A stretch of DNA of 64,000 nucleotides, taken from assembly GCA_030432295.1 (NCBI GenBank), contig JAUIHI010000019.1:1-64000 (forward strand), read 5' to 3'. Positions 1 through 64,000 of this stretch are shown here, in pieces; the stretch's first letter is position 1; every line of letters begins with the position of its first letter. The stretch is from Anaerolineae bacterium (GTDB taxonomy: Bacteria; Chloroflexota; Anaerolineae; Caldilineales; Caldilineaceae). The notes below the pieces were generated by a model that saw nothing but the letters and a program-made list of their open reading frames with translations, did no database searches and was not told where the DNA came from. Made by a program: the position numbers and the translations under genes.

Positions 1-1
1 G

Positions 2-1663
2 GTGCAGGCTCCGGATGGCAGCCCTGTGGCGGATGTTGAGGTCAGCACTGATTGGGGTCCAGAAGTTCCGAATCTGGATTTGGGTACATTGGTAGCGAGG
101 GGCAGTTCTCGCTATCCGAACCATAATCCAGCCCGCACGGATGTTGCTGGTCAGACCACACTCTGGCTCTTCCCTGCCACCAACCCATACTCCTATACCC
201 TTAAAGTTACACCACCTGTTAATTTACCATTTGCATCATTTGCGGTGACTGAATTGAGTGTTACCGGCGACCGCACCGAAGTGATCGTACTTCAGTACAG
301 CCAGACCCCAGGCACCATCTCTGGACGGGTGGTGGATAGTGCAAACACGCCATTGGTTGGGGCAGCAGTCGAAGTCTGCGGCAATGTCATCTGTGACACA
401 ATAATCACCAATAGTCTGGGTGAGTATACCAGCGGTGAAGTGCCCGCCGGGCAGTATACGGTGCGCGCATTTCCGCCGCAGGGTAGTAACCTTATGCCGG
501 ATCGGATTGGTCCTTTTACTCTGAATGCAGGCCAGGTACTGACCGTGCCAGATTTAGTGCTTACCGCCCCGGTAGCCCCACCGCCGGATGTGGAGATCCC
601 GGCTGCTCAACCTGGCGACAACGGCGTACCTCGGGTGCCAAGAGGAGACGTCAGTCTGACTATTCAGGCCTGTCCTGGGGGCACTGCGGGTTATGAACTT
701 TTGCAGAACAGTGCGGTGGTGGGCAATGGCAGCATGGCGGAAGGCCCGACGGGTAACTATAGCGGCGTAATCTCAGGCTCTTTTGGGTTGGGAGGTACGG
801 TGCGGGTTGTCATCACCGTCATCTGTCCTGATACGAGTGTGGACGAGACGCCTTTCGACATCATTTATATCGATCCTAGCGGCCATGTGTTCGATACAGA
901 AGGTGATCCTATCTCAGGTGCAACGGTTACACTGCTGCGTTCGGACCTCTATGGTGGTCCGTTCCAGGTTGTGCCAGACGGCAGTGAATTGATGTCACCC
1001 TCTAACCGCACCAATCCGGATGTGACCGATGCCGAGGGCTTCTTTGGCTGGGATGTGGTGGCTGGCTACTATATCGTGCGGGTTGAGGCAACGGGCTGTT
1101 ATCTGCCCGGCAATTCTTCCCAAACCCAAGTGGAGAGTGCCGTGCTGATCATCCCGCCGCCAGTGACGGACTTGGAATTGTTGCTCGATTGTACGGCGTC
1201 GCCTACCGCCACATCGACCCCTACGCCATCACCCACTGGGACACCGAGTCGCACACCGACAAGTACGTCATTGCCTACGAGTACAGCAACCTCAACCCGT
1301 ACACCGACTATCACACAGACGCCGACCCTTACACCGTCACCCACGGGCACAGCGACCCCAACCCGTACACCGATTATCACACAGACGCCTACCTTTACAC
1401 CATCACCCACTGGGACACCGAGTCGCACACCGACAAGTACGTCATTGCCTACGGGTACAGCAACCTCAACCCGGACACCGACTATCACACTGACACCGAC
1501 TCATACGCCTTCGCCCACTGGGACACCGACAAACACGCCATCACCTACCGGCACAGCAACGCCAACTCGGATACCGACAAACACGTTAACCCCGACCCAT
1601 ACGCCATCAACTACACCGACAGTAGGCGAAAACCGCATTTATTTGCCTTCGCTTCAACGCTGA
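2..1663 (+). CDS. Secreted carboxypeptidase-regulatory-domain protein with Thr-Pro linker and YLP tail (5' truncated)
   Basis: The reading frame is open from the window edge, so the N-terminus lies outside and the GTG at position 2 is probably internal. The visible 553 residues hold at least two CarboxypepD_reg-type beta-sandwich repeats (about residues 105-190 and 290-375, with G-x-V-x-D-x-x-x-x-P-L/I-x-G-A signatures), then a Thr/Pro/Ser-rich low-complexity linker (about 400-540), then the short tail RIYLPSLQR. Such modules occur in exported adhesin-like proteins; the linker resembles a cell-wall-spanning stalk. The tail matches those of four other exported proteins in this window. Binding target unknown. 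A perfect hairpin follows the stop codon. The family call is firm, the role is not. Confidence 0.8.
1195..1620 (+). repeat. Degenerate tandem DNA repeat encoding the Thr-Pro stalk
   Basis: Near-repeats built on ACACCGAC/ACACCGTCACCC words encode [18 protein letters not shown] peptides. Longer blocks recur, for example CACACCGACAAGTACGTCATTGCC near 1251 and again near 1424, which suggests unequal exchange within the array. Off-frame reading gives other long open frames here that are not genes. Confidence 0.8.
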
Positions 1664-1671
1664 AAAACAAA

Positions 1672-1714
1672 AAGGGAGAAGCCCGCAGCCAACCTGGCTG
1701 CGGGCTTCTCCCTT
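1672..1714. terminator. 20-bp perfect hairpin between convergent genes
   Basis: Arms 1672-1691 and 1695-1714 are perfectly complementary around a 3-nt loop (core GCCCGCAGCCA). It lies just after the stop of the surface protein and before the 3' end of tpiA on the other strand, so it probably terminates both transcripts. The U-tract is weak. Confidence 0.75.
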
Positions 1715-1751
1715 ATCCGCGTAAATCCGCCTTTTCAGCGCAATCTGCGTC

Positions 1752-2522
<771 letters not shown>

Positions 2523-2554
2523 AGGATTTGCTCCAAAGTTGTGGTAGAAAAAGC

Positions 2555-2686
2555 GGACGCAGATGACGCTGAAAAAGAGGATTGACGCCGATAAAAATTC
2601 TGATCCGTCAGAATCTGCTCAATCAGGCCAATCCGCGTTCCATTCTTATCCGCGCCTATCAATCCAAATCATGAAAATCTGCGTCC
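2555..2686. repeat. GGACGCAGAT-family spacer palindrome
   Basis: The spacer between tpiA and the 134-aa gene begins GGACGCAGAT and ends ATCTGCGTCC, with a degenerate interior rich in words such as ATCCGCG. The same terminal words bound spacers at 21704, 29740, 32922 and (one end) 49024, so this is a dispersed family rather than a local hairpin. Confidence 0.7.
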
Positions 2687-2692
2687 CATCTT

Positions 2693-3097
2693 TTATCCAA
2701 AGCCACCCGATCCGCCCGTATCTTCCCCATCGGCCTCAGCTTCTTCCTCGTCGTCCTCTTCTGGCGGCGCATTGAATCGTTCCAGTTCGGCCTCGTATTC
2801 CTCCGCGGTCAACCAGCGACCGCCACTGACCTCCTGGCGCAGGAGCGCACGCTGGCTGTTGAACCAGAGTTCCACCTCCACTTGGGTGAAGCAGCGGTTG
2901 CGGCCCGAGCCCTGGATCACCTTGCGGGTGTAATAGGAGGCGTCGCCGTCGTCGCTGCCGCTCAGCGCGTTGAGGGTGTCCACTTCTGCGCTGAGTGGCT
3001 CGTTGCAGCGAGTGCTGAGGACATAAATCGCTAGATTGCGGCCACCGCTGGAGGGTCTGCCGGTAAAGAGAGATGCGAGTCGTTTGAGTAGGGACAT
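2693..3097 (-). CDS. Conserved hypothetical protein of the glycolytic gene group
   Basis: A 134-residue protein without signal peptide or membrane segment. Residues about 20-100 (NLAIYVLSTRCNEPL, DASYYTRKVIQGSGRNRCF, VELWF, GGRWLTAEEY) resemble a small conserved Chloroflexota protein I recall but cannot name. Two Cys residues (in TRCNEP and NRCFTQ) could form part of a metal or redox site. The last 30 residues are a strongly acidic Glu/Asp tail ending Gly-rich, probably disordered. ATG at 3097 has no clear Shine-Dalgarno. Its place between pgk and tpiA suggests co-transcription with glycolysis, not a proven role. Confidence 0.7.
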   Translation of the reverse strand: MSLLKRLASLFTGRPSSGGRNLAIYVLSTRCNEPLSAEVDTLNALSGSDDGDASYYTRKVIQGSGRNRCFTQVEVELWFNSQRALLRQEVSGGRWLTAEEYEAELERFNAPPEEDDEEEAEADGEDTGGSGGFG

Positions 3098-3122
3098 TTT
3101 GGGTATCAGGTGGTGGATGTTT

Positions 3123-3252
3123 GGTATTGGGTAGTGGCGCTGACGGAGGAGATGAGTTATCAGTGAACAGTCACCGGTGATCAGTCAGTCGTGTACACCT
3201 ACTGATCACTGATCACTGATAACGGGTTACTGTCCCACGAAATACCCAATAT
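3123..3252. repeat. Nested heptamer-periodic palindrome between pgk and the 134-aa gene
   Basis: Outer arms GTATTGGGTA and TACCCAATA enclose inner arms whose words repeat every 7 nt: GTTATCA/GTGAACA on the left and ACTGATC/ACTGATC on the right. It fills the spacer downstream of pgk. It may terminate or stabilise mRNA; it belongs to the 7-nt class seen at many spacers here. Confidence 0.75.
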
Positions 3253-4434
3253 CTAATCTCTATCATTCAACGCCGCCACACCGGGCAGCACTTTGCCTTC
3301 CAGAAATTCCAGGCTGGCACCGCCACCGGTGCTGACGTGGGAAATTTTGTCGTCCAGCCCGGCCTGACGCACCGCGGCCGCGCTGTCGCCGCCACCGATA
3401 ATTGTGGTCGCATTGACGAGGCCCGCCAGAATTTCAGCGATGGCAACGGTCCCTTTGGCAAAGGCGGGCATCTCAAAGACACCCATCGGCCCGTTCCAGA
3501 CGACTGTCTTGGCGCCGGCCAGCCGGTTGGCAAAGTGGGCAATCGACGCGGGGCCGATGTCCAGGGCCATCCAGCCCTCGGGGATGGCGTCGACGGGGAC
3601 GGTTTTGTGCTGGGCGTCGGCGGAGAAATCGTCCGCCACCACCAAGTCCACGGGCAGATGGAGCAGCCCCGCGCTTTTGTCGAGCAGAGAGCGAGCTGTC
3701 TCCAGCGCATCTTCCTCCACCAGACTCTTGCCGGTGGCGTAGCCCTGGGCACGCAGAAAGGTGTTTGCCATACCGCCGCCGATGAGAATGGCGTCTACCT
3801 TCTCCAGCAGCTTTTCGATGACCGCGATTTTGTCGCTGACTTTGGCTCCACCCAGAATCGCCACAAAGGGCCGTTCTGGTTCTTCCAGCGCGCCGCCCAG
3901 ATAGTCTAGTTCCTTTTGCATCAGGAAACCGGCCACTGCGGGCAGATGCTCGGCCACACCGGCGGTGCTGGCATGGGCGCGGTGCGCGCTGCCAAAGGCG
4001 TCGTTGACAAAGACATCGCCCAGTTTTGCCAACTGAGCCGACATCTCCGGGTTGTTCTTGGTTTCACGGGGATCAAAACGGGTATTCTCCAGCACCAGCA
4101 CGTCGCCGGGTTGCAGCGACGCTGCCGCTGCTTCCGCTTCCGGGCCGACGGTTTCACCCACAAACTGCACCGGGCGTCCCAGCAGAACGGCCAGATGTTC
4201 GGCGATGGGGTGCAAGGAATACTTGGGGTCCGGCCCGCCTTTGGGACGGCCCAGATGGCTCATCAGCACAAGCGATGTGCCATTTTCCAGGAGATAGCTC
4301 AAGGTGGGCAGGGCAGCCTGGATGCGGGCATCGTCGGTGATGGCCCCGCTGTCGTCCTGGGGCACATTGAAATCAACCCGCACCAGCGCCCGTTTGCCCG
4401 GCCAATTGATGTCACGAATGGTCTGTTTGCGCAT
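3253..4434 (-). CDS. pgk: Phosphoglycerate kinase
   Basis: Transfers phosphate between 1,3-bisphosphoglycerate and ADP in glycolysis. The substrate-binding N-domain motif LVRVDFNVP and the helix region ENTRFDPRE are present, as is the C-domain nucleotide site (GGAKVSDK, then GPMGVFE and GGGDSAAA). About 393 residues, normal length. A GTG at 4440 also opens the frame but lies inside the Shine-Dalgarno GGAGG; ATG at 4434, 5 nt after it, is the better start. It follows gap across a 7-nt periodic palindrome and is presumably co-transcribed with it. Confidence 0.97.
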
Positions 4435-4449
4435 AGACACCTCCGGTGA

Positions 4450-4517
4450 GGTGTCGAAGTGCCGGGTGTCGAAGTGTCAATCGGTCTGATCGACACCTGA
4501 CACCCGACATCCGACAC
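4450..4517. repeat. Heptamer-periodic palindrome between gap and pgk
   Basis: Left words GTGTCGA/AGTGCCG and right words GACACCT/GACACCC repeat every 7 nt and pair with each other around TCAATCGGTCTGA. It occupies nearly the whole gap-pgk spacer, leaving only the pgk ribosome-binding site, and may set the relative expression of the two genes. Confidence 0.75.
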
Positions 4518-4523
4518 AGCCTG

Positions 4524-5534
<1,011 letters not shown>

Positions 5535-5684
5535 TGTGTTGCTCCTTTAAGAAGATGAATATTAATGATGCAGTCGGGGGCAGACTGCATTTGTCTTGGT
5601 ATTTAGTTGTGGAGCTTGACCAGAACTTCCTTGACTGGTCTACGATGCCCAATGGTAGGGCTTTCAGCCCACAAATTTATTCTA

Positions 5685-7139
5685 TCACAGCAGAGGCAAA
5701 ACAGTTGCTTTCGGGGGATGCTGATTATGTGATTCTTTTTCGGTCAGGAGCAGCCGGTAGATATTCATCACCTGGGCTGCCATTTTGGCCGGGTCGTGAT
5801 GGCGGGGGATTTTGTCGTCCGCAATATCGCCTGTGAAGAGCCGGTAGTCCAGCGCCTCGTCGCTCTCTGGCAATGTCACCCATTCGGTGGCGGAGTCGTC
5901 GGCTGGCTGCTGTAAATAGTTGTCGTTGGCCAGGACAGTTGTGAAGGCGTCGCCCGCGTGCAGGCGCAGATGGCGCATGTGATCGCTGACGCCAAAGCCG
6001 TCGGTCTCGCCCGGCTCGGTCGCCACATTGCAGACGTAAAGCCGCACTGCCTGGGAAGCCTGGATAGCTTTCTGCACGTAGGGAACCAGCAGATTGGGCA
6101 TCAGACTGGTGAAGAAGCTGCCCGGCGCGGCCAGAATTATATCCGCCTGCAGAATCGCCCGCACGGTCTCCGGGTAGGCCCGGCATTCGGACGGCTCCAA
6201 ATGGACACGCACAATTTCGCCCCTGGCCCCGGCAATCTGACTCTCTCCCCGCACAACCAGCCACTCTTCCTCGTGGGACTGACCGTTGCCATTGGCATAC
6301 GTCTCTTTACGCTGGCGTTTGATCTCGGCGCAAAGTGTCACATTGTCTAGTGTGCTGGGTAGGATACGCCCGCGCACGGCCAACACCCGGCTGCTGTCGG
6401 CAATGCCTGCCTCAAAACTGCCGCTGAGCGCGGTCATTGTAGTGATAAAAAGATTGCCGAAGTTGTGATTGTCCAGCCCGTCCCGGTCGCCAAAGCGATA
6501 TTGGAGCAGTTGGGTCATCAGTTCTTCGGCGTCGCTGAGCGCGGCGATGTTGTTGCGAAAATCCCCCGGGGGCAGGACGCCCATCTTCTGGCGCAGAATG
6601 CCGCTGCTGCCCCCGTCGTCGGCCACCGTCACCACCGCTGTGATATTCTCAGTGTAGTGGCGCAGTCCCCGCAGCAGCGTCGGCATTCCTGTGCCCCCTC
6701 CGATGACAACGATCTTTGGCCCGGTCATGCGCTGACGGCGTTCCTGTCCAGTCACCAGCACATCCATCATTTCCCAGCTATCCAGCGATTCGTGGCGACC
6801 GAGCAGCACAGCCGCCACCTGCCGGTTGATCTGCCAGACCGCATAGAGTGTCAGCCCACTCCCGGCTGCCAACAGCAGCCCACCCCGCAGCCAGTCGGAG
6901 AATTGAGAGAAGGCCAGCCCGGCCAGATGGGGGGGCAAAAGGGGAATAATCTGCAAGTTGCGCAGGATAAAAGCCAGCCCCAGCCCGGCTACAACGACAC
7001 TGATTAGCAGCAGAAGAATCCAGCGCTTGACAGCCAGCCCCGGCGCGGCCAAGAGTGCCCAGCGGGAGTCGATTTGCCGGGTCTGTAAGGACGGGGATTT
7101 GAATATAGGCAGTTGGCGTAGGACTCGCTTGATAAACAT
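5685..7139 (-). CDS. yvcK: YvcK/CofD-like gluconeogenesis factor with N-terminal membrane anchor
   Basis: Belongs to the YvcK (UPF0052) branch of the CofD-like fold: KIVVIGGGTGMPTLLRGL at about residues 142-159, then VADDGGSSG and PPGDFRNNIAAL. In Firmicutes YvcK proteins bind UDP-sugars and are needed for growth on gluconeogenic carbon and for cell-wall control. This copy is longer than the roughly 320-residue Bacillus protein because it has two membrane helices (about 38-60 and 86-103) before the catalytic-like domain, which would tether it to the membrane. It is transcribed toward gap and divergently from folC. Assignment to family is firm; biochemical role is inferred. Confidence 0.9.
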   Translation of the reverse strand: MFIKRVLRQLPIFKSPSLQTRQIDSRWALLAAPGLAVKRWILLLLISVVVAGLGLAFILRNLQIIPLLPPHLAGLAFSQFSDWLRGGLLLAAGSGLTLYAVWQINRQVAAVLLGRHESLDSWEMMDVLVTGQERRQRMTGPKIVVIGGGTGMPTLLRGLRHYTENITAVVTVADDGGSSGILRQKMGVLPPGDFRNNIAALSDAEELMTQLLQYRFGDRDGLDNHNFGNLFITTMTALSGSFEAGIADSSRVLAVRGRILPSTLDNVTLCAEIKRQRKETYANGNGQSHEEEWLVVRGESQIAGARGEIVRVHLEPSECRAYPETVRAILQADIILAAPGSFFTSLMPNLLVPYVQKAIQASQAVRLYVCNVATEPGETDGFGVSDHMRHLRLHAGDAFTTVLANDNYLQQPADDSATEWVTLPESDEALDYRLFTGDIADDKIPRHHDPAKMAAQVMNIYRLLLTEKESHNQHPPKATVLPLL

Positions 7140-7264
7140 GCGGAAAGTATACGTCCATTCTTCTCACTTTGGCAATGCCTGGGCGAAAGCGAACCGATTT
7201 TGTCTCCCTCCGCGGCGTGGGTTACAATCAATTTATCTCCTGCGTTCCACCTTTACCGCGCCCA

Positions 7265-8704
7265 ATGGAGGCGATGACAGTGGTCTCCGCCCCAATCTCA
7301 ACTCTTGCCAATGCCATCGGACCGTCTTCCCTTTCCTACGAAGAGAGCCTGGCCTGGATTTTCCGCGACGTGCGCTTCACCGGACGGGGGCGCAAATATG
7401 ACAACCCGGAGCGCAGCTTGGCCCGGATGCGGGAGATTCTCGACCATTTGGGCAACCCCCAGCAGCGCTTTCAGGCCGTCCACATCACCGGCACAAAGGG
7501 CAAAGGCAGCACCAGCGCCTATGCCGAATCGATCCTGCGCCATCTGGGCTACCGCACGGGTCTCTTCACCAGCCCCCACCTGCACAGCTTTCGCGAGCGT
7601 ATCCGGGTCAACGGACAACTGATCAGCCGGGACGAACTGGCCGCACTGGTCAGTCGGGTGCGGGAGAAGATGGAGGCGGTGGAAGATTTGGGGGTCTTTG
7701 ACCGCATCACCGCCCTGGCCTTCCAGCACTTCGCCGACGCTGGCGTGGAATTTGCAGTCGTCGAAGTCGGCTTGGGCGGGCGGCTGGACAGCACAAACGT
7801 CCTCCTGCCCGCGGTCTGCGCCATCACCCGCATCAGTATGGACCACATGCACGTCCTGGGCGATACGATTGAGAAGATCGCCTGGGAGAAGGCGGGCATC
7901 ATCAAAGCCGGTGTGCCCGTCTTCAGCGCACCCCAGCAGGACGAAGCCGCGACTGTTCTGGCTGACCGGGCCGAAACGCTGGGCGCACCCTATCAGGTGG
8001 TCGAGCCATTGCAGAATGACGCAGTGCCGCTGGTCGGTTCCCACCAGCAGGTCAACGCAGCCCTGGCCTGGGCCATGACCGACAGTTTGGCCGAGCGGGG
8101 GCTGATTCAGGCCGATTGGGCCGCTGTAGAGCAGGGACTGGCCGAAACCCGCTGGCCGGGCCGTTTTGAGATGCTGCCTAACGCGGCCGGCGCTTCCGTC
8201 CCCCTGCTGATCGACTGTGCCCACAATGTGGACAGCGTGGCCCTTCTTCTTGCCACGCTGGAACAATTCTATCCGGGGCGGCCCATCACTTTTATTTTTG
8301 GGGCCAACCGGGACAAGGAATTGGGGCCGGAGGTGGAACTGATTCTGGGGTACACAAAGCGGGTGGTGCTGGTCCAGAGCCAGCACCCCAAAGCCACGCC
8401 CCTGGCCGATCTTTCCGCCCAGTTTGCCCAGATTGTGGCCCAGCGGCAAGAGACCGGGGATGTGCAGGTGGTGACCGCGCCGTCGATGGCCGAGGCCATC
8501 ACCCACGCCTCCGAGCTGACCCTACCCGGCGGCCTGTTGGTGGGCAGCGGTTCGGTCTTTGTGGCTGCGGACCTGCGCGAAGCCTGGAATAGACTCCACC
8601 CCGGCGCGTTTCCTGCCGACGATTGGGTCCACGCTGCCGCGGGGGAACCTGTGCTTGTCCCGCCCAAGCCCGCTGTGCAATCCACCGCCCAGCCAGGAGT
8701 ATAG
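7265..8704 (+). CDS. folC: Folylpolyglutamate synthase / dihydrofolate synthase
   Basis: Mur-ligase-family enzyme that adds glutamate to folates. The ATP-binding loop is TGTKGKGSTSAYAESIL and the folate/omega-loop region reads TSPHLHSFRERIRVNG; the C-domain carries DCAHNVDS. About 480 residues from the ATG at 7265; a second ATG at 7274 follows GGAGG too closely to decide. The frame stays open back to 7169, but that part is unlike FolC. Divergent from yvcK. It is followed 1 nt later by a lipoprotein gene and may be its operon partner. Confidence 0.92.
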   Translation: MEAMTVVSAPISTLANAIGPSSLSYEESLAWIFRDVRFTGRGRKYDNPERSLARMREILDHLGNPQQRFQAVHITGTKGKGSTSAYAESILRHLGYRTGLFTSPHLHSFRERIRVNGQLISRDELAALVSRVREKMEAVEDLGVFDRITALAFQHFADAGVEFAVVEVGLGGRLDSTNVLLPAVCAITRISMDHMHVLGDTIEKIAWEKAGIIKAGVPVFSAPQQDEAATVLADRAETLGAPYQVVEPLQNDAVPLVGSHQQVNAALAWAMTDSLAERGLIQADWAAVEQGLAETRWPGRFEMLPNAAGASVPLLIDCAHNVDSVALLLATLEQFYPGRPITFIFGANRDKELGPEVELILGYTKRVVLVQSQHPKATPLADLSAQFAQIVAQRQETGDVQVVTAPSMAEAITHASELTLPGGLLVGSGSVFVAADLREAWNRLHPGAFPADDWVHAAAGEPVLVPPKPAVQSTAQPGV

Positions 8705-8705
8705 T

Positions 8706-9995
8706 ATGGGCAAGGCGTTTTTTACCACAAAGACACAACGACACAAAGAAGAGAAAGAGGAGGAAAATTTCTTGCTTTTCTTTGTGCCTTTGTGCCTTCG
8801 TGGTTTTTTGCTCTGCCTCGTCTTACCCCTCCTCCTGGCCGGGTGCAGCCGCGGGGGGCAGCCCGAACTGAATATCGATCTGAGTGTGATTCTGCCCACC
8901 GAATGGAAGGCGGTTGGCAACTGGCGCGGCGTCAATATCGACGCCGACAGCGAGCAGGAGTATCTGCTCTTCTACACCTACGACGCCAGCACCACCGCCG
9001 ACGGCGAGGCTGTTGCTGGCCCCATCGGCGGGGTGATCTACGACAGCCAGACCCCGGCCTCGGTGCCCGCCAACGAAGCCGACAGCCGCCCGCCCGCGCC
9101 CTGGCTACAGCCCTACGCCCTTCTGCCCAGCTATTGGCGGGGCGCTGGCTATGGCTCCGTTGCCCCCCCCAAAGCCGACCCGCCCACCCCTCTGGAAGTC
9201 AAACGGGTATTTCCGGAAGAGGTGGCAAACGACTACTTTCAGGTGCTGGCCTCCCAGCAGATTCCCGGCGCGGCTGCCACCGCCACCCCCACCACACAGC
9301 CCGCCAACGACGAACTGATCATCTACGGCGGCAACAGCGTCATCGGCGGCGTCACCCACATCAGCGTCTTCTGGTGGAGCAGTCCCCGGGAGGGCTACGG
9401 CAGCACACAGATTTCTGCATCCGGTGGGTTGAAAGTTGTCAAGTGGGACGGCGGCACGGAGCGTTCGCCCATTCGTGAAGTGCGCGCCCGCTATGCCGAA
9501 GAGGACCGCAGCCAACTCTGCAAAGAATCGATCTTCACCCGCTTTCTGGACCCGGACTACACCAGCCCCGGCGCGTTTCGGCCTGCAGTTTACTACGTGG
9601 AAGGCCCCCGCAAACTCATCTTCTGTTACGGCATTCCCGATATCCCCTTCTACCCGGAAGCCGTCGTCCTGGCCTGGCTGCTTGACCCCACGGGCCATCG
9701 GGAAATGGTGGTGGCCGAGCAGCGGGAGGCCGTCGCCCGCACCCTGGAAACCTTTCTGCGGGTCTCCGCGCTCCAATACCACCAGACGGTGGACGCCATC
9801 GGCCCGATTCAGATTGCCGGCAGCGCACCGCTTCAGACAAAAGTCTGGGCATCGCTGGTCTATGCGACAGGGGACGACGCCGGGGGTGATGAGGAGACCC
9901 GGCTCTATGAGTTCACTCTAGAACATCTGCCCACAGACAACAGCCGCCGCACCACCGACCAGTGGCGGGTGGTGCGCGTCGAACGCAAGAGCTGA
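8706..9995 (+). CDS. Lipoprotein whose signal peptide is encoded by a palindromic repeat
   Basis: An exported protein of unknown function with lipobox LLAGC (Cys about residue 46 from the first start). The mature part has Pro/Ala-rich segments and Trp-rich blocks but no domain I can name. Start choice is open. ATG 8706 has AGGAG 6 nt upstream and gives an unusually long, charged N-region. TTG 8772 has a perfect AGGAGG 8 nt upstream and gives a typical signal peptide (LLFFVPLCLRGFLL...LLAGC). Either way the signal segment is encoded inside a dispersed inverted repeat (8723-8805). It abuts folC upstream and the AlbA_2 gene 3 nt downstream, so a three-gene unit is likely. Confidence 0.75.
   Translation: MGKAFFTTKTQRHKEEKEEENFLLFFVPLCLRGFLLCLVLPLLLAGCSRGGQPELNIDLSVILPTEWKAVGNWRGVNIDADSEQEYLLFYTYDASTTADGEAVAGPIGGVIYDSQTPASVPANEADSRPPAPWLQPYALLPSYWRGAGYGSVAPPKADPPTPLEVKRVFPEEVANDYFQVLASQQIPGAAATATPTTQPANDELIIYGGNSVIGGVTHISVFWWSSPREGYGSTQISASGGLKVVKWDGGTERSPIREVRARYAEEDRSQLCKESIFTRFLDPDYTSPGAFRPAVYYVEGPRKLIFCYGIPDIPFYPEAVVLAWLLDPTGHREMVVAEQREAVARTLETFLRVSALQYHQTVDAIGPIQIAGSAPLQTKVWASLVYATGDDAGGDEETRLYEFTLEHLPTDNSRRTTDQWRVVRVERKS
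8723..8805. repeat. Inverted repeat with 8-nt periodic arms inside a coding start
   Basis: Left arm 8723-8750 (CACAAAGA/CACAACGA words) and right arm 8778-8805 (TTTGTGCC/TTTGTGCC words) are complementary over about 28 nt with a few mismatches, around a purine-rich loop containing AGGAGG. Similar CACAAAG-type palindromes are, to my knowledge, widespread intergenic repeats in several bacterial phyla; here the element lies across the start and signal peptide of a lipoprotein gene. Confidence 0.8.
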
Positions 9996-9998
9996 CCG

Positions 9999-11426
9999 AT
10001 GAACTTTAAACGCCGCTCCTCTGCTTCCATCACCCCCGACGCCCTGGCCGAACTCCTTTCCGGCAGCGAGAATGACCGGCTGCTCTTTCTCTCGGCCAAG
10101 TCATCGCCCAACGCCATCGCCGAGGGGCTGGTCAGTCTGGCCAACAGCCACGGCGGCGTGGCTGTGCTGGGTGTGACCAAAACGGGCAAACCCCAGGCCG
10201 CTGGCGATCCCGCGCAGATGCAGGAACGCACGGTCCAGGCCGGACTGCTCGCGGATCCGCCGCTGATCCTCCCCTCTCCTCAGATTGTCGAGTTGGAGGG
10301 AACCCCGCTGGTCGTCGTGCAGGTCCCGCCTGGTCTGCCCCACATCTACAGCCTGCAAGGGCGCTACCTGACCCGCACCGCAGGCCAGAGCCGCCCGCTG
10401 ACCACACCGGAACTGCGCCGTCTGCTCTTCGAGCGGGCCGATGCTGGCTTTGAAAATGGGCTGGTCGAGAATGCAAGCCTGGACGATCTGGACCGGGGCC
10501 AGATTCGACGCTATCTGGAGACGATCCAGGCCGGGCCACAGGAGGATGTGGGCCAACTGCTGGTCAGCCGAGGCTGTGTGGTGCGCCAGCAGGACGGTGA
10601 AGAGTATCTGCCCACAGTCGCGGGGATTCTGCTCTTTGGCCACTCGCCCCAGGCATTCCTGCGCAGCGCCGAGATTGTCTGCGTGCGCTATCCCGGCCCG
10701 GATATGGGGGACGAGTTTGTGCGTCAGGAGATCGGCGGTCCGTTGGGGGATCAGATTCGCCAGGCCGAGGCTTTTGTGGTGGGCAATATGCGCCGGGATA
10801 TGCGCATCGCCGGGATAGTGCGGGAAGAGGTGAACGAATATCCCGTGGCGGTGGTGCGCGAGGCGATTGTCAACGCGGTGGCCCACCGGGACTACAGCAT
10901 CCGGGGCGAGGGCATCCGCCTGCTGATGTTCAGCGACCGGCTGGAAGTCTACAGTCCGGGTCGCCTGCCCGGCCACGTCACCCTGGAAAATCTGCTGGAC
11001 GAACGCTACAGCCGCAACGAAGCGATTGTGGCCGTCCTCAGCGATCTGGGCTATATCGAGCGGCTGGGCTACGGTATCGACCGGATGATCGGCGCAATGG
11101 CCGGGCTGGGTCTGCCCGCGCCGGAATTTGTCGAAACCGCGGCTGGTTTTCAGGTCACATTGCGCAATGCGGGTGAGAGTTTGGCCAGTTCCCAATCCCA
11201 GCCGCAGCCTGCGCCGCAGATCGCGCCCGACTCTCTGCTCAACGAACGCCAGGAGTTGGCCCTGGCCTTTGTGCAGGAGAACGGGCGCATCACCAACAGC
11301 GACTACCAGCAGCTTGCCCCGGATGTCAGCGCCGAGACTATCCGTCGGGACCTCTCGGATTTGGTGGAGCAGAATCTGTTGATTCGGATCGGCTCCAAAC
11401 GGGCGACGTACTACATCCTGAAATGA
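9999..11426 (+). CDS. AlbA_2 (Schlafen-type) putative DNA-binding ATPase with C-terminal winged helix
   Basis: A 475-residue protein of the COG2865 type. An AlbA_2 domain (about 20-130, with [17 protein letters not shown]) is followed by a middle region with [20 protein letters not shown], the HATPase_c_4 signature (about 280-340), and a C-terminal winged helix (about 415-475, ISADTIRRDL-like [11 protein letters not shown]). Members are predicted transcriptional regulators or helicase-like stress proteins. Starts 3 nt after the lipoprotein stop, implying coupling. No partner that would fix its role is seen. Confidence 0.85.
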
Positions 11427-11586
11427 GACAAAGAAGCCGATGGATGGGCCGACACTTTTGCCTTCCTCCTTCGACAGGCTCAGGACATCGCTTTTGCCTT
11501 TTCTTCTCCTCCTCCTTCCATCCACTCTCCACTTCCCTGAATTCTCCAAGCCGGTAGCTTTTGACAGTCATTCTCTGGAATAATCG

Positions 11587-11619
11587 AGAAGTTCGACTTT
11601 TTCTAAAAGTCGAACTTCT
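11587..11619. repeat. GAAGTTCGAC hairpin, copy 1
   Basis: Perfect 15-bp arms (AGAAGTTCGACTTTT / AAAAGTCGAACTTCT) around a 3-nt loop. It lies 28 nt upstream of the thiolase start codon, close to its ribosome-binding site. Two more copies are at 16741 and 41655. Confidence 0.9.
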
Positions 11620-11647
11620 GACAATTCGTCTTCTATGGAGGCTTTTT

Positions 11648-12811
11648 ATGCGTGGCGTTTCTATTGTGGGTATTGGTCAGACACCTGTGGGCGAGCATTG
11701 GGACCTCTCCGTGCGCCACATCGCCCACGGCGCGATCAGCGCGGCTATGCAGGACGCGGGCATCGAGCGGGCCGACGCCCTTTTTGTGGGTAATATGCTC
11801 AGCGGCCCGTTGCTGGAGCAGGAGCATCTGGCCACACTCATCGCCGATTTCAGCGGCCTGCGCGGCATCGAAGCGGCCAAAATTGAGGCGGCCTGTGCCA
11901 GCGGCGCGGCGGCCCTGCGGGTGGGCTGTATGGCCGTGGCCAGCGGTATGCACGATGTGGTGATTGTGACCGGCGTGGAAAAGATGACCGACACCCCCAG
12001 CGGTGGCACGACAGCCGGTCTGGCCAGCGCCGCCGACGCCGAGTACGAAGCGTCCCACGGCATTACTTTTGTGGGGCTGAACGCGCTGCTGATGCAGCGC
12101 TATCTCTACGAATACAAAGTGCCCCTGGACGCTTTCGCCGGTTTCAGCATCAACGCCCACCGCAACGGAGCCAACAATCCCAACGCGATGTTCCAGCGGG
12201 CGATTGGGATGAAGGAATACCTCAACGCGCCGATGATCTCCACACCCATCAATATAATGGACAGCAGCCCGGTCTGTGACGGCGCGGCCGCGGTGGTGCT
12301 TGTGCCCACGGCCCGGGCCTCCGAATTCACTGTCGGCCATCACCGGGGCGCGGTGCAGATTCTGGCCAGCGCCAGCGCCACGGATACCCTGGCCGTGCAC
12401 GACCGCAAAGACCCCCTCTTTCTGGAAGCTGCCTATCTGAGCAGCCAGAAAGCCTATCTGCAAGGCGGCATCACCCCGGACGACATCGACTTCTTTGAAC
12501 TCCACGACGCCTTTACAATTATGAGCGCCCTCAGTTTGGAAGCCACGGGCTTTGCCAATCGGGGCGAAGGCTGGCGTATGGCGACGGATGAGGAGATCGC
12601 GGTCGGCGGTCGCTTGCCCATCAGCACAATGGGCGGGCTGAAGAGCCGGGGCCATCCTGTGGGCGCGACGGGCGTCTATCAGATTGTGGAGACTGTCCAG
12701 CAGTTGACCGGGCAGGCGGGCAAGAATCAGGTGGCGAATCCGCGGATTGGGATGGCCCAGAATATCGGCGGCAGCGGTGCAACGATTGTGACCCACATCC
12801 TGGGAGTGTAA
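11648..12811 (+). CDS. Thiolase-family acyltransferase (archaeal/Chloroflexota type)
   Basis: A 387-residue thiolase fold protein. The N-half carries the nucleophile region KIEAACASGAAAL (Cys near residue 83). The C-half carries FELHDAFTIMSALSLEATGF, with the active-site His in a HDAF context, and GGLKSRGHPVGATG (second His). This is the form that in archaea works with an HMG-CoA synthase and a DUF35 zinc/OB protein to make and channel acetoacetyl-CoA. A DUF35 gene lies 3.5 kb downstream, but no HMG-CoA synthase is visible. ATG 11648 follows GGAGG; the upstream extension to 11561 would run through the repeat hairpin and is rejected. Exact substrate uncertain (acetoacetyl-CoA versus sterol-carrier-like thiolase). 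Confidence 0.88.
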   Translation: MRGVSIVGIGQTPVGEHWDLSVRHIAHGAISAAMQDAGIERADALFVGNMLSGPLLEQEHLATLIADFSGLRGIEAAKIEAACASGAAALRVGCMAVASGMHDVVIVTGVEKMTDTPSGGTTAGLASAADAEYEASHGITFVGLNALLMQRYLYEYKVPLDAFAGFSINAHRNGANNPNAMFQRAIGMKEYLNAPMISTPINIMDSSPVCDGAAAVVLVPTARASEFTVGHHRGAVQILASASATDTLAVHDRKDPLFLEAAYLSSQKAYLQGGITPDDIDFFELHDAFTIMSALSLEATGFANRGEGWRMATDEEIAVGGRLPISTMGGLKSRGHPVGATGVYQIVETVQQLTGQAGKNQVANPRIGMAQNIGGSGATIVTHILGV

Positions 12812-12816
12812 ACTCG

Positions 12817-15800
12817 ATGCCTAAAATCGGTCGGGCGTTTGGCTGGTCTCTTGTAGTCGGTCTGTTTTGGACGCTGGGACTGCTGGCTGCCACCGGCGGT
12901 CTGGCCCATTCCGCGGGCGGCAGCATCGCCGGGATTGTGACGGATGAGGCGGAAACCCCTTTGGCGGGGATGTGGGTTCTTCTCTATCATCGGGTCAGCG
13001 CGCCCGAAGAGCCGCCCGTGTGGGACAGCGTCGGTTTTCTCACCGGGGTGGATGGAAGTTTCCGTTTCGACGATCTGGCTGACGGCGTCTACCGTTTGTC
13101 CGCGGAACATTCCAACTTTCCTAACCCGCCCGAGTATGACCCGGAATTCTACGACAACAAAAGCGAACTTCTTAGCGCTGACGATATTCCCATCGACAAC
13201 GGCGGAACTGTCGAGAACCTCACCATTCGCCTGAACGCCAAGTCCTGGATTACTGGTTTTGTCTATGACGAGGCGGATGCGCCCCTGGCTGGTATCCGGG
13301 CGGTTGCGCATCTGTACGAACCCAATGGGGATTATTATGGCGAAACAGCGGGTACTTTCCGCACAGATGCCACAGGCCAGTATACAATCAGCGGTCTGTC
13401 GGAAGGTATCTATCGCATCCATTTTATTGATGATTTGAAACGGGCCTATCAGGCGGAGTATTTTGACGACGCGCCTGATATGGAGCGTGGGCTGGATATT
13501 TCTGTAGCGGCCAGTTCGCTGATTACGGGCATCGACGCCCGTCTGGCGGCTACGGGTGGTATCACTGGTGTCGTCACAGATGGCGACGGTCTGCCTGTAG
13601 AGTTGATTTCTGTAGGGGTTCACCGCCTGGTGGAAGCTCAGAATCAGCCCCCCTATTGGGAGCAGATCGCTGGCGGCGAAAGTGGCGCGGATGGTTCTTA
13701 CGCTGTCTATGGCTTGGGAAGCGGCGTATACCGGATTTTGTTCCACGACCTGCGCAATCCTCCCCTCTACTCTCCCCAATACTATTCCAACAGCACAACG
13801 ATTGAGACTGCCAGCGACATTTCAGTCACAGAGGGTCTTGTGGTCCCCGGAATCAACGCGCAGATGGCAAAGACGGGATCGATTGGGGGGCAGATTACAG
13901 GATTTCGCGGGGAAGCTGTGGCTGGGGTGCGTGTTTCCGCTTACCGCGGCGAACGTCAAAGCGACGGCACTCTTCACTATTCTTTGGATGAACTGACGGA
14001 CACAGATGGGGATGGATTCTATCGGATCACCAATCTCATCTCTGGCCTCTATCTGATCCACGCCGACCCGCGGGAGGACCCTTTCGTCTATTTGGAGCAG
14101 TTCTATCTGGACGCGGCCACCATCGACGCTGCGACACCCATCACACTGGCTGCGGGCCAGGAGTTGGACGGAATTAACTTGCAACTGCTCCCGGCCCAGC
14201 GCATTGCAGGCCGGGTTTTTGGCCCAGAGGGGCAGCCGTTGCAGTACATCTGCCCAACGCTCTGGCAGCTAGGGGCCGACAGCCAGTGGCAGAAATTTCC
14301 ACTGGTCTCACAGAGCGAGACGAATCTTCAAGGCGAGTATCGCTTTGGCGATCTGCCCGATGGGTCGTATCGACTGGAGTTTGAGGATTGCTTTCCCCAG
14401 GGCATCTACGCCAGCGAGTATTACAGCGATGTCTATACGTTTGAGGATGCCTTCACACTGGAGTTGGGGCCAAAGGGCTATTTCCACGACGTGGACGCGC
14501 AACTGGAACTGCGCAGCCACATCACAGGCCAGGTGACCAATCCCGAAGGCGAGGGCGTGCCCGATGTGGCTGTGTCCGCACTCTATCAGCCCACAGAAGG
14601 GCCATCGGCAGGGGATTGGATTCCGGCTGGTTTGGCCACAACCAACAGCGACGGTTTCTACGACGTGGGCAACCTGGAAAGCGACAGGTATCGTCTCCTT
14701 TTCACCGATATGGGCGATCACGAACGCTATCTGCCCGAATATTACGACAACGCCTACAAAGTGGATGAGGCAACGTCGATTCCTGTCGGCCACAGCGAGA
14801 CGATTACCGGTATTGACATCGTTTTGACCTACGGGGGCTGGATTACCGGCAAAGTTACCAACGGGGCAGGCGATGCCGTGGGCGATGTGATTGTAAGTGC
14901 CTGGCGGCTCCGTCAGGAGTTGTCCCACACGCCTGTTTGGGAGAGTGTGTCGTGGGATGACAGCGACGCGGCCGGGCGCTATACCATCCGCCGACTGGAG
15001 CCGGGTCTTTATCGGGTGCTTTTTGATGACTTTGAACTGGGCCGCTATGCGCCACAGTATTTTCAGAATGTGCCGGTGATCGAAGCCGCCACAGATGTGC
15101 AGGTCCAGCGGGACAGCGAGACACCGGATATTGACGCAACGCTCTCCCGCGCCACCAGCATTGCCGGGAAATTGACCGACGGCAACGGCACGCCAGCCAG
15201 CGGTGTCGTCGTGGCCGCCTATCGTTGGATCACAGATACGGAGAGCCGCTGGCTGCCTGTGCGCTATGCGGATAGCGATGCCCAGGGCGAGTACTCCCTG
15301 GGGGGATTGGGCGTGGGCGTCTATCGCGTCGGTTTTGCCGTCACGGATTTTCAGTCCGATAGCCCGTATGTGTCCGAGTATTACGACGATGCGCCGGATA
15401 TTCAACAAGCAAAAGATATCACATTGACCGCCGATCAGCAGTTGCAGGGGATCGACGCTTCACTGTCCCAGCGGCCAACGATTGAGGGACGCGTGACCGA
15501 CGAATCTGACACACCTTTGCCCAATATTGCGCTAACGCTTTTTGGCTTGTACTCTGCCGACGGGCAGGAGCAGTGGCTGTTGCGTTCCTTTGGCAGCACC
15601 AATGAAACGGGACACTACTCCTTCACCCATCTGCTGCCGGGTCTCTACCGAATCAGCTTTGGGGACAGCACCAGCCCGCCCGCCTATCGCAGTGAATTCT
15701 ATGACGACGTGCGCTATTTTGGCGAAGCCACTTCGATTACAGCGACTGCCGACGCGCTGATTACTGGTGTTGACGCCCGGCTCTCTTCGTTTGCCAACAA

Positions 15801-16149
15801 TAGCCCGCCCATCGCCTACGACGACCAGATTACTGTAACTCAGGGGCAATCTGTCACTGTGGCGAATCCACTGGCAAACGACGAAGATGTGGATGGGGAC
15901 CCGCTGGCTCTGTTGCTGGTTGACTATCCTCAGCACGGGACGGTAGCACTGACCAGTGATGATCAGATGACCTTCACCCACGACGGCAGCGACTCTCTGA
16001 CGGATTCCTTCACCTACCGGGCAACCGACGGCGTAAGTGCATCCAGTATTGCTACGGTGACCGTCACTGTGCTGCCGATTGTGCGGGATAAGCATCTCTA
16101 CCTGCCCATTATTTTGGGTCTTTCCGACCAATCTTCTGCATTTCCATAG
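12817..16149 (+). CDS. Large exported multi-repeat surface protein (nine CarboxypepD_reg-like modules, cadherin-like domain, YLP tail)
   Basis: 1110 residues. A signal peptide (about 1-30) is followed by nine roughly 110-residue modules. Each opens like G-x-I-x-G-x-V-T-D-x-x-G-x-P-L and ends with YxxEYYDD...ATxIxV...ITGIDAxL. Then comes a cadherin/Big-type domain (about 1000-1090: NSPPIAYDDQITV, DPLALLLVDYPQHG). The C-terminus is HLYLPIILG plus nine more residues, one of the YLP tails of this window. Likely a cell-surface adhesin or S-layer-associated protein. It starts 5 nt after the thiolase stop and so separates the thiolase from its usual DUF35 partner; this looks like an insertion into an older pair, an inference. 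Confidence 0.85.
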   Translation: MPKIGRAFGWSLVVGLFWTLGLLAATGGLAHSAGGSIAGIVTDEAETPLAGMWVLLYHRVSAPEEPPVWDSVGFLTGVDGSFRFDDLADGVYRLSAEHSNFPNPPEYDPEFYDNKSELLSADDIPIDNGGTVENLTIRLNAKSWITGFVYDEADAPLAGIRAVAHLYEPNGDYYGETAGTFRTDATGQYTISGLSEGIYRIHFIDDLKRAYQAEYFDDAPDMERGLDISVAASSLITGIDARLAATGGITGVVTDGDGLPVELISVGVHRLVEAQNQPPYWEQIAGGESGADGSYAVYGLGSGVYRILFHDLRNPPLYSPQYYSNSTTIETASDISVTEGLVVPGINAQMAKTGSIGGQITGFRGEAVAGVRVSAYRGERQSDGTLHYSLDELTDTDGDGFYRITNLISGLYLIHADPREDPFVYLEQFYLDAATIDAATPITLAAGQELDGINLQLLPAQRIAGRVFGPEGQPLQYICPTLWQLGADSQWQKFPLVSQSETNLQGEYRFGDLPDGSYRLEFEDCFPQGIYASEYYSDVYTFEDAFTLELGPKGYFHDVDAQLELRSHITGQVTNPEGEGVPDVAVSALYQPTEGPSAGDWIPAGLATTNSDGFYDVGNLESDRYRLLFTDMGDHERYLPEYYDNAYKVDEATSIPVGHSETITGIDIVLTYGGWITGKVTNGAGDAVGDVIVSAWRLRQELSHTPVWESVSWDDSDAAGRYTIRRLEPGLYRVLFDDFELGRYAPQYFQNVPVIEAATDVQVQRDSETPDIDATLSRATSIAGKLTDGNGTPASGVVVAAYRWITDTESRWLPVRYADSDAQGEYSLGGLGVGVYRVGFAVTDFQSDSPYVSEYYDDAPDIQQAKDITLTADQQLQGIDASLSQRPTIEGRVTDESDTPLPNIALTLFGLYSADGQEQWLLRSFGSTNETGHYSFTHLLPGLYRISFGDSTSPPAYRSEFYDDVRYFGEATSITATADALITGVDARLSSFANNSPPIAYDDQITVTQGQSVTVANPLANDEDVDGDPLALLLVDYPQHGTVALTSDDQMTFTHDGSDSLTDSFTYRATDGVSASSIATVTVTVLPIVRDKHLYLPIILGLSDQSSAFP

Positions 16150-16298
16150 GCCAAAGGTCAGCCTGATAGCTGTCAAAACCTATCATAGATGGCTCCAAAC
16201 CCGTTTTGGTAGCCAATGACGGCCCAAACCGGCTATGCTATAAACAGTTTCCGATTCAAATCATTTTGCAAACGATAAGTATAAGTGAGGACACTTTT

Positions 16299-16703
16299 AT
16301 GGGTATCGCATCAGCCTGGCGCACCAAACAACAACGCTACTCCCTGCGGGGCGAAGTCTGCCCGGATTGCCACCAGGCCATCTTTCCGCCTCGGGATGTC
16401 TGCCCCCATTGCAGCCAGCAGGCCGGTCCTGTCCAGGCGATGAGCGGTCGGGGTGAAGTCTTCAGCTTTACCAAAATGTTCAGTGTGCCCGATGGCTTCA
16501 AGGATCAGCGGCCCTACACTGTGGCTCTGGTCAAGCTGGAAGAGGGACCGATGGTCACGGCCCAGTTGACCGACCTGGACGAGAGCGAAGTCAATATCGG
16601 CATGAAAGTGGAGATGGTCACCCGCAAGCTGCGGGAAGAGGGTAGCGACGGCCAGATCGTCTACGGCTACAAATTTCGTCCCGTTTTGGCTATGGCAAGC
16701 TAA
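16299..16703 (+). CDS. DUF35 OB-fold protein with rubredoxin-like zinc ribbon
   Basis: A 134-residue protein with CPDCHQ and CPHCSQ (four Cys, residues about 22-39) forming a zinc ribbon, then an OB fold (GRGEVFSFTKMF, PYTVALVKLEEGPMV). Proteins of this family bridge thiolase and HMG-CoA synthase and bind CoA. The likely partner here is the thiolase at 11648-12811, although a surface-protein gene lies between. ATG 16299 is preceded by GTGAGG; the longer frame from 16206 covers non-coding-looking DNA. Confidence 0.9.
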   Translation: MGIASAWRTKQQRYSLRGEVCPDCHQAIFPPRDVCPHCSQQAGPVQAMSGRGEVFSFTKMFSVPDGFKDQRPYTVALVKLEEGPMVTAQLTDLDESEVNIGMKVEMVTRKLREEGSDGQIVYGYKFRPVLAMAS

Positions 16704-16740
16704 CAGCTTTTCCAAGCAATCTTCGCGATAGCAGGGCTAC

Positions 16741-16780
16741 AGAAGTTCGACCTCTTCCAAAAGGTCGAACTTCTTTTTTT
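16741..16780 (+). terminator. GAAGTTCGAC hairpin, copy 2, with T-tract
   Basis: Arms of 13 bp (AGAAGTTCGACCT / AGGTCGAACTTCT) are followed directly by a run of T, which makes a classical Rho-independent terminator for the DUF35 gene. It shares its sequence with the hairpins at 11587 and 41655, so a dispersed element has become a terminator here. Confidence 0.85.
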
Positions 16781-16808
16781 ACCCCTTCCTCTGTCATTGA
16801 AAATAACT

Positions 16809-16876
16809 TGTAAACACGGATAAAAAGGAAGACGGATCAGTCAGGAAATCCGTGTTCCTTTTTATCCGTGTTTACA
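16809..16876. repeat. ACACGGAT octamer palindrome, copy 1
   Basis: Arms 16809-16837 and 16848-16876 pair over 29 nt with one mismatch. Words ACACGGAT and AGACGGAT recur at 8-nt steps. Lies 70 nt upstream of the 424-residue gene start. Related copies at 30595 and 51503 also precede start codons. Confidence 0.85.
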
Positions 16877-16946
16877 CAATTTCCAAAGACCGACGGTAGA
16901 CAATTACTCTTTCCTGTGGGATAATACGCCCCAGGAGGCGATACGA

Positions 16947-18221
16947 ATGACGAACACAGTGCAGTACCCCAGTTACTTGGATTGCGTTGCAGATATTTTG
17001 GGAAACGCCAGCGCCCCCCTCTCGGTGGATGTGCTGGTGGAGCAGGTGAAGGGCCAGCGACCGACAAGCAAAGGCGTGCGCAGTGCCGTCTATCAGGCCA
17101 TCGGCAAACTATACCAGGCGGTCCCGGTTGCGCCGGGAACCTTTGGCTGGCTATCGACGCTGCTGGTGGGGCAAAGTTTTCGCCACCCGTTGAACAAAGT
17201 TGAAATGCAGCGGGGCAACCTGCTGATGGATGAGCTGGAGCACGCCCTCTTCTTCCCGGAATTTTTCCAGGATCACCAGCCCGACGGTCGGATCGTACGT
17301 CTGCATCTGATGGGCGGCCCGACTCTGGAAGTCCACGCCGCGGTGGAGCAGGAGACCTGGGCGCTGCGTCTGGGCCAGGAATTTGTCGCGTGGCTGGATC
17401 AGGCCGGCGGCTCGGCCTATGACGATCTCCTCATCCACGTGTTGGATGCGGTCGGCGGTGAATACAGTATGCGCCTGCAACCCCGGGAAGCACGCCAGGA
17501 AGAGGAGATTCAGGAGCGCAATCTCCAACTGGCCCGCACCGCCGAAGCAATTGTTACCGGCGACCGCAAAGCCCGTTCAGCTATGCCCGTCTGGGAACTG
17601 GCCGCCGCGCTGATCGGTCGGGGCGTCTATGCAGACCCCACCCCGCCGGATGATATGCACTTCACCCTGCACGAGCACAGCGTCCTGCGTTTGGAGGATG
17701 ATATGGGCTATGCCAAGGCCAGCCGGGACTATCTGCGCCGGGAACGCAATGCGCACAGCAACGGCCCTGCCCGGCGTGAAGGCGATCAGCCGCCCTGGCG
17801 TGAATCCGGTGCAGGCCAGCGGGAAGGCGATTTGTCCGGTGGTTTCTTCGGGCGAGAGACCGCGGGCGGGTTTGTGGACGACGATGACGATCCCAGCTTC
17901 TGGGATGCGGTGGAAGACAATGTAGCCGATTTTTCCGATATGGAGGCCAACCAGTGCGAGGGCTATCAATTCTATCTGGCCGAATTCAATCTGATGATGC
18001 CGGAAGAAGATCCCCTCAGCCACATGAATTTTCATCTGTTGGAAGCCGAGTTGGAAATGCTGGTCGGGCTGGAGCAGGAATTTGGCTATCTGATGCCGGA
18101 ACAGGAAGAGCGCAAGCAGGCGTTGGCGGCCCGGCTTTTTATTGACCCCGATATGTTCTATGGCGGCGACGGCGACTGGGACCAGTCGGATTTCAGTGGC
18201 CCGCCCTTCTGGGATAATTGA
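16947..18221 (+). CDS. Hypothetical protein with N-terminal winged-helix-like domain and acidic C-terminus
   Basis: 424 residues, cytoplasmic by appearance. Residues about 8-70 (YLDCVADILGNASAPLSVDVL...SAVYQAIGKLYQAV...FGWL) have the helix-turn-helix pattern of HARE-HTH/winged-helix domains. The middle (about 85-230) is well folded-looking, with no recognised motif. The C-third is rich in Asp/Glu/Gly, with several WDN/FWD elements, and probably partly disordered. ATG 16947 has AGGAGG 8 nt upstream. Possible DNA-binding regulator; function not claimed. Confidence 0.65.
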   Translation: MTNTVQYPSYLDCVADILGNASAPLSVDVLVEQVKGQRPTSKGVRSAVYQAIGKLYQAVPVAPGTFGWLSTLLVGQSFRHPLNKVEMQRGNLLMDELEHALFFPEFFQDHQPDGRIVRLHLMGGPTLEVHAAVEQETWALRLGQEFVAWLDQAGGSAYDDLLIHVLDAVGGEYSMRLQPREARQEEEIQERNLQLARTAEAIVTGDRKARSAMPVWELAAALIGRGVYADPTPPDDMHFTLHEHSVLRLEDDMGYAKASRDYLRRERNAHSNGPARREGDQPPWRESGAGQREGDLSGGFFGRETAGGFVDDDDDPSFWDAVEDNVADFSDMEANQCEGYQFYLAEFNLMMPEEDPLSHMNFHLLEAELEMLVGLEQEFGYLMPEQEERKQALAARLFIDPDMFYGGDGDWDQSDFSGPPFWDN

Positions 18222-18224
18222 CCA

Positions 18225-18545
18225 TTGCCGAGTCCAGTCAACTGTCGATACTTTTTCGGTGACTATCACCGGGGTTCCAACCTGGAGAAATGTCGCCTGT
18301 TGGAGGCCAGCCCCAACAATACCCGCCCCTGGCGTCGCAAGCTCTGCGATTCATGCCCTGTGCCGGATCTGCTGCTCACCAGCACCTGTCTCGATCTGCT
18401 CCTGGAAGCGGAGGTGCAAAAGAGCTTCCTGCGCGAGCGGGTGGAGGTCACGTTTGCCGTCTGTGCCCGCCACCTGCACGAACTGGACGATCCGTACGAC
18501 TGCCCGGAATGTGCCGCGGAACAGGCCAAGTTGCGCAACGAATAA
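18225..18545 (+). CDS. Small Cys-rich conserved hypothetical protein
   Basis: 106 residues starting at a TTG 3 nt after the previous stop. Eight Cys residues are arranged as CRYFF...KCRLLE...KLCDSCPVPDLL...TCLDLL...VCARHLHELDDPYDCPECAAE. The CxxC pairs and the final CPEC suggest a structural zinc or Fe-S site. I recall similar proteins from Chloroflexota genomes, without a known function. The tight spacing implies co-transcription with the preceding gene. Followed at once by a strong hairpin terminator. Confidence 0.7.
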   Translation: MPSPVNCRYFFGDYHRGSNLEKCRLLEASPNNTRPWRRKLCDSCPVPDLLLTSTCLDLLLEAEVQKSFLRERVEVTFAVCARHLHELDDPYDCPECAAEQAKLRNE

Positions 18546-18587
18546 AAGGGAGAGGTTGTGTTCCGAAGAACACAACCTCTCCCTTTT
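18544..18587 (+). terminator. 20-bp perfect terminator hairpin
   Basis: Arms 18544-18563 and 18568-18587 (AAAAGGGAGAGGTTGTGTTC and its complement) with a CGAA loop and T-rich 3' end. It closes the 16947-18545 gene pair and overlaps the last stop codon. Confidence 0.88.
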
Positions 18588-18606
18588 GAAATTGGGCGGA
18601 CGAAAA

Positions 18607-18636
18607 TTGAAGCCTGCCAGATGACTGTGTTATAGT
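18607..18636 (+). promoter_or_regulatory. Probable sigma-70 promoter of the thi transcript
   Basis: TTGAAG (18607-18612), 18 nt, TATAGT (18631-18636), ending about 18 nt before the TPP aptamer, the expected distance for a riboswitch leader. Confidence 0.5.
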
Positions 18637-18653
18637 AGATGGCATAACCGCAT

Positions 18654-18746
18654 ATGTGGGGAGCTTGGATGCGCCAGGCTGAGAGGGCAAACGATCATTT
18701 GCCGACCCGTAGACCTGATCTGGGTAATGCCAGCGTAGGAAGCTTG
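18654..18746 (+). promoter_or_regulatory. TPP (THI-box) riboswitch
   Basis: Conserved elements are in order: GGGG near 18658, CTGAGAGG (18679-18686), GACCCGT, then the diagnostic CTGATCTGGGTAATGCCAG followed by CGTAGG (18715-18739). It precedes thiB-thiP by about 100 nt and is followed by an intrinsic terminator, so thiamine pyrophosphate binding should end transcription. This supports thiamine or a thiamine precursor as the transported substrate. Confidence 0.96.
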
Positions 18747-18752
18747 TCGCAA

Positions 18753-18780
18753 AGCCTACTCAGATCGAGTGGGCTTTTTT
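18753..18780 (+). terminator. Riboswitch-controlled intrinsic terminator
   Basis: Stem AGCCTACTC / GAGTGGGCT with a 5-nt loop and six T residues, directly after the TPP aptamer; the expression platform of the switch. Confidence 0.85.
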
Positions 18781-18844
18781 GTTTGGTTGCGTAGTTGACT
18801 GGTTGATTCGTTCATTCATTGCATTCTGAAAAGGAAAAACAACT

Positions 18845-19933
18845 GTGAATAGAAAAATCTGGAAAAGCCGTGCTGGCTTGTCTTTCGTTGTGTTGTTACT
18901 GCTGCTTCTCACTGCTGCTTGCCAACCCATCGCTGATCTTTCCTCCCCGCCAGGCCAAACCGAACCGGTGACGCTGGTGGTGGCAACCCACGACTCGTTC
19001 AGTGTCAGCGACGAGGTGCTGGCCGCTTTTCAGGCCGATAGCGGGATTTCTGTGCAGTTCCTCTCCCTGGGGGATGCCGGCGAAGCCCTCAATAAGCTGA
19101 TCCTCAGCAAAGACGCGCCTTTGGCCGATCTCTTCTATGGGGTGGACAACACCTTTCTCAGCCGGGCGCTGGATGCGGGCATCTTCCTGCCCTACGCCTC
19201 GCCGCTGCTGGCCCAGATTCCCGACGAATACAAACTGGACCCGGAAAACCGGCTGCTGCCTGTGGACTACGGCTTCATCAATCTCAACGCAGACCGGGGC
19301 TGGTTTGCCGAGAAGGGGCTGGCGATTCCGTCCACCCTGGAAGAGCTGAGCCAGCCCGAATATAAGGGGCTGCTGGTGGTGGAGAATCCGGCCTCCTCTT
19401 CTCCGGGGCTGGCCTTTCTGCTGGCGACGATTGCCCACTTTGGCGAGGACGGCTACCTGGACTATTGGCAGGCCCTGCGCGAAAACGACGTGCTGGTAAC
19501 GGATGGCTGGAGTTCCGCTTACTACGACAACTTCACAGTAGGCGGCGGCGGGGATCGTCCGCTGGTCGTCTCCTACACCACCAGCCCGCCCGCGGATGTG
19601 CTTTTCGCCGGTGATGGGCGCACAGAACCGGCCAGCGTCAATGTCAACCCGCCTGGCGGCACCTTCCGCCAGATCGAGTTTGTGGGGATTGTGGCTGGAA
19701 CAAAGCAGACAGACGCTGCCCAGAAGTTCGTCGATTTTCTGCTGGACAAGCCTTTTCAGGAGGACATCCCCCTGCAAATGTTCGTCTACCCGGTCAATAG
19801 CGGCGCGGCCCTGCCCGATCTTTTCGTCCAGTTCGGCGAGACCCCCAACGACCCGGCTGTCATCGATCCCGCGGCAATCGAAGCCAACCGAGAGGCGTGG
19901 ATCGCTGCCTGGACGGATGTGATGGTGCGGTAA
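18845..19933 (+). CDS. thiB: Thiamine-type ABC transporter substrate-binding lipoprotein
   Basis: A 362-residue periplasmic-binding-protein-like lipoprotein: N-terminal signal with lipobox LTAAC (Cys about 26), then [26 protein letters not shown], the usual opening of the ThiB/iron-type family. It contains [14 protein letters not shown] and a [17 protein letters not shown] segment typical of thiamine-binding proteins. GTG start at 18845. Under the TPP riboswitch and next to a ThiP-like permease. The substrate could be thiamine, TPP or a pyrimidine precursor. Confidence 0.92.
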
Positions 19934-19975
19934 AGGCTTTCTGTTGGAATACCGGGACATTGTGCGCTCAAAGAT

Positions 19976-20030
19976 GCGTGCTGCGTGCTGCGTGAACAGT
20001 ACCGAATGTTTTCACGCAGCACGCAGCACA
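19976..20030. repeat. Heptamer-periodic palindrome between thiB and thiP
   Basis: Left words GCGTGCT/GCGTGCT pair with right words ACGCAGC/ACGCAGC at 7-nt period around AGTACCGAATG. The frame of thiP is open through it, but the permease-like sequence starts just after it. Confidence 0.75.
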
Positions 20031-20041
20031 CCCGACAAGGG

Positions 20042-21694
20042 GTGAATCTAATCAATCGGCGTCTCACTCTACTCCTCTATACCCTCCCCCTCCTCTTCCT
20101 GGCCGGGTTTTATTTCTATCCTCTGGCCGGGATTCTGCGCGTCAGCTTTGCCCAGGATGGCGGCGTGGGCGGTGCGGTCTGGATGCAGCCTTTCTTCTGG
20201 CGGGTGCTCTGGTTTACCACCTGGCAGGCCACCGCGTCGATGCTGCTGACGCTGCTGGTGGGGATGCCCCTGGCCTGGCTCTTTGCCCGCTTTGACTTTC
20301 TGGGCAAGGGGCTGGTGCGGGCGCTGACGACAATCCCTTTTGTGATGCCGACGGTTGTGGTGGCCGCGGCCTTCACTTCGCTGATCGGGCCGAGTGGACT
20401 GGTCAACGGCTGGCTGATGCAAGCCTTTGCCCTGGACACGCCGCCCCTGGAACTGCTACAGACGATCTGGATCATTCTGCTGGCCCACGTCTTCTACAAT
20501 GTGAGCGTCGTCATTCGCACAGTCGGCTCCTTCTGGGCCAATCTCTCGCCCCACTACGAGGAGGCCGCGGCCAGCCTGGGCGCAAATCCGACCCAGCGCT
20601 TCTGGCTGGTCACCCTGCCCCTGCTTCTGCCCAGCGTGACCGCGGCCGGTCTGCTCGTCTTCCTCTTCTGCTTCACCAGCTTTGGGGTGGTACTGATTCT
20701 GGGCGGTCTGCGTTTCGCCACAATGGAAGTGGAAATCTACCGCCAGGCCGTCACCCTCTTCAATCTGCCCGCGGCGGCTCTGCTCTCTCTGGTGCAGATG
20801 GGGCTGACCTTTGGGGTGATGGCCGTCTACACCCGCGTCCAGCGCCGGGCCAGTCTATCCCTGGACCAGCGCCCAACCCGCTCCACAGCCCGTCGCGCCC
20901 GCACGCCCGCGGAAGTTGCCCTGCTCGTTGTGGGGATGGGGTTTGCTCTGCTGCTGCTGCTCGCGCCCCTGGCCGCGCTGGCCTGGCAGAGCATCTCCTG
21001 GGGTGGGGACGGATTGACCCTGGCCTATTTTCGGGAGCTGGCGATCAACCGGCGGGGCAGCGCCTTCTTTGTGCCGCCTCTCTACGCCATCCGCAATTCC
21101 CTGCTGGTGGCCCTGTCTGTGGTGGTGCTGAGTCTGAGCCTGGGCGTCATCAGCGCCTATCTGCTGGCCGGGCGGCGCAACTGGCTGACAGCTTTGCTCG
21201 ACCCCATCTTTTTGTTGCCTCTGGGCACATCCGCGGTGACGCTGGGGTTGGGCTATATCGTTTCGATGGGCAGCCTGCGCGCTTCGCTTCTGCTGATCCC
21301 CATCGCGCATACGCTGATTGCCGCGCCCTTTGTGGTGCGCACACTCCTGCCCGCCCTGCGCAGCCTGGACCCACACCTGCGCGAGGCTGCAGCCAATCTT
21401 GGCGCGACCCCCTTGCGGGTCTGGTGGGAGATCGATCTGCCCCTGCTGCGTCCGGCGCTGGTTGTGGGTGCGGTCTTTGCCTTCACCATCAGCCTGGGCG
21501 AGTTCGGCGCGACGCTGCTGATCAGCCGCCCGGACTTCCCGACAATGCCGGTAGTCATCTATCAGGCTCTGGGCCAGCCCGGCGCCCTCAACTACGGCAA
21601 AGCCACGGCCATGAGTACGATTCTCATGGCCGTGGCCGGGGCAGGTCTGATATTGATCGAGCGGCTGCGCTGGGAAGGTAGCGGGGAATTCTGA
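20042..21694 (+). CDS. thiP: Thiamine-type ABC transporter permease (two fused permease domains)
   Basis: About 550 residues with some 12 predicted membrane helices in two homologous halves. Each half has an EAA loop: [21 protein letters not shown] (first half) and [21 protein letters not shown] (second half). That is the ThiP/FbpB fused-permease plan. Start uncertain: GTG at 20042 removes the palindrome-encoded residues; an ATG at 20006 lies within the repeat. No ATPase (ThiQ) gene is adjacent, as the next gene is on the other strand, so the transporter must recruit an ATPase encoded elsewhere. Confidence 0.92.
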
Positions 21695-21703
21695 TTCAAA
21701 GCG

Positions 21704-21769
21704 GGACGCAGATTTTCATGATTTTAATTGATCTGCGCAGATCAATTAAAATCATGAAAATCTGCGTCC
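21704..21769. repeat. Perfect 66-bp palindrome (GGACGCAGAT family) between convergent genes
   Basis: Arms 21704-21736 and 21737-21769 are exactly complementary with no spacer (centre GATCTGCGCAGATC). It fills the thiP / enolase-superfamily convergent spacer and likely terminates both. Its ends match spacers at 2555, 29740, 32922 and 49024. A 33-bp perfect arm with no loop is hard to keep in replication and suggests recent formation or correction. Confidence 0.92.
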
Positions 21770-21779
21770 TCTGCTATCC

Positions 21780-22970
21780 TCAATCGAAGAAATCGCCTTC
21801 GCCGTCCTTCAGGTATTTCTTGGCCTCTTTGACATTGAAGGTCACGCCCAGGCCGGGCCGATCCCAGACTTCGATGTGGCTGTCTACTACAATCGGGTCT
21901 GGCAGGCCCTCGATAATGTCGTACCACCATTCGGTCTGGGCCACCGGATATTCGAAGGCGATGTAATTACGGGGTAGGGCCGCCGACATCTGCACCAGCG
22001 CGGCCAGGCCGATGAGACCGTCGCCCGTGCCGTGAGGGGCCATCAGAATCCCGTGCAGGTCCGCGTATTCGGCGATCCATTTCAGTTCGGCGATGCCGCC
22101 CACATCCGCCGGGTCCGGGCCGACGATATTGACCGCCTGCTTCTCGAATAGCTCTTTGAAGTGCTGGCGCAGGAAAATCTGCTCGCCGGTGTGGATGGGG
22201 GTGGAGGTGCTGCGAGTGACTTCCCGGTACTGGTCGGCCATCACATAAGGGGTGTAGTCGCCGGTCAGCAGGTCCTCCAGCCACATTACATTCAGGTCTT
22301 CGACCGCTCTGGCCAGCCGAGTGGCGTCGGGGATTGTCCAGCCGGGGCCACAGTCCAGGGCCAGCCCTACTTCGTCGCCCAGCACATCTTTCATCGCTTC
22401 CACACAGGCGATGACGTGCTTCAGCCCCTTTTCGGTCAGCGGCCCCCGGTTGGCGCTACGTCCTCGTGTGTGAATCTCGCCGTAGGAGAAGTCGGGCACA
22501 TTGTGGGGCATTGCGCTGTGATAGCCGATGCCCTGTTTGACGATTTTGAAGTTCTCTTTGGCTTCCAGCATCCAGGCACAATTTTCCGCGTAGTCCTGGG
22601 GAGAGCTGCCCGCCATCGGCTTGCGCCTGGCCCCGTTGTAGACCATCACTTTGTCCCGGATTTTGCCGCCCAGCAATTTGTAGACGGGGATGCCCGCGGC
22701 TTTGCCCGCAATGTCCCACAGGGCCATCTCGATGGCGCTGACCGCCGCGCCCCAGGGCTTGAAACTGCCCATGCGCCGGATATTGAGCATCACCCGTTCC
22801 ACATCTGTGGGGTCTTCGCCGATAATCAGGTCTTTGTAGAAGAGGACAAAGGGCGGCAGAAAGGTCTTGAAGGACTCGGCCTGGCCGAAGCCGTCGATGC
22901 CTTCGTCGGTGGTGATACGCACAATCGGATAGTTGCCGATTGTCGTGCATTTCAGATCGGTGATCTTCAT
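21780..22970 (-). CDS. Enolase-superfamily (mandelate racemase / sugar-acid dehydratase) protein
   Basis: A 396-residue protein with the N-terminal capping domain (MKITDLKCTTIGN) and a TIM barrel. Metal-ligand and catalytic positions fit the superfamily: ALDCGPGW, MWLEDLL, HTGEQIF, and the terminal APHGTGDGLIG, where a general-base His is expected. Members dehydrate sugar acids such as galactonate or rhamnonate, or racemise mandelate-like substrates. A sugar-acid role fits the uxuA, aldolase and RhaM genes elsewhere in the window. Good Shine-Dalgarno AGGAG before ATG 22970. Exact substrate unknown. Confidence 0.88.
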   Translation of the reverse strand: MKITDLKCTTIGNYPIVRITTDEGIDGFGQAESFKTFLPPFVLFYKDLIIGEDPTDVERVMLNIRRMGSFKPWGAAVSAIEMALWDIAGKAAGIPVYKLLGGKIRDKVMVYNGARRKPMAGSSPQDYAENCAWMLEAKENFKIVKQGIGYHSAMPHNVPDFSYGEIHTRGRSANRGPLTEKGLKHVIACVEAMKDVLGDEVGLALDCGPGWTIPDATRLARAVEDLNVMWLEDLLTGDYTPYVMADQYREVTRSTSTPIHTGEQIFLRQHFKELFEKQAVNIVGPDPADVGGIAELKWIAEYADLHGILMAPHGTGDGLIGLAALVQMSAALPRNYIAFEYPVAQTEWWYDIIEGLPDPIVVDSHIEVWDRPGLGVTFNVKEAKKYLKDGEGDFFD

Positions 22971-23113
22971 CGGTTTCTCCTGTCGGGGAAGGGAATAGTG
23001 GAGTGAATGGGTGATTGGGTGACTTGAACGGCTTAGCCCCCTGCCTCTATTATCCGGGAAGTGGGGGAATGTGCAAGTCTGAGAAATGTGTGGGTCGTGT
23101 AGTATACTCAGTA

Positions 23114-23196
23114 GACCGCGGACAGCGGACGGCAGACCGCATCAGATGCAGACACAGGCCGCGGTCGGTGGTCTGCCCTCTGCCGTCTGCCGTCTA
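23114..23196. repeat. Heptamer-periodic palindrome upstream of the glycosyltransferase
   Basis: Left words GACCGCG/GACAGCG and right words GGTCTGC/CGTCTGC recur every 7 nt and pair. It ends 28 nt before the start codon, in the divergent spacer with the enolase-superfamily gene (22971-23224), which otherwise shows nothing recognisable. Confidence 0.72.
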
Positions 23197-23224
23197 TTGC
23201 TCATCTTATCAGACATATTTTGCT

Positions 23225-24472
23225 ATGCGCATAACCGTTCTCACTCACAACTATCCCCGCTTTTCCGGCGATTTCAGCGGCAGCTTTGTCCAGGCGCTCT
23301 GCCAGGAATGGATGGCCCAGGACCAGCAGGTGGATGTGCTGGCCCCTTTCGATGTGGGCTATGACCGTCCCCTGGCCGAGACGGATGGCGTTGGCCGCGT
23401 TGCGCTCCATCTCTTCCGCTACATCTGGCCAGAGGCTTGGCATCAGGTGGGCTACGGGCGCAGTATGCAGTCGGATTTGAAGCTGCGGCTCAGCGGCTAT
23501 CTGCTCAGCCCCTTCTTCTTTGCCGGCGGCATTCTGGCCGCGCTGCGCCATTGCCAGCGTACCCGGCCCGATGTCATCCACGCGCACTGGGCGCTGCCCA
23601 ACGGCTTTATCGGCGCGGTGGTGAGCCGGCTGCTGGGCATCCCGCTGGTCGTCTCCATCCCCGGCTCGGATGCACAGGTCGCCAACAGCAATCCGCTCTT
23701 TCGGCGTATGGCCCGGTTTACCTTTGAACAGGCATCGCTGATCACAGCCAACAGCAGCGCGCTGCGGGATGCTGTGCTGCCACTGGGCGCGGTCCCGGCC
23801 AAATTCGAGATGATTGTCTACGGCGTGGACCCCAAGCGTCTGCGCCCGGACTCCACGGGCACGGCGGATCTGCGGGCCGAATTGGGCATTGTGCGGGAGG
23901 ATGTGATGCTCCTGGCTGTGGGGCGGATGGTGGCCAAGAAGGGTTTTGATGTGCTGCTGCGGGCACTGGCACAACCGGAACTGCACGACTCCCGTGTGGT
24001 GGCGGTGCTGATTGGCACGGGGGACGAGTGGGAAGCCTGGAAGGCACTGGCCGATGCTCTGGGCGTGGCCGAGCGGGTGCGCTGGGTGGGGATTGTGCCT
24101 TTTGACCAGATCCGCGTCTGGTACAACGCTTGCGATCTGCTGGTCATGCCCTCTGTCACAGCCCCGGCGGATGGACTGAACGTCTGCGTGCCGGATGCGA
24201 TGAGTTGTGGCAAGCCAGTGGTGGGCACGACTGCCGCGGGCAACGAACTGGCGATTGTCGATGGCGAGACCGGTTTTCTTGTGCCCGAAGGCGACCCGTC
24301 CCGTCTGGCCCAGGCCATTGCTCTCCTGGCTGATGAGCCGAGCCTGCGCGATAGAATGGGTGCCGCGGGTCGCCAGCGGGTGGAGAGCGATCTGGGCTGG
24401 CCTGTCCTGGCCCAGCGCTATCTGGGCCATTTTGAGAGGCTGTCGGAAAAGAGGGAGAGCAACTTCCGATAA
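23225..24472 (+). CDS. Glycosyltransferase family 4 protein
   Basis: A 415-residue GT-B fold enzyme. N-domain MRITVLTHNYPRFSGDFSGSF, with HAHWALPNGFIG at about 120. C-domain has VGRMVAKKGFDVLLRAL, the typical GT4 GRLVxxKG motif, and PSVTAPADGLNVCVPDAMSCGKPVVGT with the E-x7-E-like donor site replaced around PADGLN...DAMSCG. Likely adds a sugar to a surface glycan or glycolipid. ATG 23225 was chosen because homology-like sequence starts there. It stands alone; no polysaccharide operon surrounds it. Confidence 0.9.
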   Translation: MRITVLTHNYPRFSGDFSGSFVQALCQEWMAQDQQVDVLAPFDVGYDRPLAETDGVGRVALHLFRYIWPEAWHQVGYGRSMQSDLKLRLSGYLLSPFFFAGGILAALRHCQRTRPDVIHAHWALPNGFIGAVVSRLLGIPLVVSIPGSDAQVANSNPLFRRMARFTFEQASLITANSSALRDAVLPLGAVPAKFEMIVYGVDPKRLRPDSTGTADLRAELGIVREDVMLLAVGRMVAKKGFDVLLRALAQPELHDSRVVAVLIGTGDEWEAWKALADALGVAERVRWVGIVPFDQIRVWYNACDLLVMPSVTAPADGLNVCVPDAMSCGKPVVGTTAAGNELAIVDGETGFLVPEGDPSRLAQAIALLADEPSLRDRMGAAGRQRVESDLGWPVLAQRYLGHFERLSEKRESNFR

Positions 24473-24486
24473 CTACGCCCGCCTCT

Positions 24487-24514
24487 TTGATTTCCCCAAA
24501 CCCTGTGGTATTAT
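24487..24514 (+). promoter_or_regulatory. Probable promoter of the SAM-riboswitch transcript
   Basis: TTGATT (24487-24492), 16 nt, TATTAT (24509-24514). The aptamer begins about 29 nt after the -10 box. Confidence 0.5.
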
Positions 24515-24542
24515 AGCCCCCACAACCGCATAGACCAGTTGC

Positions 24543-24665
24543 TCTTATCACGAGAGGTGGAGGGAACGGCCCTGAGAAGCCTCGGCAACCGGCAGCGGGA
24601 ATCGACAACGATTCTCGCTGTGTCAGGTGCCAATTCCGTCGGTGGGATACACCGAAAGATGAGAT
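24543..24665 (+). promoter_or_regulatory. SAM-I (S-box) riboswitch
   Basis: Diagnostic blocks are in order: CTTATCACGAGAGGTGGAGGG, CCCTGAGAAGCCTCGGCAACC, GGTGCCAATTCC and GAAAGATGAGA. It controls the trans-sulfuration gene at 24881. An intrinsic terminator follows, so S-adenosylmethionine should switch transcription off. Confidence 0.97.
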
Positions 24666-24684
24666 GCGCGCCGAATGTCGCCGC

Positions 24685-24725
24685 ACCCCTCTTGCCCGTG
24701 TATCAACCGGCAGAGGGGTTTTTTG
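24685..24725 (+). terminator. SAM-riboswitch intrinsic terminator
   Basis: Stem ACCCCTCTTGCC / GGCAGAGGGGT followed by TTTTTT, just downstream of the aptamer; the expression platform. Confidence 0.88.
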
Positions 24726-24734
24726 TTGTGTACT

Positions 24735-24857
24735 GCGTGAAGCGTGCTACGTGAAAACGTTCGGCAACCTCGCGGTCTATACAGCAATCTTCTCCCACAC
24801 TGTCAATCGCCAAGCAACACGTGTTCGCTACTTCTTACACAGCACGCAGCACGCATC
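24735..24857. repeat. Degenerate heptamer-periodic inverted repeat in the leader
   Basis: GCGTGAA/GCGTGCT words at 24735-24757 face ACACAGC/ACGCAGC words at 24836-24857. The rest of the 24473-24880 gene-free stretch is the promoter, riboswitch and terminator. The repeat lies between the terminator and the start codon. Confidence 0.6.
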
Positions 24858-24880
24858 AGTTTTTCACGGAGACCCACCCA

Positions 24881-26065
24881 ATGACCACCACCCAAACCAC
24901 TGCCATCCACGCCGGCGAAGCCCCTTTCGTTTCCCACCACAGCCTGACTGTTCCGATTGTGCAGACCGCCACGTATACTTTTGAAAATACCGACGCGCTC
25001 ATCGCCTATCAGGAAGACAAAATGTTCTGGGACGTGCCGGAGCGGGTGGAGTACGGGCGCTATGGCAACCCGACGGTCTACGCGGTGGAGGCCAAACTGG
25101 CCGCGCTGGAAGGGGCGGAGGATGCGATGCTCGTCTCCAGCGGGATGGCAGCCATCACCACTACACTGCTGATTTTGCTCTCCCAGGGCGATCATTTCAT
25201 CATCACCGAAGACTGTTACCGGCGCACCCGCATCTTCTGCAACTCCTTCCTGGCCCGCTATGGCATCGACTGTACGACCGTCAAACCCGGCGACTACGCC
25301 GCGATGGAAGCTGCCATCCGACCCAACACAAAGCTCATCTTTTCCGAATCCCCCACCAATCCCTTTCTGCGCTGTCTGAACTATCCCCGCCTCGTGGATA
25401 TCGCCCAACGACACAATCTGAAAACCGTCATCGACGGCACATTTGGCACGCCGGTCAATATCCGCCCTCTGGAATTCGGCATCGATCTGGTCGTCCACAG
25501 CGTCACCAAATATCTGGCCGGTCACAACGATCTGCTGGCGGGCTGTGTGGCGGGCAGTTTTGAATTGACCACCGCGCTGCGGCAGGCCCAGGGGGTTATC
25601 GGGGCAATGGTCGATCCCCACACCGCTTTTCTCATCCTGCGCGGTCTGAAGACGCTGGGGCTGCGTATGGCCCAGCACAATGCCAACGGGCTGGCCATCG
25701 CTCGCTATCTGGAAGCGCACCCGAAGATTCGCCGGGTCTGGTATCCCGGCCTGGAGAGCCACCCGGACTACGCCCTGGCCACGGCGTCGATGACCGGCTT
25801 CGGCGGCGTCGTCAGCTTTGAAGTGGAGAGCGACGGCGCGGGCGCCAGCCGCTTTATCGACGCGCTCCGCATCCCCCACATCGCGCCCAGCCTGGGCGGG
25901 GTGGAAAGCCTCATCGAGCAGGTGTATATCGTCAGCTACTACGACGTCGCCCCGGAAGATCGCCTGGCCCTGGGCATCCGGGACGAACTGGTGCGCCTGG
26001 CCCTGGGCGTGGAAGACACGGACGATCTGATTGCAGATTTGGCCCAGGCTTTGGAGAAGGTATAA
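24881..26065 (+). CDS. Trans-sulfuration PLP enzyme under SAM-I control (cystathionine gamma-synthase / methionine gamma-lyase family)
   Basis: A 394-residue fold-type I PLP enzyme of the Cys/Met metabolism family. PLP-binding elements are [12 protein letters not shown], the cofactor Lys in [17 protein letters not shown] and GVESLIEQ near the C-terminus; EYGRYGNPT marks the substrate site. The SAM riboswitch upstream points to methionine biosynthesis (cystathionine gamma-synthase, or O-acetylhomoserine-type chemistry) rather than degradation. A second paralogue at 49144 lacks the riboswitch. ATG 24881 is the start just after the repeat; upstream codons are repeat DNA. Confidence 0.93.
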
Positions 26066-26210
26066 GGTATTGGATATTGCGTGGGGGATGTTTGAGGGAC
26101 GGAAGTAATCAGTAAGAAGTGAGCAGTTATCAGTAGCGCCGTCAGCCCACTGGTAACTGGCTTTGCCAGACCCACCAAACGTCACTGCTCAATACCCAAT
26201 ACCCAATATC
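26066..26210. repeat. Nested heptamer-periodic palindrome
   Basis: Outer GGTATTGGATATT and AATACCCAATATC pair; inside lie GTAATCA/GTAAGAA/GTGAGCA words at 7-nt steps. It fills the spacer between the trans-sulfuration gene and the AttH-like lipoprotein. Confidence 0.68.
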
Positions 26211-26232
26211 TTCTGCCCCATCGGAGCAACCA

Positions 26233-27396
26233 ATGCGCCTACGCCGGATTTTTTCATCTGCCCTTTTCCTTCTTGCCTTCCTCTCCGCCTGTGCCGCGCC
26301 GCCTCCGCCGCTTGCCTCGGCCAATGTAATCGACGCGCTCAGCGGCCCGGTGGATGCCTCTTTTGCCCGCGCATACGAGCCAATAGAATTCGTCTTCCCG
26401 CTGGATCACGGCCCCCACGATGAGTACACAACCGAGTGGTGGTATTACACGGGCAATCTGACTGGCGCTGACGGCGGCGAATACGGCTACCAGCTCACCT
26501 TTTTCCGCAGCGCGCTTGTCCCCGGCGAGCCGGACCGGGCGTCCGATCTGGCCGCCACCCAATTGTATATGGCCCATTTCGCCGTCACCAGTGGACCAGC
26601 CAACGAGCATCGCGCCTTTGACCGTTTCAGTCGGGGCGCGGGTGGGCTGGCTGGCGCAACCGGCGAGCCAGCGTATTCTGTCTGGCTGGAAGATTGGCGG
26701 GCTGAGCAGACCGGGCCGGACAGCTACCGGCTCAACGCACAGATTGACGGACCCGACGGACTGGTGGCGCTGGATTTGGCCCTGACCGAAAGCCAGCCGC
26801 CCCTGCTCCACGGCGACCGGGGCTTGAGCCAGAAGGGGCCGGAGCCGGGCAACGCCAGCTACTATTACAGTCTTGTGCGGATGGAAAGCCAGGGAACTGT
26901 GACGCTGGACGGAGTGACGACGGATGTGACGGGCCTGAGTTGGATGGACCACGAATTTGGGACCAGCGCACTGAGCGGGGACGCGCTGGGTTGGGACTGG
27001 TTCGCGGCCACCCTGGACAACGGCGCGGTACTGATGTTTGCTGAAGTGCGCTCGGCCAGCGGCCAGCCCCAGGACATCTTCGAGGGCACGCTCCGCTATG
27101 CCGACGGACGCCAGATCGTCATTCAGCCCGACGACTTCACCCTCACCTCCACCGGCCAGTGGACCAGCCCAACAACTGGCATTGAGTATCCCGCAGGCTG
27201 GCAGGTCAGCTTCCCCGCCTACGCCATCGACCTGACAATCGAGCCGCTCATCCCGGACCAGGAGATGGGGCTGACTTTCAATTACTACGAGGGAGCGACG
27301 ACGATTCGTGGTACAATGGAAGGCGCGGCAGTCAGCGGCCGCGGCTATGTGGAGTTGACCGGCTACGGCAGTTCCCCAGGCGGTTTTCAGCGATAG
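26233..27396 (+). CDS. AttH/CrtC-like lipocalin-domain lipoprotein
   Basis: 387 residues with lipobox LSAC (Cys about 20). The signature HDEYTTEWWYYTGNLT near residue 65 and FFRSALVP, WMDHEFGTS and GWDWFAATLDNG elsewhere match the lipocalin-like family that includes carotenoid 1,2-hydratase CrtC and AttH. Such proteins bind or hydrate hydrophobic ligands at the outer face. No carotenoid gene is near, so an isoprenoid ligand is only a guess. GGAG precedes the ATG. The vapB gene starts 9 nt after its stop. Confidence 0.88.
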   Translation: MRLRRIFSSALFLLAFLSACAAPPPPLASANVIDALSGPVDASFARAYEPIEFVFPLDHGPHDEYTTEWWYYTGNLTGADGGEYGYQLTFFRSALVPGEPDRASDLAATQLYMAHFAVTSGPANEHRAFDRFSRGAGGLAGATGEPAYSVWLEDWRAEQTGPDSYRLNAQIDGPDGLVALDLALTESQPPLLHGDRGLSQKGPEPGNASYYYSLVRMESQGTVTLDGVTTDVTGLSWMDHEFGTSALSGDALGWDWFAATLDNGAVLMFAEVRSASGQPQDIFEGTLRYADGRQIVIQPDDFTLTSTGQWTSPTTGIEYPAGWQVSFPAYAIDLTIEPLIPDQEMGLTFNYYEGATTIRGTMEGAAVSGRGYVELTGYGSSPGGFQR

Positions 27397-27405
27397 GAGT
27401 ATCTG

Positions 27406-27660
27406 ATGGCTACAGTTACTATTGAGGACGGGTTCAAAATTGCTTTGCCAGAGGCAGCCCGCAAGTTTTTCAACGAAGGCGATGAAGTGATCATCACTCG
27501 CAACGGCGATGGTCATTTTGTCATTTTGACCCGGCAGCAATTGCAGGAAAAATTGGACGAATCCTTCGGTATGTGGGCCGACCGTACGGATATTCCAAGC
27601 GATGGCGTGGCATTCGTCAATGAAATACGTCAGGGTTATCTGGTCAATGAAGATCGTTGA
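27406..27660 (+). CDS. vapB: AbrB/SpoVT-type antitoxin (VapB)
   Basis: 84 residues. The N-terminal half, VTIEDGFKIALPEAARKFFNEGDEVIITRNGDG, is a swapped-hairpin AbrB DNA-binding domain; the C-terminal half should wrap the toxin. It overlaps the PIN-domain gene by 14 nt, the usual antitoxin-first order, and probably autoregulates the pair. Confidence 0.9.
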   Translation: MATVTIEDGFKIALPEAARKFFNEGDEVIITRNGDGHFVILTRQQLQEKLDESFGMWADRTDIPSDGVAFVNEIRQGYLVNEDR

Positions 27661-28039
27661 TACGGATGTCCTGCTCGACTATTTTCACGGCAATCGGATG
27701 GCAGCCGAATTCATCGCGTCCCACATAGCGGACAGGGAGAGCCTAACGATTTCTGCAGTTTCTGTCGCCGAAATCACTGGCGGGATGCGTGAAGGGGAAG
27801 AGAGCCGTACCGCCTGGTTGCTCCATCAATTTGAAGTTCTGGACGTGGACGAAGCCATTGCGCGTCAGGCAGGTCGTTTTCTGCGTACCTATCGCAATCG
27901 CCGGGTCGACTTGACCGACGCCGTCATCGCTGCCACCGCCTTCCTGTGCGGCGCGGACATCGTCACCCGCAACACCCGCCACTATCCTATGCCCGAAGTG
28001 TTGGTGATCGAACCCTATCAGCGGGGCGCGGGCGACTGA
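27647..28039 (+). CDS. vapC: PIN-domain toxin ribonuclease (VapC)
   Basis: 130 residues from ATG 27647 (MKIVDTDVLLDYFHGN). The acidic metal-binding set of PIN nucleases is seen: Asp5, Glu42 (SVAEI) and Asp91 (LTDAVIAATA), with a downstream TRNTRHYP in the fourth-acid/Asn region. VapC toxins cleave tRNA or rRNA when freed from VapB. Earlier in-frame ATG codons overlap vapB further and encode no PIN sequence. Appears intact. Confidence 0.92.
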   Translation: MKIVDTDVLLDYFHGNRMAAEFIASHIADRESLTISAVSVAEITGGMREGEESRTAWLLHQFEVLDVDEAIARQAGRFLRTYRNRRVDLTDAVIAATAFLCGADIVTRNTRHYPMPEVLVIEPYQRGAGD

Positions 28040-28073
28040 TTCCATCGGAATTACGCCACTGAGGAGAAGTCTT

Positions 28074-28895
28074 GTGAATAACTGGCAGAACGGTTTCATA
28101 CAAACCAACGGTATCCGCATTCACTACACTCGCACGGGCGGCGACAAACCCGCACTGGTCCTGCTCCACGGCATCACCGACAACGGCCTTTGCTGGACAC
28201 GAGTTGCCCGCGCTCTGGAAAGTGACTACGACATTCTGATGGTGGACGCCCGGGGCCACGGCCTTTCTGACAAGCCGGAAGATGGCTATACGGCCAGCGA
28301 TTACGCGGCGGACTTTGCCGGGCTGATCGAAGGGCTGGGACTGGGGCCGGTGCTGGTGATGGGCCACTCGCTGGGTGCGGTCAACGCCGCCGCGCTGATC
28401 GCCAATCACCCCCATTTGGTGCGGGGTGCGGTGCTGGAAGACCCGCCCTGGAACGACGCCGACGATCCCCAGAACCAGACGACGCCCGAAGAGGCCAAAG
28501 CCCGGATGGACGGTTGGCGGGCCAGTCTCATCGCCAAACAGCAGCTTTCCGCCGATAAAATCATCGCCGATGGCCGTGCCCAGTCCCCCACCTGGCACGA
28601 CGACGAATTTCCCAGTTGGGCACAGGCCCAGTTGCAGGTCTATCCCGGCGTTCTCGGCAAGAGCCAATTCCCCGCCTGGACAGAGGCGGTCCCCCAGCTT
28701 TCCTGCCCCACACTGCTCGTCACTGGTGATAAAAGCCGGGGCGCGATTGTGACCCAGGATTTGGCGGCGAAGGTCTGCGCGGCCAATCCCAACCTTTCCC
28801 ACGTCCAGATTCCCAACACCGGCCACAGCATCCGTCGGGAAGGCTTCGACGAATACGTCCAAGCTGTCCAGAACTTTTTCGCCAAACTCGCCTGA
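28074..28895 (+). CDS. Alpha/beta hydrolase, first of a tandem pair
   Basis: 273 residues, cytoplasmic. Oxyanion region LVLLHGITDNGLCW, nucleophile elbow VMGHSLGAVNAAAL (Ser about 102), an acid in LLVTGDKSRGAI and the catalytic His in IPNTGHSIRREGF near the C-terminus. The substrate is unknown; esterase, lactonase or C-C hydrolase are all possible. GTG 28074 has GAGGAG 7 nt upstream. The next gene is a paralogue with the same opening (NNWQ/NNWQD...TNGIRIHY...RTGGDKP). Confidence 0.9.
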   Translation: MNNWQNGFIQTNGIRIHYTRTGGDKPALVLLHGITDNGLCWTRVARALESDYDILMVDARGHGLSDKPEDGYTASDYAADFAGLIEGLGLGPVLVMGHSLGAVNAAALIANHPHLVRGAVLEDPPWNDADDPQNQTTPEEAKARMDGWRASLIAKQQLSADKIIADGRAQSPTWHDDEFPSWAQAQLQVYPGVLGKSQFPAWTEAVPQLSCPTLLVTGDKSRGAIVTQDLAAKVCAANPNLSHVQIPNTGHSIRREGFDEYVQAVQNFFAKLA

Positions 28896-28919
28896 TTTCC
28901 CTGTAGAGAGGTTTCTCGA

Positions 28920-29735
28920 ATGAACAACTGGCAAGACGGCTACGCAGAGACAAACGGCATTCGCATCCACTACCACCGCACGGGCGGCGACAAACCCCAA
29001 CTGCTCTTCGCCCACGGCGTCACCGACAGTGGGCTGTGCTGGGGAAGGCTGGTCCGGGCACTGGAAGCAGACTACGACTGTGTGCTGGTGGATGCCCGGG
29101 GCCACGGCCTTTCCGACAGACCGGCAACTGGCTACACAGCCGACGATCACGCGGCGGACCTGGCCGGACTGATCGCCGGGCTGGGACTGGACCGTCCGGT
29201 GGTCATCGGCCACTCGATGGGCGGCAACACAGCCACCGCCCTGGCCGCGGGCTATCCCGACGCCATCCGCGGCGCTGTGCTGGAAGACCCGGGCTGGCGG
29301 GCCACCCTGGGAACCCCGGAAGAACGGGCCGAGCGGGCAGCGCAGTGGAGGCAGAACTCGGCGGCGATGCAGGCAATGAGCGCCGCAGAAATCGAAGCGA
29401 TGGGCCGGGAACGTTCCCCACTCTGGGCCGACGAGGAGTTCCCCGCCTGGGCAGCGGCCAAACAGCAGTTCAGTATGAATATTTTTGACACAATCACCAG
29501 AGTCACCACCCCCTGGCAGGAGAGCGCGGCCCGCTTCCGTTCGCCGGTGCTGCTGGTGACGGCGGAGACCACGCTGGGCGCAATTGTCTCCGCCGAAAAT
29601 GCCGCCGAAGCGATCGCCATCAACCCGCTGATTCGTGTCGCCCACATCGACGGCGCGGGCCACAACATCCGTCGGGAAAACTTCGACGCTTTTCTCGCTG
29701 CCGTGCGCCCCTTTCTGGCAGAGTTGCACAAATAA
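28920..29735 (+). CDS. Alpha/beta hydrolase, second of a tandem pair
   Basis: 271 residues, paralogous along its whole length to the preceding gene: FAHGVTDSGLCW, nucleophile elbow VIGHSMGGNTATAL, acid in LLVTAETTLGAI, His in IDGAGHNIRRENF. Starts 24 nt after its neighbour with GAGG at 8 nt. The middle cap region (about 130-200) differs most, which suggests different substrates after duplication. Confidence 0.9.
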   Translation: MNNWQDGYAETNGIRIHYHRTGGDKPQLLFAHGVTDSGLCWGRLVRALEADYDCVLVDARGHGLSDRPATGYTADDHAADLAGLIAGLGLDRPVVIGHSMGGNTATALAAGYPDAIRGAVLEDPGWRATLGTPEERAERAAQWRQNSAAMQAMSAAEIEAMGRERSPLWADEEFPAWAAAKQQFSMNIFDTITRVTTPWQESAARFRSPVLLVTAETTLGAIVSAENAAEAIAINPLIRVAHIDGAGHNIRRENFDAFLAAVRPFLAELHK

Positions 29736-29739
29736 AACG

Positions 29740-29836
29740 GGACGCAGATTTTTATGATTTGAATTGATCTGCGCTGATGCCCCAGAATACGCCTTTCTAT
29801 CATCAAAATTCGCTTTTTCTGCGTGCATCTGCGTCC
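29740..29836. repeat. GGACGCAGAT-family spacer element
   Basis: Begins GGACGCAGAT and ends ATCTGCGTCC; interior includes GAATTGATCTGCGCTGAT, close to the centre of the perfect palindrome at 21704. It separates the hydrolases from the response regulator and ends 19 nt before its start codon. Confidence 0.75.
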
Positions 29837-29855
29837 ACTCTTTGGCTTTCCTCCT

Positions 29856-30554
29856 ATGACCGGTGAACAAATTCTGATTGTTGAAGACGAGCGGGCGGTG
29901 GCCCGGGGGCTGGAATACGGCTTGCAGGCCGACGGCTACCAGGTGGTCTGGGCGCGCACGGGCGCGGAAGCCCTGCAACTGGCCCGCGCCGAGAACCCCG
30001 CGCTGATTACCCTGGACATTCGCCTGCCCGACACCAGCGGCTACGACGTCTGCCGCGCCCTGCGCGCCGAGGGTTTCCGCCAGCCCGTGTTGATGCTCAC
30101 CGCCCGTGATGAGGAGGTGGACAAAGTGTTGGGGTTGGAACTGGGCGCGGACGATTACGTCGTCAAGCCCTACAGCCTGCGCGAGGTGACTGCCCGCATC
30201 CGTGCTCTCCTGCGCCGAGCATACGGCGATCTCTCGGCCAAGGGTCAGAATGGCCCGTTGCGTTTTGGCGAACTGGAGATCGACCCCGCACGGTTGAGTG
30301 TGCGCAAAGGCGGCGAAGCCATCGACCTGACCCCCACCGAATTCCGCCTGCTTCACCACCTGGCCGTCCAGTCCGAGTTGCCTGTCACCCGCGCCACGCT
30401 TATCGAATCCATCTGGGGCTACGACAGCGACATCGGCGGCGAGCGCACAGTCGATGTCCACATCCGCCACCTGCGCACGAAAATTGAGGACGACCCCGCC
30501 AATCCCCAGCACATCCTCACTGTGCGCGGGGTCGGCTACAGATTTCAGGGATAG
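29856..30554 (+). CDS. OmpR/PhoB-family response regulator (orphan)
   Basis: 232 residues. Receiver domain (about 5-118) with acidic pocket EDE, phospho-acceptor Asp in ITLDIRLPDTSGYDV, Thr in MLTARDEE and Lys in DDYVVKPYSLREV. A C-terminal winged helix (about 140-232) carries DLTPTEFRLLHHL and ending VRGVGYRFQG. ATG 29856 gives the usual start; there is no clear Shine-Dalgarno. No sensor kinase gene is adjacent, so its partner is encoded elsewhere. Confidence 0.95.
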   Translation: MTGEQILIVEDERAVARGLEYGLQADGYQVVWARTGAEALQLARAENPALITLDIRLPDTSGYDVCRALRAEGFRQPVLMLTARDEEVDKVLGLELGADDYVVKPYSLREVTARIRALLRRAYGDLSAKGQNGPLRFGELEIDPARLSVRKGGEAIDLTPTEFRLLHHLAVQSELPVTRATLIESIWGYDSDIGGERTVDVHIRHLRTKIEDDPANPQHILTVRGVGYRFQG

Positions 30555-30594
30555 CTCTCCGTGCGCTTCCCTGCGCCACGGGGGGATGAAAATT

Positions 30595-30662
30595 TGTATA
30601 CACGGATGGAAAGGAAGACGGATTTGTCTAAAAATCCGTCTTCCTTTCCATCCGTGTATACA
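30595..30662. repeat. ACACGGAT octamer palindrome, copy 2 (perfect)
   Basis: Perfect 31-bp arms 30595-30625 and 30632-30662 with a 6-nt loop, words ACACGGAT and AGACGGAT at 8-nt spacing. Ends 23 nt before the Gfo/Idh start codon; also follows the response regulator stop, so it may terminate that gene. Confidence 0.9.
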
Positions 30663-30685
30663 GACTATTTTTAAGGAGTTTTGCT

Positions 30686-31864
30686 ATGTCCATTTCTCTC
30701 GGCCTGGTCGGCCTAGGCTCGTTTGGCAGTGCCTTCGCCGATCTTTTTATGAGCCACCCGTTGGTAGATCGCATTGCCCTGTGTGACCGGGAACCCGAAC
30801 GGGTAGCCCGTTTTGCCCGGCAGGAGAGCTGGCGACAGAAGTTCGATCCGAAGGACGCCTACACTTCACTCGACGACATCTGCCGCAGCGATGTGGACGC
30901 GCTGGTGATCATCACCCAGCCCTGGCTCCACGCGCCCCAGTGCATACAGGCTATGGAGTCGGGCAAGCACGTCTACAGCGCGGTTCCCGTCATCAGCCTG
31001 CCCGACGGCGACGAAATTCTGGAGTGGTGCGACAGGCTGGTGGAGACCTGCCAGCGCACGGGTCAGCTCTATATGCTGGGCGAGACGACGATCTACCGCC
31101 CCCAGACAATGCATTGCCGCAAGCAGGCCGAGGCTGGCGCATTTGGCGACTTTGTCTATGCCGAGGGGGAGTATTTTCACGATGTGGACAATCCCCACAG
31201 CAATCTGCGCCAGGTGCAGCAGCGGCGGGAAGCCAGCGCAGCCGGACAGGAGTGGGTTGCGCTGCGGGAAGCCTACAAGCAGCGGGGCGTCGTCTCCGGG
31301 CCGATGCACTACCCCACCCACTCCATCAGCGGCCCAATCAGTGTGATGAAGGCCCACGCCCAGCGGGTCTGCGCCTGGGGCTACGCCAACCGCACGAACG
31401 ATCCCTACTACGCGGAACACGGCGAGATTTTCAGCAACGAGACCGCGCTCTTTCAGATGAGCAACGGCTCCACAATGCGCGTCTGCGAACACCGGGAAAT
31501 CGGTCTGCCGGGGCGGGAGATTTTCCGGGTCTATGGAACCCAGGCCAGCTTTGAAAACGATCACTGGTGCAACAAAGAAGAGCGCACGCCTCTGACTGTG
31601 GCCGAGATGCGGGACCCATTGCCGCCAGAGGTGGAAGACGCTTTCCGCTCAGTCAGCAAGACCTCCGACTTCTACGGCGGACACGGCGGCTCCCACGCCT
31701 ATCTGGTCCACGAGTTTGTGGAGGCCGTAGCCCAGGAACGACAATCGGCCATCAACGTCTGGGAAGCCGTGCGCTATATGGCCGCGGGGGTGATGGCCCA
31801 CAAATCCGCGCTGGCCGACGGCGAAGTGTTGGTTGTCCCCGACTGGGGAGATGCGCCGGGGTAG
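30686..31864 (+). CDS. Gfo/Idh/MocA-family oxidoreductase
   Basis: 392 residues. N-terminal Rossmann fold (LGLVGLGSFGSAFADLF) and a cofactor-site segment (DALVIITQPWLHAPQCIQAMESGKHVYSAVP) resembling the family's usual TPNxxH...GKHVxxEKP, but with Ser-Ala-Val-Pro where EKP is expected. The catalytic Lys of that motif is therefore missing, so the reaction may differ from the usual sugar dehydrogenation. C-terminal domain has GGSHAYLVHEFVEAV. AAGGAG before ATG 30686. Probably acts on a sugar or inositol derivative. Confidence 0.87.
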   Translation: MSISLGLVGLGSFGSAFADLFMSHPLVDRIALCDREPERVARFARQESWRQKFDPKDAYTSLDDICRSDVDALVIITQPWLHAPQCIQAMESGKHVYSAVPVISLPDGDEILEWCDRLVETCQRTGQLYMLGETTIYRPQTMHCRKQAEAGAFGDFVYAEGEYFHDVDNPHSNLRQVQQRREASAAGQEWVALREAYKQRGVVSGPMHYPTHSISGPISVMKAHAQRVCAWGYANRTNDPYYAEHGEIFSNETALFQMSNGSTMRVCEHREIGLPGREIFRVYGTQASFENDHWCNKEERTPLTVAEMRDPLPPEVEDAFRSVSKTSDFYGGHGGSHAYLVHEFVEAVAQERQSAINVWEAVRYMAAGVMAHKSALADGEVLVVPDWGDAPG

Positions 31865-31934
31865 GGGATTGGGGGGCTGGAGATTGGAGATTTCGTGGGG
31901 AGCGGAGAGGGTCAACCGTGACCCAAATGTTTAA

Positions 31935-31985
31935 GTGAAACGAGAGGTGTGAGATCGTTGGCCGATCTCACACCTCTCGTTTCAC
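31935..31985. terminator. 23-bp perfect heptamer-periodic hairpin between convergent genes
   Basis: Arms 31935-31957 and 31963-31985 (GTGAAACGAGAGGTGTGAG... and complement), 5-nt loop. Lies between the oxidoreductase and a minus-strand gene end. Words step by 7 nt, so it belongs to the heptamer class. A half copy of the ATCCGTGT family follows at about 32005-32035. Confidence 0.8.
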
Positions 31986-32038
31986 GTCCCTTAGATTTTA
32001 CAGGAAAAATCCGTGTAAATCCGTGTCCTTCTTTTTGT

Positions 32039-32896
32039 TCAAGGCACGGGTTCGAGTAGTGTAAATTCGCTGGTGTTGGCCGGGGTCCAGGCTTCCACGC
32101 CGTCATCCGTGCGCACAAACCACCAGACAATCGTATCGCTGTTGCCCTGTAGCCAGATCGGCCCGTTGATAATCGTTGCCTGGGTGGGCGGCTCCAGATA
32201 GCCGATGACCTCACCCGCGGTGGCCCCAGCCAGGGTGCGCAGGGTGATGCCCTGAATACCGGGGCGCAACTGCACCTTCTGGCCTAAATCCAAAGGTAGC
32301 GCATTGACGCTGACCGGCAGGCCATTCATTTCAAAGATGCGGCCCTGGGGCTGCTCGGCCACAGGCGGCGCGGCAGATGATTCCGCAGCAACGGGCTGCT
32401 CAACCGTCTGCACGAGCGCGCTCTGGGACGCATCGCTGCTGCTGCTGCCTCCGAACAGATCGTTCAGATACCAGCCCAGTCCGCCAAAGACAAGCAGCGC
32501 AATCAGGGCCAGAGCCGCGGGACGCACCCATTTGGGCAGACCAGTCTGGGGTGGCGGGGGCTGCAAGGGCACAGGGATCCGATCCTGGGCCAACCGGGCA
32601 AAGAGGACGATCAGCGGCATCTGGCCCGGTCCATAATAGCGGTCGGTCACCAGCAATTGGGCCTGACGCACGGCCTGGTCGTAGAGTGCGCCGGTGGTGC
32701 TTTCGTGCAGATGCAACTCGGCCCGCACAGGCCGCTCTTTGCGATCCAGCAACACCATCAGCCCGGCCAGGGGCGCACCGCTGCTGTCAGTAATGTTGAA
32801 ATAGTGGCCCTGAATCGCCTGCAACTCGGAGTGGGCGCTGGTACGCTTGCTCTGGCTCAGTGTCACGCCTTCGTTGTTTGTCGTCTCTTCACTCAT
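32039..32896 (-). CDS. Single-pass membrane protein with C-terminal SH3-like domain
   Basis: 285 residues. An N-terminal soluble domain (about 25-125, [49 protein letters not shown]) is followed by a Pro-rich stretch, one membrane helix (about 132-150, [17 protein letters not shown]) and an outer part ending in an SH3b-like fold ([18 protein letters not shown]...[21 protein letters not shown]). The inner domain resembles carboxypeptidase-regulatory or sensor folds. Possibly links cytoplasmic state to the cell wall; function unknown. Confidence 0.65.
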
Positions 32897-32921
32897 AGCT
32901 CCACTCCGTCTGATGAAATGT

Positions 32922-33033
32922 GGGACGCAGATGACGCGGGCGGCGCAGAAACAACAGATTTGCGCAGATTGATCCCTTTGACAAACTCAGGACAGCGCAG
33001 CGTCAATCAATTTTTCAGCGTTATCCGCGTCCC
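32922..33033. repeat. GGACGC-family spacer element
   Basis: Starts GGGACGCAGATGACGC and ends ATCCGCGTCCC, between two minus-strand genes. The interior (CAGATTTGCGCAGATTGAT) resembles the palindrome centre at 21704. Confidence 0.68.
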
Positions 33034-33043
33034 ATTTTTCCCA

Positions 33044-33823
33044 CTAGGGCAACTGGACAGTGGCGATTCCTGCTACCTGTACAGTTGTCTCATTATAGAA
33101 CACAACGCGCATATTGTACTCAATCGGCATGTCTGACCGCAAATAGCCCCGCCAGAGCAGACTGTCGCCGACTTTGCGAAAAGGGAAATCACCAGCGGGC
33201 AAGCCGCTGAACTCCGCACCCCGATCCCCACTGCCCACATAGCCCAGGCTGTTGCCCTTCAGCGTTTGGCCTGGGTTGGCAGAACCTGTGTAGGGAATTT
33301 TGAGCAGCGTGCCCTGGGGAGAAACCGCCTGTTCCTGGGGTGTGATATTCTCCACCAGCAGGCGATGAACACCGGCTGCTCGTACTCCATCCCCTTCCAC
33401 CAGATAGACCCGCAGGCGCAGATTGTAGGTGACGCCGCTGCTCCCCGGCCAATTGCCGTCAAAATCCAGAGAGTCGCCCAGGGAGCGGACCGCACGCAGA
33501 CCGCCGATCTGGAATTCTGCCCCGTCCGCGGCGATGGCTGACAGGACGATATCTGTGCCGGGGATGCGCTCGCCCAGCCCGATCTTGCGCTCCGTGGGGC
33601 CAGCGAAGACGATGGCGTTGTCGGCCACATTGAGCGCGGGCAGATCCGCGATCTGGGGCAGATTGGCGATGCCACTCAGGTCGGGCAGACCCAAATCCCG
33701 CAGTTGGTCCAGGCTGGGCAATTGGGGATTGCCGGGGATTTCCACAGGCAGATCACCGATCCCTGGCAGGCTGCATCCGCTCAGCAGCAGGGCCAGGCAG
33801 AGGGTTAGAAAACGTTTCATCAA
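33044..33823 (-). CDS. Hypothetical lipoprotein
   Basis: 259 residues with signal and lipobox LLLSGC (Cys about 17, MMKRFLTLCLALLLSGCSLPGIG). A Leu/Pro/Asp-rich linker with near-repeats (LRDLGLPDL, IANLPQIADLPAL) leads to two beta-rich segments with YNLRLRVYLVEGDGV and YNMRVVFYNETTVQVAG. No domain recognised. It lies between the SH3-like membrane protein and a predicted metalloprotease on the same strand. Confidence 0.7.
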   Translation of the reverse strand: MMKRFLTLCLALLLSGCSLPGIGDLPVEIPGNPQLPSLDQLRDLGLPDLSGIANLPQIADLPALNVADNAIVFAGPTERKIGLGERIPGTDIVLSAIAADGAEFQIGGLRAVRSLGDSLDFDGNWPGSSGVTYNLRLRVYLVEGDGVRAAGVHRLLVENITPQEQAVSPQGTLLKIPYTGSANPGQTLKGNSLGYVGSGDRGAEFSGLPAGDFPFRKVGDSLLWRGYLRSDMPIEYNMRVVFYNETTVQVAGIATVQLP

Positions 33824-33838
33824 TGGCTCCTTCTCTTT

Positions 33839-34216
33839 CTAATACGCGCCGATTTCCAATAGTCGGTCGTCGTCAATGCCGAAGTGATGGGCGATTTCGT
33901 GGCGCACCACCCGCCCCACCATTGCCCGCACTTCGTCGTCTGTGCGGCAGCGCATGAGGATTGGGCGGCGATAGATGCTGATTTTGTCGGGCATCACCAG
34001 ATTGTAGCCGCTGGTGCGCCCGGTGTGGGGGATGCCGTGGTAGAGGCCGAGCAGGTCCGTGCGCCGCTGCACCCCCACCGACCAGAGCGCGTTGGCATCC
34101 GGCCATTCCTCGACGACAATCGCCACATTTTCCAACTTTTCGAAGAAGAGGTCGGGCAGTGCCTCTACGGCCTGGGCCACCAATTCCTCGAACTCTTCGG
34201 GTGTGTGCATCCCCAT
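33839..34216 (-). CDS. Small zincin metallopeptidase-family protein (DUF1025 type)
   Basis: 125 residues from ATG 34216, which has GGGAG 6 nt upstream; a longer frame to 34357 overlaps the next gene and is not supported. The zinc motif is HEIAHHFGIDD near the C-terminus (HExxH plus downstream acid), preceded by PDKISIYRRPI, a typical element of this minimal metallopeptidase family. No signal peptide, so cytoplasmic. Substrate unknown. Confidence 0.88.
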   Translation of the reverse strand: MGMHTPEEFEELVAQAVEALPDLFFEKLENVAIVVEEWPDANALWSVGVQRRTDLLGLYHGIPHTGRTSGYNLVMPDKISIYRRPILMRCRTDDEVRAMVGRVVRHEIAHHFGIDDDRLLEIGAY

Positions 34217-34239
34217 CTCAATCTCCCAATCTCCCAATA

Positions 34240-35160
34240 TCACTCCACGCCAAAGGCGGCGTAGAGAATGTCGGCCACATAACGCTGCTGGGTCGCTGGC
34301 ACATCCTCCCACTTTCCGCCCCGAGCCAGCAGACCCCGCACCCGCTCTGGCCCCCAATTGTAGGCCACCAGCACCCAGCGCAGATCGTTCGTGCCTTGGC
34401 CCAACAGAAAATCCTGCAAATAGGCCAGATAGACCCCGGCCACTTGCGCATTCTCCACAGGATTGAAGGGGCTGGTAGCGGCTACCTTCGGCGCGAATTC
34501 ATCCCACGTGGCAGGCAGAATCTGCATCAGCCCCATATCCCCATCCCGGCCCAGGGCCACCGGGTCCATACGGCTCTCCCGATAGGCCAGGGCCGCCAAT
34601 AGCCGCCAATCGATCCCGGCCTGGTCGCCCACAGAGCGAAAGAGATCGCCGTAGGTGATCACCCGTTCCTCTGGACGCTCCAGCGTGGGCGCAGGTTCCA
34701 CCGCAGTATCTGCGGGCGGTAGCGCTTCGGCTTCGACCAGTTCATCGGGTGCAGCGCCGGAGACTGGCATGGGCGAAGGGGTTGGCACAGGGGGTGACTC
34801 AGATGTTGGCGCAAGAACGGGCAGAGGGGCAGCCGCCAATGTGGCCAACTCGGCGGGCGCAGGCATCGGCAATGTCTGCATCGGCGATGAGGACATCGGC
34901 TCGGATGGGCCGGGTAAAACTACCACAACTGTCGCTGGCGGTGCTGTCGCTCTGGGAATCTGGACTGTATGCGCGCTGCGCAGCCCGACCAGCAATCCGG
35001 CAGCGCCCACAAAGGCCAGGGCAGAGAGCAGCAAAAAGCCCACTGCCAGCAGAACCAGCAGCAGGCCCGGCCAGAGACCGCGACCGGATCGCTGACGGAC
35101 ATTCCCCGGCTGCAGGGCCAGACTATAGGGGGGGCGGGACTGCGGCGGATGGATAGGCAT
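34240..35160 (-). CDS. Membrane-anchored lytic transglycosylase (SLT domain)
   Basis: About 306 residues. An N-terminal cytoplasmic stub and membrane helix (LLLVLLAVGFLLLSALAFVGAAGLL) are followed by a long Pro/Ala linker and a C-terminal SLT/goose-lysozyme domain with catalytic Glu in ALAYRESRMDPVA and GDMGLMQILPATW. It would cut peptidoglycan glycan strands outside the membrane. ATG 35160 has no Shine-Dalgarno, but TACAAT lies 11 nt upstream, compatible with leaderless mRNA. A TTG at 35208 would lengthen it. Divergent from the subtilase gene. Confidence 0.9.
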   Translation of the reverse strand: MPIHPPQSRPPYSLALQPGNVRQRSGRGLWPGLLLVLLAVGFLLLSALAFVGAAGLLVGLRSAHTVQIPRATAPPATVVVVLPGPSEPMSSSPMQTLPMPAPAELATLAAAPLPVLAPTSESPPVPTPSPMPVSGAAPDELVEAEALPPADTAVEPAPTLERPEERVITYGDLFRSVGDQAGIDWRLLAALAYRESRMDPVALGRDGDMGLMQILPATWDEFAPKVAATSPFNPVENAQVAGVYLAYLQDFLLGQGTNDLRWVLVAYNWGPERVRGLLARGGKWEDVPATQQRYVADILYAAFGVE

Positions 35161-35263
35161 ACGTTGGGTCAATTGTATCACATCAGGCGGCAACGTGCAT
35201 GGGTTCAATGGATCGTTTGGGTCATTGGTGGACAGATAATCGAGGCTGATCTATGATGGGGGC

Positions 35264-37675
35264 ATGACGAAAACCGCCACTTACCGACTGCGCTCAAGCC
35301 CCGAATCCACCGGCCATTCGATCGGCCATTCGACCGACCATGCGACGACGACCCCCACATCCCCGCGTTGGCGGGTAGTTGGGGGAATTGTATTGGTCGC
35401 GACGACCCTCCTCTTATGGCTGATGGGTATGGCCGTCGCACACAGTGCTGGACCAGCACAACAGCCTCTGCCTGGCACGGCGCAACCAGCCACAACAGAG
35501 GAATCCTTGCCGCCCCAATCTGGCCTGCTGCTCGTAGGGCTGGAACCATCGATCTCGCCCATAGCCGCCGATGCTCTCTTCGCCGAGCAGGGACTGCTCA
35601 CCAGCCGCCACTGGCCGGAGTTTGGGCTGGCCGCGGTCCATTTGCCCGCCATCGGTGACGAGCGCAGCCGCGAAAGTGCCCTGGCTTCGGCCAAAGCGCG
35701 GTTGGTCCAGCAGTCTGGCGTGCGCTATGTGGAGAACGATTGGGCCATCGAAGCCGCCAGCCATGCGTCGCCCAACGACCCCTACTTTCCCGAACAGTGG
35801 GCATTGGCCCGAATTAATATGCCAGCCGCCTGGGACGCCACATTGGGCGAGCCGGGCCTGATCGTCGGCCTGATCGACAGCGGCATTGATCTGCAACACG
35901 AGGACCTGATCGGGATGTCCATCTGGTCCAACGAACTGGAAGTCAATGGGCTTGCCGGCGAAGATGACGATGCCAACGGTTTTGTGGATGATTTTGCTGG
36001 CTGGGATTGGGTGGGAAACGACAACCAGATCGAGGACCCCTATGGGCACGGAACCCACGTGGGCGGGATTCTGGCTGCCAATACGGACAACGGGATTGGG
36101 GTGGCCAGTGTGGGCCGCAACCTGACGATCCTGCCCCTGCGGGTGCTGGATGAGCGGGGCAGTGGCTTTATCTCCTATCTGGTCGATGCGCTGGCCTATG
36201 CCCGGCGCAAGGGCGTGCAGATTGTCAATCTCAGTCTCGTCTTACGCTTGGATTCCCTGGCCGTGGCCGACTCCATCCACGCCTTTGCCGAGACAGGCGG
36301 GCTGATTGTGGCAGCCACAGGCAACTACGGCAGTCAGGTCTACTGGCCCGCAGCCTATACCGAGACGATTGCGGTGGCTTCTACAGCGATGGACGATTCC
36401 CGCTCGTCGTTCAGCAATCGGGGACCGGAGACCGACCTGGCCGCGCCCGGCTCTCTGATTCTGAGCACCTACAAAGACAACAGCTATTATCTGAACGACG
36501 GGACCAGTATGGCCGCACCCCACGTGAGCGCACTGGCCGCGCTGGTCTGGAGTCTGCGCCCGGATTGGGATTGGGTGCAGGTGAAAGATCACCTGAAGGC
36601 TACGGCTGTGGATGTCAACGCGGCCACCCTGCCCGGACCGGACAACGAAATCGGCTATGGGCGCATCGACGCCGAAGCCGCGCTGATCCAGGCCGGTGCG
36701 GGGGTCTCCTTCACTGTCGATTATCTGGCCGGGCAATATACCGCAGTGGACCAGCCTTTGCGCATACCTGTGCAGCTGACTGTGACTGATACGCAGGGCC
36801 AGCGGTTGCCTGTGGTGGGTGCGCTGATCCACTATGCGCTGACAGGCGCGCCGGAGATCGGTTCGGGGGAGAGTGGCCCCGCGCCTGTGCTGTCGGGCAC
36901 GATTTCCACTTCGGCCACCGGGCGGGGCCTGATCGATATTCGCACACCCCAGCAGGTGGGCCAATATGAACTGCGGGTGCGGATGGCCGGGCAAGAGCTG
37001 CTCTACCCCATCACCCTGCAGGATGGCCCGCTGGTGTTGAGCGCGGATGCGACCCGGCCGCTGGTTAGCGTCGGCGGCGAACAGACCCAAGTCGTTTTCC
37101 GCGCGGCCACAAGTGGGCAGGGCGAACTGCTGACCGAGCCACTGCTGGTCGAGTTGACTACTTCTCTGGGAACCTTTTCCGACGGCAGCCAACAGCGCAC
37201 GGCCTGGATTCGAAATGGGCTGTTGACGGAGACATTGACAAGCGGAGAGATAGCAGGGATAGCTGAAATTGGGATGAGCACAGCGCTGCAAAGCCAGCGG
37301 ACTTTTGTCACTATCCAGCCCGGCCCCACCCAGCGGATTACCGGCCCGGCGCGGATTTCTGTACAGGACTGGGGCAACGGCGTCACTGTGCCTATCCGTC
37401 TGGACCTGGCCGATGTCTATGGCAACCCGATCTGGGACACAACAATTGTCAATTTCTATGCGCTGGAAAGCAGCTTTGCGCCCCAATCCCCGTCAGTGGT
37501 GATGGGAACGATCGAGAGCCTGCTCTCCGTGCCCAACTGGGCATCCCCGCGGGTGGCCTATTGGGCAATTGTACCTGGCACTTTTTCGATCTTTCAGGGC
37601 GAAGTGATTGTCCAGCGCAACCACTACTGGCTGCCGCTGGTCTCCGGCGAACCTGCGGCCACAATTTCCCAATAA
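35264..37675 (+). CDS. Secreted subtilisin-like S8 protease with Ig-like tail region and WLP tail
   Basis: 803 residues. A signal/TM segment (about 45-65) is followed by an inhibitor_I9-like prodomain (about 85-160), then the S8 catalytic domain with Asp205 (GLIDSGID), His262 (GHGTHVGG) and Ser415 (GTSMAAPHV). Two or three beta domains follow, and the C-terminus is HYWLPLVSG plus a few residues. The triad is complete, so an active exported protease is expected. The WLP tail is one of the sorting-like tails of the window. A terminator hairpin overlaps the stop. Confidence 0.95.
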   Translation: MTKTATYRLRSSPESTGHSIGHSTDHATTTPTSPRWRVVGGIVLVATTLLLWLMGMAVAHSAGPAQQPLPGTAQPATTEESLPPQSGLLLVGLEPSISPIAADALFAEQGLLTSRHWPEFGLAAVHLPAIGDERSRESALASAKARLVQQSGVRYVENDWAIEAASHASPNDPYFPEQWALARINMPAAWDATLGEPGLIVGLIDSGIDLQHEDLIGMSIWSNELEVNGLAGEDDDANGFVDDFAGWDWVGNDNQIEDPYGHGTHVGGILAANTDNGIGVASVGRNLTILPLRVLDERGSGFISYLVDALAYARRKGVQIVNLSLVLRLDSLAVADSIHAFAETGGLIVAATGNYGSQVYWPAAYTETIAVASTAMDDSRSSFSNRGPETDLAAPGSLILSTYKDNSYYLNDGTSMAAPHVSALAALVWSLRPDWDWVQVKDHLKATAVDVNAATLPGPDNEIGYGRIDAEAALIQAGAGVSFTVDYLAGQYTAVDQPLRIPVQLTVTDTQGQRLPVVGALIHYALTGAPEIGSGESGPAPVLSGTISTSATGRGLIDIRTPQQVGQYELRVRMAGQELLYPITLQDGPLVLSADATRPLVSVGGEQTQVVFRAATSGQGELLTEPLLVELTTSLGTFSDGSQQRTAWIRNGLLTETLTSGEIAGIAEIGMSTALQSQRTFVTIQPGPTQRITGPARISVQDWGNGVTVPIRLDLADVYGNPIWDTTIVNFYALESSFAPQSPSVVMGTIESLLSVPNWASPRVAYWAIVPGTFSIFQGEVIVQRNHYWLPLVSGEPAATISQ

Positions 37676-37676
37676 A

Positions 37677-37707
37677 AAAAGGAAGTCACAGCGAGTGACT
37701 TCCTTTT
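37677..37707. terminator. Bidirectional terminator
   Basis: 13-bp stem AAAAGGAAGTCAC / GTGACTTCCTTTT with a 5-nt loop, flanked by A and T runs, between the convergent subtilase and a lipoprotein gene. Confidence 0.88.
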
Positions 37708-37727
37708 GCCTATTCCATCCACTCACT

Positions 37728-38261
37728 CTATTTGCCGCAGCGCACCAGCGGTCCATCTGGATTGAGGGTGGTGTGAAAATTATAGGTGCGCCCGCCCGAC
37801 TCCAGGACGATTTTGTAGCCGGGTGTGATTACCTGGGCGTACATCATCCCTGGTTTGGGGCAACCCAGGCTAGAATCGGACCAGTCCACGGCTTCTACGC
37901 TGACCACCTGCACACTCTCCGCAGAAGAGCGACCCAAACCCGCCACCTCTGCCTTGGCTCGTTCGATCAATTCGGTGGGACTGCCGCCGACATTTGTCAT
38001 TTCGCCTCCTGGGGGAATGCCAATTCCGTCGCTCTCTGTCGCCGGTTCTTCGGTAGGTGCCGCAGTCGCGGTCGCAGTCGCAGTTGGCTCTTCGGCCTGG
38101 GGCGTGGCCGTTGGCTCGGTCAGGCTGCGCACGGGGACCGGCGTCGTTGGGGGCGCAATGGGCAGACCTTCACACCCGGCCAAGAAAAGCGTCATCAACA
38201 GCGCCACACCCAGCCGATAGACCCACCGGTTTCCCGCATCGTTGGCAAATATTTTCTTCAT
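37728..38261 (-). CDS. Conserved hypothetical lipoprotein
   Basis: 177 residues from ATG 38261 with lipobox LFLAGC (Cys about 28). A Thr/Ala/Glu-rich linker leads to a compact C-terminal domain: PTELIERAKAEVAGL, VVSVEAVDWSDSSLGCPKPGMMYAQVITPGYKIVLESGGRTYNFHT. I recall this SLGCPxPGxxYAQVxTPGYxIxL domain from Chloroflexota and cyanobacterial exported proteins; its function is not known to me. Two Cys in the domain may pair. Confidence 0.78.
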   Translation of the reverse strand: MKKIFANDAGNRWVYRLGVALLMTLFLAGCEGLPIAPPTTPVPVRSLTEPTATPQAEEPTATATATAAPTEEPATESDGIGIPPGGEMTNVGGSPTELIERAKAEVAGLGRSSAESVQVVSVEAVDWSDSSLGCPKPGMMYAQVITPGYKIVLESGGRTYNFHTTLNPDGPLVRCGK

Positions 38262-38376
38262 ACTCAATTGTCGCTCCCTTCCATTTCTTCTGTCTGGGCA
38301 GGCCACTCTGCCTGTCTGGGAGTAGGACGAGACCCACAGGGCTATTGTTCCCGCAAGTGCGCCCGCTGTTGCGCCG

Positions 38377-38622
38377 CTAGCCCATACGTACCAGAAGATC
38401 CCGGATTATACTCAGCGCGATAAAGACGACAATCGGCGAAATGTCGATCATTCCCAGGGGGGGAATCAGGCGGCGGGCAGGTTCCAGCACCGGGTCTGTC
38501 ACCTGGACAAGCATCTGGACAATCGGATTGTACGGGTCCAGGTTAGGAATCCAGGTCATTAGAATCCGAATCAGCAGGACAAATGTATAGATTTCGATAA
38601 TACGCGCCAACAATAAAAACAT
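38377..38622 (-). CDS. yggT: YggT-family membrane protein
   Basis: 81 residues with two membrane helices (about 3-22 and 60-78) and the family motif LIRILMTWIPNLDPYNPIVQMLVQVTDPVLEPARRLIPP. YggT proteins normally follow yggS-proC near division genes and are linked to membrane stability. Here a 2-kb propeller gene separates it from proC. Confidence 0.92.
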   Translation of the reverse strand: MFLLLARIIEIYTFVLLIRILMTWIPNLDPYNPIVQMLVQVTDPVLEPARRLIPPLGMIDISPIVVFIALSIIRDLLVRMG

Positions 38623-38674
38623 TACCTTCTACCTCTCTATTCAGTGATGATCAGCAAAATTTATAGTATTCTCA

Positions 38675-38708
38675 CTGTCGGTGGACTGCCGACAGCGGAC
38701 CACCGGTA
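38675..38708. repeat. Short heptamer-periodic inverted repeat
   Basis: CGGTGG...CCACCG enclosing GGACTGC/CGACAGC words at 7-nt steps, between the propeller gene stop and yggT. Words match those at 23114 and 53690. Confidence 0.55.
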
Positions 38709-38727
38709 GATGTCCGGCTACAATGTT

Positions 38728-40725
38728 TTATCGAGTGATGGAGGGTAGATAGAGATACGAATCTTGTTCTCCATAACGAAGAATCCGCAGGCTGTCGCCA
38801 GCTAAATAGATATGCTGCTCATCTATAAATATCCCTGTTCCACCTTCAGGTATAGATACCAATTCAGTAATCCCTGCGGGGTTTGACACATCTAGCACCT
38901 TTAGCTCTCCTTGTACATATTTGTCCCCAGTAGCCAAAAAGGCTGTATTACCAGAGAAGGCAATGTCCTGAACCGAGTATTTTGTCTCATGCTTAGGTAG
39001 CAAAACCGGGTTCGCCGGATTAGCGACATCTACAACGTGTATACTCCCACCACTGGAATACCCACTTGCCATAACATAGGCAAATCCATCTTTGACGGTA
39101 ACGCTCCAAGTCTGTTGGGATGTCAGCAAAGGCAAGGAAACTTCACTCAGCTTTTTTGGATCACTCCGATTGCTAATATCGACTATGATTAGTTTGCCAC
39201 CTATATCTGCAAGATAGGCTACGTCTCCCATAACATACACACCATAGATGTGGCTGCCATCAGCGTAAGCCCCAACTTCTGTTGGTTCGGCTGGATCGGA
39301 CACATCGTAAATCCGCAATCCGTCCACTGTATTGGCCAAATAGACGGTCGTTCCCACCACCATCAAGTCATCCACGTACCAACTCATGACGATTTTCTTC
39401 ACAACGGTTGGATTGGTTGGATCTGAAATATCTATGATCCAAAAAGAGTGACCCTCTGCATCCGCTATGTACAGCAAGCTGCCCGCAACTTGTATACGGT
39501 ATGGGTCACCGTCTAATTCCAAATAGCCAACATCTTTTGGTGAATTTGGCTGTGAAATGTCTACAACCCGTAGCCCGTCGAACCAACGACCAACAACGTA
39601 CGCATAACTCCCCGACACAAATACATCACCGGCATCTGCCACAGTTCGATAGCTTCCTAAGGCAGCAGGCTGGCTCGGATTCGATATGTCGACCACTTCA
39701 ATACCGATGACTGTGCTTGTTAAGTATGCCGCCTTTCCTAGTACGTAGAGTCCCAAACCATATGAATTCGTGTCAAAATTATAGGAAGCAATTTTGACCA
39801 GATTGCTGGGATCTGATACATCAATCAGATCAAGGCGATGGCTTTTTAAAAAATATCCAACATTATCTTGAATCACGATACGATAGATATACTCATCGTA
39901 CAGACCAATTTGCTGTGGATCGGTTGGATCACTCACATCTAGTACGGAAACACCTTGGTACCTACCATCGGCAAAATATGCCGTCGTTCCCTCAACTACT
40001 ACATCACCACCTTGGCTTGGAAATGGACGAGCGAAACTACCGCTTAGCGTTGGTTCGGTTGGTTTCGATACATCGACAATGTATAATTCTCCATATAGGC
40101 TAGATTCACCAACTGTAGGATCATAATGGGTATATGTGAGATAAACCTGTTGGCCCGATATAGCAATGCTCTGTGCTCCTCCCGCATCTATGACAGGCAC
40201 TGTATAACTACCAGTTGCCGAAATATTGGCTGGGTTAGTTACATCGATGATGTGGAAACCCGTCTTATGTGTGAAGTAAACAAATCCTCCGGCCACGGAA
40301 AGTTGACCAGCGTAATCAGCGGCATAATGACCAATTTTTCGCGGGGCAGATGAATTAGTAACATCAACCACATAGACGCCAGCGGTGCCAACTGTTACAA
40401 ACGCATATCCATTGTCAACAACAAGATCATTTACCCGGCCCGATAAATACGTTCGACTCAGCACCATAGGTCTAGCCGGGTCCGCCATATCTATAATTGC
40501 CAGACCAGATCCTTCTGCAATGTATGCAATTGTCCCAACTGCATACACGCGTCGCATTGTTCCACCAATATAACTAACAGGGGCAATGGCTGTATCTCCG
40601 TCTATCTCCACTTCGTGATTATCGTTGAATGTAGAGGCGCGGACACCTGTCACAGGAACAATGACTGACCAAATTGCTATCGTTGTTACAAAAATCCGTA
40701 ACCAGCAGTGTTTGATAGTCAGCAT
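38728..40725 (-). CDS. Secreted LVIVD-repeat beta-propeller protein, AT-rich, YLP tail
   Basis: 665 residues. A signal peptide (about 1-30) is followed by some twelve LVIVD-type blades, each with xxYVxxGxxGLxVVDISxPxxPxxLGSY-like sequence (for example VYVVDVTNSSAPRKIGHY). The C-terminus is YLYLPSITR. LVIVD proteins are exported and of unknown function, possibly binding other surface proteins. Its base composition is clearly more AT-rich than the neighbours. It splits proC from yggT, so recent arrival by transfer is likely. Confidence 0.88.
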   Translation of the reverse strand: MLTIKHCWLRIFVTTIAIWSVIVPVTGVRASTFNDNHEVEIDGDTAIAPVSYIGGTMRRVYAVGTIAYIAEGSGLAIIDMADPARPMVLSRTYLSGRVNDLVVDNGYAFVTVGTAGVYVVDVTNSSAPRKIGHYAADYAGQLSVAGGFVYFTHKTGFHIIDVTNPANISATGSYTVPVIDAGGAQSIAISGQQVYLTYTHYDPTVGESSLYGELYIVDVSKPTEPTLSGSFARPFPSQGGDVVVEGTTAYFADGRYQGVSVLDVSDPTDPQQIGLYDEYIYRIVIQDNVGYFLKSHRLDLIDVSDPSNLVKIASYNFDTNSYGLGLYVLGKAAYLTSTVIGIEVVDISNPSQPAALGSYRTVADAGDVFVSGSYAYVVGRWFDGLRVVDISQPNSPKDVGYLELDGDPYRIQVAGSLLYIADAEGHSFWIIDISDPTNPTVVKKIVMSWYVDDLMVVGTTVYLANTVDGLRIYDVSDPAEPTEVGAYADGSHIYGVYVMGDVAYLADIGGKLIIVDISNRSDPKKLSEVSLPLLTSQQTWSVTVKDGFAYVMASGYSSGGSIHVVDVANPANPVLLPKHETKYSVQDIAFSGNTAFLATGDKYVQGELKVLDVSNPAGITELVSIPEGGTGIFIDEQHIYLAGDSLRILRYGEQDSYLYLPSITR

Positions 40726-40795
40726 ATTACCTTACCCCTTCTGAGATACGATTGATTCGAAATCCAAACAGAAGCCAGTTTATATAAACAGAGTT

Positions 40796-41629
40796 CTACC
40801 CGTCCGTGGCCTCGCTCAGATCGCCCAATTCTTCGCTGCGTGCCGCGGCCGCGGCCACCGCTTCGATCAGCGCGGCCCGCACGCTTCGCTGTTCCAATAT
40901 GAGAGAACCCGCCGCGGTGGTTCCGCCGGGACTGGTCACCCGATTGCGCAGGTCTGCCGGGTGAAGATTGCTCTCCCGCATCAGCGCGAGGCTGCCCTCA
41001 ATCGTCTGCAGGACCATCCGCTCGGCCTGGGCACGGCTGAAACCGATGTGAACCCCGGCGTCGATCAGCCCTTCGATCAGCAGAAAAACAAAGCCCGGCC
41101 CGGATCCGCTCAGCCCGGTGGCCAGGTCGATGGCGTGCTCGTCGTCCACAAAAAAGGCATCACCCATGGCTTCCAGAATCATCTGGGCCTGGCCTTTGTC
41201 GTCGGCGGTGACAGCGGACGTAGCGGTCCAGACGGTCATTCCCTTGCCCACCTGGGCGGGGGTGTTGGGCATAGAGCGCACAATCCGTTCGTGGCTCAGT
41301 CCCCGGCGCAGGCTGCTGATGCGCACACCGGCCATAATGCTGATCACCAGCGTCTCCGGTTGGAGAAGACCGGCGAGACCGGGCAATACTTTGTCCAGCA
41401 CCTGTGGTTTGACGGCCAAAATGAGAATCGACGCGCCTGTGGCCGCCGCGCTGTTCTCGGCCTCTACGCCCACGCCGTACTCAGTGCGCAAATAATCACG
41501 CCGTGCCGGCACAGGATCGGCCACAGCCACCTGCTCCGGCTGGGCAAGTCCACCCAAGACCAGTCGCTTGAGAATGGCTTCGGCCATTGCGCCGCCGCCG
41601 ATAAAGGCAATCTTTCCGCTCAGTTGCAT
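40796..41629 (-). CDS. proC: Pyrroline-5-carboxylate reductase
   Basis: Last step of proline synthesis, NADPH-dependent. 277 residues from ATG 41629, which has GGGAG at 9 nt; the ATG at 41638 would overlap it. Rossmann motif [14 protein letters not shown], then [28 protein letters not shown] and the C-terminal [12 protein letters not shown] signature. It follows yggS across a GAAGTTCGAC hairpin, the usual yggS-proC order. Confidence 0.95.
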
Positions 41630-41654
41630 TGAACCCATCTCCCGTTGGAGAATC

Positions 41655-41688
41655 AGAAGTTCGACTTTTCAGAAAAAGTCGAACTTCT
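41655..41688. repeat. GAAGTTCGAC hairpin, copy 3
   Basis: Perfect 15-bp arms 41655-41669 and 41674-41688, identical to the arms at 11587, with loop CAGA. Sits in the yggS-proC spacer; the last base forms part of the yggS stop codon. Confidence 0.9.
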
Positions 41689-42428
41689 CAGTCCCGCTTT
41701 CCAAAAATAGCCGTGCCGACCCGCACAATTGTAGCGCCTTCTTCAATCGCCACCTCAAAATCGTTTGTCATTCCCATAGAAAGATGCCGCCAATCCCCCT
41801 GGGGGAAACGCTCCCGAATTTCGTCCAGCAGCAGGCGCAGGCGGCGAAAGGTGGGGCGAGTGGCCTCGGCATCGCTCTCCAGAGGGGCCATCGTCATCAG
41901 CCCTTGCAGATGCAGCCCCGGCAGGGCCAGCAGATCGGGCAGCGCGTCCAGCAGCGCTTCCGGCGTGAAGCCGTGTTTGCTCTCTTCGCCGCTGACATTG
42001 ACTTCCAGCAGCCCGTTCACTGTCTGCCCCGCGGCGGTGGCGTCCCGGCTCAGCCGTTCGGCCAGCTTGCGGGTGTCCACCGAATGGACCAGGGCAAAGG
42101 GACCGACGGCCTGTTTGCTCTTGCGGCTCTGGATAGTGCCGATGGCGTGCCAACGGATGCCTGTCAAGTCTTGGCGCTCGGCCAGCCCGACCTTTTCCCA
42201 GAGTTCTTCCAGCCGATTCTCGCCAAAATCTACTTGCCCGGCCGCGGCCAATTCGGCAATCATCTCGAACGGTTTTGTCTTGCTAACCGCTACGAGTGTA
42301 ACCGTCTGGGGGTCGCGCCCGGCTCGATGCGCGGCCCCGGCAATCCGGGCTTGCACCTGGGCCAGGCGAGCGGCCAAAGAGGGTTCATCTTCTGGGGTTG
42401 GGGGCTGGGGAAGGAATTGTTTTGACAT
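41688..42428 (-). CDS. yggS: YggS/PLPBP-family pyridoxal-phosphate homeostasis protein
   Basis: 246 residues from ATG 42428; longer frames run into a repeat. PLP-binding Lys in [11 protein letters not shown] and the motifs [44 protein letters not shown] and [13 protein letters not shown] define the family. It buffers PLP and affects amino- and keto-acid balance. Pairs with proC. Confidence 0.94.
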
Positions 42429-42469
42429 GAGGGGATTGTACCAGTGATTGGACCGAGGAGCAAAGGAAT

Positions 42470-42525
42470 GGTTGGGTAAATGGCAGGGCGAGCAGCGATC
42501 AAACCAGCGCTGCCATTTACCCAAC
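42470..42525. terminator. 17-bp inverted repeat downstream of the duplicated secreted protein
   Basis: GGTTGGGTAAATGGCAG and its complement flank a 24-nt loop. Lies 12 nt past the stop of the 748-residue gene and about 40 nt before yggS; may terminate or process the transcript. Confidence 0.6.
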
Positions 42526-42536
42526 CAACAGAAATG

Positions 42537-44783
42537 TCAACGGGTCACAAAAGGAACGAAAACGTGGAAATTCTTCGGCGTCTCTTCCTGGCGGAAGGTG
42601 ACCGACACCGGCTCGGACCAGACGCCCAGGAAGCGGTGGTTGGGGAACGCTCCTTCCGGGCCGTCCTCTGGCTGTTCGGAGAAGGCGCGAATGCGCAGGA
42701 AGTGGGGCACATTGACCGCCTGGCTGACAAACAGTTCGCTGCCCGCGGGCTGGCGGGATTGCCAGGGCAGCCACTCGCCCGTTTCGCCCACCCGATATTC
42801 GATGTCATAGGTGGCCGCGTAGCGTCCCGCTGGAATTGTGCGGATCGGACCGCTGATCTCCCCTGACCATTCCACTTCGATCTGATAGTTGTCCACCTCG
42901 CTGGGCAGATCGCCCAACTGGGCCGAGGGCGACGCCAGGAGCAGAAAGCCGTCGATGAAGGCGTGGGCGCCGTGCCAGCGGAAGGGGCTGTTGATGCGGG
43001 CAAAGACAGTAATCGTCTCGCTCTCTGCCCGTGCGCTGACCTGCAAATTCTGCCAGCCCATCCGCTCGCCGTTCTCGATAAAATTGTGCCGGTTCTCGGC
43101 CCAAATGACTGTCTCGGCCAGAGGGTCAGTGCCGCCGGTGGGGTCAATGCCCAGCATCTTCGCCATATAGAAACCGTCTGGGCAGTCGTTGGGGACAGCG
43201 CTGCCGCCGCAGAGGGAGAGCATCCACCCGCTCAGGCTGTAGTCTGTGCCAACGGTGGCCCCGGTCTGCTGGTAGAGTGCCACGTCAAAGGGCTTGCCTG
43301 GCTCTGGCGGTGTCTCGATGTCCTGGGCGCGGACGGTCTGGCTGTCCTCGCCGTCGATGCGCTCCACGTGCGCGCTGCCGTTGCAATCGTCCCCGGCGTA
43401 GTGCATCCGGGTGCTGTAGAGCCAGGGCGCACCGCTGATGAAGACCGGCGTCCAGCCCACAGCCACCCGCATCAACCCGCCGGTGGAGGATTCCAATTGA
43501 TAGGTCCCTACTTTGCATTCAAATCCAGGATTGATCAGCGCGGGCGCAAGGATGGCTGGCTGCGCAGGCACTTCCGGTTCCTCCGGCTCTTCAGGAACAA
43601 CCGGTTCCTCTGGCTGAACGGCTTGTGTGAAGACAATTGAGACCGGCTCGGACCAGACGCCCAGGAAGCGGTGGTTGGGGAACGCCCCCTCCGGGCCGTC
43701 CTCCGGCTGTTCGGAGAAGGCGCGGACGCGGAAGAAGTGGGGCACGTCAAGGGTGTCGGCCAGAAAGAAGGCACTGCCCGCGGGCTGGCGGAATTGCCAG
43801 GGCAACCAGTCGCCCGTTTCGCCCACCCGGTATTCGATGTCGTAGGTGGCCGCATAGCGCCCAGCGGGAATGTCGCGTATCCCCTGGCTGATGTCGCCTG
43901 TCCACTGAATTTCGATCTGTTCGTCATTCACTTCGCTGGGCAGATCGCCCAACTGGGCGGAGGGCGATTCCAGCAACAGAAAGCCGTCGATGAAGGCGTG
44001 GGCGCCGTGCCAGCGGAAAGGGCTGTTGATGCGGCCAAAGACAGTAATCGTCTCGCTTTCTGCCCGTGCGCTGACCTGCAAATTCTGCCAGCCCACCCGT
44101 TCGCCGTTTTCGATGAAGTTGTGCCGGTTCTCGGCCCAGATGACTGTCTCGGCCAACGGGTCAGTGCCGCCGGTGGGGTCGATGCCCAGCATCTTCGCCA
44201 TATAGAAACCGTCGGGGCAGTCGTTGGGTACAGCGCTGCCGCCGCAGAGGGAGAGCATCCACCCGCTCAGGCTGTAGTCTGTGCCGACAGTGGCCGCGGT
44301 CTGCTGGTAGAGGGCCACGTCAAAGGGCTTGCCCGGCTCTGGCGGTGTCTCGATGTCCTGGGCGCGGACGGTCTGGCTGTCTTCGCCGTCGATGCGTTCC
44401 ACGTGGGCACTGCCGTTGCAGTCGTCCCCGGCGTAGTGCATCCGGGTGCTGTAGAGCCAGGGTGCACCGCTGATGAAGACCGGCGTCCAGCCCACAGCCA
44501 CCCGCATCAGTCCGCCGGTGGAGGATTCCACCTGATAGGTCCCCACTTTGCATTCAAATCCAGGATTGATCAGCATAGGCACTCCTGTCGGGTCTGGCGG
44601 AATGGTGGACGACGGCAAGTACGCCGACGACGTATCCGCGTTGGCTGCCCCGTGGGACGATAGCCAAAGGAAGATCAGCAAAACAACGCCCGGCCAAAAA
44701 ATAGACCAGCAGAGGAGAGTGTTGCGTGAAATCCGTTTGTCTTTGTCTAGGTAGGCTCTTCTATTGTCTAACAAAACGCGCAT
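42537..44783 (-). CDS. Secreted protein with two near-identical 345-residue modules and a VP-type tail
   Basis: 748 residues from ATG 44783 (GAGG 9 nt upstream). A signal-anchor (about 25-50) is followed by two copies of one module: LINPGFECKVGTYQ..., a jelly-roll-like domain (GWTPVFISGAPWLYSTRMHYAGDDC), then a fibronectin-III-like domain (DIEYRVGETGDWLPWQFRQPAGS). A Pro/Glu linker separates the modules, and the C-terminus is FHVFVPFVTR. The DNA of the two modules repeats at exactly 1035 bp with few differences, so the duplication is recent. LINPGFE domains often bind carbohydrate; that is inference. Confidence 0.85.
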   Translation of the reverse strand: MRVLLDNRRAYLDKDKRISRNTLLCWSIFWPGVVLLIFLWLSSHGAANADTSSAYLPSSTIPPDPTGVPMLINPGFECKVGTYQVESSTGGLMRVAVGWTPVFISGAPWLYSTRMHYAGDDCNGSAHVERIDGEDSQTVRAQDIETPPEPGKPFDVALYQQTAATVGTDYSLSGWMLSLCGGSAVPNDCPDGFYMAKMLGIDPTGGTDPLAETVIWAENRHNFIENGERVGWQNLQVSARAESETITVFGRINSPFRWHGAHAFIDGFLLLESPSAQLGDLPSEVNDEQIEIQWTGDISQGIRDIPAGRYAATYDIEYRVGETGDWLPWQFRQPAGSAFFLADTLDVPHFFRVRAFSEQPEDGPEGAFPNHRFLGVWSEPVSIVFTQAVQPEEPVVPEEPEEPEVPAQPAILAPALINPGFECKVGTYQLESSTGGLMRVAVGWTPVFISGAPWLYSTRMHYAGDDCNGSAHVERIDGEDSQTVRAQDIETPPEPGKPFDVALYQQTGATVGTDYSLSGWMLSLCGGSAVPNDCPDGFYMAKMLGIDPTGGTDPLAETVIWAENRHNFIENGERMGWQNLQVSARAESETITVFARINSPFRWHGAHAFIDGFLLLASPSAQLGDLPSEVDNYQIEVEWSGEISGPIRTIPAGRYAATYDIEYRVGETGEWLPWQSRQPAGSELFVSQAVNVPHFLRIRAFSEQPEDGPEGAFPNHRFLGVWSEPVSVTFRQEETPKNFHVFVPFVTR

Positions 44784-45068
44784 TTCGTCCAACCTCTATT
44801 TTCTATACATAAACAGTTTGCTTGCTGCATAGGTATACCAAGACAGGAAGCCGCTTTCCATAGGGAACTTTGCTCATCTGCCGGCAGCGCATCTGCTTTG
44901 AAACCGTTTTGAATAGAGATTGTAATAGAAACTACTTTGCCTGTGCGTCGGGCGTGCTAAAGTAGCGGCACGACAAAATATGTGCAAAATATTGACAATA
45001 ATTACTTTGTCGTCGATTTACAGGCTTTACCGAATAGTTTTGTCCAATTTCACCAGGAGATTTGACCG

Positions 45069-46463
45069 ATGAAGAAGTACATTGTAGTGACGCTTTTGCT
45101 GAGTTTGACGCTGATTTTCGCGGCTTGTGCAGCACCTGCAACACCAGAGCCAACCGCTGTACCAGCGCCGACCGAAGCCCCTATGCCCGAAATGATGAAT
45201 ATTGTGGAGACAGCGGTTGCAGCGGGCAGTTTTAATACGCTGGTTGCCGCAGTGAGCGCTGCCGGTTTGGCGGACACTTTGGCCGGTGAAGGTCCCTTCA
45301 CTGTCTTCGCCCCGACTGACGACGCCTTTGCAGCCCTGCCCGACGGGACGATTGATGCACTGTTGGCCGACCCCTCCGGCGACCTGACCCAGATTCTGCT
45401 CTATCACGTCTTGAGCGGGAAGGTAATGGCCGAGGCTGTGACTGATGGCCTGGAAGTGGAGACTTTGCAGGGTTCGATGGTGAAGTTCAGCATTGTTGAC
45501 GGCAAGCCGATGATCAATGACGCAATGATTGTCACCACCGACATTGAAGCCAGCAACGGCGTGATTCACGTGATTGATGCGGTCATCCTGCCCCCGGCTG
45601 AAGAAGAAGCTGCCATGCCGGAGATGAACATTGTGGAGACTGCGGTGGCCGCAGGTGGTTTTGACACACTGGTTGCTGCCGTGACCGCTGCCAATCTGGT
45701 GGATGCGCTGTCCGGCGAAGGTCCCTTCACTGTCTTTGCCCCGACCGATGACGCCTTTGCCGCCCTGCCCGAAGGAACGATTGATGCGCTGTTGGCCGAC
45801 CCCTCCGGCGACCTGACCCAGATTCTGCTCTATCACGTCCTGAGTGGAAAGGTGATGGCCGAGGCTGTGGCTGATGGCCTGGAAGTGGAAACATTGCAGG
45901 GTTCGAATGTGATGTTCAGTATTGTTGACGGCAAGCCGATGATCAACGGCGCGACGATTATCGCCACCGACATCGAAGCCAGCAACGGCGTGATTCACGT
46001 GATTGATGCGGTCATCCTGCCCCCGGCTGAAGAAGAAGCAGCCATGCCGGAGATGAACATTGTGGAGACAGCAGTGGCCGCAGGTGGTTTTGACACACTG
46101 GTTGCTGCCGTGACCGCTGCCAATCTGGTGGACGCCTTGTCCGGCGAAGGCCCCTTCACTGTCTTTGCCCCGACCGACGAAGCCTTTGCCGCCCTGCCCG
46201 CCGGGACGATTGATGCCCTGTTGGCCGACCCCTCCGGGGACCTGACCCAGATTCTGCTCTATCACGTCCTGAGTGGGAAGGTGATGGCCGAGGCTGTGGC
46301 TGATGGCCTGGAAGTGGAGACCTTGCAGGGTTCGAATGTGATGTTCAGTATTGTTGACGGCAAGCCGATGATAAATGGCGCGACGATTATCGCCACCGAC
46401 ATCGAAGCCAGCAACGGTGTAATTCACGTCATTGATGCAGTGATTACACCTCCCGCCGAATAG
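45069..46463 (+). CDS. Lipoprotein with three fasciclin (FAS1) domains
   Basis: 464 residues with lipobox FAAC (Cys about 19). Three FAS1 domains (about 43-178, 186-321 and 329-464) each have [22 protein letters not shown], the H1 motif [17 protein letters not shown] and a H2-like [12 protein letters not shown]. They are joined by short PPAEEEA linkers. FAS1 proteins mediate adhesion at cell surfaces. Repeat unit 429 bp; modules 2 and 3 are nearly identical in DNA. TTGACA at 44992 may be its -35 box, but the -10 is weak. AGGAG upstream of ATG. Confidence 0.95.
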
Positions 46464-46515
46464 TAAATCTGAGCAAGAGCCTGTCTGTTCCCCCCAGACA
46501 GTTCACTATAAATCA

Positions 46516-46550
46516 GAAAGGGCAGCGGAATCATCCGCTGCCCTTTCTTT
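46516..46550. terminator. Bidirectional terminator between FAS1 gene and nth
   Basis: 14-bp stem GAAAGGGCAGCGGA / TCCGCTGCCCTTTC, loop ATCA, followed by TTT; convergent gene ends on both sides. Confidence 0.88.
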
Positions 46551-46602
46551 GTGTGACAGTCCAAATTGGGCGTGCCGCCATCCCAGGCGACACACCCGGG
46601 AT

Positions 46603-47241
46603 TCAAATTTCGGCAGAGGGGCAGAGATCGGCCAGTGTACACTGGCCACAGAGGGGTTTGCGGGCGTTGCAGACCCGTCGCCCGTGGAAGATGAGCAGGT
46701 GGGAGATGTCGATCCAAGCGGACTGGGGCAGGAGTGCCATCAACTCCTTCTCGATTTTTTCTGGTGTAGAACCTTCTACCAGCCCCAACTTCTGGGAGAG
46801 CCGCTTGACGTGGGTGTCCACCACCACCCCATCGGCCAGCCCAAAGCAGACCCCTCGCACTACATTGGCCGTCTTGCGTGCCACCCCGTGCAGAGAGAGC
46901 AGATCGTCCATCTCCCGGGGCACTTCGCCACCGAAATGCTCACAGATGGCTGCGCTGGACTCTTGCAGGGCCTTGGCTTTGTTGCGAAAGAAGCCGGTGG
47001 AGCGGATGACGTCCTCCAACTCTGCCCGGTCCGCGGCAGCCATCGCTTCCGGCGTGGGATAGCGGGCAAAGAGTGTGGGCGTCACCAGATTGACCCGCTC
47101 GTCGGTGCACTGGGCGGAGAGAATCGTAGCGCAGAGCAACTCAAAGGCGTTAGTGTGATGGAGCGCGCATTCTGCATCCGGGTGGGCCAGGCGCAGGCGA
47201 TGGGTGATTTCAGTAATGCGTTCGGAGGCTGGGGCTATCAT
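46603..47241 (-). CDS. nth: Endonuclease III (DNA glycosylase/AP lyase)
   Basis: 212 residues. Helix-hairpin-helix with catalytic Lys123 (LHGVARKTANVV), catalytic Asp142 (VVDTHVKR) and a 4Fe-4S loop of four Cys (191, 198, 201, 207; spacing C-x6-C-x2-C-x5-C). Removes oxidised pyrimidines in base excision repair. Complete and standard. An open frame covers the other strand but has no recognisable protein. Confidence 0.96.
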   Translation of the reverse strand: MIAPASERITEITHRLRLAHPDAECALHHTNAFELLCATILSAQCTDERVNLVTPTLFARYPTPEAMAAADRAELEDVIRSTGFFRNKAKALQESSAAICEHFGGEVPREMDDLLSLHGVARKTANVVRGVCFGLADGVVVDTHVKRLSQKLGLVEGSTPEKIEKELMALLPQSAWIDISHLLIFHGRRVCNARKPLCGQCTLADLCPSAEI

Positions 47242-47424
47242 TACTTGTCTCCTTTTGGGCCGATTGATCCTTGCCCCAGTCTACTACACCCGTCTCTTAT
47301 ACCCCAGTTCTTTCCTTCCATTTGCGTCTCCCCCCAAAATGTCTATACTGAAATAGACAAGCGCAACCCAACAAATCTCCAATCAACAATCTCAACTCGC
47401 CAATCCCCCACAGGAGACACACCC

Positions 47425-48108
47425 ATGACCACAAAAATCGCCCGTGTGGAACCCAAATTCAAAAGCCCCGGCCCCCATCCCAACGGCATCCAGGCGTCGC
47501 CCGAAGGTCTCTGGTGCATCGATCAGGGCAACCACAAAGTCACCCGCCAGGACTGGGACACCGGAAAAGTGAACTTCGAGGCCCAGACCGACACCGTCCA
47601 TTCCAGTGGCATTACCCTGGGCGGTGGCTATCTCTGGATTGCCTCCACCTACGAAGTCAAAATTGCCAAGCTGGACCCGGAAACGGGCAAAACCATCGCC
47701 AAATACGACTCCCCCGGCGCGGGGATTGTGGCCTGGCGACAGGGCGCGCCGGATGCGGGCGTCACCGGCGCGCACGGGCTGGAATGGAAGGACGGCAAAC
47801 TCTACGTCGCTTCGCCGCCTTCCCAGATGATCCACGTGATGGATCCGGAGACGTGGACCGAGACCCACAGCTTCCGTGCGCCGGGGCTGCGGGTCCACGG
47901 CCTGGCCTGGGGACGGGACGGCTTCCTGTGGGCCGCGGACACCAGCGCGGGGACGGTCAATCTGCTCGACCCTGCGGATGGCCGGGTGATGGATGTGCTC
48001 CGCGTACAGGCGCCGGTGGAGGTCCACGCGCTGACGATCTACCAGGACGTTCTCTGGTATGCGGACGCGGAGACCTGCCAGATCGGGCGACTGATTGTTG
48101 ATTCATAA
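47425..48108 (+). CDS. Small YncE/SMP-30-like beta-propeller protein
   Basis: 227 residues from ATG 47425 (AGGAG upstream), no signal peptide. Blade-like repeats GLWCIDQGNHKVTRQDW, GYLWIASTYEVKIAKLDPETGKT, GKLYVASPPSQMIHVMDPETW and GFLWAADTSAGTVNLLDPADG suggest a five-bladed-or-so propeller. Propellers of this kind may be lactonases or scaffolds. It is 12 nt before a DapA-family gene, so a joint sugar-acid role is plausible but unproven. The leader has AATCTCC/AATCAAC 7-nt words at 47373-47400. Confidence 0.75.
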   Translation: MTTKIARVEPKFKSPGPHPNGIQASPEGLWCIDQGNHKVTRQDWDTGKVNFEAQTDTVHSSGITLGGGYLWIASTYEVKIAKLDPETGKTIAKYDSPGAGIVAWRQGAPDAGVTGAHGLEWKDGKLYVASPPSQMIHVMDPETWTETHSFRAPGLRVHGLAWGRDGFLWAADTSAGTVNLLDPADGRVMDVLRVQAPVEVHALTIYQDVLWYADAETCQIGRLIVDS

Positions 48109-48120
48109 GGAGAATAGCTG

Positions 48121-49020
48121 ATGCAAGAGCGAACTATGCGCGGAATCTTCCCGATTCTGTGTACGCCTTTTTTTGAAGACGGGCAGATCGACGAGGCAAG
48201 CCTGCGCCGGGTGGTCGATTTCAATATTCAGGCGGGTGTTCACGGCCTGGGCATTGCCCTGGCCAGCGAAGTCTTCAAACTGACCGAAGCCGAGCGGGAA
48301 CGGGTGACGCGTATTGTGGTGGAGCAGGCTGGGGGCCGGGTTCCGGTGGTGGTCAACACCGGCGCGGCAGGGACCGATTTGGCGGTCCACTATAGCCGGG
48401 CCGCCCACGCCAACGGAGCCGATGCCCTGATGGTCATGCCGCCCAACTTTATGGGTGCATCCAACGAAGAAATTGTGGACTATTTCAAAGCCATCTCCGA
48501 CGCAGTGCCCCTGCCCATCTTCATCCAGGACACCCAAATGGTTCCCGTCTCCACCGGGCTGGCCCGTCAACTGGCCGATACCTGCGAATGGGTGCAATAT
48601 ATCAAAGTAGAGAGCCAGCCTGTCACCGCCAAAGTGGCGGCCATGCACGACGAAATGGGGGACAGACTGGTCATCTTTGGCGGCGCGGGGGGCGGCTATT
48701 TCATCGAGGAGATGCGTCGGGGCAGTGTGGGCACAATGCCCTTCTGCACCCAGCCCGAAGCCTTTGTGGAAATCTGGAACCGCTGCCAGGCCGGGGACGA
48801 GGCCGGAGCCAGAGAGGTTTTCAACCGCTATCTGCTGCCGGTGGCCCGGCTGTCGGGACAGGGCGCAGGGCTGTACTTTGGTATCCACAAAGAGATTCTG
48901 CGCCAGCGAGGGGTATTCACCACCAGCAAAGTGCGCAGCCCATCCTCGGCGCTGGACCCCTACACCGCCGCCGAACTGAAAGCGATTGTGGACGAACTTT
49001 ACCCGACGCCTGTGTCATAA
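48121..49020 (+). CDS. DapA/NanA-family aldolase or dehydratase, not a true DHDPS
   Basis: 299 residues, class I aldolase TIM barrel: GIFPILCTPFFEDGQIDEASL, then the Schiff-base Lys in WVQYIKVESQP. The Tyr of the YNVPxRT motif of dihydrodipicolinate synthase is absent; the segment reads FIQDTQMVPV, as in family members acting on other 2-oxo acids. A 2-keto-3-deoxy sugar acid lyase or dehydratase is more likely than lysine synthesis. AAGGAG precedes ATG. Coupled to the propeller gene. Confidence 0.85.
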   Translation: MQERTMRGIFPILCTPFFEDGQIDEASLRRVVDFNIQAGVHGLGIALASEVFKLTEAERERVTRIVVEQAGGRVPVVVNTGAAGTDLAVHYSRAAHANGADALMVMPPNFMGASNEEIVDYFKAISDAVPLPIFIQDTQMVPVSTGLARQLADTCEWVQYIKVESQPVTAKVAAMHDEMGDRLVIFGGAGGGYFIEEMRRGSVGTMPFCTQPEAFVEIWNRCQAGDEAGAREVFNRYLLPVARLSGQGAGLYFGIHKEILRQRGVFTTSKVRSPSSALDPYTAAELKAIVDELYPTPVS

Positions 49021-49023
49021 AAG

Positions 49024-49135
49024 CGGGACGCAGATTTTCAATCCGCGTTTATCTGCCCAATCAGCGTCATCCGCGTTCTATTCCCAAATCCGTGTAAATC
49101 TATCCTATCCGTGAACATCCGTGTTCTTTTGTAAG
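49024..49135. repeat. Composite spacer: GGACGCAGAT end plus ATCCGTG words
   Basis: Begins GGGACGCAGATTTTC like the 21704 palindrome, then runs into CCGTGTAAAT and CCGTGTTCTTTT words of the ACACGGAT family, ending at the ribosome-binding site of the next gene. Looks like two repeat classes joined. Confidence 0.62.
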
Positions 49136-49143
49136 GGGCAGCT

Positions 49144-50316
49144 ATGACAACCAATGACAACTGGCGTATGGAGACCGTCGCTATCCACGCCGGAAAAGAG
49201 ATCGACCCGACCACCGGCGCGGTGATGCCGCCCCTCCACCTCTCCACCACCTACGAGCGCAAGGCCGACGGCTCCTATCACAACGGTTTTACGTATATTC
49301 GGGGTGACAACCCCACCCGGCGCGCGTTGGAAGACACGCTCTGTAGCCTGGAAGGGGGTATCTGTGCCGCTACCTTCGCCTCTGGTATGGCCGCAATTAT
49401 GACCGTCTTCCAGGCCCTGCGCCCCGGCGATCACGTGCTCATCCCCGACGACATCTACTTCGGCACAAAAGTGATGATCGACAAACTCTTCACCCCCTGG
49501 GGGCTGAGCAGCGAGACCGTCGATATGACTGATCTGGACGGGGTGCGGGCGGCTATGCGTCCCAACACCAAAATGCTCTGGATCGAGACGCCCTCCAACC
49601 CCCTGCTCAAAATTACAGACATCGCGGCGGTGGCGGAGATTGCCCACGAAGCTGGCGCGATTCTGGCCTGTGACAGCACCTGGCCGTCGCCCGCACTGCA
49701 ACGCACGCTGGAACTGGGCGCGGACCTCTCGGTCCACGCCACCACCAAATATCTGGGCGGTCACAGCGATATGCTGGGGGGTGCGGTGATTGCGAAGGAA
49801 AACAGCGACTTCTTCGACACTGTGCGGATGATTCAGCAGGCGGGCGGTGCGGTTCCGTCCCCATTCGACTGCTGGCTGCTGCTGCGGGGCATCCGCACAT
49901 TGCCCTACCGGATGCGGGGACACTGCGAAAACGCGCAACGGGTGGCGGACTATCTGTCCCACCACCCGAAGATCGAAAAGGTATTCTATCCCGGCCTGTC
50001 CAGCCATCCCGGCCACGCCATTGCCGCCCGCCAGATGTCCGGCTTCGGCGGGATGCTCTCGATTCTGCTGGCGCCGGACAGTCTGCATACAGGCGAGCAG
50101 AATGCCCGGCGCATGGCCAACCGCATGCAACTCTTTGTCCAAGCCACCAGCTTGGGCGGGGTGGAAAGCCTCATCGAACACCGGGCGTCCATCGAAGGGG
50201 CCGTGACCAACGCGCCAGCCAATCTCCTGCGCCTCTCCGTCGGCCTGGAACACCCGGACGATATCATCGCCGATCTGGAACAGGCGCTGGCGGACGAAGT
50301 AGCGCTTGAACGATAG
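49144..50316 (+). CDS. Trans-sulfuration PLP enzyme, second paralogue
   Basis: 390 residues of the Cys/Met metabolism family: FTYIRGDNPTRRALE, cofactor Lys in [28 protein letters not shown]. It is only moderately similar to the copy at 24881 and lacks an S-box leader. Cystathionine gamma-lyase, methionine gamma-lyase or homoserine-sulfhydrylase activity is possible. AAGGGG before ATG. Confidence 0.9.
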   Translation: MTTNDNWRMETVAIHAGKEIDPTTGAVMPPLHLSTTYERKADGSYHNGFTYIRGDNPTRRALEDTLCSLEGGICAATFASGMAAIMTVFQALRPGDHVLIPDDIYFGTKVMIDKLFTPWGLSSETVDMTDLDGVRAAMRPNTKMLWIETPSNPLLKITDIAAVAEIAHEAGAILACDSTWPSPALQRTLELGADLSVHATTKYLGGHSDMLGGAVIAKENSDFFDTVRMIQQAGGAVPSPFDCWLLLRGIRTLPYRMRGHCENAQRVADYLSHHPKIEKVFYPGLSSHPGHAIAARQMSGFGGMLSILLAPDSLHTGEQNARRMANRMQLFVQATSLGGVESLIEHRASIEGAVTNAPANLLRLSVGLEHPDDIIADLEQALADEVALER

Positions 50317-50345
50317 AGCGAAGGAGCGGAAGAGCGCCGGTAGTG

Positions 50346-50717
50346 TCAATCTTTCGCATTACGTAGCGTATTGATACTGGCAATGAATATGGCGATCAAC
50401 TGATTTGTCTCGTCGATCAGTTGATCAATGCCTTCGGCGTGGGCCATTTCGTGCTCACGCAGCAATTCAAGCCAGAGAGCGCTTTCCTCCAATTCTTGCA
50501 AAACGATGTAGAATTTGGCAATGCGATCCGCTCTGCTGCGTGAATGCTTTGCCTCTCTGTGATTGGCGGCGCATCCAGTACCCGATCTCAGAAGTTGTCT
50601 GCCTATCACCAGCGCAGCGTCATTGTAATGATACTGCTGCTGGAGATAGGCGTACAATTTGATAATGCGGCTCGCATATCGCTTCGTGCGATCTCGCAAT
50701 GCCTGATGTTGATCCAT
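50346..50717 (-). CDS. Four-helix-bundle protein (S23/intervening-sequence type)
   Basis: 123 residues, nearly all helical: YASRIIKLYAYLQQQYHYNDAALVIGRQLLRSGTGCAANHREAKHSRSRADRIAKFYIVLQELEESALWLELL. The RSGTxxxANxxEA segment is the hallmark of the family first seen in 23S rRNA intervening sequences and later as free-standing genes. It may bind RNA or act as an oligomeric scaffold. No rRNA is near and no retroelement genes were seen, so it is a free-standing copy. Confidence 0.9.
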   Translation of the reverse strand: MDQHQALRDRTKRYASRIIKLYAYLQQQYHYNDAALVIGRQLLRSGTGCAANHREAKHSRSRADRIAKFYIVLQELEESALWLELLREHEMAHAEGIDQLIDETNQLIAIFIASINTLRNAKD

Positions 50718-50753
50718 CGCCCCCGAAACTCCCGCTCTATCGCTTCCCCGCTC

Positions 50754-51476
50754 TTACGATTGGAAGATCGTCACGCCCAGGTCCCGGTATTTCTGCCGTT
50801 CTTCGGGTTTGGTGCCTGTGCCCATAGCGATGCGCACACCCGTGCCCGCCAGTTGATCCCGCACGCTGGCCATACACTCTTCCACTGTCTGCAAGGGATA
50901 GTTGGGGTGCAGTTCGATGCTGAATTGCAGATCGTTCGGGCCGAAGGTGACGTGGGTGATGCCCGGCCGGAGCAGCCGCCCGATGTTCGTCACCGTCTGC
51001 ACGGATTCGATCTGAATGCTCAGCAGGACGGTGTTGTTCCACCAGGCCGCGTATTCCAGCCGGGAAGAGGGCGCCTCTTTGGAGCGCACGCCCAACCGGT
51101 TGGCCCCGCCCCAACTGCGCCGCCCGATATTGCCGTAATAGGCGTAGTCGATGGCGTCGTCCACACTGTACTGCTCCATCACTTCGGGGACCAGGCAGCC
51201 CGTCGGCCCCAGATCGAAGAAGCGGCCCACTTTGTGCGCGTCCCGGGTGTGGGGAATGCGCAACTGGACAGGAATGCCCAGTTCTTCGGCTGCACCGGTG
51301 AAGGCCACCAGCAGGTGATCGCTGTAGGCCGAGTGCTGGGCATCCAGCCAGATGAAATCGCAGTCAGCTTTGGCCCAGATGGCGGCCAGTTCCTCTTTAC
51401 TCCATTCGATGTTGGAACGCAGGGCGACCACTTCTTCGCCCGCGGCAATCCGCGCCCGCAAATTCTTTGCTGTCAT
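50754..51476 (-). CDS. HpcH/HpaI-family aldolase
   Basis: 240 residues, class II pyruvate aldolase fold: CDFIWLDAQHSAYSDHLL, LGPTGCLVPEV, metal-ligand Glu in LLSIQIESVQT, and TFGPNDLQFSI with the Asp ligand. Such enzymes split 2-keto-3-deoxy sugar acids (for example rhamnonate) into pyruvate and an aldehyde. With RhaM and the MBL hydrolase it forms a minus-strand group that fits deoxy-sugar use. AAGGAAG before ATG; an octamer palindrome lies upstream. Confidence 0.88.
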   Translation of the reverse strand: MTAKNLRARIAAGEEVVALRSNIEWSKEELAAIWAKADCDFIWLDAQHSAYSDHLLVAFTGAAEELGIPVQLRIPHTRDAHKVGRFFDLGPTGCLVPEVMEQYSVDDAIDYAYYGNIGRRSWGGANRLGVRSKEAPSSRLEYAAWWNNTVLLSIQIESVQTVTNIGRLLRPGITHVTFGPNDLQFSIELHPNYPLQTVEECMASVRDQLAGTGVRIAMGTGTKPEERQKYRDLGVTIFQS

Positions 51477-51502
51477 TTTCTGCTTCCTTTGTGGTCTTGT
51501 GT

Positions 51503-51578
51503 TTTGTATACACCGATGGAAGAGAACACAGATTTAACCGCTGCAATTTCTGTGTTCTTTTTTATCCGTGTATACAAA
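51503..51578. repeat. Octamer palindrome (ATCCGTGTATACA class), copy 3
   Basis: Arms 51503-51535 and 51545-51578 pair with a few mismatches (TTTGTATACACCGAT and ATCCGTGTATACAAA ends). Begins 27 nt upstream of the minus-strand aldolase start. Confidence 0.82.
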
Positions 51579-51600
51579 CCGTTGTGATTGAGTCCTGCTT

Positions 51601-52392
51601 CTATGGATAGAGTATGTGACTGTTGCGTGGAATGATCAGTGGCTTTGGCCCGTCCGCGGGGAACTGGGCCGCCCATTCGTTGGGATCGTAATCCCGCTTG
51701 ACAAAACAGGCCCGGTGCGCGGGGACCGCGTGGGAAAGGCCGACGGCCTGGGCCATTTTCACACTGCCCGCGAAGAAGGGAAACTCGCCTTCGTTGGGAT
51801 GGGTAGTGAGAAAGCCGATCTGGGGTTGCAGCGCGGCCACCGGTCTGGTCAGTTCCGGGTGATCGGCAAAGGTGTTGATGGGATCGCCGGAGAAGTAAAG
51901 GCGCACGCCGTCCACTGCCACGACGTAGCCCAGGTGGGTGACATCCGGTGGCTTGATGCCAGCGGCCGGATCGCCCGCTGGCGGTTTGGCATAGACCGCG
52001 TGGACGCTGAAGCCCGCCAGTTCCACCGATTCCCCGGCCTGAATGACCTGCATTTGGGATGGGTCCACATCTGTCTCGGCCAGAATTTTGTCGATGCTCT
52101 CTTGCGGCCCCACAAAGCGACAGGCCGGCGACGCATCCCAAATGCGCCTGACAGATTCAGGCCAGGTGTGGTCGCCGTGGGCGTGGGTGAGCAGGACAAA
52201 ATCTGTGGGCAGTGTCGCTTCGTCCAGGGGCGGCTGGGCGTGGATAAAACGCTCCGGTGCGCGTTGCCGGGGAAAGTAGGGGTCCACTTGCAGGACAGAC
52301 CCGGCGGCATCCTTGACTGCATAGCAGCTTTGCTCGAACCAGTGGACGGCGACTTGGCCGGAAGGGACAGAAAGAGTAGCGAGGGGGTGCAT
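51601..52392 (-). CDS. MBL-fold hydrolase, UlaG-like
   Basis: 263 residues. Metal motif LLTHAHGDHTWPE (HxHxDH) near residue 70, Asp/His partners further on (LYFSGDPINTF, LTTHPNEGEF), and VPAHRACF. Beta-lactamase-fold enzymes of this branch include L-ascorbate-6-phosphate lactonase UlaG and other sugar-lactone hydrolases. A lactone-opening step fits the adjacent aldolase and mutarotase genes. TCCTCC complement marks its Shine-Dalgarno. Confidence 0.88.
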   Translation of the reverse strand: MHPLATLSVPSGQVAVHWFEQSCYAVKDAAGSVLQVDPYFPRQRAPERFIHAQPPLDEATLPTDFVLLTHAHGDHTWPESVRRIWDASPACRFVGPQESIDKILAETDVDPSQMQVIQAGESVELAGFSVHAVYAKPPAGDPAAGIKPPDVTHLGYVVAVDGVRLYFSGDPINTFADHPELTRPVAALQPQIGFLTTHPNEGEFPFFAGSVKMAQAVGLSHAVPAHRACFVKRDYDPNEWAAQFPADGPKPLIIPRNSHILYP

Positions 52393-52474
52393 TGGATTTC
52401 CTCCTGGGGGTGGGAGTGAAACGTTCCCCTCAACGATACCCCAAATTGGAGCAGATGTCCACCTGCGCCGCCGC

Positions 52475-52795
52475 TCAATCCAAATGGAAGACCTCTTCCA
52501 ACTCCACCATCATTTCGTCGGCGTGGGTGGTTCCTAGTCCTTCAAAGAAAGGGGCCATCATCGCCTGCCAGCGGGCGTTGACCTCCTCTTTGGACATTCC
52601 CGCCTTGGCCGCGTCGTAGTCCGGCGTCTCGAAGTAGCCGAAGAGCAGACCGTCCGGGCGCATAAATAACGAATAGTTGTGCCAGCCGTGACGACTCAGC
52701 GCCTCCAGCATCTCCGGCCAGACAGCCGCGTGGTGGATTTTGTACTCCTTGATTTTCTCCTGCTTGACTTTCAATAAAAAGCCGATGCGTTGCAT
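52475..52795 (-). CDS. rhaM: L-rhamnose mutarotase
   Basis: 106 residues matching RhaM in length and motifs: MQRIGFLLKVKQEKIKEYKIHHAAVWPEML (catalytic His region), HNYSLFMRPDGLLFGYFE and WQAMMAPFFE. Interconverts anomers of L-rhamnose or L-fucose-like sugars. It is upstream of the MBL and aldolase genes on the same strand, suggesting a small catabolic unit. Confidence 0.93.
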   Translation of the reverse strand: MQRIGFLLKVKQEKIKEYKIHHAAVWPEMLEALSRHGWHNYSLFMRPDGLLFGYFETPDYDAAKAGMSKEEVNARWQAMMAPFFEGLGTTHADEMMVELEEVFHLD

Positions 52796-52840
52796 TGGGT
52801 TTCTCCTGACGGGTTGGGATAGTAAGACCGATTAAAAACC

Positions 52841-52998
52841 AGCGCCGGTTGAGTAGCCTGCGGCTGTATGCAGGCGTATCGAAACCAAAGCGGGTCCACG
52901 AGATATCTACTGTACACCCGCTCCTCGGTTTCGATACGCCGCCAGACGTTGGTGGGAAGGTCGTTTGTTTTCCTGGCGGCTACTCAACCAGCGTCGCT
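52841..52998. repeat. REPIN-like element, copy A
   Basis: Two REP-like stem-loops in opposite orientation. The first runs GGTTGAGTAGCC...CGTATCGAAACC (52848-52887), then a spacer with AGCGGGT...ACCCGCT, then GGTTTCGATACG...CTACTCAACC (52927-52989). The inner end forms the stop codon of the GIY-YIG gene on the minus strand. The right half is nearly identical to that of copy C. Confidence 0.9.
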
Positions 52999-53289
52999 GA
53001 TCCGGTTCTTCTTCCACTTCTTGCGGGCCAGTTCTGGCAATAGCTCGTACTCTCCACGAATGAGCGCCTCCCGTTTCTGACGACGCCAGCCCTGTACCTG
53101 CTTTTTAGCACTGAATGCAGCGTTAATGCTATCGAATTCGGCGCTGAACACCAGTTTCACTGGACGACGGTGTGCGGTATATTTCGCTCCATTGCCCTGA
53201 TTGTGTTCCCAAAGACGACGTTCGATGTCTACCGTTGAACCCACGTAGTAGGAACCGTCGGCACATTCGAGAATGTACATCCAGGCCAT
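52984..53289 (-). CDS. GIY-YIG nuclease-family protein nested in REPIN-like repeats, catalytic Glu replaced
   Basis: 101 residues from ATG 53289, which has GGAG 7 nt upstream; an open frame to 53403 is repeat DNA. Motifs: YILECADGSYYVGSTVDIERRLWEHNQG (the YIL and YVG pair at 5-17, Arg24/25), KYTAHRRPVKLVF, and AFSAKKQVQGWRRQKREALI. In relatives I know, the last motif reads xEKQVQGW with the catalytic Glu; here position 62 is Lys (codon AAA, one change from GAA), so nuclease activity is probably lost. The last codons, SDAG and stop, are read from repeat copy A. Flanked by copies A and B. Likely the former mover of these repeats. Confidence 0.9.
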   Translation of the reverse strand: MAWMYILECADGSYYVGSTVDIERRLWEHNQGNGAKYTAHRRPVKLVFSAEFDSINAAFSAKKQVQGWRRQKREALIRGEYELLPELARKKWKKNRISDAG

Positions 53290-53318
53290 AACTGTTCTCC
53301 CGACAGCGCCAAAAGTCC

Positions 53319-53482
53319 AGCGCCGGTTGAGTAGGAGTCGCTTCAGAAAACGGGGTGCTTTTCCCCGCCGTATCGAAACCAAAGCAGGTGGACACGAAAT
53401 CATCCGCAGACCCGTTCGCTTGATTTCGATACGGCTCGAAGACGTAGAATCTTTTGGATTCTGATGCTACTCAATCAGCGCT
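53319..53482. repeat. REPIN-like element, copy B (diverged)
   Basis: Starts CAGCGCCGGTTGAGTAGG, has CCGTATCGAAACC and, in reverse, GATTTCGATACGG...CTACTCAATCAGCGCT. Same plan as copies A and C but with different loop sequences. It ends 36 nt before copy C, and abuts the start of the GIY-YIG gene. Together A, B and C explain the gene-free DNA between 53290 and 53661. Confidence 0.85.
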
Positions 53483-53518
53483 CACTGATCTTCGAACTGT
53501 ATCTTACGATGCGAGATA

Positions 53519-53676
53519 AGCGCCGGTTGAGTAGCCCGGAGTCTACGGAGGGCGTATCGAAACCAAAGCGGGTCTGCAAGATATCTTCTTTACACCCGCT
53601 CCTGGGTTTCGATACGCCGCCAGACGTTGGTGGGAAGGTCGTTTGTTCTTCTGGCGGCTACTCAACCGGCGTCGCT
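53519..53676. repeat. REPIN-like element, copy C
   Basis: About 90% identical to copy A over 158 bp (CGCCGGTTGAGTAGCC...GGCGTATCGAAACC and GGTTTCGATACGCC...GGCTACTCAACC). Its inner end supplies the stop codon of the membrane protein gene at 53662, in the same frame as copy A supplies that of the GIY-YIG gene. Confidence 0.9.
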
Positions 53677-54780
53677 GGTCTGGTGGTCCGCTGTCCGCGG
53701 TCTGCCGTCGTCCGTCTCCATTGCCGCGAAGTGTTCCAGCAGGTAGCGATGGACGAAGATGTAGCCGCCGCCCACCTTTTGCAGGAAGTGGAGTTCTTCG
53801 GCGGCGTAGTCGAGGAAGGGGGCCAGACGCCAGGGCAGGGAGCCGGCCCGCCAGAGCAGAAAACGCACAATGAAGTGCTGGATCACGTCCAGGCCGCCGT
53901 ACCAGAGGCCGATATAGGTACCACTCAACACGCAGTAGATTAGTCCGTTCGTCAAATTGCTAAACAGCAACACAACTAGACCAACAAGCAAGCCGCCGAT
54001 GCTTCCCATCAAAAACGAGGAGTATAGATATGATTGATTTCCTTGAATGGGAATATCCGATAAATGTAGCTTGGTAAGCTCAATGCTGATCAGCATTATG
54101 ATGCTTAGAAATACGATTGAGGCTGCAATCGCAAACTTTATCTCATTGGTGAAAAACATAATCAAAATAATCATGGGCCCAGTAACCAACAACATAATAA
54201 TAAACATCGCTGCATATGCGTGGATTGTCATAAAAGAGCGAATGACTCTATCAAAATCAATATTGATTGTTCTCAATATCTTAATTTCATTGTATTGATC
54301 CCGCGCTTCAAATCGAAGCAACCAAATGATTACTAGAATGTATCCAAAAAAGACGTTCCCATCAGAACCAAGTACCCTAGCAACTACCAAAGTTATGGAA
54401 AGAACAAGTACTTGAAGAACCATCCAAAGAGATCGGAGGAAGTCGATTTGACTAGGTGTTCGGAACGAATACCGCTGGAACAAGAATATAGAGTCCACTG
54501 CTCCGGCAATCATTCCATAGGTCAACCCATAGGTCAATCCAAAATCAAGTGACCAGAAAGTTGAGCTTATAGTTAATCCAACTAGACTTGCCCAAATCAA
54601 ACGTGAAAGTACTGAATATGCAATGTACTGCATCGGTGAAGACAACCAACTCGGCTGAAGTTTTTCAATCAGAAAAATCGTCTGGTCGTGTTCTGTCATC
54701 CTCCGCGCCAGGAACGACAGCCAGTGGGTGACCTGTTCTTCGCTATAAGGGAGCACAGTCTGGCGGTTTTGCTGGCTCAT
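53662..54780 (-). CDS. Multi-pass membrane partner of the CHAT-NACHT protein
   Basis: 372 residues. The N-terminal PYSEEQVTHWLSFLARRMTEHDQTIFLIEKLQPSWL and the C-terminal LDYAAEELHFLQKVGGGYIFVHRYLLEHFA are segments that, in the Chloroflexota and cyanobacterial NACHT proteins I know, occur on the same chain as the NACHT domain. Between them lie about eight membrane helices. Here that part is a separate gene: its ATG overlaps the upstream stop (ATGA) and has GGAGG 5 nt upstream, favouring coupled translation over a damaged gene. The core is markedly AT-rich. The last residues come from a 7-nt-periodic repeat and REPIN copy C. Confidence 0.82.
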   Translation of the reverse strand: MSQQNRQTVLPYSEEQVTHWLSFLARRMTEHDQTIFLIEKLQPSWLSSPMQYIAYSVLSRLIWASLVGLTISSTFWSLDFGLTYGLTYGMIAGAVDSIFLFQRYSFRTPSQIDFLRSLWMVLQVLVLSITLVVARVLGSDGNVFFGYILVIIWLLRFEARDQYNEIKILRTINIDFDRVIRSFMTIHAYAAMFIIMLLVTGPMIILIMFFTNEIKFAIAASIVFLSIIMLISIELTKLHLSDIPIQGNQSYLYSSFLMGSIGGLLVGLVVLLFSNLTNGLIYCVLSGTYIGLWYGGLDVIQHFIVRFLLWRAGSLPWRLAPFLDYAAEELHFLQKVGGGYIFVHRYLLEHFAAMETDDGRPRTADHQTSDAG

Positions 54781-56921
54781 TCGCCCCTCCCCAGCCCGGC
54801 GAGGCGGAACATCCGGTCCCCGTAGGCGCTCATCAGTTGTTTGCGGCGGGCGGCCGCGGTGGCCGCGCTTTCCTGCAGCAACTGCTCGGCGGGGATGTCC
54901 TGATAAGCCCGCACCATCAGACTGAGCATCAGGGGCGAGCGGGCTTCGATGCGCAGGGCCGAGTCTCGCTGCAACAGGGCGCGCAGCCCGGCCAGCCGCT
55001 CGCCCAGACCGGTCAGGTAGCTCTGCACCTGTTCGTCGACCAGGGGCAGCAGACGCACGGCCGCGTTGAGGCTGAGACGCACGGGCAGGTCGATGTACTC
55101 GGACAGACGGCAGCAGACCACCGCGCCCACCAGCCCGGCCCCCTGGCTGAAGCGGGTGATGGCCTCCACACAGGCGGCGCGGCGGGGTGAGGCCAGTTCG
55201 TCCAGCCCATCCAGCAGGGGCAGCACCCGACTCTCGGCCAGCCAGAGCCGGCCAATTTTGCGGGGAATCTGGTAGCGGCTGCTCAGTTCGTCCACCAGCC
55301 AGGTGTCGAGTTCGCTGTGGGGTTCCACCCAGGAGGAGAGGTTGAAGATCACCGGCACAGGCCGCCGGGGATCGGCCTCGGCCCGCAGCAGCAGCCCCTT
55401 GGCCAGTTCCAGCAGGGAAGTCGTCTTGCCCGACCCCGGCTCGCCCAGCACCAGCAACGAGCCGCCCTCCTCGTCGTAGAGATCGGCCAGACTCTGCTCC
55501 GGGGGTAGGGGCTGGCTATCCCCGTCGGGCCGTTCCACCACTTCGCCCCAGGCGCCGGACCCAAAGGGGCTGTCCACAGCGCCGCTCATACGGGCCATGC
55601 CCAGGTCGAGAAGAATGGCCTGAAAGAGGGACTTTTCCAGCACCCCTTCGATCCAATACTGGCGCACTTTGCGCAGAAGAATCTCCAGCCCCCGGCGTTC
55701 CTCGCCCGCCGCGGCAGAGACGGGTGGGGGCGGCGCTGTGGCGGGTGGGGGTGGGGGCGCAGCCGTTTGGCCGCGGAAGATGGCCCCGGCCAGGTCCACC
55801 CGAAAGAGCGCGCCCTCCTCGGCGCGCAGATGCAGCACTGGCGTGGCCCACTCGGAGCGGTCGGCCAGGGCCATACTGATGGCGAGACGGGCCTCCTGCA
55901 CGGATTCGTCCACGCCCAGCCCCCGGGCCAAGCCGTCGTAGAAAGCCCGTGAAAATTCGATGGCAGCCCGGTCGCTGATGGCGTATTGCATGGAGACGAC
56001 CGCGGGGATGCCCCGGCGACTCAGCACCGCGCCTGTGCTGGAAAAGAGATTGTCGGCGCTGGCCCTGGCCCCTTCGCAGGCGTTAAGCACGGCCAGACGC
56101 AAAGACGGGTGGGCGTCGAAGAGGCGGCCCAGTTGGGTGGCGGAGAGAAAGTGGCTGTCGCCGCTGTTCTCGTCCACCAGCGCGATGCGTCCTTCGCCCT
56201 CTGTCGGGTCAAAGTCGCCGTGGCCGATGAAGTGGAAGATATGCCACTCCCCGGCCTGAAGAGTCTGGTTCAGGTCGCGCCAACTCTGCCCCTCCACCCA
56301 GGACAGTTCGACGGAGCGGGCATCCAGCAGGTGGTCGATGGCCTGCACCATCCGCTGCTTCTCCTGCTCTGCGTCGAGCGCGGGCAGGTCGGTGGGGCTG
56401 GCGATCATCCCCAGAATGCGGATGGGCGGCGGGATGGTCAAGGGCGGGGTGGGGCGGCCCATCTCCAGATAGCGGGTGACGGGCGTTTCGCGCAGGAGGT
56501 TCACGTGGTCGCCGGCATCGGCGTCGTAGAGGAATTCCCAGGGCAGGAGGGCCAGTTCTGGGGCCTCCACGCGCAGACGCACCCGCAGCCGTTTTCCCTC
56601 GGCCCGGGCCATTTCCAGGCTGCTGCGGTAGCGGCTGCGCACTTCGCCGGGGAAAAGGGCTTCGAAGAGCGCTCCGCCCACTTCTCTGGCCAGGGCGGCT
56701 TCGCTGGTATCGACGGGCGCTGATGTGGCGGTTTTTGTGCCGCGCAGGTTCGTCCCAATCCCGCGCACATTTTCCAGGGTTTGCAACCCGACCAGAAAAG
56801 GCTCGTCAAAGGCCAGTTGCAGGCTGGCGATGGCCTCGCCCGCGGGCGCGCGGGTCACACGCACGGGGTAGCCGTGGGCGTCTGGGGTGTCGATGCGCAG
56901 GTCGAAGTTGAGGTATTCCAT
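54777..56921 (-). CDS. CHAT-protease / NACHT-NTPase (STAND) protein
   Basis: 714 residues from ATG 56921 (a TTG at 56969 is possible; neither start has a Shine-Dalgarno). An N-terminal domain (1-150) is followed by a caspase-like CHAT domain with His234 (FHFIGHG) and Cys282 (VLNACEGA), a Pro-rich linker, a small helical segment, and NACHT with Walker A LGEPGSGKT (about 493-500) and Walker B LLDGLDE (about 569-575). It ends in the helical region after NACHT. STAND NTPases with CHAT effectors act in bacterial immunity and cell death; this one probably needs the following membrane protein. Bracketed by two nuclease-repeat units. Confidence 0.92.
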   Translation of the reverse strand: MEYLNFDLRIDTPDAHGYPVRVTRAPAGEAIASLQLAFDEPFLVGLQTLENVRGIGTNLRGTKTATSAPVDTSEAALAREVGGALFEALFPGEVRSRYRSSLEMARAEGKRLRVRLRVEAPELALLPWEFLYDADAGDHVNLLRETPVTRYLEMGRPTPPLTIPPPIRILGMIASPTDLPALDAEQEKQRMVQAIDHLLDARSVELSWVEGQSWRDLNQTLQAGEWHIFHFIGHGDFDPTEGEGRIALVDENSGDSHFLSATQLGRLFDAHPSLRLAVLNACEGARASADNLFSSTGAVLSRRGIPAVVSMQYAISDRAAIEFSRAFYDGLARGLGVDESVQEARLAISMALADRSEWATPVLHLRAEEGALFRVDLAGAIFRGQTAAPPPPPATAPPPPVSAAAGEERRGLEILLRKVRQYWIEGVLEKSLFQAILLDLGMARMSGAVDSPFGSGAWGEVVERPDGDSQPLPPEQSLADLYDEEGGSLLVLGEPGSGKTTSLLELAKGLLLRAEADPRRPVPVIFNLSSWVEPHSELDTWLVDELSSRYQIPRKIGRLWLAESRVLPLLDGLDELASPRRAACVEAITRFSQGAGLVGAVVCCRLSEYIDLPVRLSLNAAVRLLPLVDEQVQSYLTGLGERLAGLRALLQRDSALRIEARSPLMLSLMVRAYQDIPAEQLLQESAATAAARRKQLMSAYGDRMFRLAGLGRGE

Positions 56922-57004
56922 CGCGGGCCGGTGGCGGGTGGATGACAGGTAGCTGTCATTATGGGGCAAAGGGGGATTTGGCGCAAGGGTAGATTTGTGG
57001 CGTT

Positions 57005-57337
57005 CCCCACCACCCCCTGGCTGCCGGTGGGAAGGTCGGATGTTTGATGGTTGCCCCCTCCTCCCCCAGAGGTGGAGATGTTTCGTTTGTGGTGTTGGTC
57101 GCTCTGGGAGAGGAGGGGGTTAGGGGTGATTGGGGATCGTACACGTGTGTGTTTTTGTTGTTGACGTAATCCGTTCGTTGGCGCGATAATCGGGTCGACG
57201 AGTTCTACCCCACCGCCCCTTAGCTGTTGGTGGGAAGTTCGGATGTTTGAGGGACGCCCCCTCCTCCCCCAGCGCACGCGACATTCCCGACGAACCAGCA
57301 TTCTTGCTGGGGGAGGAGGGGGCAGGGGGTGGTGGGG
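57005..57337. repeat. Composite G/C-rich palindromic element upstream of the DUF559 gene
   Basis: Ends are CCCCACCACCCCCT (57005-57018) and AGGGGGTGGTGGGG (57324-57337). Inside lie CCCCCTCCTCCCCCAG and its complement, the core GGTGGGAAGGTCG, and a second such unit starting at 57208, separated by TTGTTGACG...GGCGCG...ACGAGTTC. It spans the whole gene-free gap before the DUF559 gene, whose Shine-Dalgarno follows directly. Confidence 0.88.
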
Positions 57338-57363
57338 GCCACGCACCAGATAGGAGGAAACAT

Positions 57364-57756
57364 ATGCGCGGACGACATACGATTCGGGAGACATCGCCGG
57401 AACTGCGCCAACGGGCCAAAGAACTGCGTAAACGGATGACACCTGCCGAACGAACGCTGTGGAGTCGCTTGCGCGGTCATCAGTTGGGTGGATTGAAAAT
57501 ACGGCGACAGCATCCGCTGGGCCGGTTCATTGCAGACTTCTACTGTACCGATGCGCGGCTGGTACTGGAAGTGGACGGCGGCATCCACGACCGGCTGGTG
57601 GAGCGGGATGCGGCTCGGACTGAATATCTGGAGCAGCGGGGATTTGAGGTTATGCGCATTCGCAATGAGGAAATCGAGCAGAATATCGAGAAAGTGCTGG
57701 CGGAGATTCTGGCTGTGTGTGAGGAGAGGATGTCCCCACCACCCCCTAGCCAGTGA
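57364..57756 (+). CDS. DUF559 endonuclease-like protein between palindromic elements
   Basis: 130 residues from ATG 57364 with AGGAGG 6 nt upstream; the open frame back to 57247 is repeat DNA. The DUF559/Vsr-like fold shows RAKELRKRMTPAERTLWSRLRG, KIRRQHPLGRFIADFY (Asp58), VLEVDGGIHD (Glu69, Asp71) and GFEVMRIRNEEI, the expected PD-(D/E)XK-related acids, so an active nuclease is plausible. Its last residues MSPPPPSQ and stop are encoded by the left end of the second element. Role may be movement of these repeats; that is inference. Confidence 0.9.
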   Translation: MRGRHTIRETSPELRQRAKELRKRMTPAERTLWSRLRGHQLGGLKIRRQHPLGRFIADFYCTDARLVLEVDGGIHDRLVERDAARTEYLEQRGFEVMRIRNEEIEQNIEKVLAEILAVCEERMSPPPPSQ

Positions 57757-58018
57757 AGGGAAGGTCGCTTGTTTGAGGGGCGCCCCCACTCACCCAGGGA
57801 TGGCGTTGGCGTGTAGGCTGTATTGGTCGCACTGGGAGAGGTGGGGAGACAGAACGATTGGTGGCGTCCGAACGCACATATTGTCATTGTTGACGAGAAA
57901 CCATTCTTTGGCGCGCCAATCAGCCCGACGGGTTCCCCCTCCTCTCCCAGCCCACACAACACCCCAAACGAACCAACACCCCAGCTGGGGGAGGAGGGGG
58001 TCAGGGGGTGGTGGGGGC
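57734..58018. repeat. Composite G/C-rich palindromic element downstream of the DUF559 gene
   Basis: Begins CCCCACCACCCCCTAGCC, overlapping the end of the DUF559 gene, and ends AGGGGGTGGTGGGG (58001-58018 region). The interior matches the first element: GGGAAGGTCG core, TTGTTGACGA, TTTGGCGCG, CCGACGGGTTC. It fills the gap to 58110. Confidence 0.87.
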
Positions 58019-58110
58019 TATTCCCCGGTTGCTCCCCTACCCCCTTTGTGATACATTTCCCCTATCGTCTTATCATCCCACAACCCCGTCATCCCCCGGA
58101 GAATTTCGTA

Positions 58111-59649
58111 ATGCATCTGCTCATCACCGGCGCTGATTCCCTGCTCGCCCGCGCCCTTATCGCCTCTTTGCCGTCTGACGTTTCTGTCCGCGCCGTAGAC
58201 GCGTCATTCAGCGCGCCCATTCCCGGCATGGAAACTCGCAGCGGCCATCTGCGCGATACCGACTTTCTGGCCGATGTGCTGGACGGCATCACCCACGTCA
58301 TTAACCTAACACCCCTCTACACCCGGCTGGCCGACGACAACGCGAGATTGGACGAGGCGACCCGTGGCAGCTACCAGCTTGCCAACGCCGCGGTGGCAAC
58401 CGGTGTGCAGCGGCTGATTCTGGGCAGCACACTGGACTTTTTCGCACCCCTCTGGGACGACTTCCGGCCCGACGAAAGCTGGCGGCCCCGTCCCCAGCCC
58501 ACAGTGGAGCAGTTGTGTCCCTATCTGGCGGAAGTGGCCCTGCGTGAGGTGGCGCGGGTGACGAATCTGCCGACCCTCTGCCTGCGTCTGGGTGAAGTGG
58601 TGGACGATGCACACGCGGCCAGCCATCCCTACGACCGGCGCTGGCTGCACGTGGAGGATGGGGTAGAGGCCCTTCTGCAGGCGCTGGAAGTGGAGGCGGA
58701 GGGCTGGAAAGTCTGGCACATCGCCGCGGCGGGGGAACGGACACGGGTTCCTGTGGCCCAGGCCGGGGAGGAAGCCTTTGGCTACCAGCCCCGCCACGAT
58801 TTTGCGGCGTGCTGGGCCAGTGAATTGCCGACTCCCCCCTTCCAGCGGCCCGCACCGATTCCGCCCCAGCCTATCCGCAAAGTCGTCGTCTTTGGCGCGG
58901 GCGGCCCGTTGGGTGCGTCGTTGGCCGAGGAACTGGCCCTCCACTATACTGTGCGTCTGACCGATGTGAAGCCGGTGGAGGAGTTGATGGCGATCCCGCC
59001 CCAATCGCCGGGTGCGCCTTTGCCTGTGCCGCCCCAGCCTCCCCACGAATGGCGGGTGGTGGATGTGCGGGATGCGGCCCAGGTCCACGCTGCCTGCGAA
59101 GGAATGGATGCGATTGTCAATGTGTCGGTGGTGCGCCACGACCCGGTGGACGCCTTCCGAGTCAATGCGGTTGGCGCATACAATGTGATGCAAGCCGCGG
59201 TCTCCCACGGCATCCAGCGGGTGGTGCATACGGGGCCGTTTATGTTGGGACAAAAAGGCGGGGCTGGCTATGGCTGGGATGACTATCTCGTGGACGACAT
59301 CCCACCCCGGCCCGGCATTTGGTGGGTCTATCTGCCCAGCAAACTGCTCGGCCAGGAGGTATGCCGCATCTTTGCCGAGCACTACGGACTGTGCGTGCCG
59401 ACGCTGACCTTCGCCCAGTTCGTCAACCCGCAAGTGCTGCCCAAGCGCATCTCCACCCTGGCTGTCTCGTGGATGGACTCAGCCAATGCCATCCGCTGTG
59501 CGCTGGAGATCGACGGGCTGCCCTCGCCCTACGAATATATGCACATCGGCGCGGACACGCCTCTGGGCGTCTTCCCCAACGGCAAAGCAAAACGACTGCT
59601 CAATTGGCAGCCGCAGGACGATTTTCGGGAGGTGTATGCGCGGCGCTGA
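58111..59649 (+). CDS. Double-Rossmann NAD-dependent epimerase/dehydratase fusion
   Basis: 512 residues made of two extended-SDR-like halves. The first starts MHLLITGADSLLARAL (dinucleotide loop GADSLLA), the second at about residue 257 with KVVVFGAGGPLGASL. The second half keeps NVSVVRHDPVDAFRVNAVGAYNVMQAAVSHGI and a YLPSKLLGQEV segment in the YxxxK region; the first half has no clear YxxxK. One half is probably catalytic and the other a degenerate copy. Upstream of uxuA on the same strand; sugar-acid or hexose oxidation is plausible. Confidence 0.82.
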   Translation: MHLLITGADSLLARALIASLPSDVSVRAVDASFSAPIPGMETRSGHLRDTDFLADVLDGITHVINLTPLYTRLADDNARLDEATRGSYQLANAAVATGVQRLILGSTLDFFAPLWDDFRPDESWRPRPQPTVEQLCPYLAEVALREVARVTNLPTLCLRLGEVVDDAHAASHPYDRRWLHVEDGVEALLQALEVEAEGWKVWHIAAAGERTRVPVAQAGEEAFGYQPRHDFAACWASELPTPPFQRPAPIPPQPIRKVVVFGAGGPLGASLAEELALHYTVRLTDVKPVEELMAIPPQSPGAPLPVPPQPPHEWRVVDVRDAAQVHAACEGMDAIVNVSVVRHDPVDAFRVNAVGAYNVMQAAVSHGIQRVVHTGPFMLGQKGGAGYGWDDYLVDDIPPRPGIWWVYLPSKLLGQEVCRIFAEHYGLCVPTLTFAQFVNPQVLPKRISTLAVSWMDSANAIRCALEIDGLPSPYEYMHIGADTPLGVFPNGKAKRLLNWQPQDDFREVYARR

Positions 59650-59660
59650 AAAAGCAGACC

Positions 59661-59732
59661 ATTGACGAAGGACGATGGACGAACGTAAGTGGAATCTCGC
59701 CGTTCGTCTATCGTCCTTCGTCTGTCGTCAAT
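59661..59732. repeat. Heptamer-periodic palindrome between the epimerase and uxuA
   Basis: GACGAAG/GACGATG words on the left pair with CTATCGT/CCTTCGT words on the right, 7-nt period, ends ATTGACGAAG... and ...GTCAAT. It ends 34 nt before the uxuA start. Confidence 0.8.
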
Positions 59733-59766
59733 TATTCCTATTCTGTTACCATCAAAGGAACCCCCA

Positions 59767-60774
59767 ATGAACTACAACGAACTACCCATGCGCGTGGCTG
59801 TCGGCCAGGTACGCGAACTGACCGACGAGATTATCCTCTACACCAAACAGATGGGCATTCAGGACCTTCAGTTTAACTTCTACGGAGGCTCACCCTATCT
59901 GCCCGGCGACACCCACTGGGAATATATGGACTTGCTGCAACTGCGCACCCGCTGCGAGGACGCGGGGCTGCGCCTGAATTCCATTGAGAATGTGCCCATC
60001 AAATTCTACGACAAAATTATGTTGGGCAAACCAGGCCGGGACGAACAGATCGAGCATATGCAGACGACCATCCGCAATATGGGGCGGGCGGGCATTCCCG
60101 TCTTCGGCTACCACTTCGTCGTCTGCGGTGTCTGGCGTACATCCCGCACGACACCGGGACGAGGCGGCGCACAGGTGACCGCTTTTGATATGGAAGCAGC
60201 CCAGAACGCACCTCTCTCCTTCGACCGGGTCTACACCGACGACGAAATCTGGGCCAACTACGAATACTTCATTAAGGCAGTCCTGCCCGTGGCCGAGGAA
60301 GCCGGGGTGATTCTGGCCCTGCACCCGGACGATCCGCCTGTGCCATCCCTGGGCGGGGTGGCGCGGATTATGCGCAGCTTCGACGCCTTCAAACGGGCCA
60401 TCGAAGTGGTCGGCCCCAGCCCGAATCACGGCCTGGACTTCTGCGTGGGTTCCTGGTCGGAGATGAGTCCAGAGGAGTGCATGAAAGGGCTGCGCTACTT
60501 CGCCGAGCGGGGCAAAATCGTCTACGTCCACTTCCGGGATGTGGTGGGCAGCGTGCCCAAATTCCGCGAGGGCTTCATCGGCGAGGGAAATATGGATATG
60601 TTTGAGGTGATGAAGATTCTCTGGGAATCGGGTTTCACCGGCTATCTGATGGACGATCACGTGCCGCAGATGAGCAACGACGGGGGCTGGAACAGCCGTA
60701 GCCGGGCCTTTGCCAACGGCCAAATGACCGCGATGCTGGACATTTTGCAGAAGGGGTATGTGGCGAAGGGGTAA
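59767..60774 (+). CDS. uxuA: Mannonate dehydratase
   Basis: 335 residues, UxuA-type TIM barrel. It converts D-mannonate to 2-keto-3-deoxygluconate with Mn/Fe. Motifs include VWRTSRTTPGRGGAQVTAFD, LALHPDDPPVPSLGG, GLDFCVGSWSEM (metal Cys), VHFRDVVG and YLMDDHVPQMSNDGG with the metal His/Asp. GGAA before ATG 59767. Belongs to hexuronate use; the pathway partners (kinase, aldolase) are not next to it, though KDG-type aldolases are in the window. Confidence 0.92.
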   Translation: MNYNELPMRVAVGQVRELTDEIILYTKQMGIQDLQFNFYGGSPYLPGDTHWEYMDLLQLRTRCEDAGLRLNSIENVPIKFYDKIMLGKPGRDEQIEHMQTTIRNMGRAGIPVFGYHFVVCGVWRTSRTTPGRGGAQVTAFDMEAAQNAPLSFDRVYTDDEIWANYEYFIKAVLPVAEEAGVILALHPDDPPVPSLGGVARIMRSFDAFKRAIEVVGPSPNHGLDFCVGSWSEMSPEECMKGLRYFAERGKIVYVHFRDVVGSVPKFREGFIGEGNMDMFEVMKILWESGFTGYLMDDHVPQMSNDGGWNSRSRAFANGQMTAMLDILQKGYVAKG

Positions 60775-60780
60775 AGCGTG

Positions 60781-60839
60781 AGAAGTGCTGCGTGAAACGT
60801 GAGATCAGACGACGATCTCACGTTTCACGCAGCACTTCT
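60781..60839. terminator. 26-bp perfect hairpin between convergent genes
   Basis: Arms 60781-60806 and 60814-60839 (AGAAGTGCTGCGTGAAACG... and complement), 7-nt loop, then TTTTT. The words step by 7 nt. A strong bidirectional terminator for uxuA and the aminotransferase gene. Confidence 0.88.
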
Positions 60840-60843
60840 CTTT

Positions 60844-61929
60844 TTACGCAGCAATTGCTGCACAGACCCGCTCGATCTGCGCCTCGGTCAGTGTGGAGTG
60901 CATGGGCAGGGAAAGAATCTCCGCTGCGGCCTGTTCGGTGGCGGGGAGGGAGACGGGCGACAGATGGCGATAGGCCGCCTGCTGGTGGACGGGAACCGGG
61001 TAGTGGATGCCGCTGGCGATACCCGCTGCCCGCAGCTTCTTTTGCAGCCCGTCCCGGTTGTCGGAGCGGACGACGTACAGATGGTAGACGTGGCGATAGC
61101 CGGGACGTTCCACTGGTTTGACGACAGAATCGGGCAGATGGGCCGCGTAGACCGCGGCCAACCGTCGCCGGTGTTCGTTCCAGCCGTCCAGATGGGCCAG
61201 CTTCACCCGCAGAATGGCCGCCTGCATTTCGTCCAGACGGCTGTTCATCCCCTCAATTTCCGAAACGTAGCGGTTCTCTGGCTTCCAGCCGTACTCCCGC
61301 AGCAGACGCACCCGTTCCAGCAGAGCCGGGTCGTTGCCGACAACCGCGCCGCCGTCCCCCAGCGCGCCCAGGTTTTTGGTGGGGTAAAAGGAGAAGCAGG
61401 CCAGATCGCCGACACTGCCTACTTTTTGTCCCTGCCACTCTGCGCCGTGGGCCTGGGCGCAATCTTCGATCACCCGCAGACCGGCTTTCCTGGCAATGGG
61501 CAGAATTGCGCCCAAATCCGCCGGGTGGCCGTAGAGGTGGACAGGAATGACGGCTTTGGTGCGGGGCGTAATCGCCTCGGCCAGACCCGCCGGGTCCAGT
61601 GTGTAGGTGGCGGGGTCGATGTCCACAAATACGGGCGTCGCACCGGTCAGAGCGATGGCCGCGGCGGTGGCGACAGCGGTGTGGGCAACGGTTATCACCT
61701 CATCGCCAGGGCCGATGCCACAGGCGCGCAGGGCGATGTGCAGGGCGTCGGTCCCGTTGCCCACGCCAACTGCTCCGGACACCCCACACCAGGCCGCAAA
61801 CTCTTCTTCAAACGCGGCCACCTCTTTGCCCAGAATATACCAGCCGCTTTCCAACACCCGCTGCACCGCCGCGTCGATATCCGCCTGCACCAGCCCGTAC
61901 TCCGCCCGCAAATCCACCACTGGAATCAT
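60844..61929 (-). CDS. DegT/DnrJ/EryC1/StrS-family sugar aminotransferase
   Basis: 361 residues from ATG 61929 (GGAG 9 nt upstream); longer frames upstream lack homology-like sequence. PLP-binding Lys in [18 protein letters not shown], with [16 protein letters not shown] and [13 protein letters not shown]-like [32 protein letters not shown] typical of the family. It aminates keto-sugar nucleotides for surface polysaccharides or glycosylated products. Confidence 0.93.
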
Positions 61930-62095
61930 CTGCTGTTGCTCCGCCGAAAGTTGGCCCAAAATAGACAAAGGCACGAGAAAACATTCGACGGCATTATACC
62001 ACAGCCATTCTGGCGTCGAATGGAACAATCCTTCGATACGATCCAATCGACGCCAGCCCCTTTGTCTTTCCACGATGTTTAGCGTTATCATAAGA

Positions 62096-62124
62096 TTGAA
62101 TTTTCGGCCATTGCGTGCTAAAAT
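62096..62124 (+). promoter_or_regulatory. Sigma-70-type promoter of the oxidoreductase gene
   Basis: TTGAAT (62096-62101), exactly 17 nt, TAAAAT (62119-62124). A leader of about 110 nt follows, with an 8-bp hairpin GCTTCTGC / GCAGAAGC (62197-62220) before the ribosome-binding site. Confidence 0.65.
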
Positions 62125-62242
62125 TCTGCTTATCCTCTAAATGGATTTATACACGGCACACTGGCGTGCAACTTCGCATATATTGCCGGTCCGATTGCTT
62201 CTGCAGTGCTACGCAGAAGCTTATAGCACCAGGAGACATTCA

Positions 62243-64000
62243 ATGACAGACGTTAAACAGCAGCCGACGTCGCTGGAAAACCAGAATGGGCGGGCCAAAG
62301 CCTTTCCCTATCCGGGGATTCCCACCACCGCTGACGGCTCCGACACAGTGACTTGGGTGGAAACAGCCATCACCCAAGGAGCCTGCGCCTATCCCATCAC
62401 CTCGTCCACCAGTATGGGCGGTGGCTATGGCGCGGCGGTTTCCAACGGCAAAAAGAATCTGTGGGGCGAGACCCTCAGTTTTATGGAGCCGGAGTCCGAG
62501 CACAGCGCGGCCACAGCCTGCGAAGGCTTTGCTCTGACCGGTGGCCGGGTGAGCAATTTCACCTCTGGCCAGGGGCTGATTCTGATGCACGAGGTGCTGT
62601 ACACCATCTCTGGCAAGCGCCTGCCGATGGTCTTTCACATCGGCTCCCGTGCCCTGACCAGCCAGAGCCTGAATGTCCACGCCGGCCACGACGACGTAAT
62701 GGCTGTGCGGGAATCGGGCTGGGGCATCCTCTTTGGGCGCACGGCCCAGGAATCCGGTGATCTGGCCCTCATCTGCCGCCGGGCTGCCGAAGCCAGCAAG
62801 ACACCTTTTCTGAATGTGCAGGACGGCTTCCTGACCACCCACACCGTCGAGGATGTGCTGCTGATCGAGCCGGAGATGATGAAGGAGTTTGTTGGCTCCC
62901 CCTCCGAAAAGCTGGTCAACCTTTTTGACCCCTTCAATCCGGTGATGACTGGTGTTGTCCAGAACCAGGACAGCTATATGAAGGGGAAGATTGCCCAGCG
63001 CTTCTATTACGATCAGGTGCCTGCGGCCATCCAGGATGCCATGGACGAGTTCTATCGGCTGACGGGCCGCCGCTACAATAAGGTGGATACCTACCGCATG
63101 GAAGATGCGGAGTATGCGATTGTGGGCATGGGTTCTCTGGTGGAGACGGCCAAAGCCACCGCGGATTGGATTCGGGACAATACGGGTATCAAACTGGGCG
63201 TCGTGCATGTCACTTGCTTCCGCCCCTTCCCCGGCGCAGAGATTGTAGAAACGCTCAAGCATCTGAAGGGTTTTACGGTCGTCGAACGAATGGACGATCC
63301 TCTGGCTTCCAATAACCCCCTGACCAACGACATCAAAGCCGCCTTTACCGATGCCTACATCGGCGCGGAAGGCTACCCCAGCATTGACCACATCCCGACG
63401 ATTTTCAGCGCCGCGGCGGGGCTGGGCAGCCGTGACGTGCGCCCCGGCCACTTCGTTTCGATGGCGCGCAATATGACAGGCGAAGGCGGTCGCCGCTTCT
63501 TTGTGGTGGGTATCGACCACGCACTGGCCCTGCCTATGCCGGTGGACCCGGATGTGCGTCCCAAAGGCGGCTTTTCCATGCGCGGCCATTCGGTGGGCGG
63601 CTACGGTTCTGTCACCACCAACAAAGTTATTGCCACGATTGCCGGTGATGTCTTTGGCAAAAAAGTGCAGGCCTATCCCAAGTACGGTTCGGAGAAGAAG
63701 GGGCTGCCCACGACTTATTATCTGACGGTGGCCGACGATCAGATTATGACCCACTGCGAGTTGAATCAGGTCGAGTTTGTGCCGATGAACGACATCAACG
63801 CCTTCTTCAGCAGTTCGCCCCTGGCCGGTCTGACCCAGGGCGGCACGCTCTTTGTGCAGACGCCCAAAGAGACGCCGGAAGAGGTCTGGTCGATTATTCC
63901 GCCTAAAGCCAAGCAGACCATTCGCGAGAAGCAACTGCGGGTCGTCGTGGCCGACGGCGCCAAGATTGCCCGGGAAGAAGCGCCTGTGGCCGACTTGGAA
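62243..64000 (+). CDS. Pyruvate:ferredoxin (2-oxoacid:acceptor) oxidoreductase, alpha and gamma domains, 3' truncated
   Basis: The frame is open from ATG 62243 (AGGAG 7 nt upstream) to the window end: 586 residues without a stop, so the rest lies outside. An alpha/pyrimidine-binding domain (about 25-240: ACAYPITSSTSM, EHSAATACEGFALTGGR, VFHIGSRAL) is followed by a transketolase-C-like domain (about 260-400, AEYAIVGMGSLVETAKATADW, HVTCFRPFPG) and a gamma-like domain (about 415-586, MRGHSVGGYGSVTTNKVIATIAG, ELNQVEFVPMND). This is the PFOR fusion plan of anaerobes. Complete enzymes add ferredoxin and TPP/beta domains. Implies anaerobic pyruvate metabolism linked to the glycolysis genes. Confidence 0.93.
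   Translation, partial: MTDVKQQPTSLENQNGRAKAFPYPGIPTTADGSDTVTWVETAITQGACAYPITSSTSMGGGYGAAVSNGKKNLWGETLSFMEPESEHSAATACEGFALTGGRVSNFTSGQGLILMHEVLYTISGKRLPMVFHIGSRALTSQSLNVHAGHDDVMAVRESGWGILFGRTAQESGDLALICRRAAEASKTPFLNVQDGFLTTHTVEDVLLIEPEMMKEFVGSPSEKLVNLFDPFNPVMTGVVQNQDSYMKGKIAQRFYYDQVPAAIQDAMDEFYRLTGRRYNKVDTYRMEDAEYAIVGMGSLVETAKATADWIRDNTGIKLGVVHVTCFRPFPGAEIVETLKHLKGFTVVERMDDPLASNNPLTNDIKAAFTDAYIGAEGYPSIDHIPTIFSAAAGLGSRDVRPGHFVSMARNMTGEGGRRFFVVGIDHALALPMPVDPDVRPKGGFSMRGHSVGGYGSVTTNKVIATIAGDVFGKKVQAYPKYGSEKKGLPTTYYLTVADDQIMTHCELNQVEFVPMNDINAFFSSSPLAGLTQGGTLFVQTPKETPEEVWSIIPPKAKQTIREKQLRVVVADGAKIAREEAPVADLE

Follow-up and report, generated by a model that had tools for sequence, protein, structure and literature searches.

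BoxC repeats, also called PIT elements or triplex motifs (TM), have been known since the 1990s as repeats without a partner gene. For the Rickettsia palindromic elements, we know of no associated nuclease either; these are palindromic repeats that lie in frame in protein genes (PMC2635572). In REPtrons, a nuclease-type gene lies between genome-scattered palindromes, some copies of which are found inside genes; the genes, known as RAYTs, are reported to encode HUH tyrosine transposases, and the palindromes, the REPs, to have GTAG ends (PMC3733652). As reported in PMC4666352, repeats of the BoxC type occur in E. coli and more than 260 genomes, while the E. coli form, TM(ECO), has 23 copies in strain MG1655, five close inverted pairs among them, and is linked to instability. 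The same 2015 study reports that the single strand of the E. coli motif forms a triplex in vitro, describes a search for mobility genes near the repeats that found none, and reviews earlier tests in which the repeats had neither promoter nor terminator activity (PMC4666352). In Enterobacter sp. 638, 100 copies of CCCTCTCCC..GGGAGAGGG have been reported (PMC2869309). In the openly accessible literature on DUF559, on the repeats and on nuclease-palindrome elements, we found no report of an association between DUF559 and BoxC.

The window analysed here is the whole stretch of 64,000 nucleotides from an Anaerolineae bacterium. Direct reading of the sequence revealed two palindromic elements, A and B, each a pair of hairpin units, that flank a 130-codon DUF559 gene on the forward strand. 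The features of this unit are as follows:

57005 to 57337, forward: element A, the left flank, 333 bp, two hairpin units in tandem with outer arms at either end
57005 to 57018, forward: outer pyrimidine arm CCCCACCACCCCCT of element A, from the arm alignment
57054 to 57119, forward: hairpin 1 of element A (CCCCCTCCTCCCCCAG ... CTCTGGGAGAGGAGGGGG), 94% complementary
57136 to 57207, forward: inner spacer of element A, TTGTTGACG..GGCGCG..GAGTTC, common to 57887-57934 of element B
57256 to 57323, forward: hairpin 2 of element A (GCCCCCTCCTCCCCCAGC ... GCTGGGGGAGGAGGGGGC), 18 nt, 100% complementary
57324 to 57337, forward: outer purine arm AGGGGGTGGTGGGG of element A, from the arm alignment
57352 to 57357, forward: probable ribosome-binding site AGGAGG, 6 bases 5' of the ATG, read directly
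57364 to 57756, forward: DUF559 nuclease gene (PD-(D/E)XK / Vsr-like fold), 130 codons and a stop, from the PF04480 match, invariant residues and fold matches
57734 to 58016, forward: element B, the right flank, 283 bp, two hairpin units, starting within the last codons of the gene
57783 to 57846, forward: hairpin 1 of element B (CCCCCACTCACCCAGG ... CTGGGAGAGGTGGGG), from the direct-repeat comparison
57935 to 58000, forward: hairpin 2 of element B (CCCCCTCCTCTCCCAGC ... GCTGGGGGAGGAGGGGG), 94% complementary
58003 to 58016, forward: outer purine arm AGGGGGTGGTGGGG of element B, the right end of the unit, from the arm alignment

The outer arms CCCCACCACCCCCT and AGGGGGTGGTGGGG are 100% complementary when 57005-57019 is set against either 57323-57337 or 58002-58016, as are the outer arms of element B itself (57734-57747 and 58003-58016). 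The inner arms CCCCCTCCTCCCCCAG and CTGGGGGAGGAGGGGG recur at 57054, 57257, 57307, 57935 (one mismatch) and 57985, and the spacer TTGTTGACG..GGCGCG..GTTC is common to both elements. Within element A the left-end unit occurs twice (57005 and 57208), 203 bp apart and 86% alike over 65 nt. The gene starts with the ATG at 57364, 3' of the AGGAGG, and its end (..SPPPPSQ and the stop) overlaps the start of element B. Thus, the two paired palindromic elements with common ends, inner arms and spacer that the initial annotation had described were confirmed, with lengths of 333 and 283 bp, and so was its placing of the Shine-Dalgarno sequence just after the first element and of the gene end inside the second. 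The repeat version in the window, with its CCCCCTCCTCCCCCAG arms and units of about 130 nt, is longer than the known BoxC type. Directly upstream of the unit lies the gene of a large CHAT-NACHT protein (54777-56969, reverse strand), a type frequent in signalling and defence.

A Pfam profile search assigned the gene product to PF04480 (DUF559) with 134 bits (cut-off 20.6) and an E-value of 2e-39, and the invariant positions of DUF559 (D58, E69, D71 and H75, the D, E-x-D, H pattern) are all present in it. Its nearest DUF559 relatives are mostly from Chloroflexota, many of them Anaerolineae. The best fold match of an AlphaFold model (built from nine sequences, pLDDT 81) was a DUF559 protein from Neisseria (3hrl), followed by the homing endonuclease I-Bth0305I (3r3p; TM-score 0.81 by target length, E 6.5e-4; sequence profile E 5e-5), with Vsr (1vsr) matching more weakly. 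The window protein is therefore predicted by the model to have a homing-endonuclease fold. PF03852 (Vsr) was absent among its Pfam matches at E up to 0.001, and no Vsr match was found in the genome of the window. The initial annotation had named the gene DUF559 and described its product as a Vsr-like nuclease; it is a DUF559 protein rather than Vsr proper, within the same broad fold superfamily, and Vsr genes also differ in having no repeats. YcjD, the DUF559 protein of E. coli, was treated in a 2005 study as an already identified member of the PD-(D/E)XK group (PMC1189080). The Caulobacter protein VsrA, which has a DUF559 domain, is reported to cause DNA damage in vivo in the absence of ScmA and to set off a DNA-damage response in cells without one cytosine methylase, and has been proposed to have a role in mismatch repair (PMC12907096). 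In Caulobacter and Brevundimonas, DUF559 relatives lie between genes read as gatA and gatB, and hairpins are present there.

The repeats are not confined to the window. The window segment gave 71 BLASTN matches in its own 6.7-Mb genome, itself included, and the inner arm, with one mismatch allowed, has 37 copies against 8 for a reversed control; for a BoxC-like pattern the counts were 21 and 1. This excess is not due to chance. The genome-wide search for the end motifs that the initial annotation had called for thus found a dispersed family, at about 20 loci as single copies or arrays, in which a complete copy reads GCCCTCACC[AG]CCCCCTAGC ... hairpin 1 ... TCGTCATCGAC..CCATCGACAGACTCC ... hairpin 2 ... 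CCGGGGGTGAGGGC. Only three DUF559 matches were found in the genome, two strong (contigs C12, of which the window is a part, and C56) and a distant third with 37 bits; both strong genes sit between repeat elements. The hits of an RNA family search were all weak, fell short of the curated thresholds and are put down to chance.

Comparison with a sister species showed arrays of different length at the same place (1.19 kb against 237 bp; 825 bp against one 262-bp element). Tandem arrays of the repeats (L018, L025, L012 and L022 in the source genome) are thus unequal in length between sister species, which suggests local amplification. Where the intergenic region orthologous to that of the window was readable in sister species, it showed no DUF559 gene: in G005 it contains a single hairpin, in others unrelated sequence. 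In one of the orthologous places (L044, G004:C48, reverse complement of 2270-2560) lies a different palindromic insertion, ACCTTCCGGGAAGGGGTCA..TGACCCCTTCCCGGAAGGT. Within the genus, orthologous loci were also compared for the second DUF559 unit and for eight more places with repeats. None provided a clean empty site with readable junctions; what they showed was arrays of unequal length, intergenic DNA peculiar to one species, and remnants in decay.

The same arrangement was found far beyond Chloroflexota. Our set of DUF559 loci comprised 80 from a collection with one genome per species and 29 more from a sample of 301 Chloroflexota genomes, with examples in Chloroflexota, Cyanobacteriota, Bacteroidota, Planctomycetota, Armatimonadota, Latescibacterota, Pseudomonadota and others. 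By eye, most loci have CCTCACCCC-CCCCTCTCC-hairpin 5' of the gene and hairpin-GGAGAGGGG-GGGGTGAGG 3' of it, with lineage variants of the end motifs such as GACCTATCCCCC/GGGGGATAGGTC, CCTCATCCCC and CCTAACCCC; the left and right ends of one locus carry common variants, for example GACCTATCCCCC/GGGGGATAGGTC. When pyrimidine-first hairpins of any sequence were counted, their density was 5-7 per kb within 100 bp of a DUF559 gene, compared with some 0.1 per kb at a distance of 1-3 kb. Of 90 loci, 76 had a hairpin no more than 400 bp away on one side or both, and 42 had one on both; among the 47 loci with long flanks, 24 had hairpins on both sides within 400 bp and none had both at 2 kb. The left and right flanks matched as inverted repeats (score at least 40) in 42% of comparisons within a locus and 2.9% of those across loci (p=1e-23), and outer ends could be defined for 39 units of 441-1013 bp. 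DUF559 units thus have terminal inverted repeats. Vsr genes from the same genomes served as a control: hairpins were found on both sides in 0 of 30 and on either side in 1 of 30, with no matched ends. The remaining 14 of the 90 DUF559 loci had no repeats nearby, which counts against our reading of the units as mobile elements; by inspection, the P. aeruginosa copy had none.

Neither of the usual marks of an insertion sequence or MITE, a transposase and a target-site duplication, was found in these units: none of those read showed a transposase gene, and in the 39 units the flanking direct repeats showed no excess over shuffled pairs. A target sequence common to the 39 units was not found either. 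DUF559 records are few in plasmid (43) and phage (2) collections, so that plasmids and phages are not the main carriers. On a plasmid of Sphingomonas parapaucimobilis (L190), a DUF559 gene at 2986-3396 with a hairpin upstream splits the sufB/sufC iron-sulfur assembly operon. In five Anaerolineales loci (L073, L076, L092, L129 and L208), a DUF559 unit with GACCTATCCCC/GGGGGATAGGTC-type ends lies at seemingly one place, just 5' of a formate-dehydrogenase-like gene.

Gene and repeat also go together at the level of whole genomes. Of the 301 Chloroflexota genomes, 93 had a strong DUF559 gene and 159 had none; the pattern GGAGAGGGN{2,8}GGGTGAGG was present with at least three copies in 69 of the former and 39 of the latter (odds ratio 8.8, p=1e-14). 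At the family level the numbers were 31 of 40 and 7 of 34, the excess stayed within families holding both kinds of genome (z=3.8), and the reversed control pattern was nearly absent from the sample. The initial annotation had proposed a test of co-occurrence with DUF559 genes, and the answer is positive, from the genome counts as from the flanking hairpins and the Vsr control (0 of 30 with both sides). It had also named repeats that are common without DUF559 genes as an observation that would speak against its reading; here the outcome is mixed, with those 39 of 159 genomes reaching three copies. Two congeneric genomes without a DUF559 gene hold 345 and 413 copies, and hundreds of copies in such genomes indicate that the repeats can outlive a resident gene or spread without one.

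The link to BoxC came from E. coli K-12, in which ycjD is annotated as DUF559 and CCCCTCGCCCCTCTGGGGAGAGGGTTAGGGTGAGGGG, a match to the BoxC/PIT/TM(ECO) element, lies downstream of it. The repeats of the source genome have the features of this group, namely three G/C-rich pyrimidine or purine blocks, a hairpin core and many copies. The block structure, pyrimidine-pyrimidine-purine or pyrimidine-purine-purine, is that of the units described here, the core CCCTCACCC..CCCTCTCCC..GGGAGAGGG is common to both, and both are dispersed, often in close inverted pairs, and tied to instability. The difference is that BoxC repeats are known as orphans only, whereas those described here enclose one specific nuclease gene and can be part of proteins. 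A BoxC-type repeat also lies downstream of DUF559 genes in Klebsiella and Lelliottia, and in Sinorhizobium full elements lie on both sides. The recurrence of the pairing across many phyla, E. coli included, suggests that a very small mobile element with a nuclease gene gave rise to the BoxC repeats, as its ends and its remains.

Among 5426 E. coli genomes, ycjD was present in 3365 and the BoxC query in 5100. Strains without ycjD were considered as simple empty sites and rejected, since the eefRABCD operon occupies the place; tkt-ypfG was rejected as an empty site of BoxC since another repeat stands there. Between pstA and pstB (L264 compared with L268 and L271), BoxC is a 92-bp indel polymorphism flanked by 8-bp direct repeats, ACACGGTT, and may be a gain or a loss. 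Some E. coli copies of BoxC have a T-rich stretch next to them on the 3' side.

In several host genes the hairpins and DUF559 are read in frame as part of a larger protein. Such units were found in genes read as HsdR (L036) and HsdS (L145), in NPPF-type DNA methylases (L087, L147 and L176) and another methylase type (L159 and L162), and in the methionine synthase MetH (L179 and L209). In the inserts, which consist of hairpins and DUF559, direct reading recognised no splicing domain. A targeted search in one family found one MetH linker in a natural series of states: empty, with about 20 residues; with hairpins alone, 41-44 residues (L252 and L262); and with hairpins-DUF559-hairpins, 197-238 residues. 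The linker of L262 resembles that of L250 minus the gene. The full state requires at least seven changes on well-supported branches of the MetH tree, and all nine of the nine MetH-borne nucleases form one clade (100/98). The host MetH tree strongly pairs L209 with L243 and L179 with L250, whereas neither pairing is accepted by the nuclease DNA (AU p 0.017 and 0.005), whose tree is short and lacks strongly supported branches; conversely, the host DNA rejects one grouping of the nuclease protein tree (p 5e-6), a grouping picked after that tree was seen. Presence and absence at a fixed site, with a history unlike that of the host gene, is the signature of homing, that is, of a site-specific gene moving between host alleles, and this refers to MetH and not to the window copy. 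In six other loci (L241, L253 and L256-L259), the same linker holds other repeat-like in-frame inserts (..GAGASPAPT.., QVDTYTSTQ..), and the linker may therefore be a general landing place for repeats. As for the empty sites and target duplications that the initial annotation had hoped for, the MetH series supplied the former, the genus none that was clean, and the latter were not in excess in the 39 units.

Taken together, an architecture that recurs across phyla but not around Vsr genes, the co-occurrence of gene and repeat, the in-frame insertions, and the site-specific gain and loss in MetH with its tree conflict make it probable that the unit is a selfish homing-type nuclease element with BoxC/PIT/triplex-motif hairpin ends, and that the solo repeats are its remnants or miniatures. 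The window would then hold one full copy, a DUF559 nuclease gene with a hairpin end on either side. The nuclease probably cuts a target site, and repair of the break would copy the unit into the cut site, allowing a homing-type spread that needs neither a transposase nor a target duplication; the hairpin ends would probably have a role in either recognition or repair. We infer the cutting, the exact target, the repair-driven copying and any action of the nuclease on the hairpins. Recombination between the two ends would drop the gene and leave a solo BoxC, and solo paired hairpins may alternatively be miniatures moved in trans. Such leftovers would explain, without proving it, why repeats occur in genomes without the gene. 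Since the ends are readable in frame, units can survive inside protein genes as well. The absence of target duplications disfavours classical transposition, and a homing-like mode fits better. The composite mobile unit of the initial annotation therefore stands as an arrangement, and as a moving one in MetH; a transposon in the usual sense is not supported. A point against our reading is that the gene is flanked on either side by a complete paired element instead of a simple end, both in the window and in MetH.

That last point fits the main rival, which likewise puts nuclease and repeat in one system: the repeats would be structural elements that are independent of the DUF559 gene and predate it, and the gene a homing parasite, for which the hairpins are a harmless landing site or target and not its own ends. 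The nuclease would recognise the hairpin, and its gene would insert next to copies already there or between them. The abundance of repeats in some genomes without the gene and the gene-free arrays of the source genome also agree with it. We nevertheless regard it as unlikely, given the many units with one matched inverted end per side and the lineage-specific variants common to the ends of one locus. It could also be that another enzyme moves the repeats and that DUF559 is one of many cargo genes of a repeat-bounded cassette, since repeats that are everywhere could bracket genes by chance or recombination. This is improbable in view of the strong specificity for DUF559 in unrelated phyla and none for Vsr, the small size of the units, the lack of a transposase gene in those read, and the site-specific DUF559 clade in MetH. 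Finally, a VsrA-like host repair nuclease could be surrounded by repeats that act as transcription terminators or as insulators, with nothing mobile at all. G/C-rich hairpins, the T-rich stretch after some E. coli copies and the role proposed for VsrA would suit this explanation, but hairpins also lie inside reading frames, Vsr genes go without repeats, the presence in MetH is patchy and in conflict with the host tree, and the earlier tests reviewed in PMC4666352 saw no promoter or terminator activity; we therefore consider it very improbable.

Our preferred reading, a homing-type element with hairpin ends, sets the units apart from the known systems. With homing endonuclease genes of the EDxHD/Vsr-like type (I-Bth0305I) they share a related nuclease fold and, in MetH, fixed-site presence and absence, one nuclease clade and conflict with the host tree; they differ in that no intron or intein was recognised around DUF559, the insert keeps the reading frame, the ends are hairpin inverted repeats, and remnants are dispersed through genomes. 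Unlike REPtrons, they carry DUF559 rather than an HUH tyrosine transposase between the palindromes and have CCTCACCCC-like ends. Compared by eye, their sequence is unrelated to that of the Rickettsia palindromic elements.

The window also contains a gene read as a GIY-YIG nuclease (52984-53403, reverse strand) between copies of a different repeat:

52843 to 52938: GIY-YIG-associated repeat, CGCCGGTTGAGTAG..CGTATCGAAAC
53321 to 53671: GIY-YIG-associated repeat, CGCCGGTTGAGTAG..CGTATCGAAAC

This gene and its relatives had matching inverted flanks in 7 of 27 loci (26%, against 2% across loci), with several repeat families, for example TGTCATTCCGAGCG..GAGGAATCT. We tentatively propose, as a possibility short of a probable conclusion, that small orphan nucleases with family-specific palindromic repeats (DUF559 with BoxC, GIY-YIG with other repeats) form an unrecognised class of mobile elements, which would spread through homing-type repair with no need of a transposase, settle in frame within proteins and be the source of several classical orphan repeats. 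If the GIY-YIG parallel holds, elements that combine a nuclease with palindromes may form a class of general occurrence. DUF559, a large family of nucleases so far without an assigned function, gains a candidate role, and it appears that a selfish gene can persist inside host proteins by in-frame read-through, apparently without splicing. With YcjD of E. coli K-12 as the partner nuclease, the origin, movement and instability of BoxC become directly testable.
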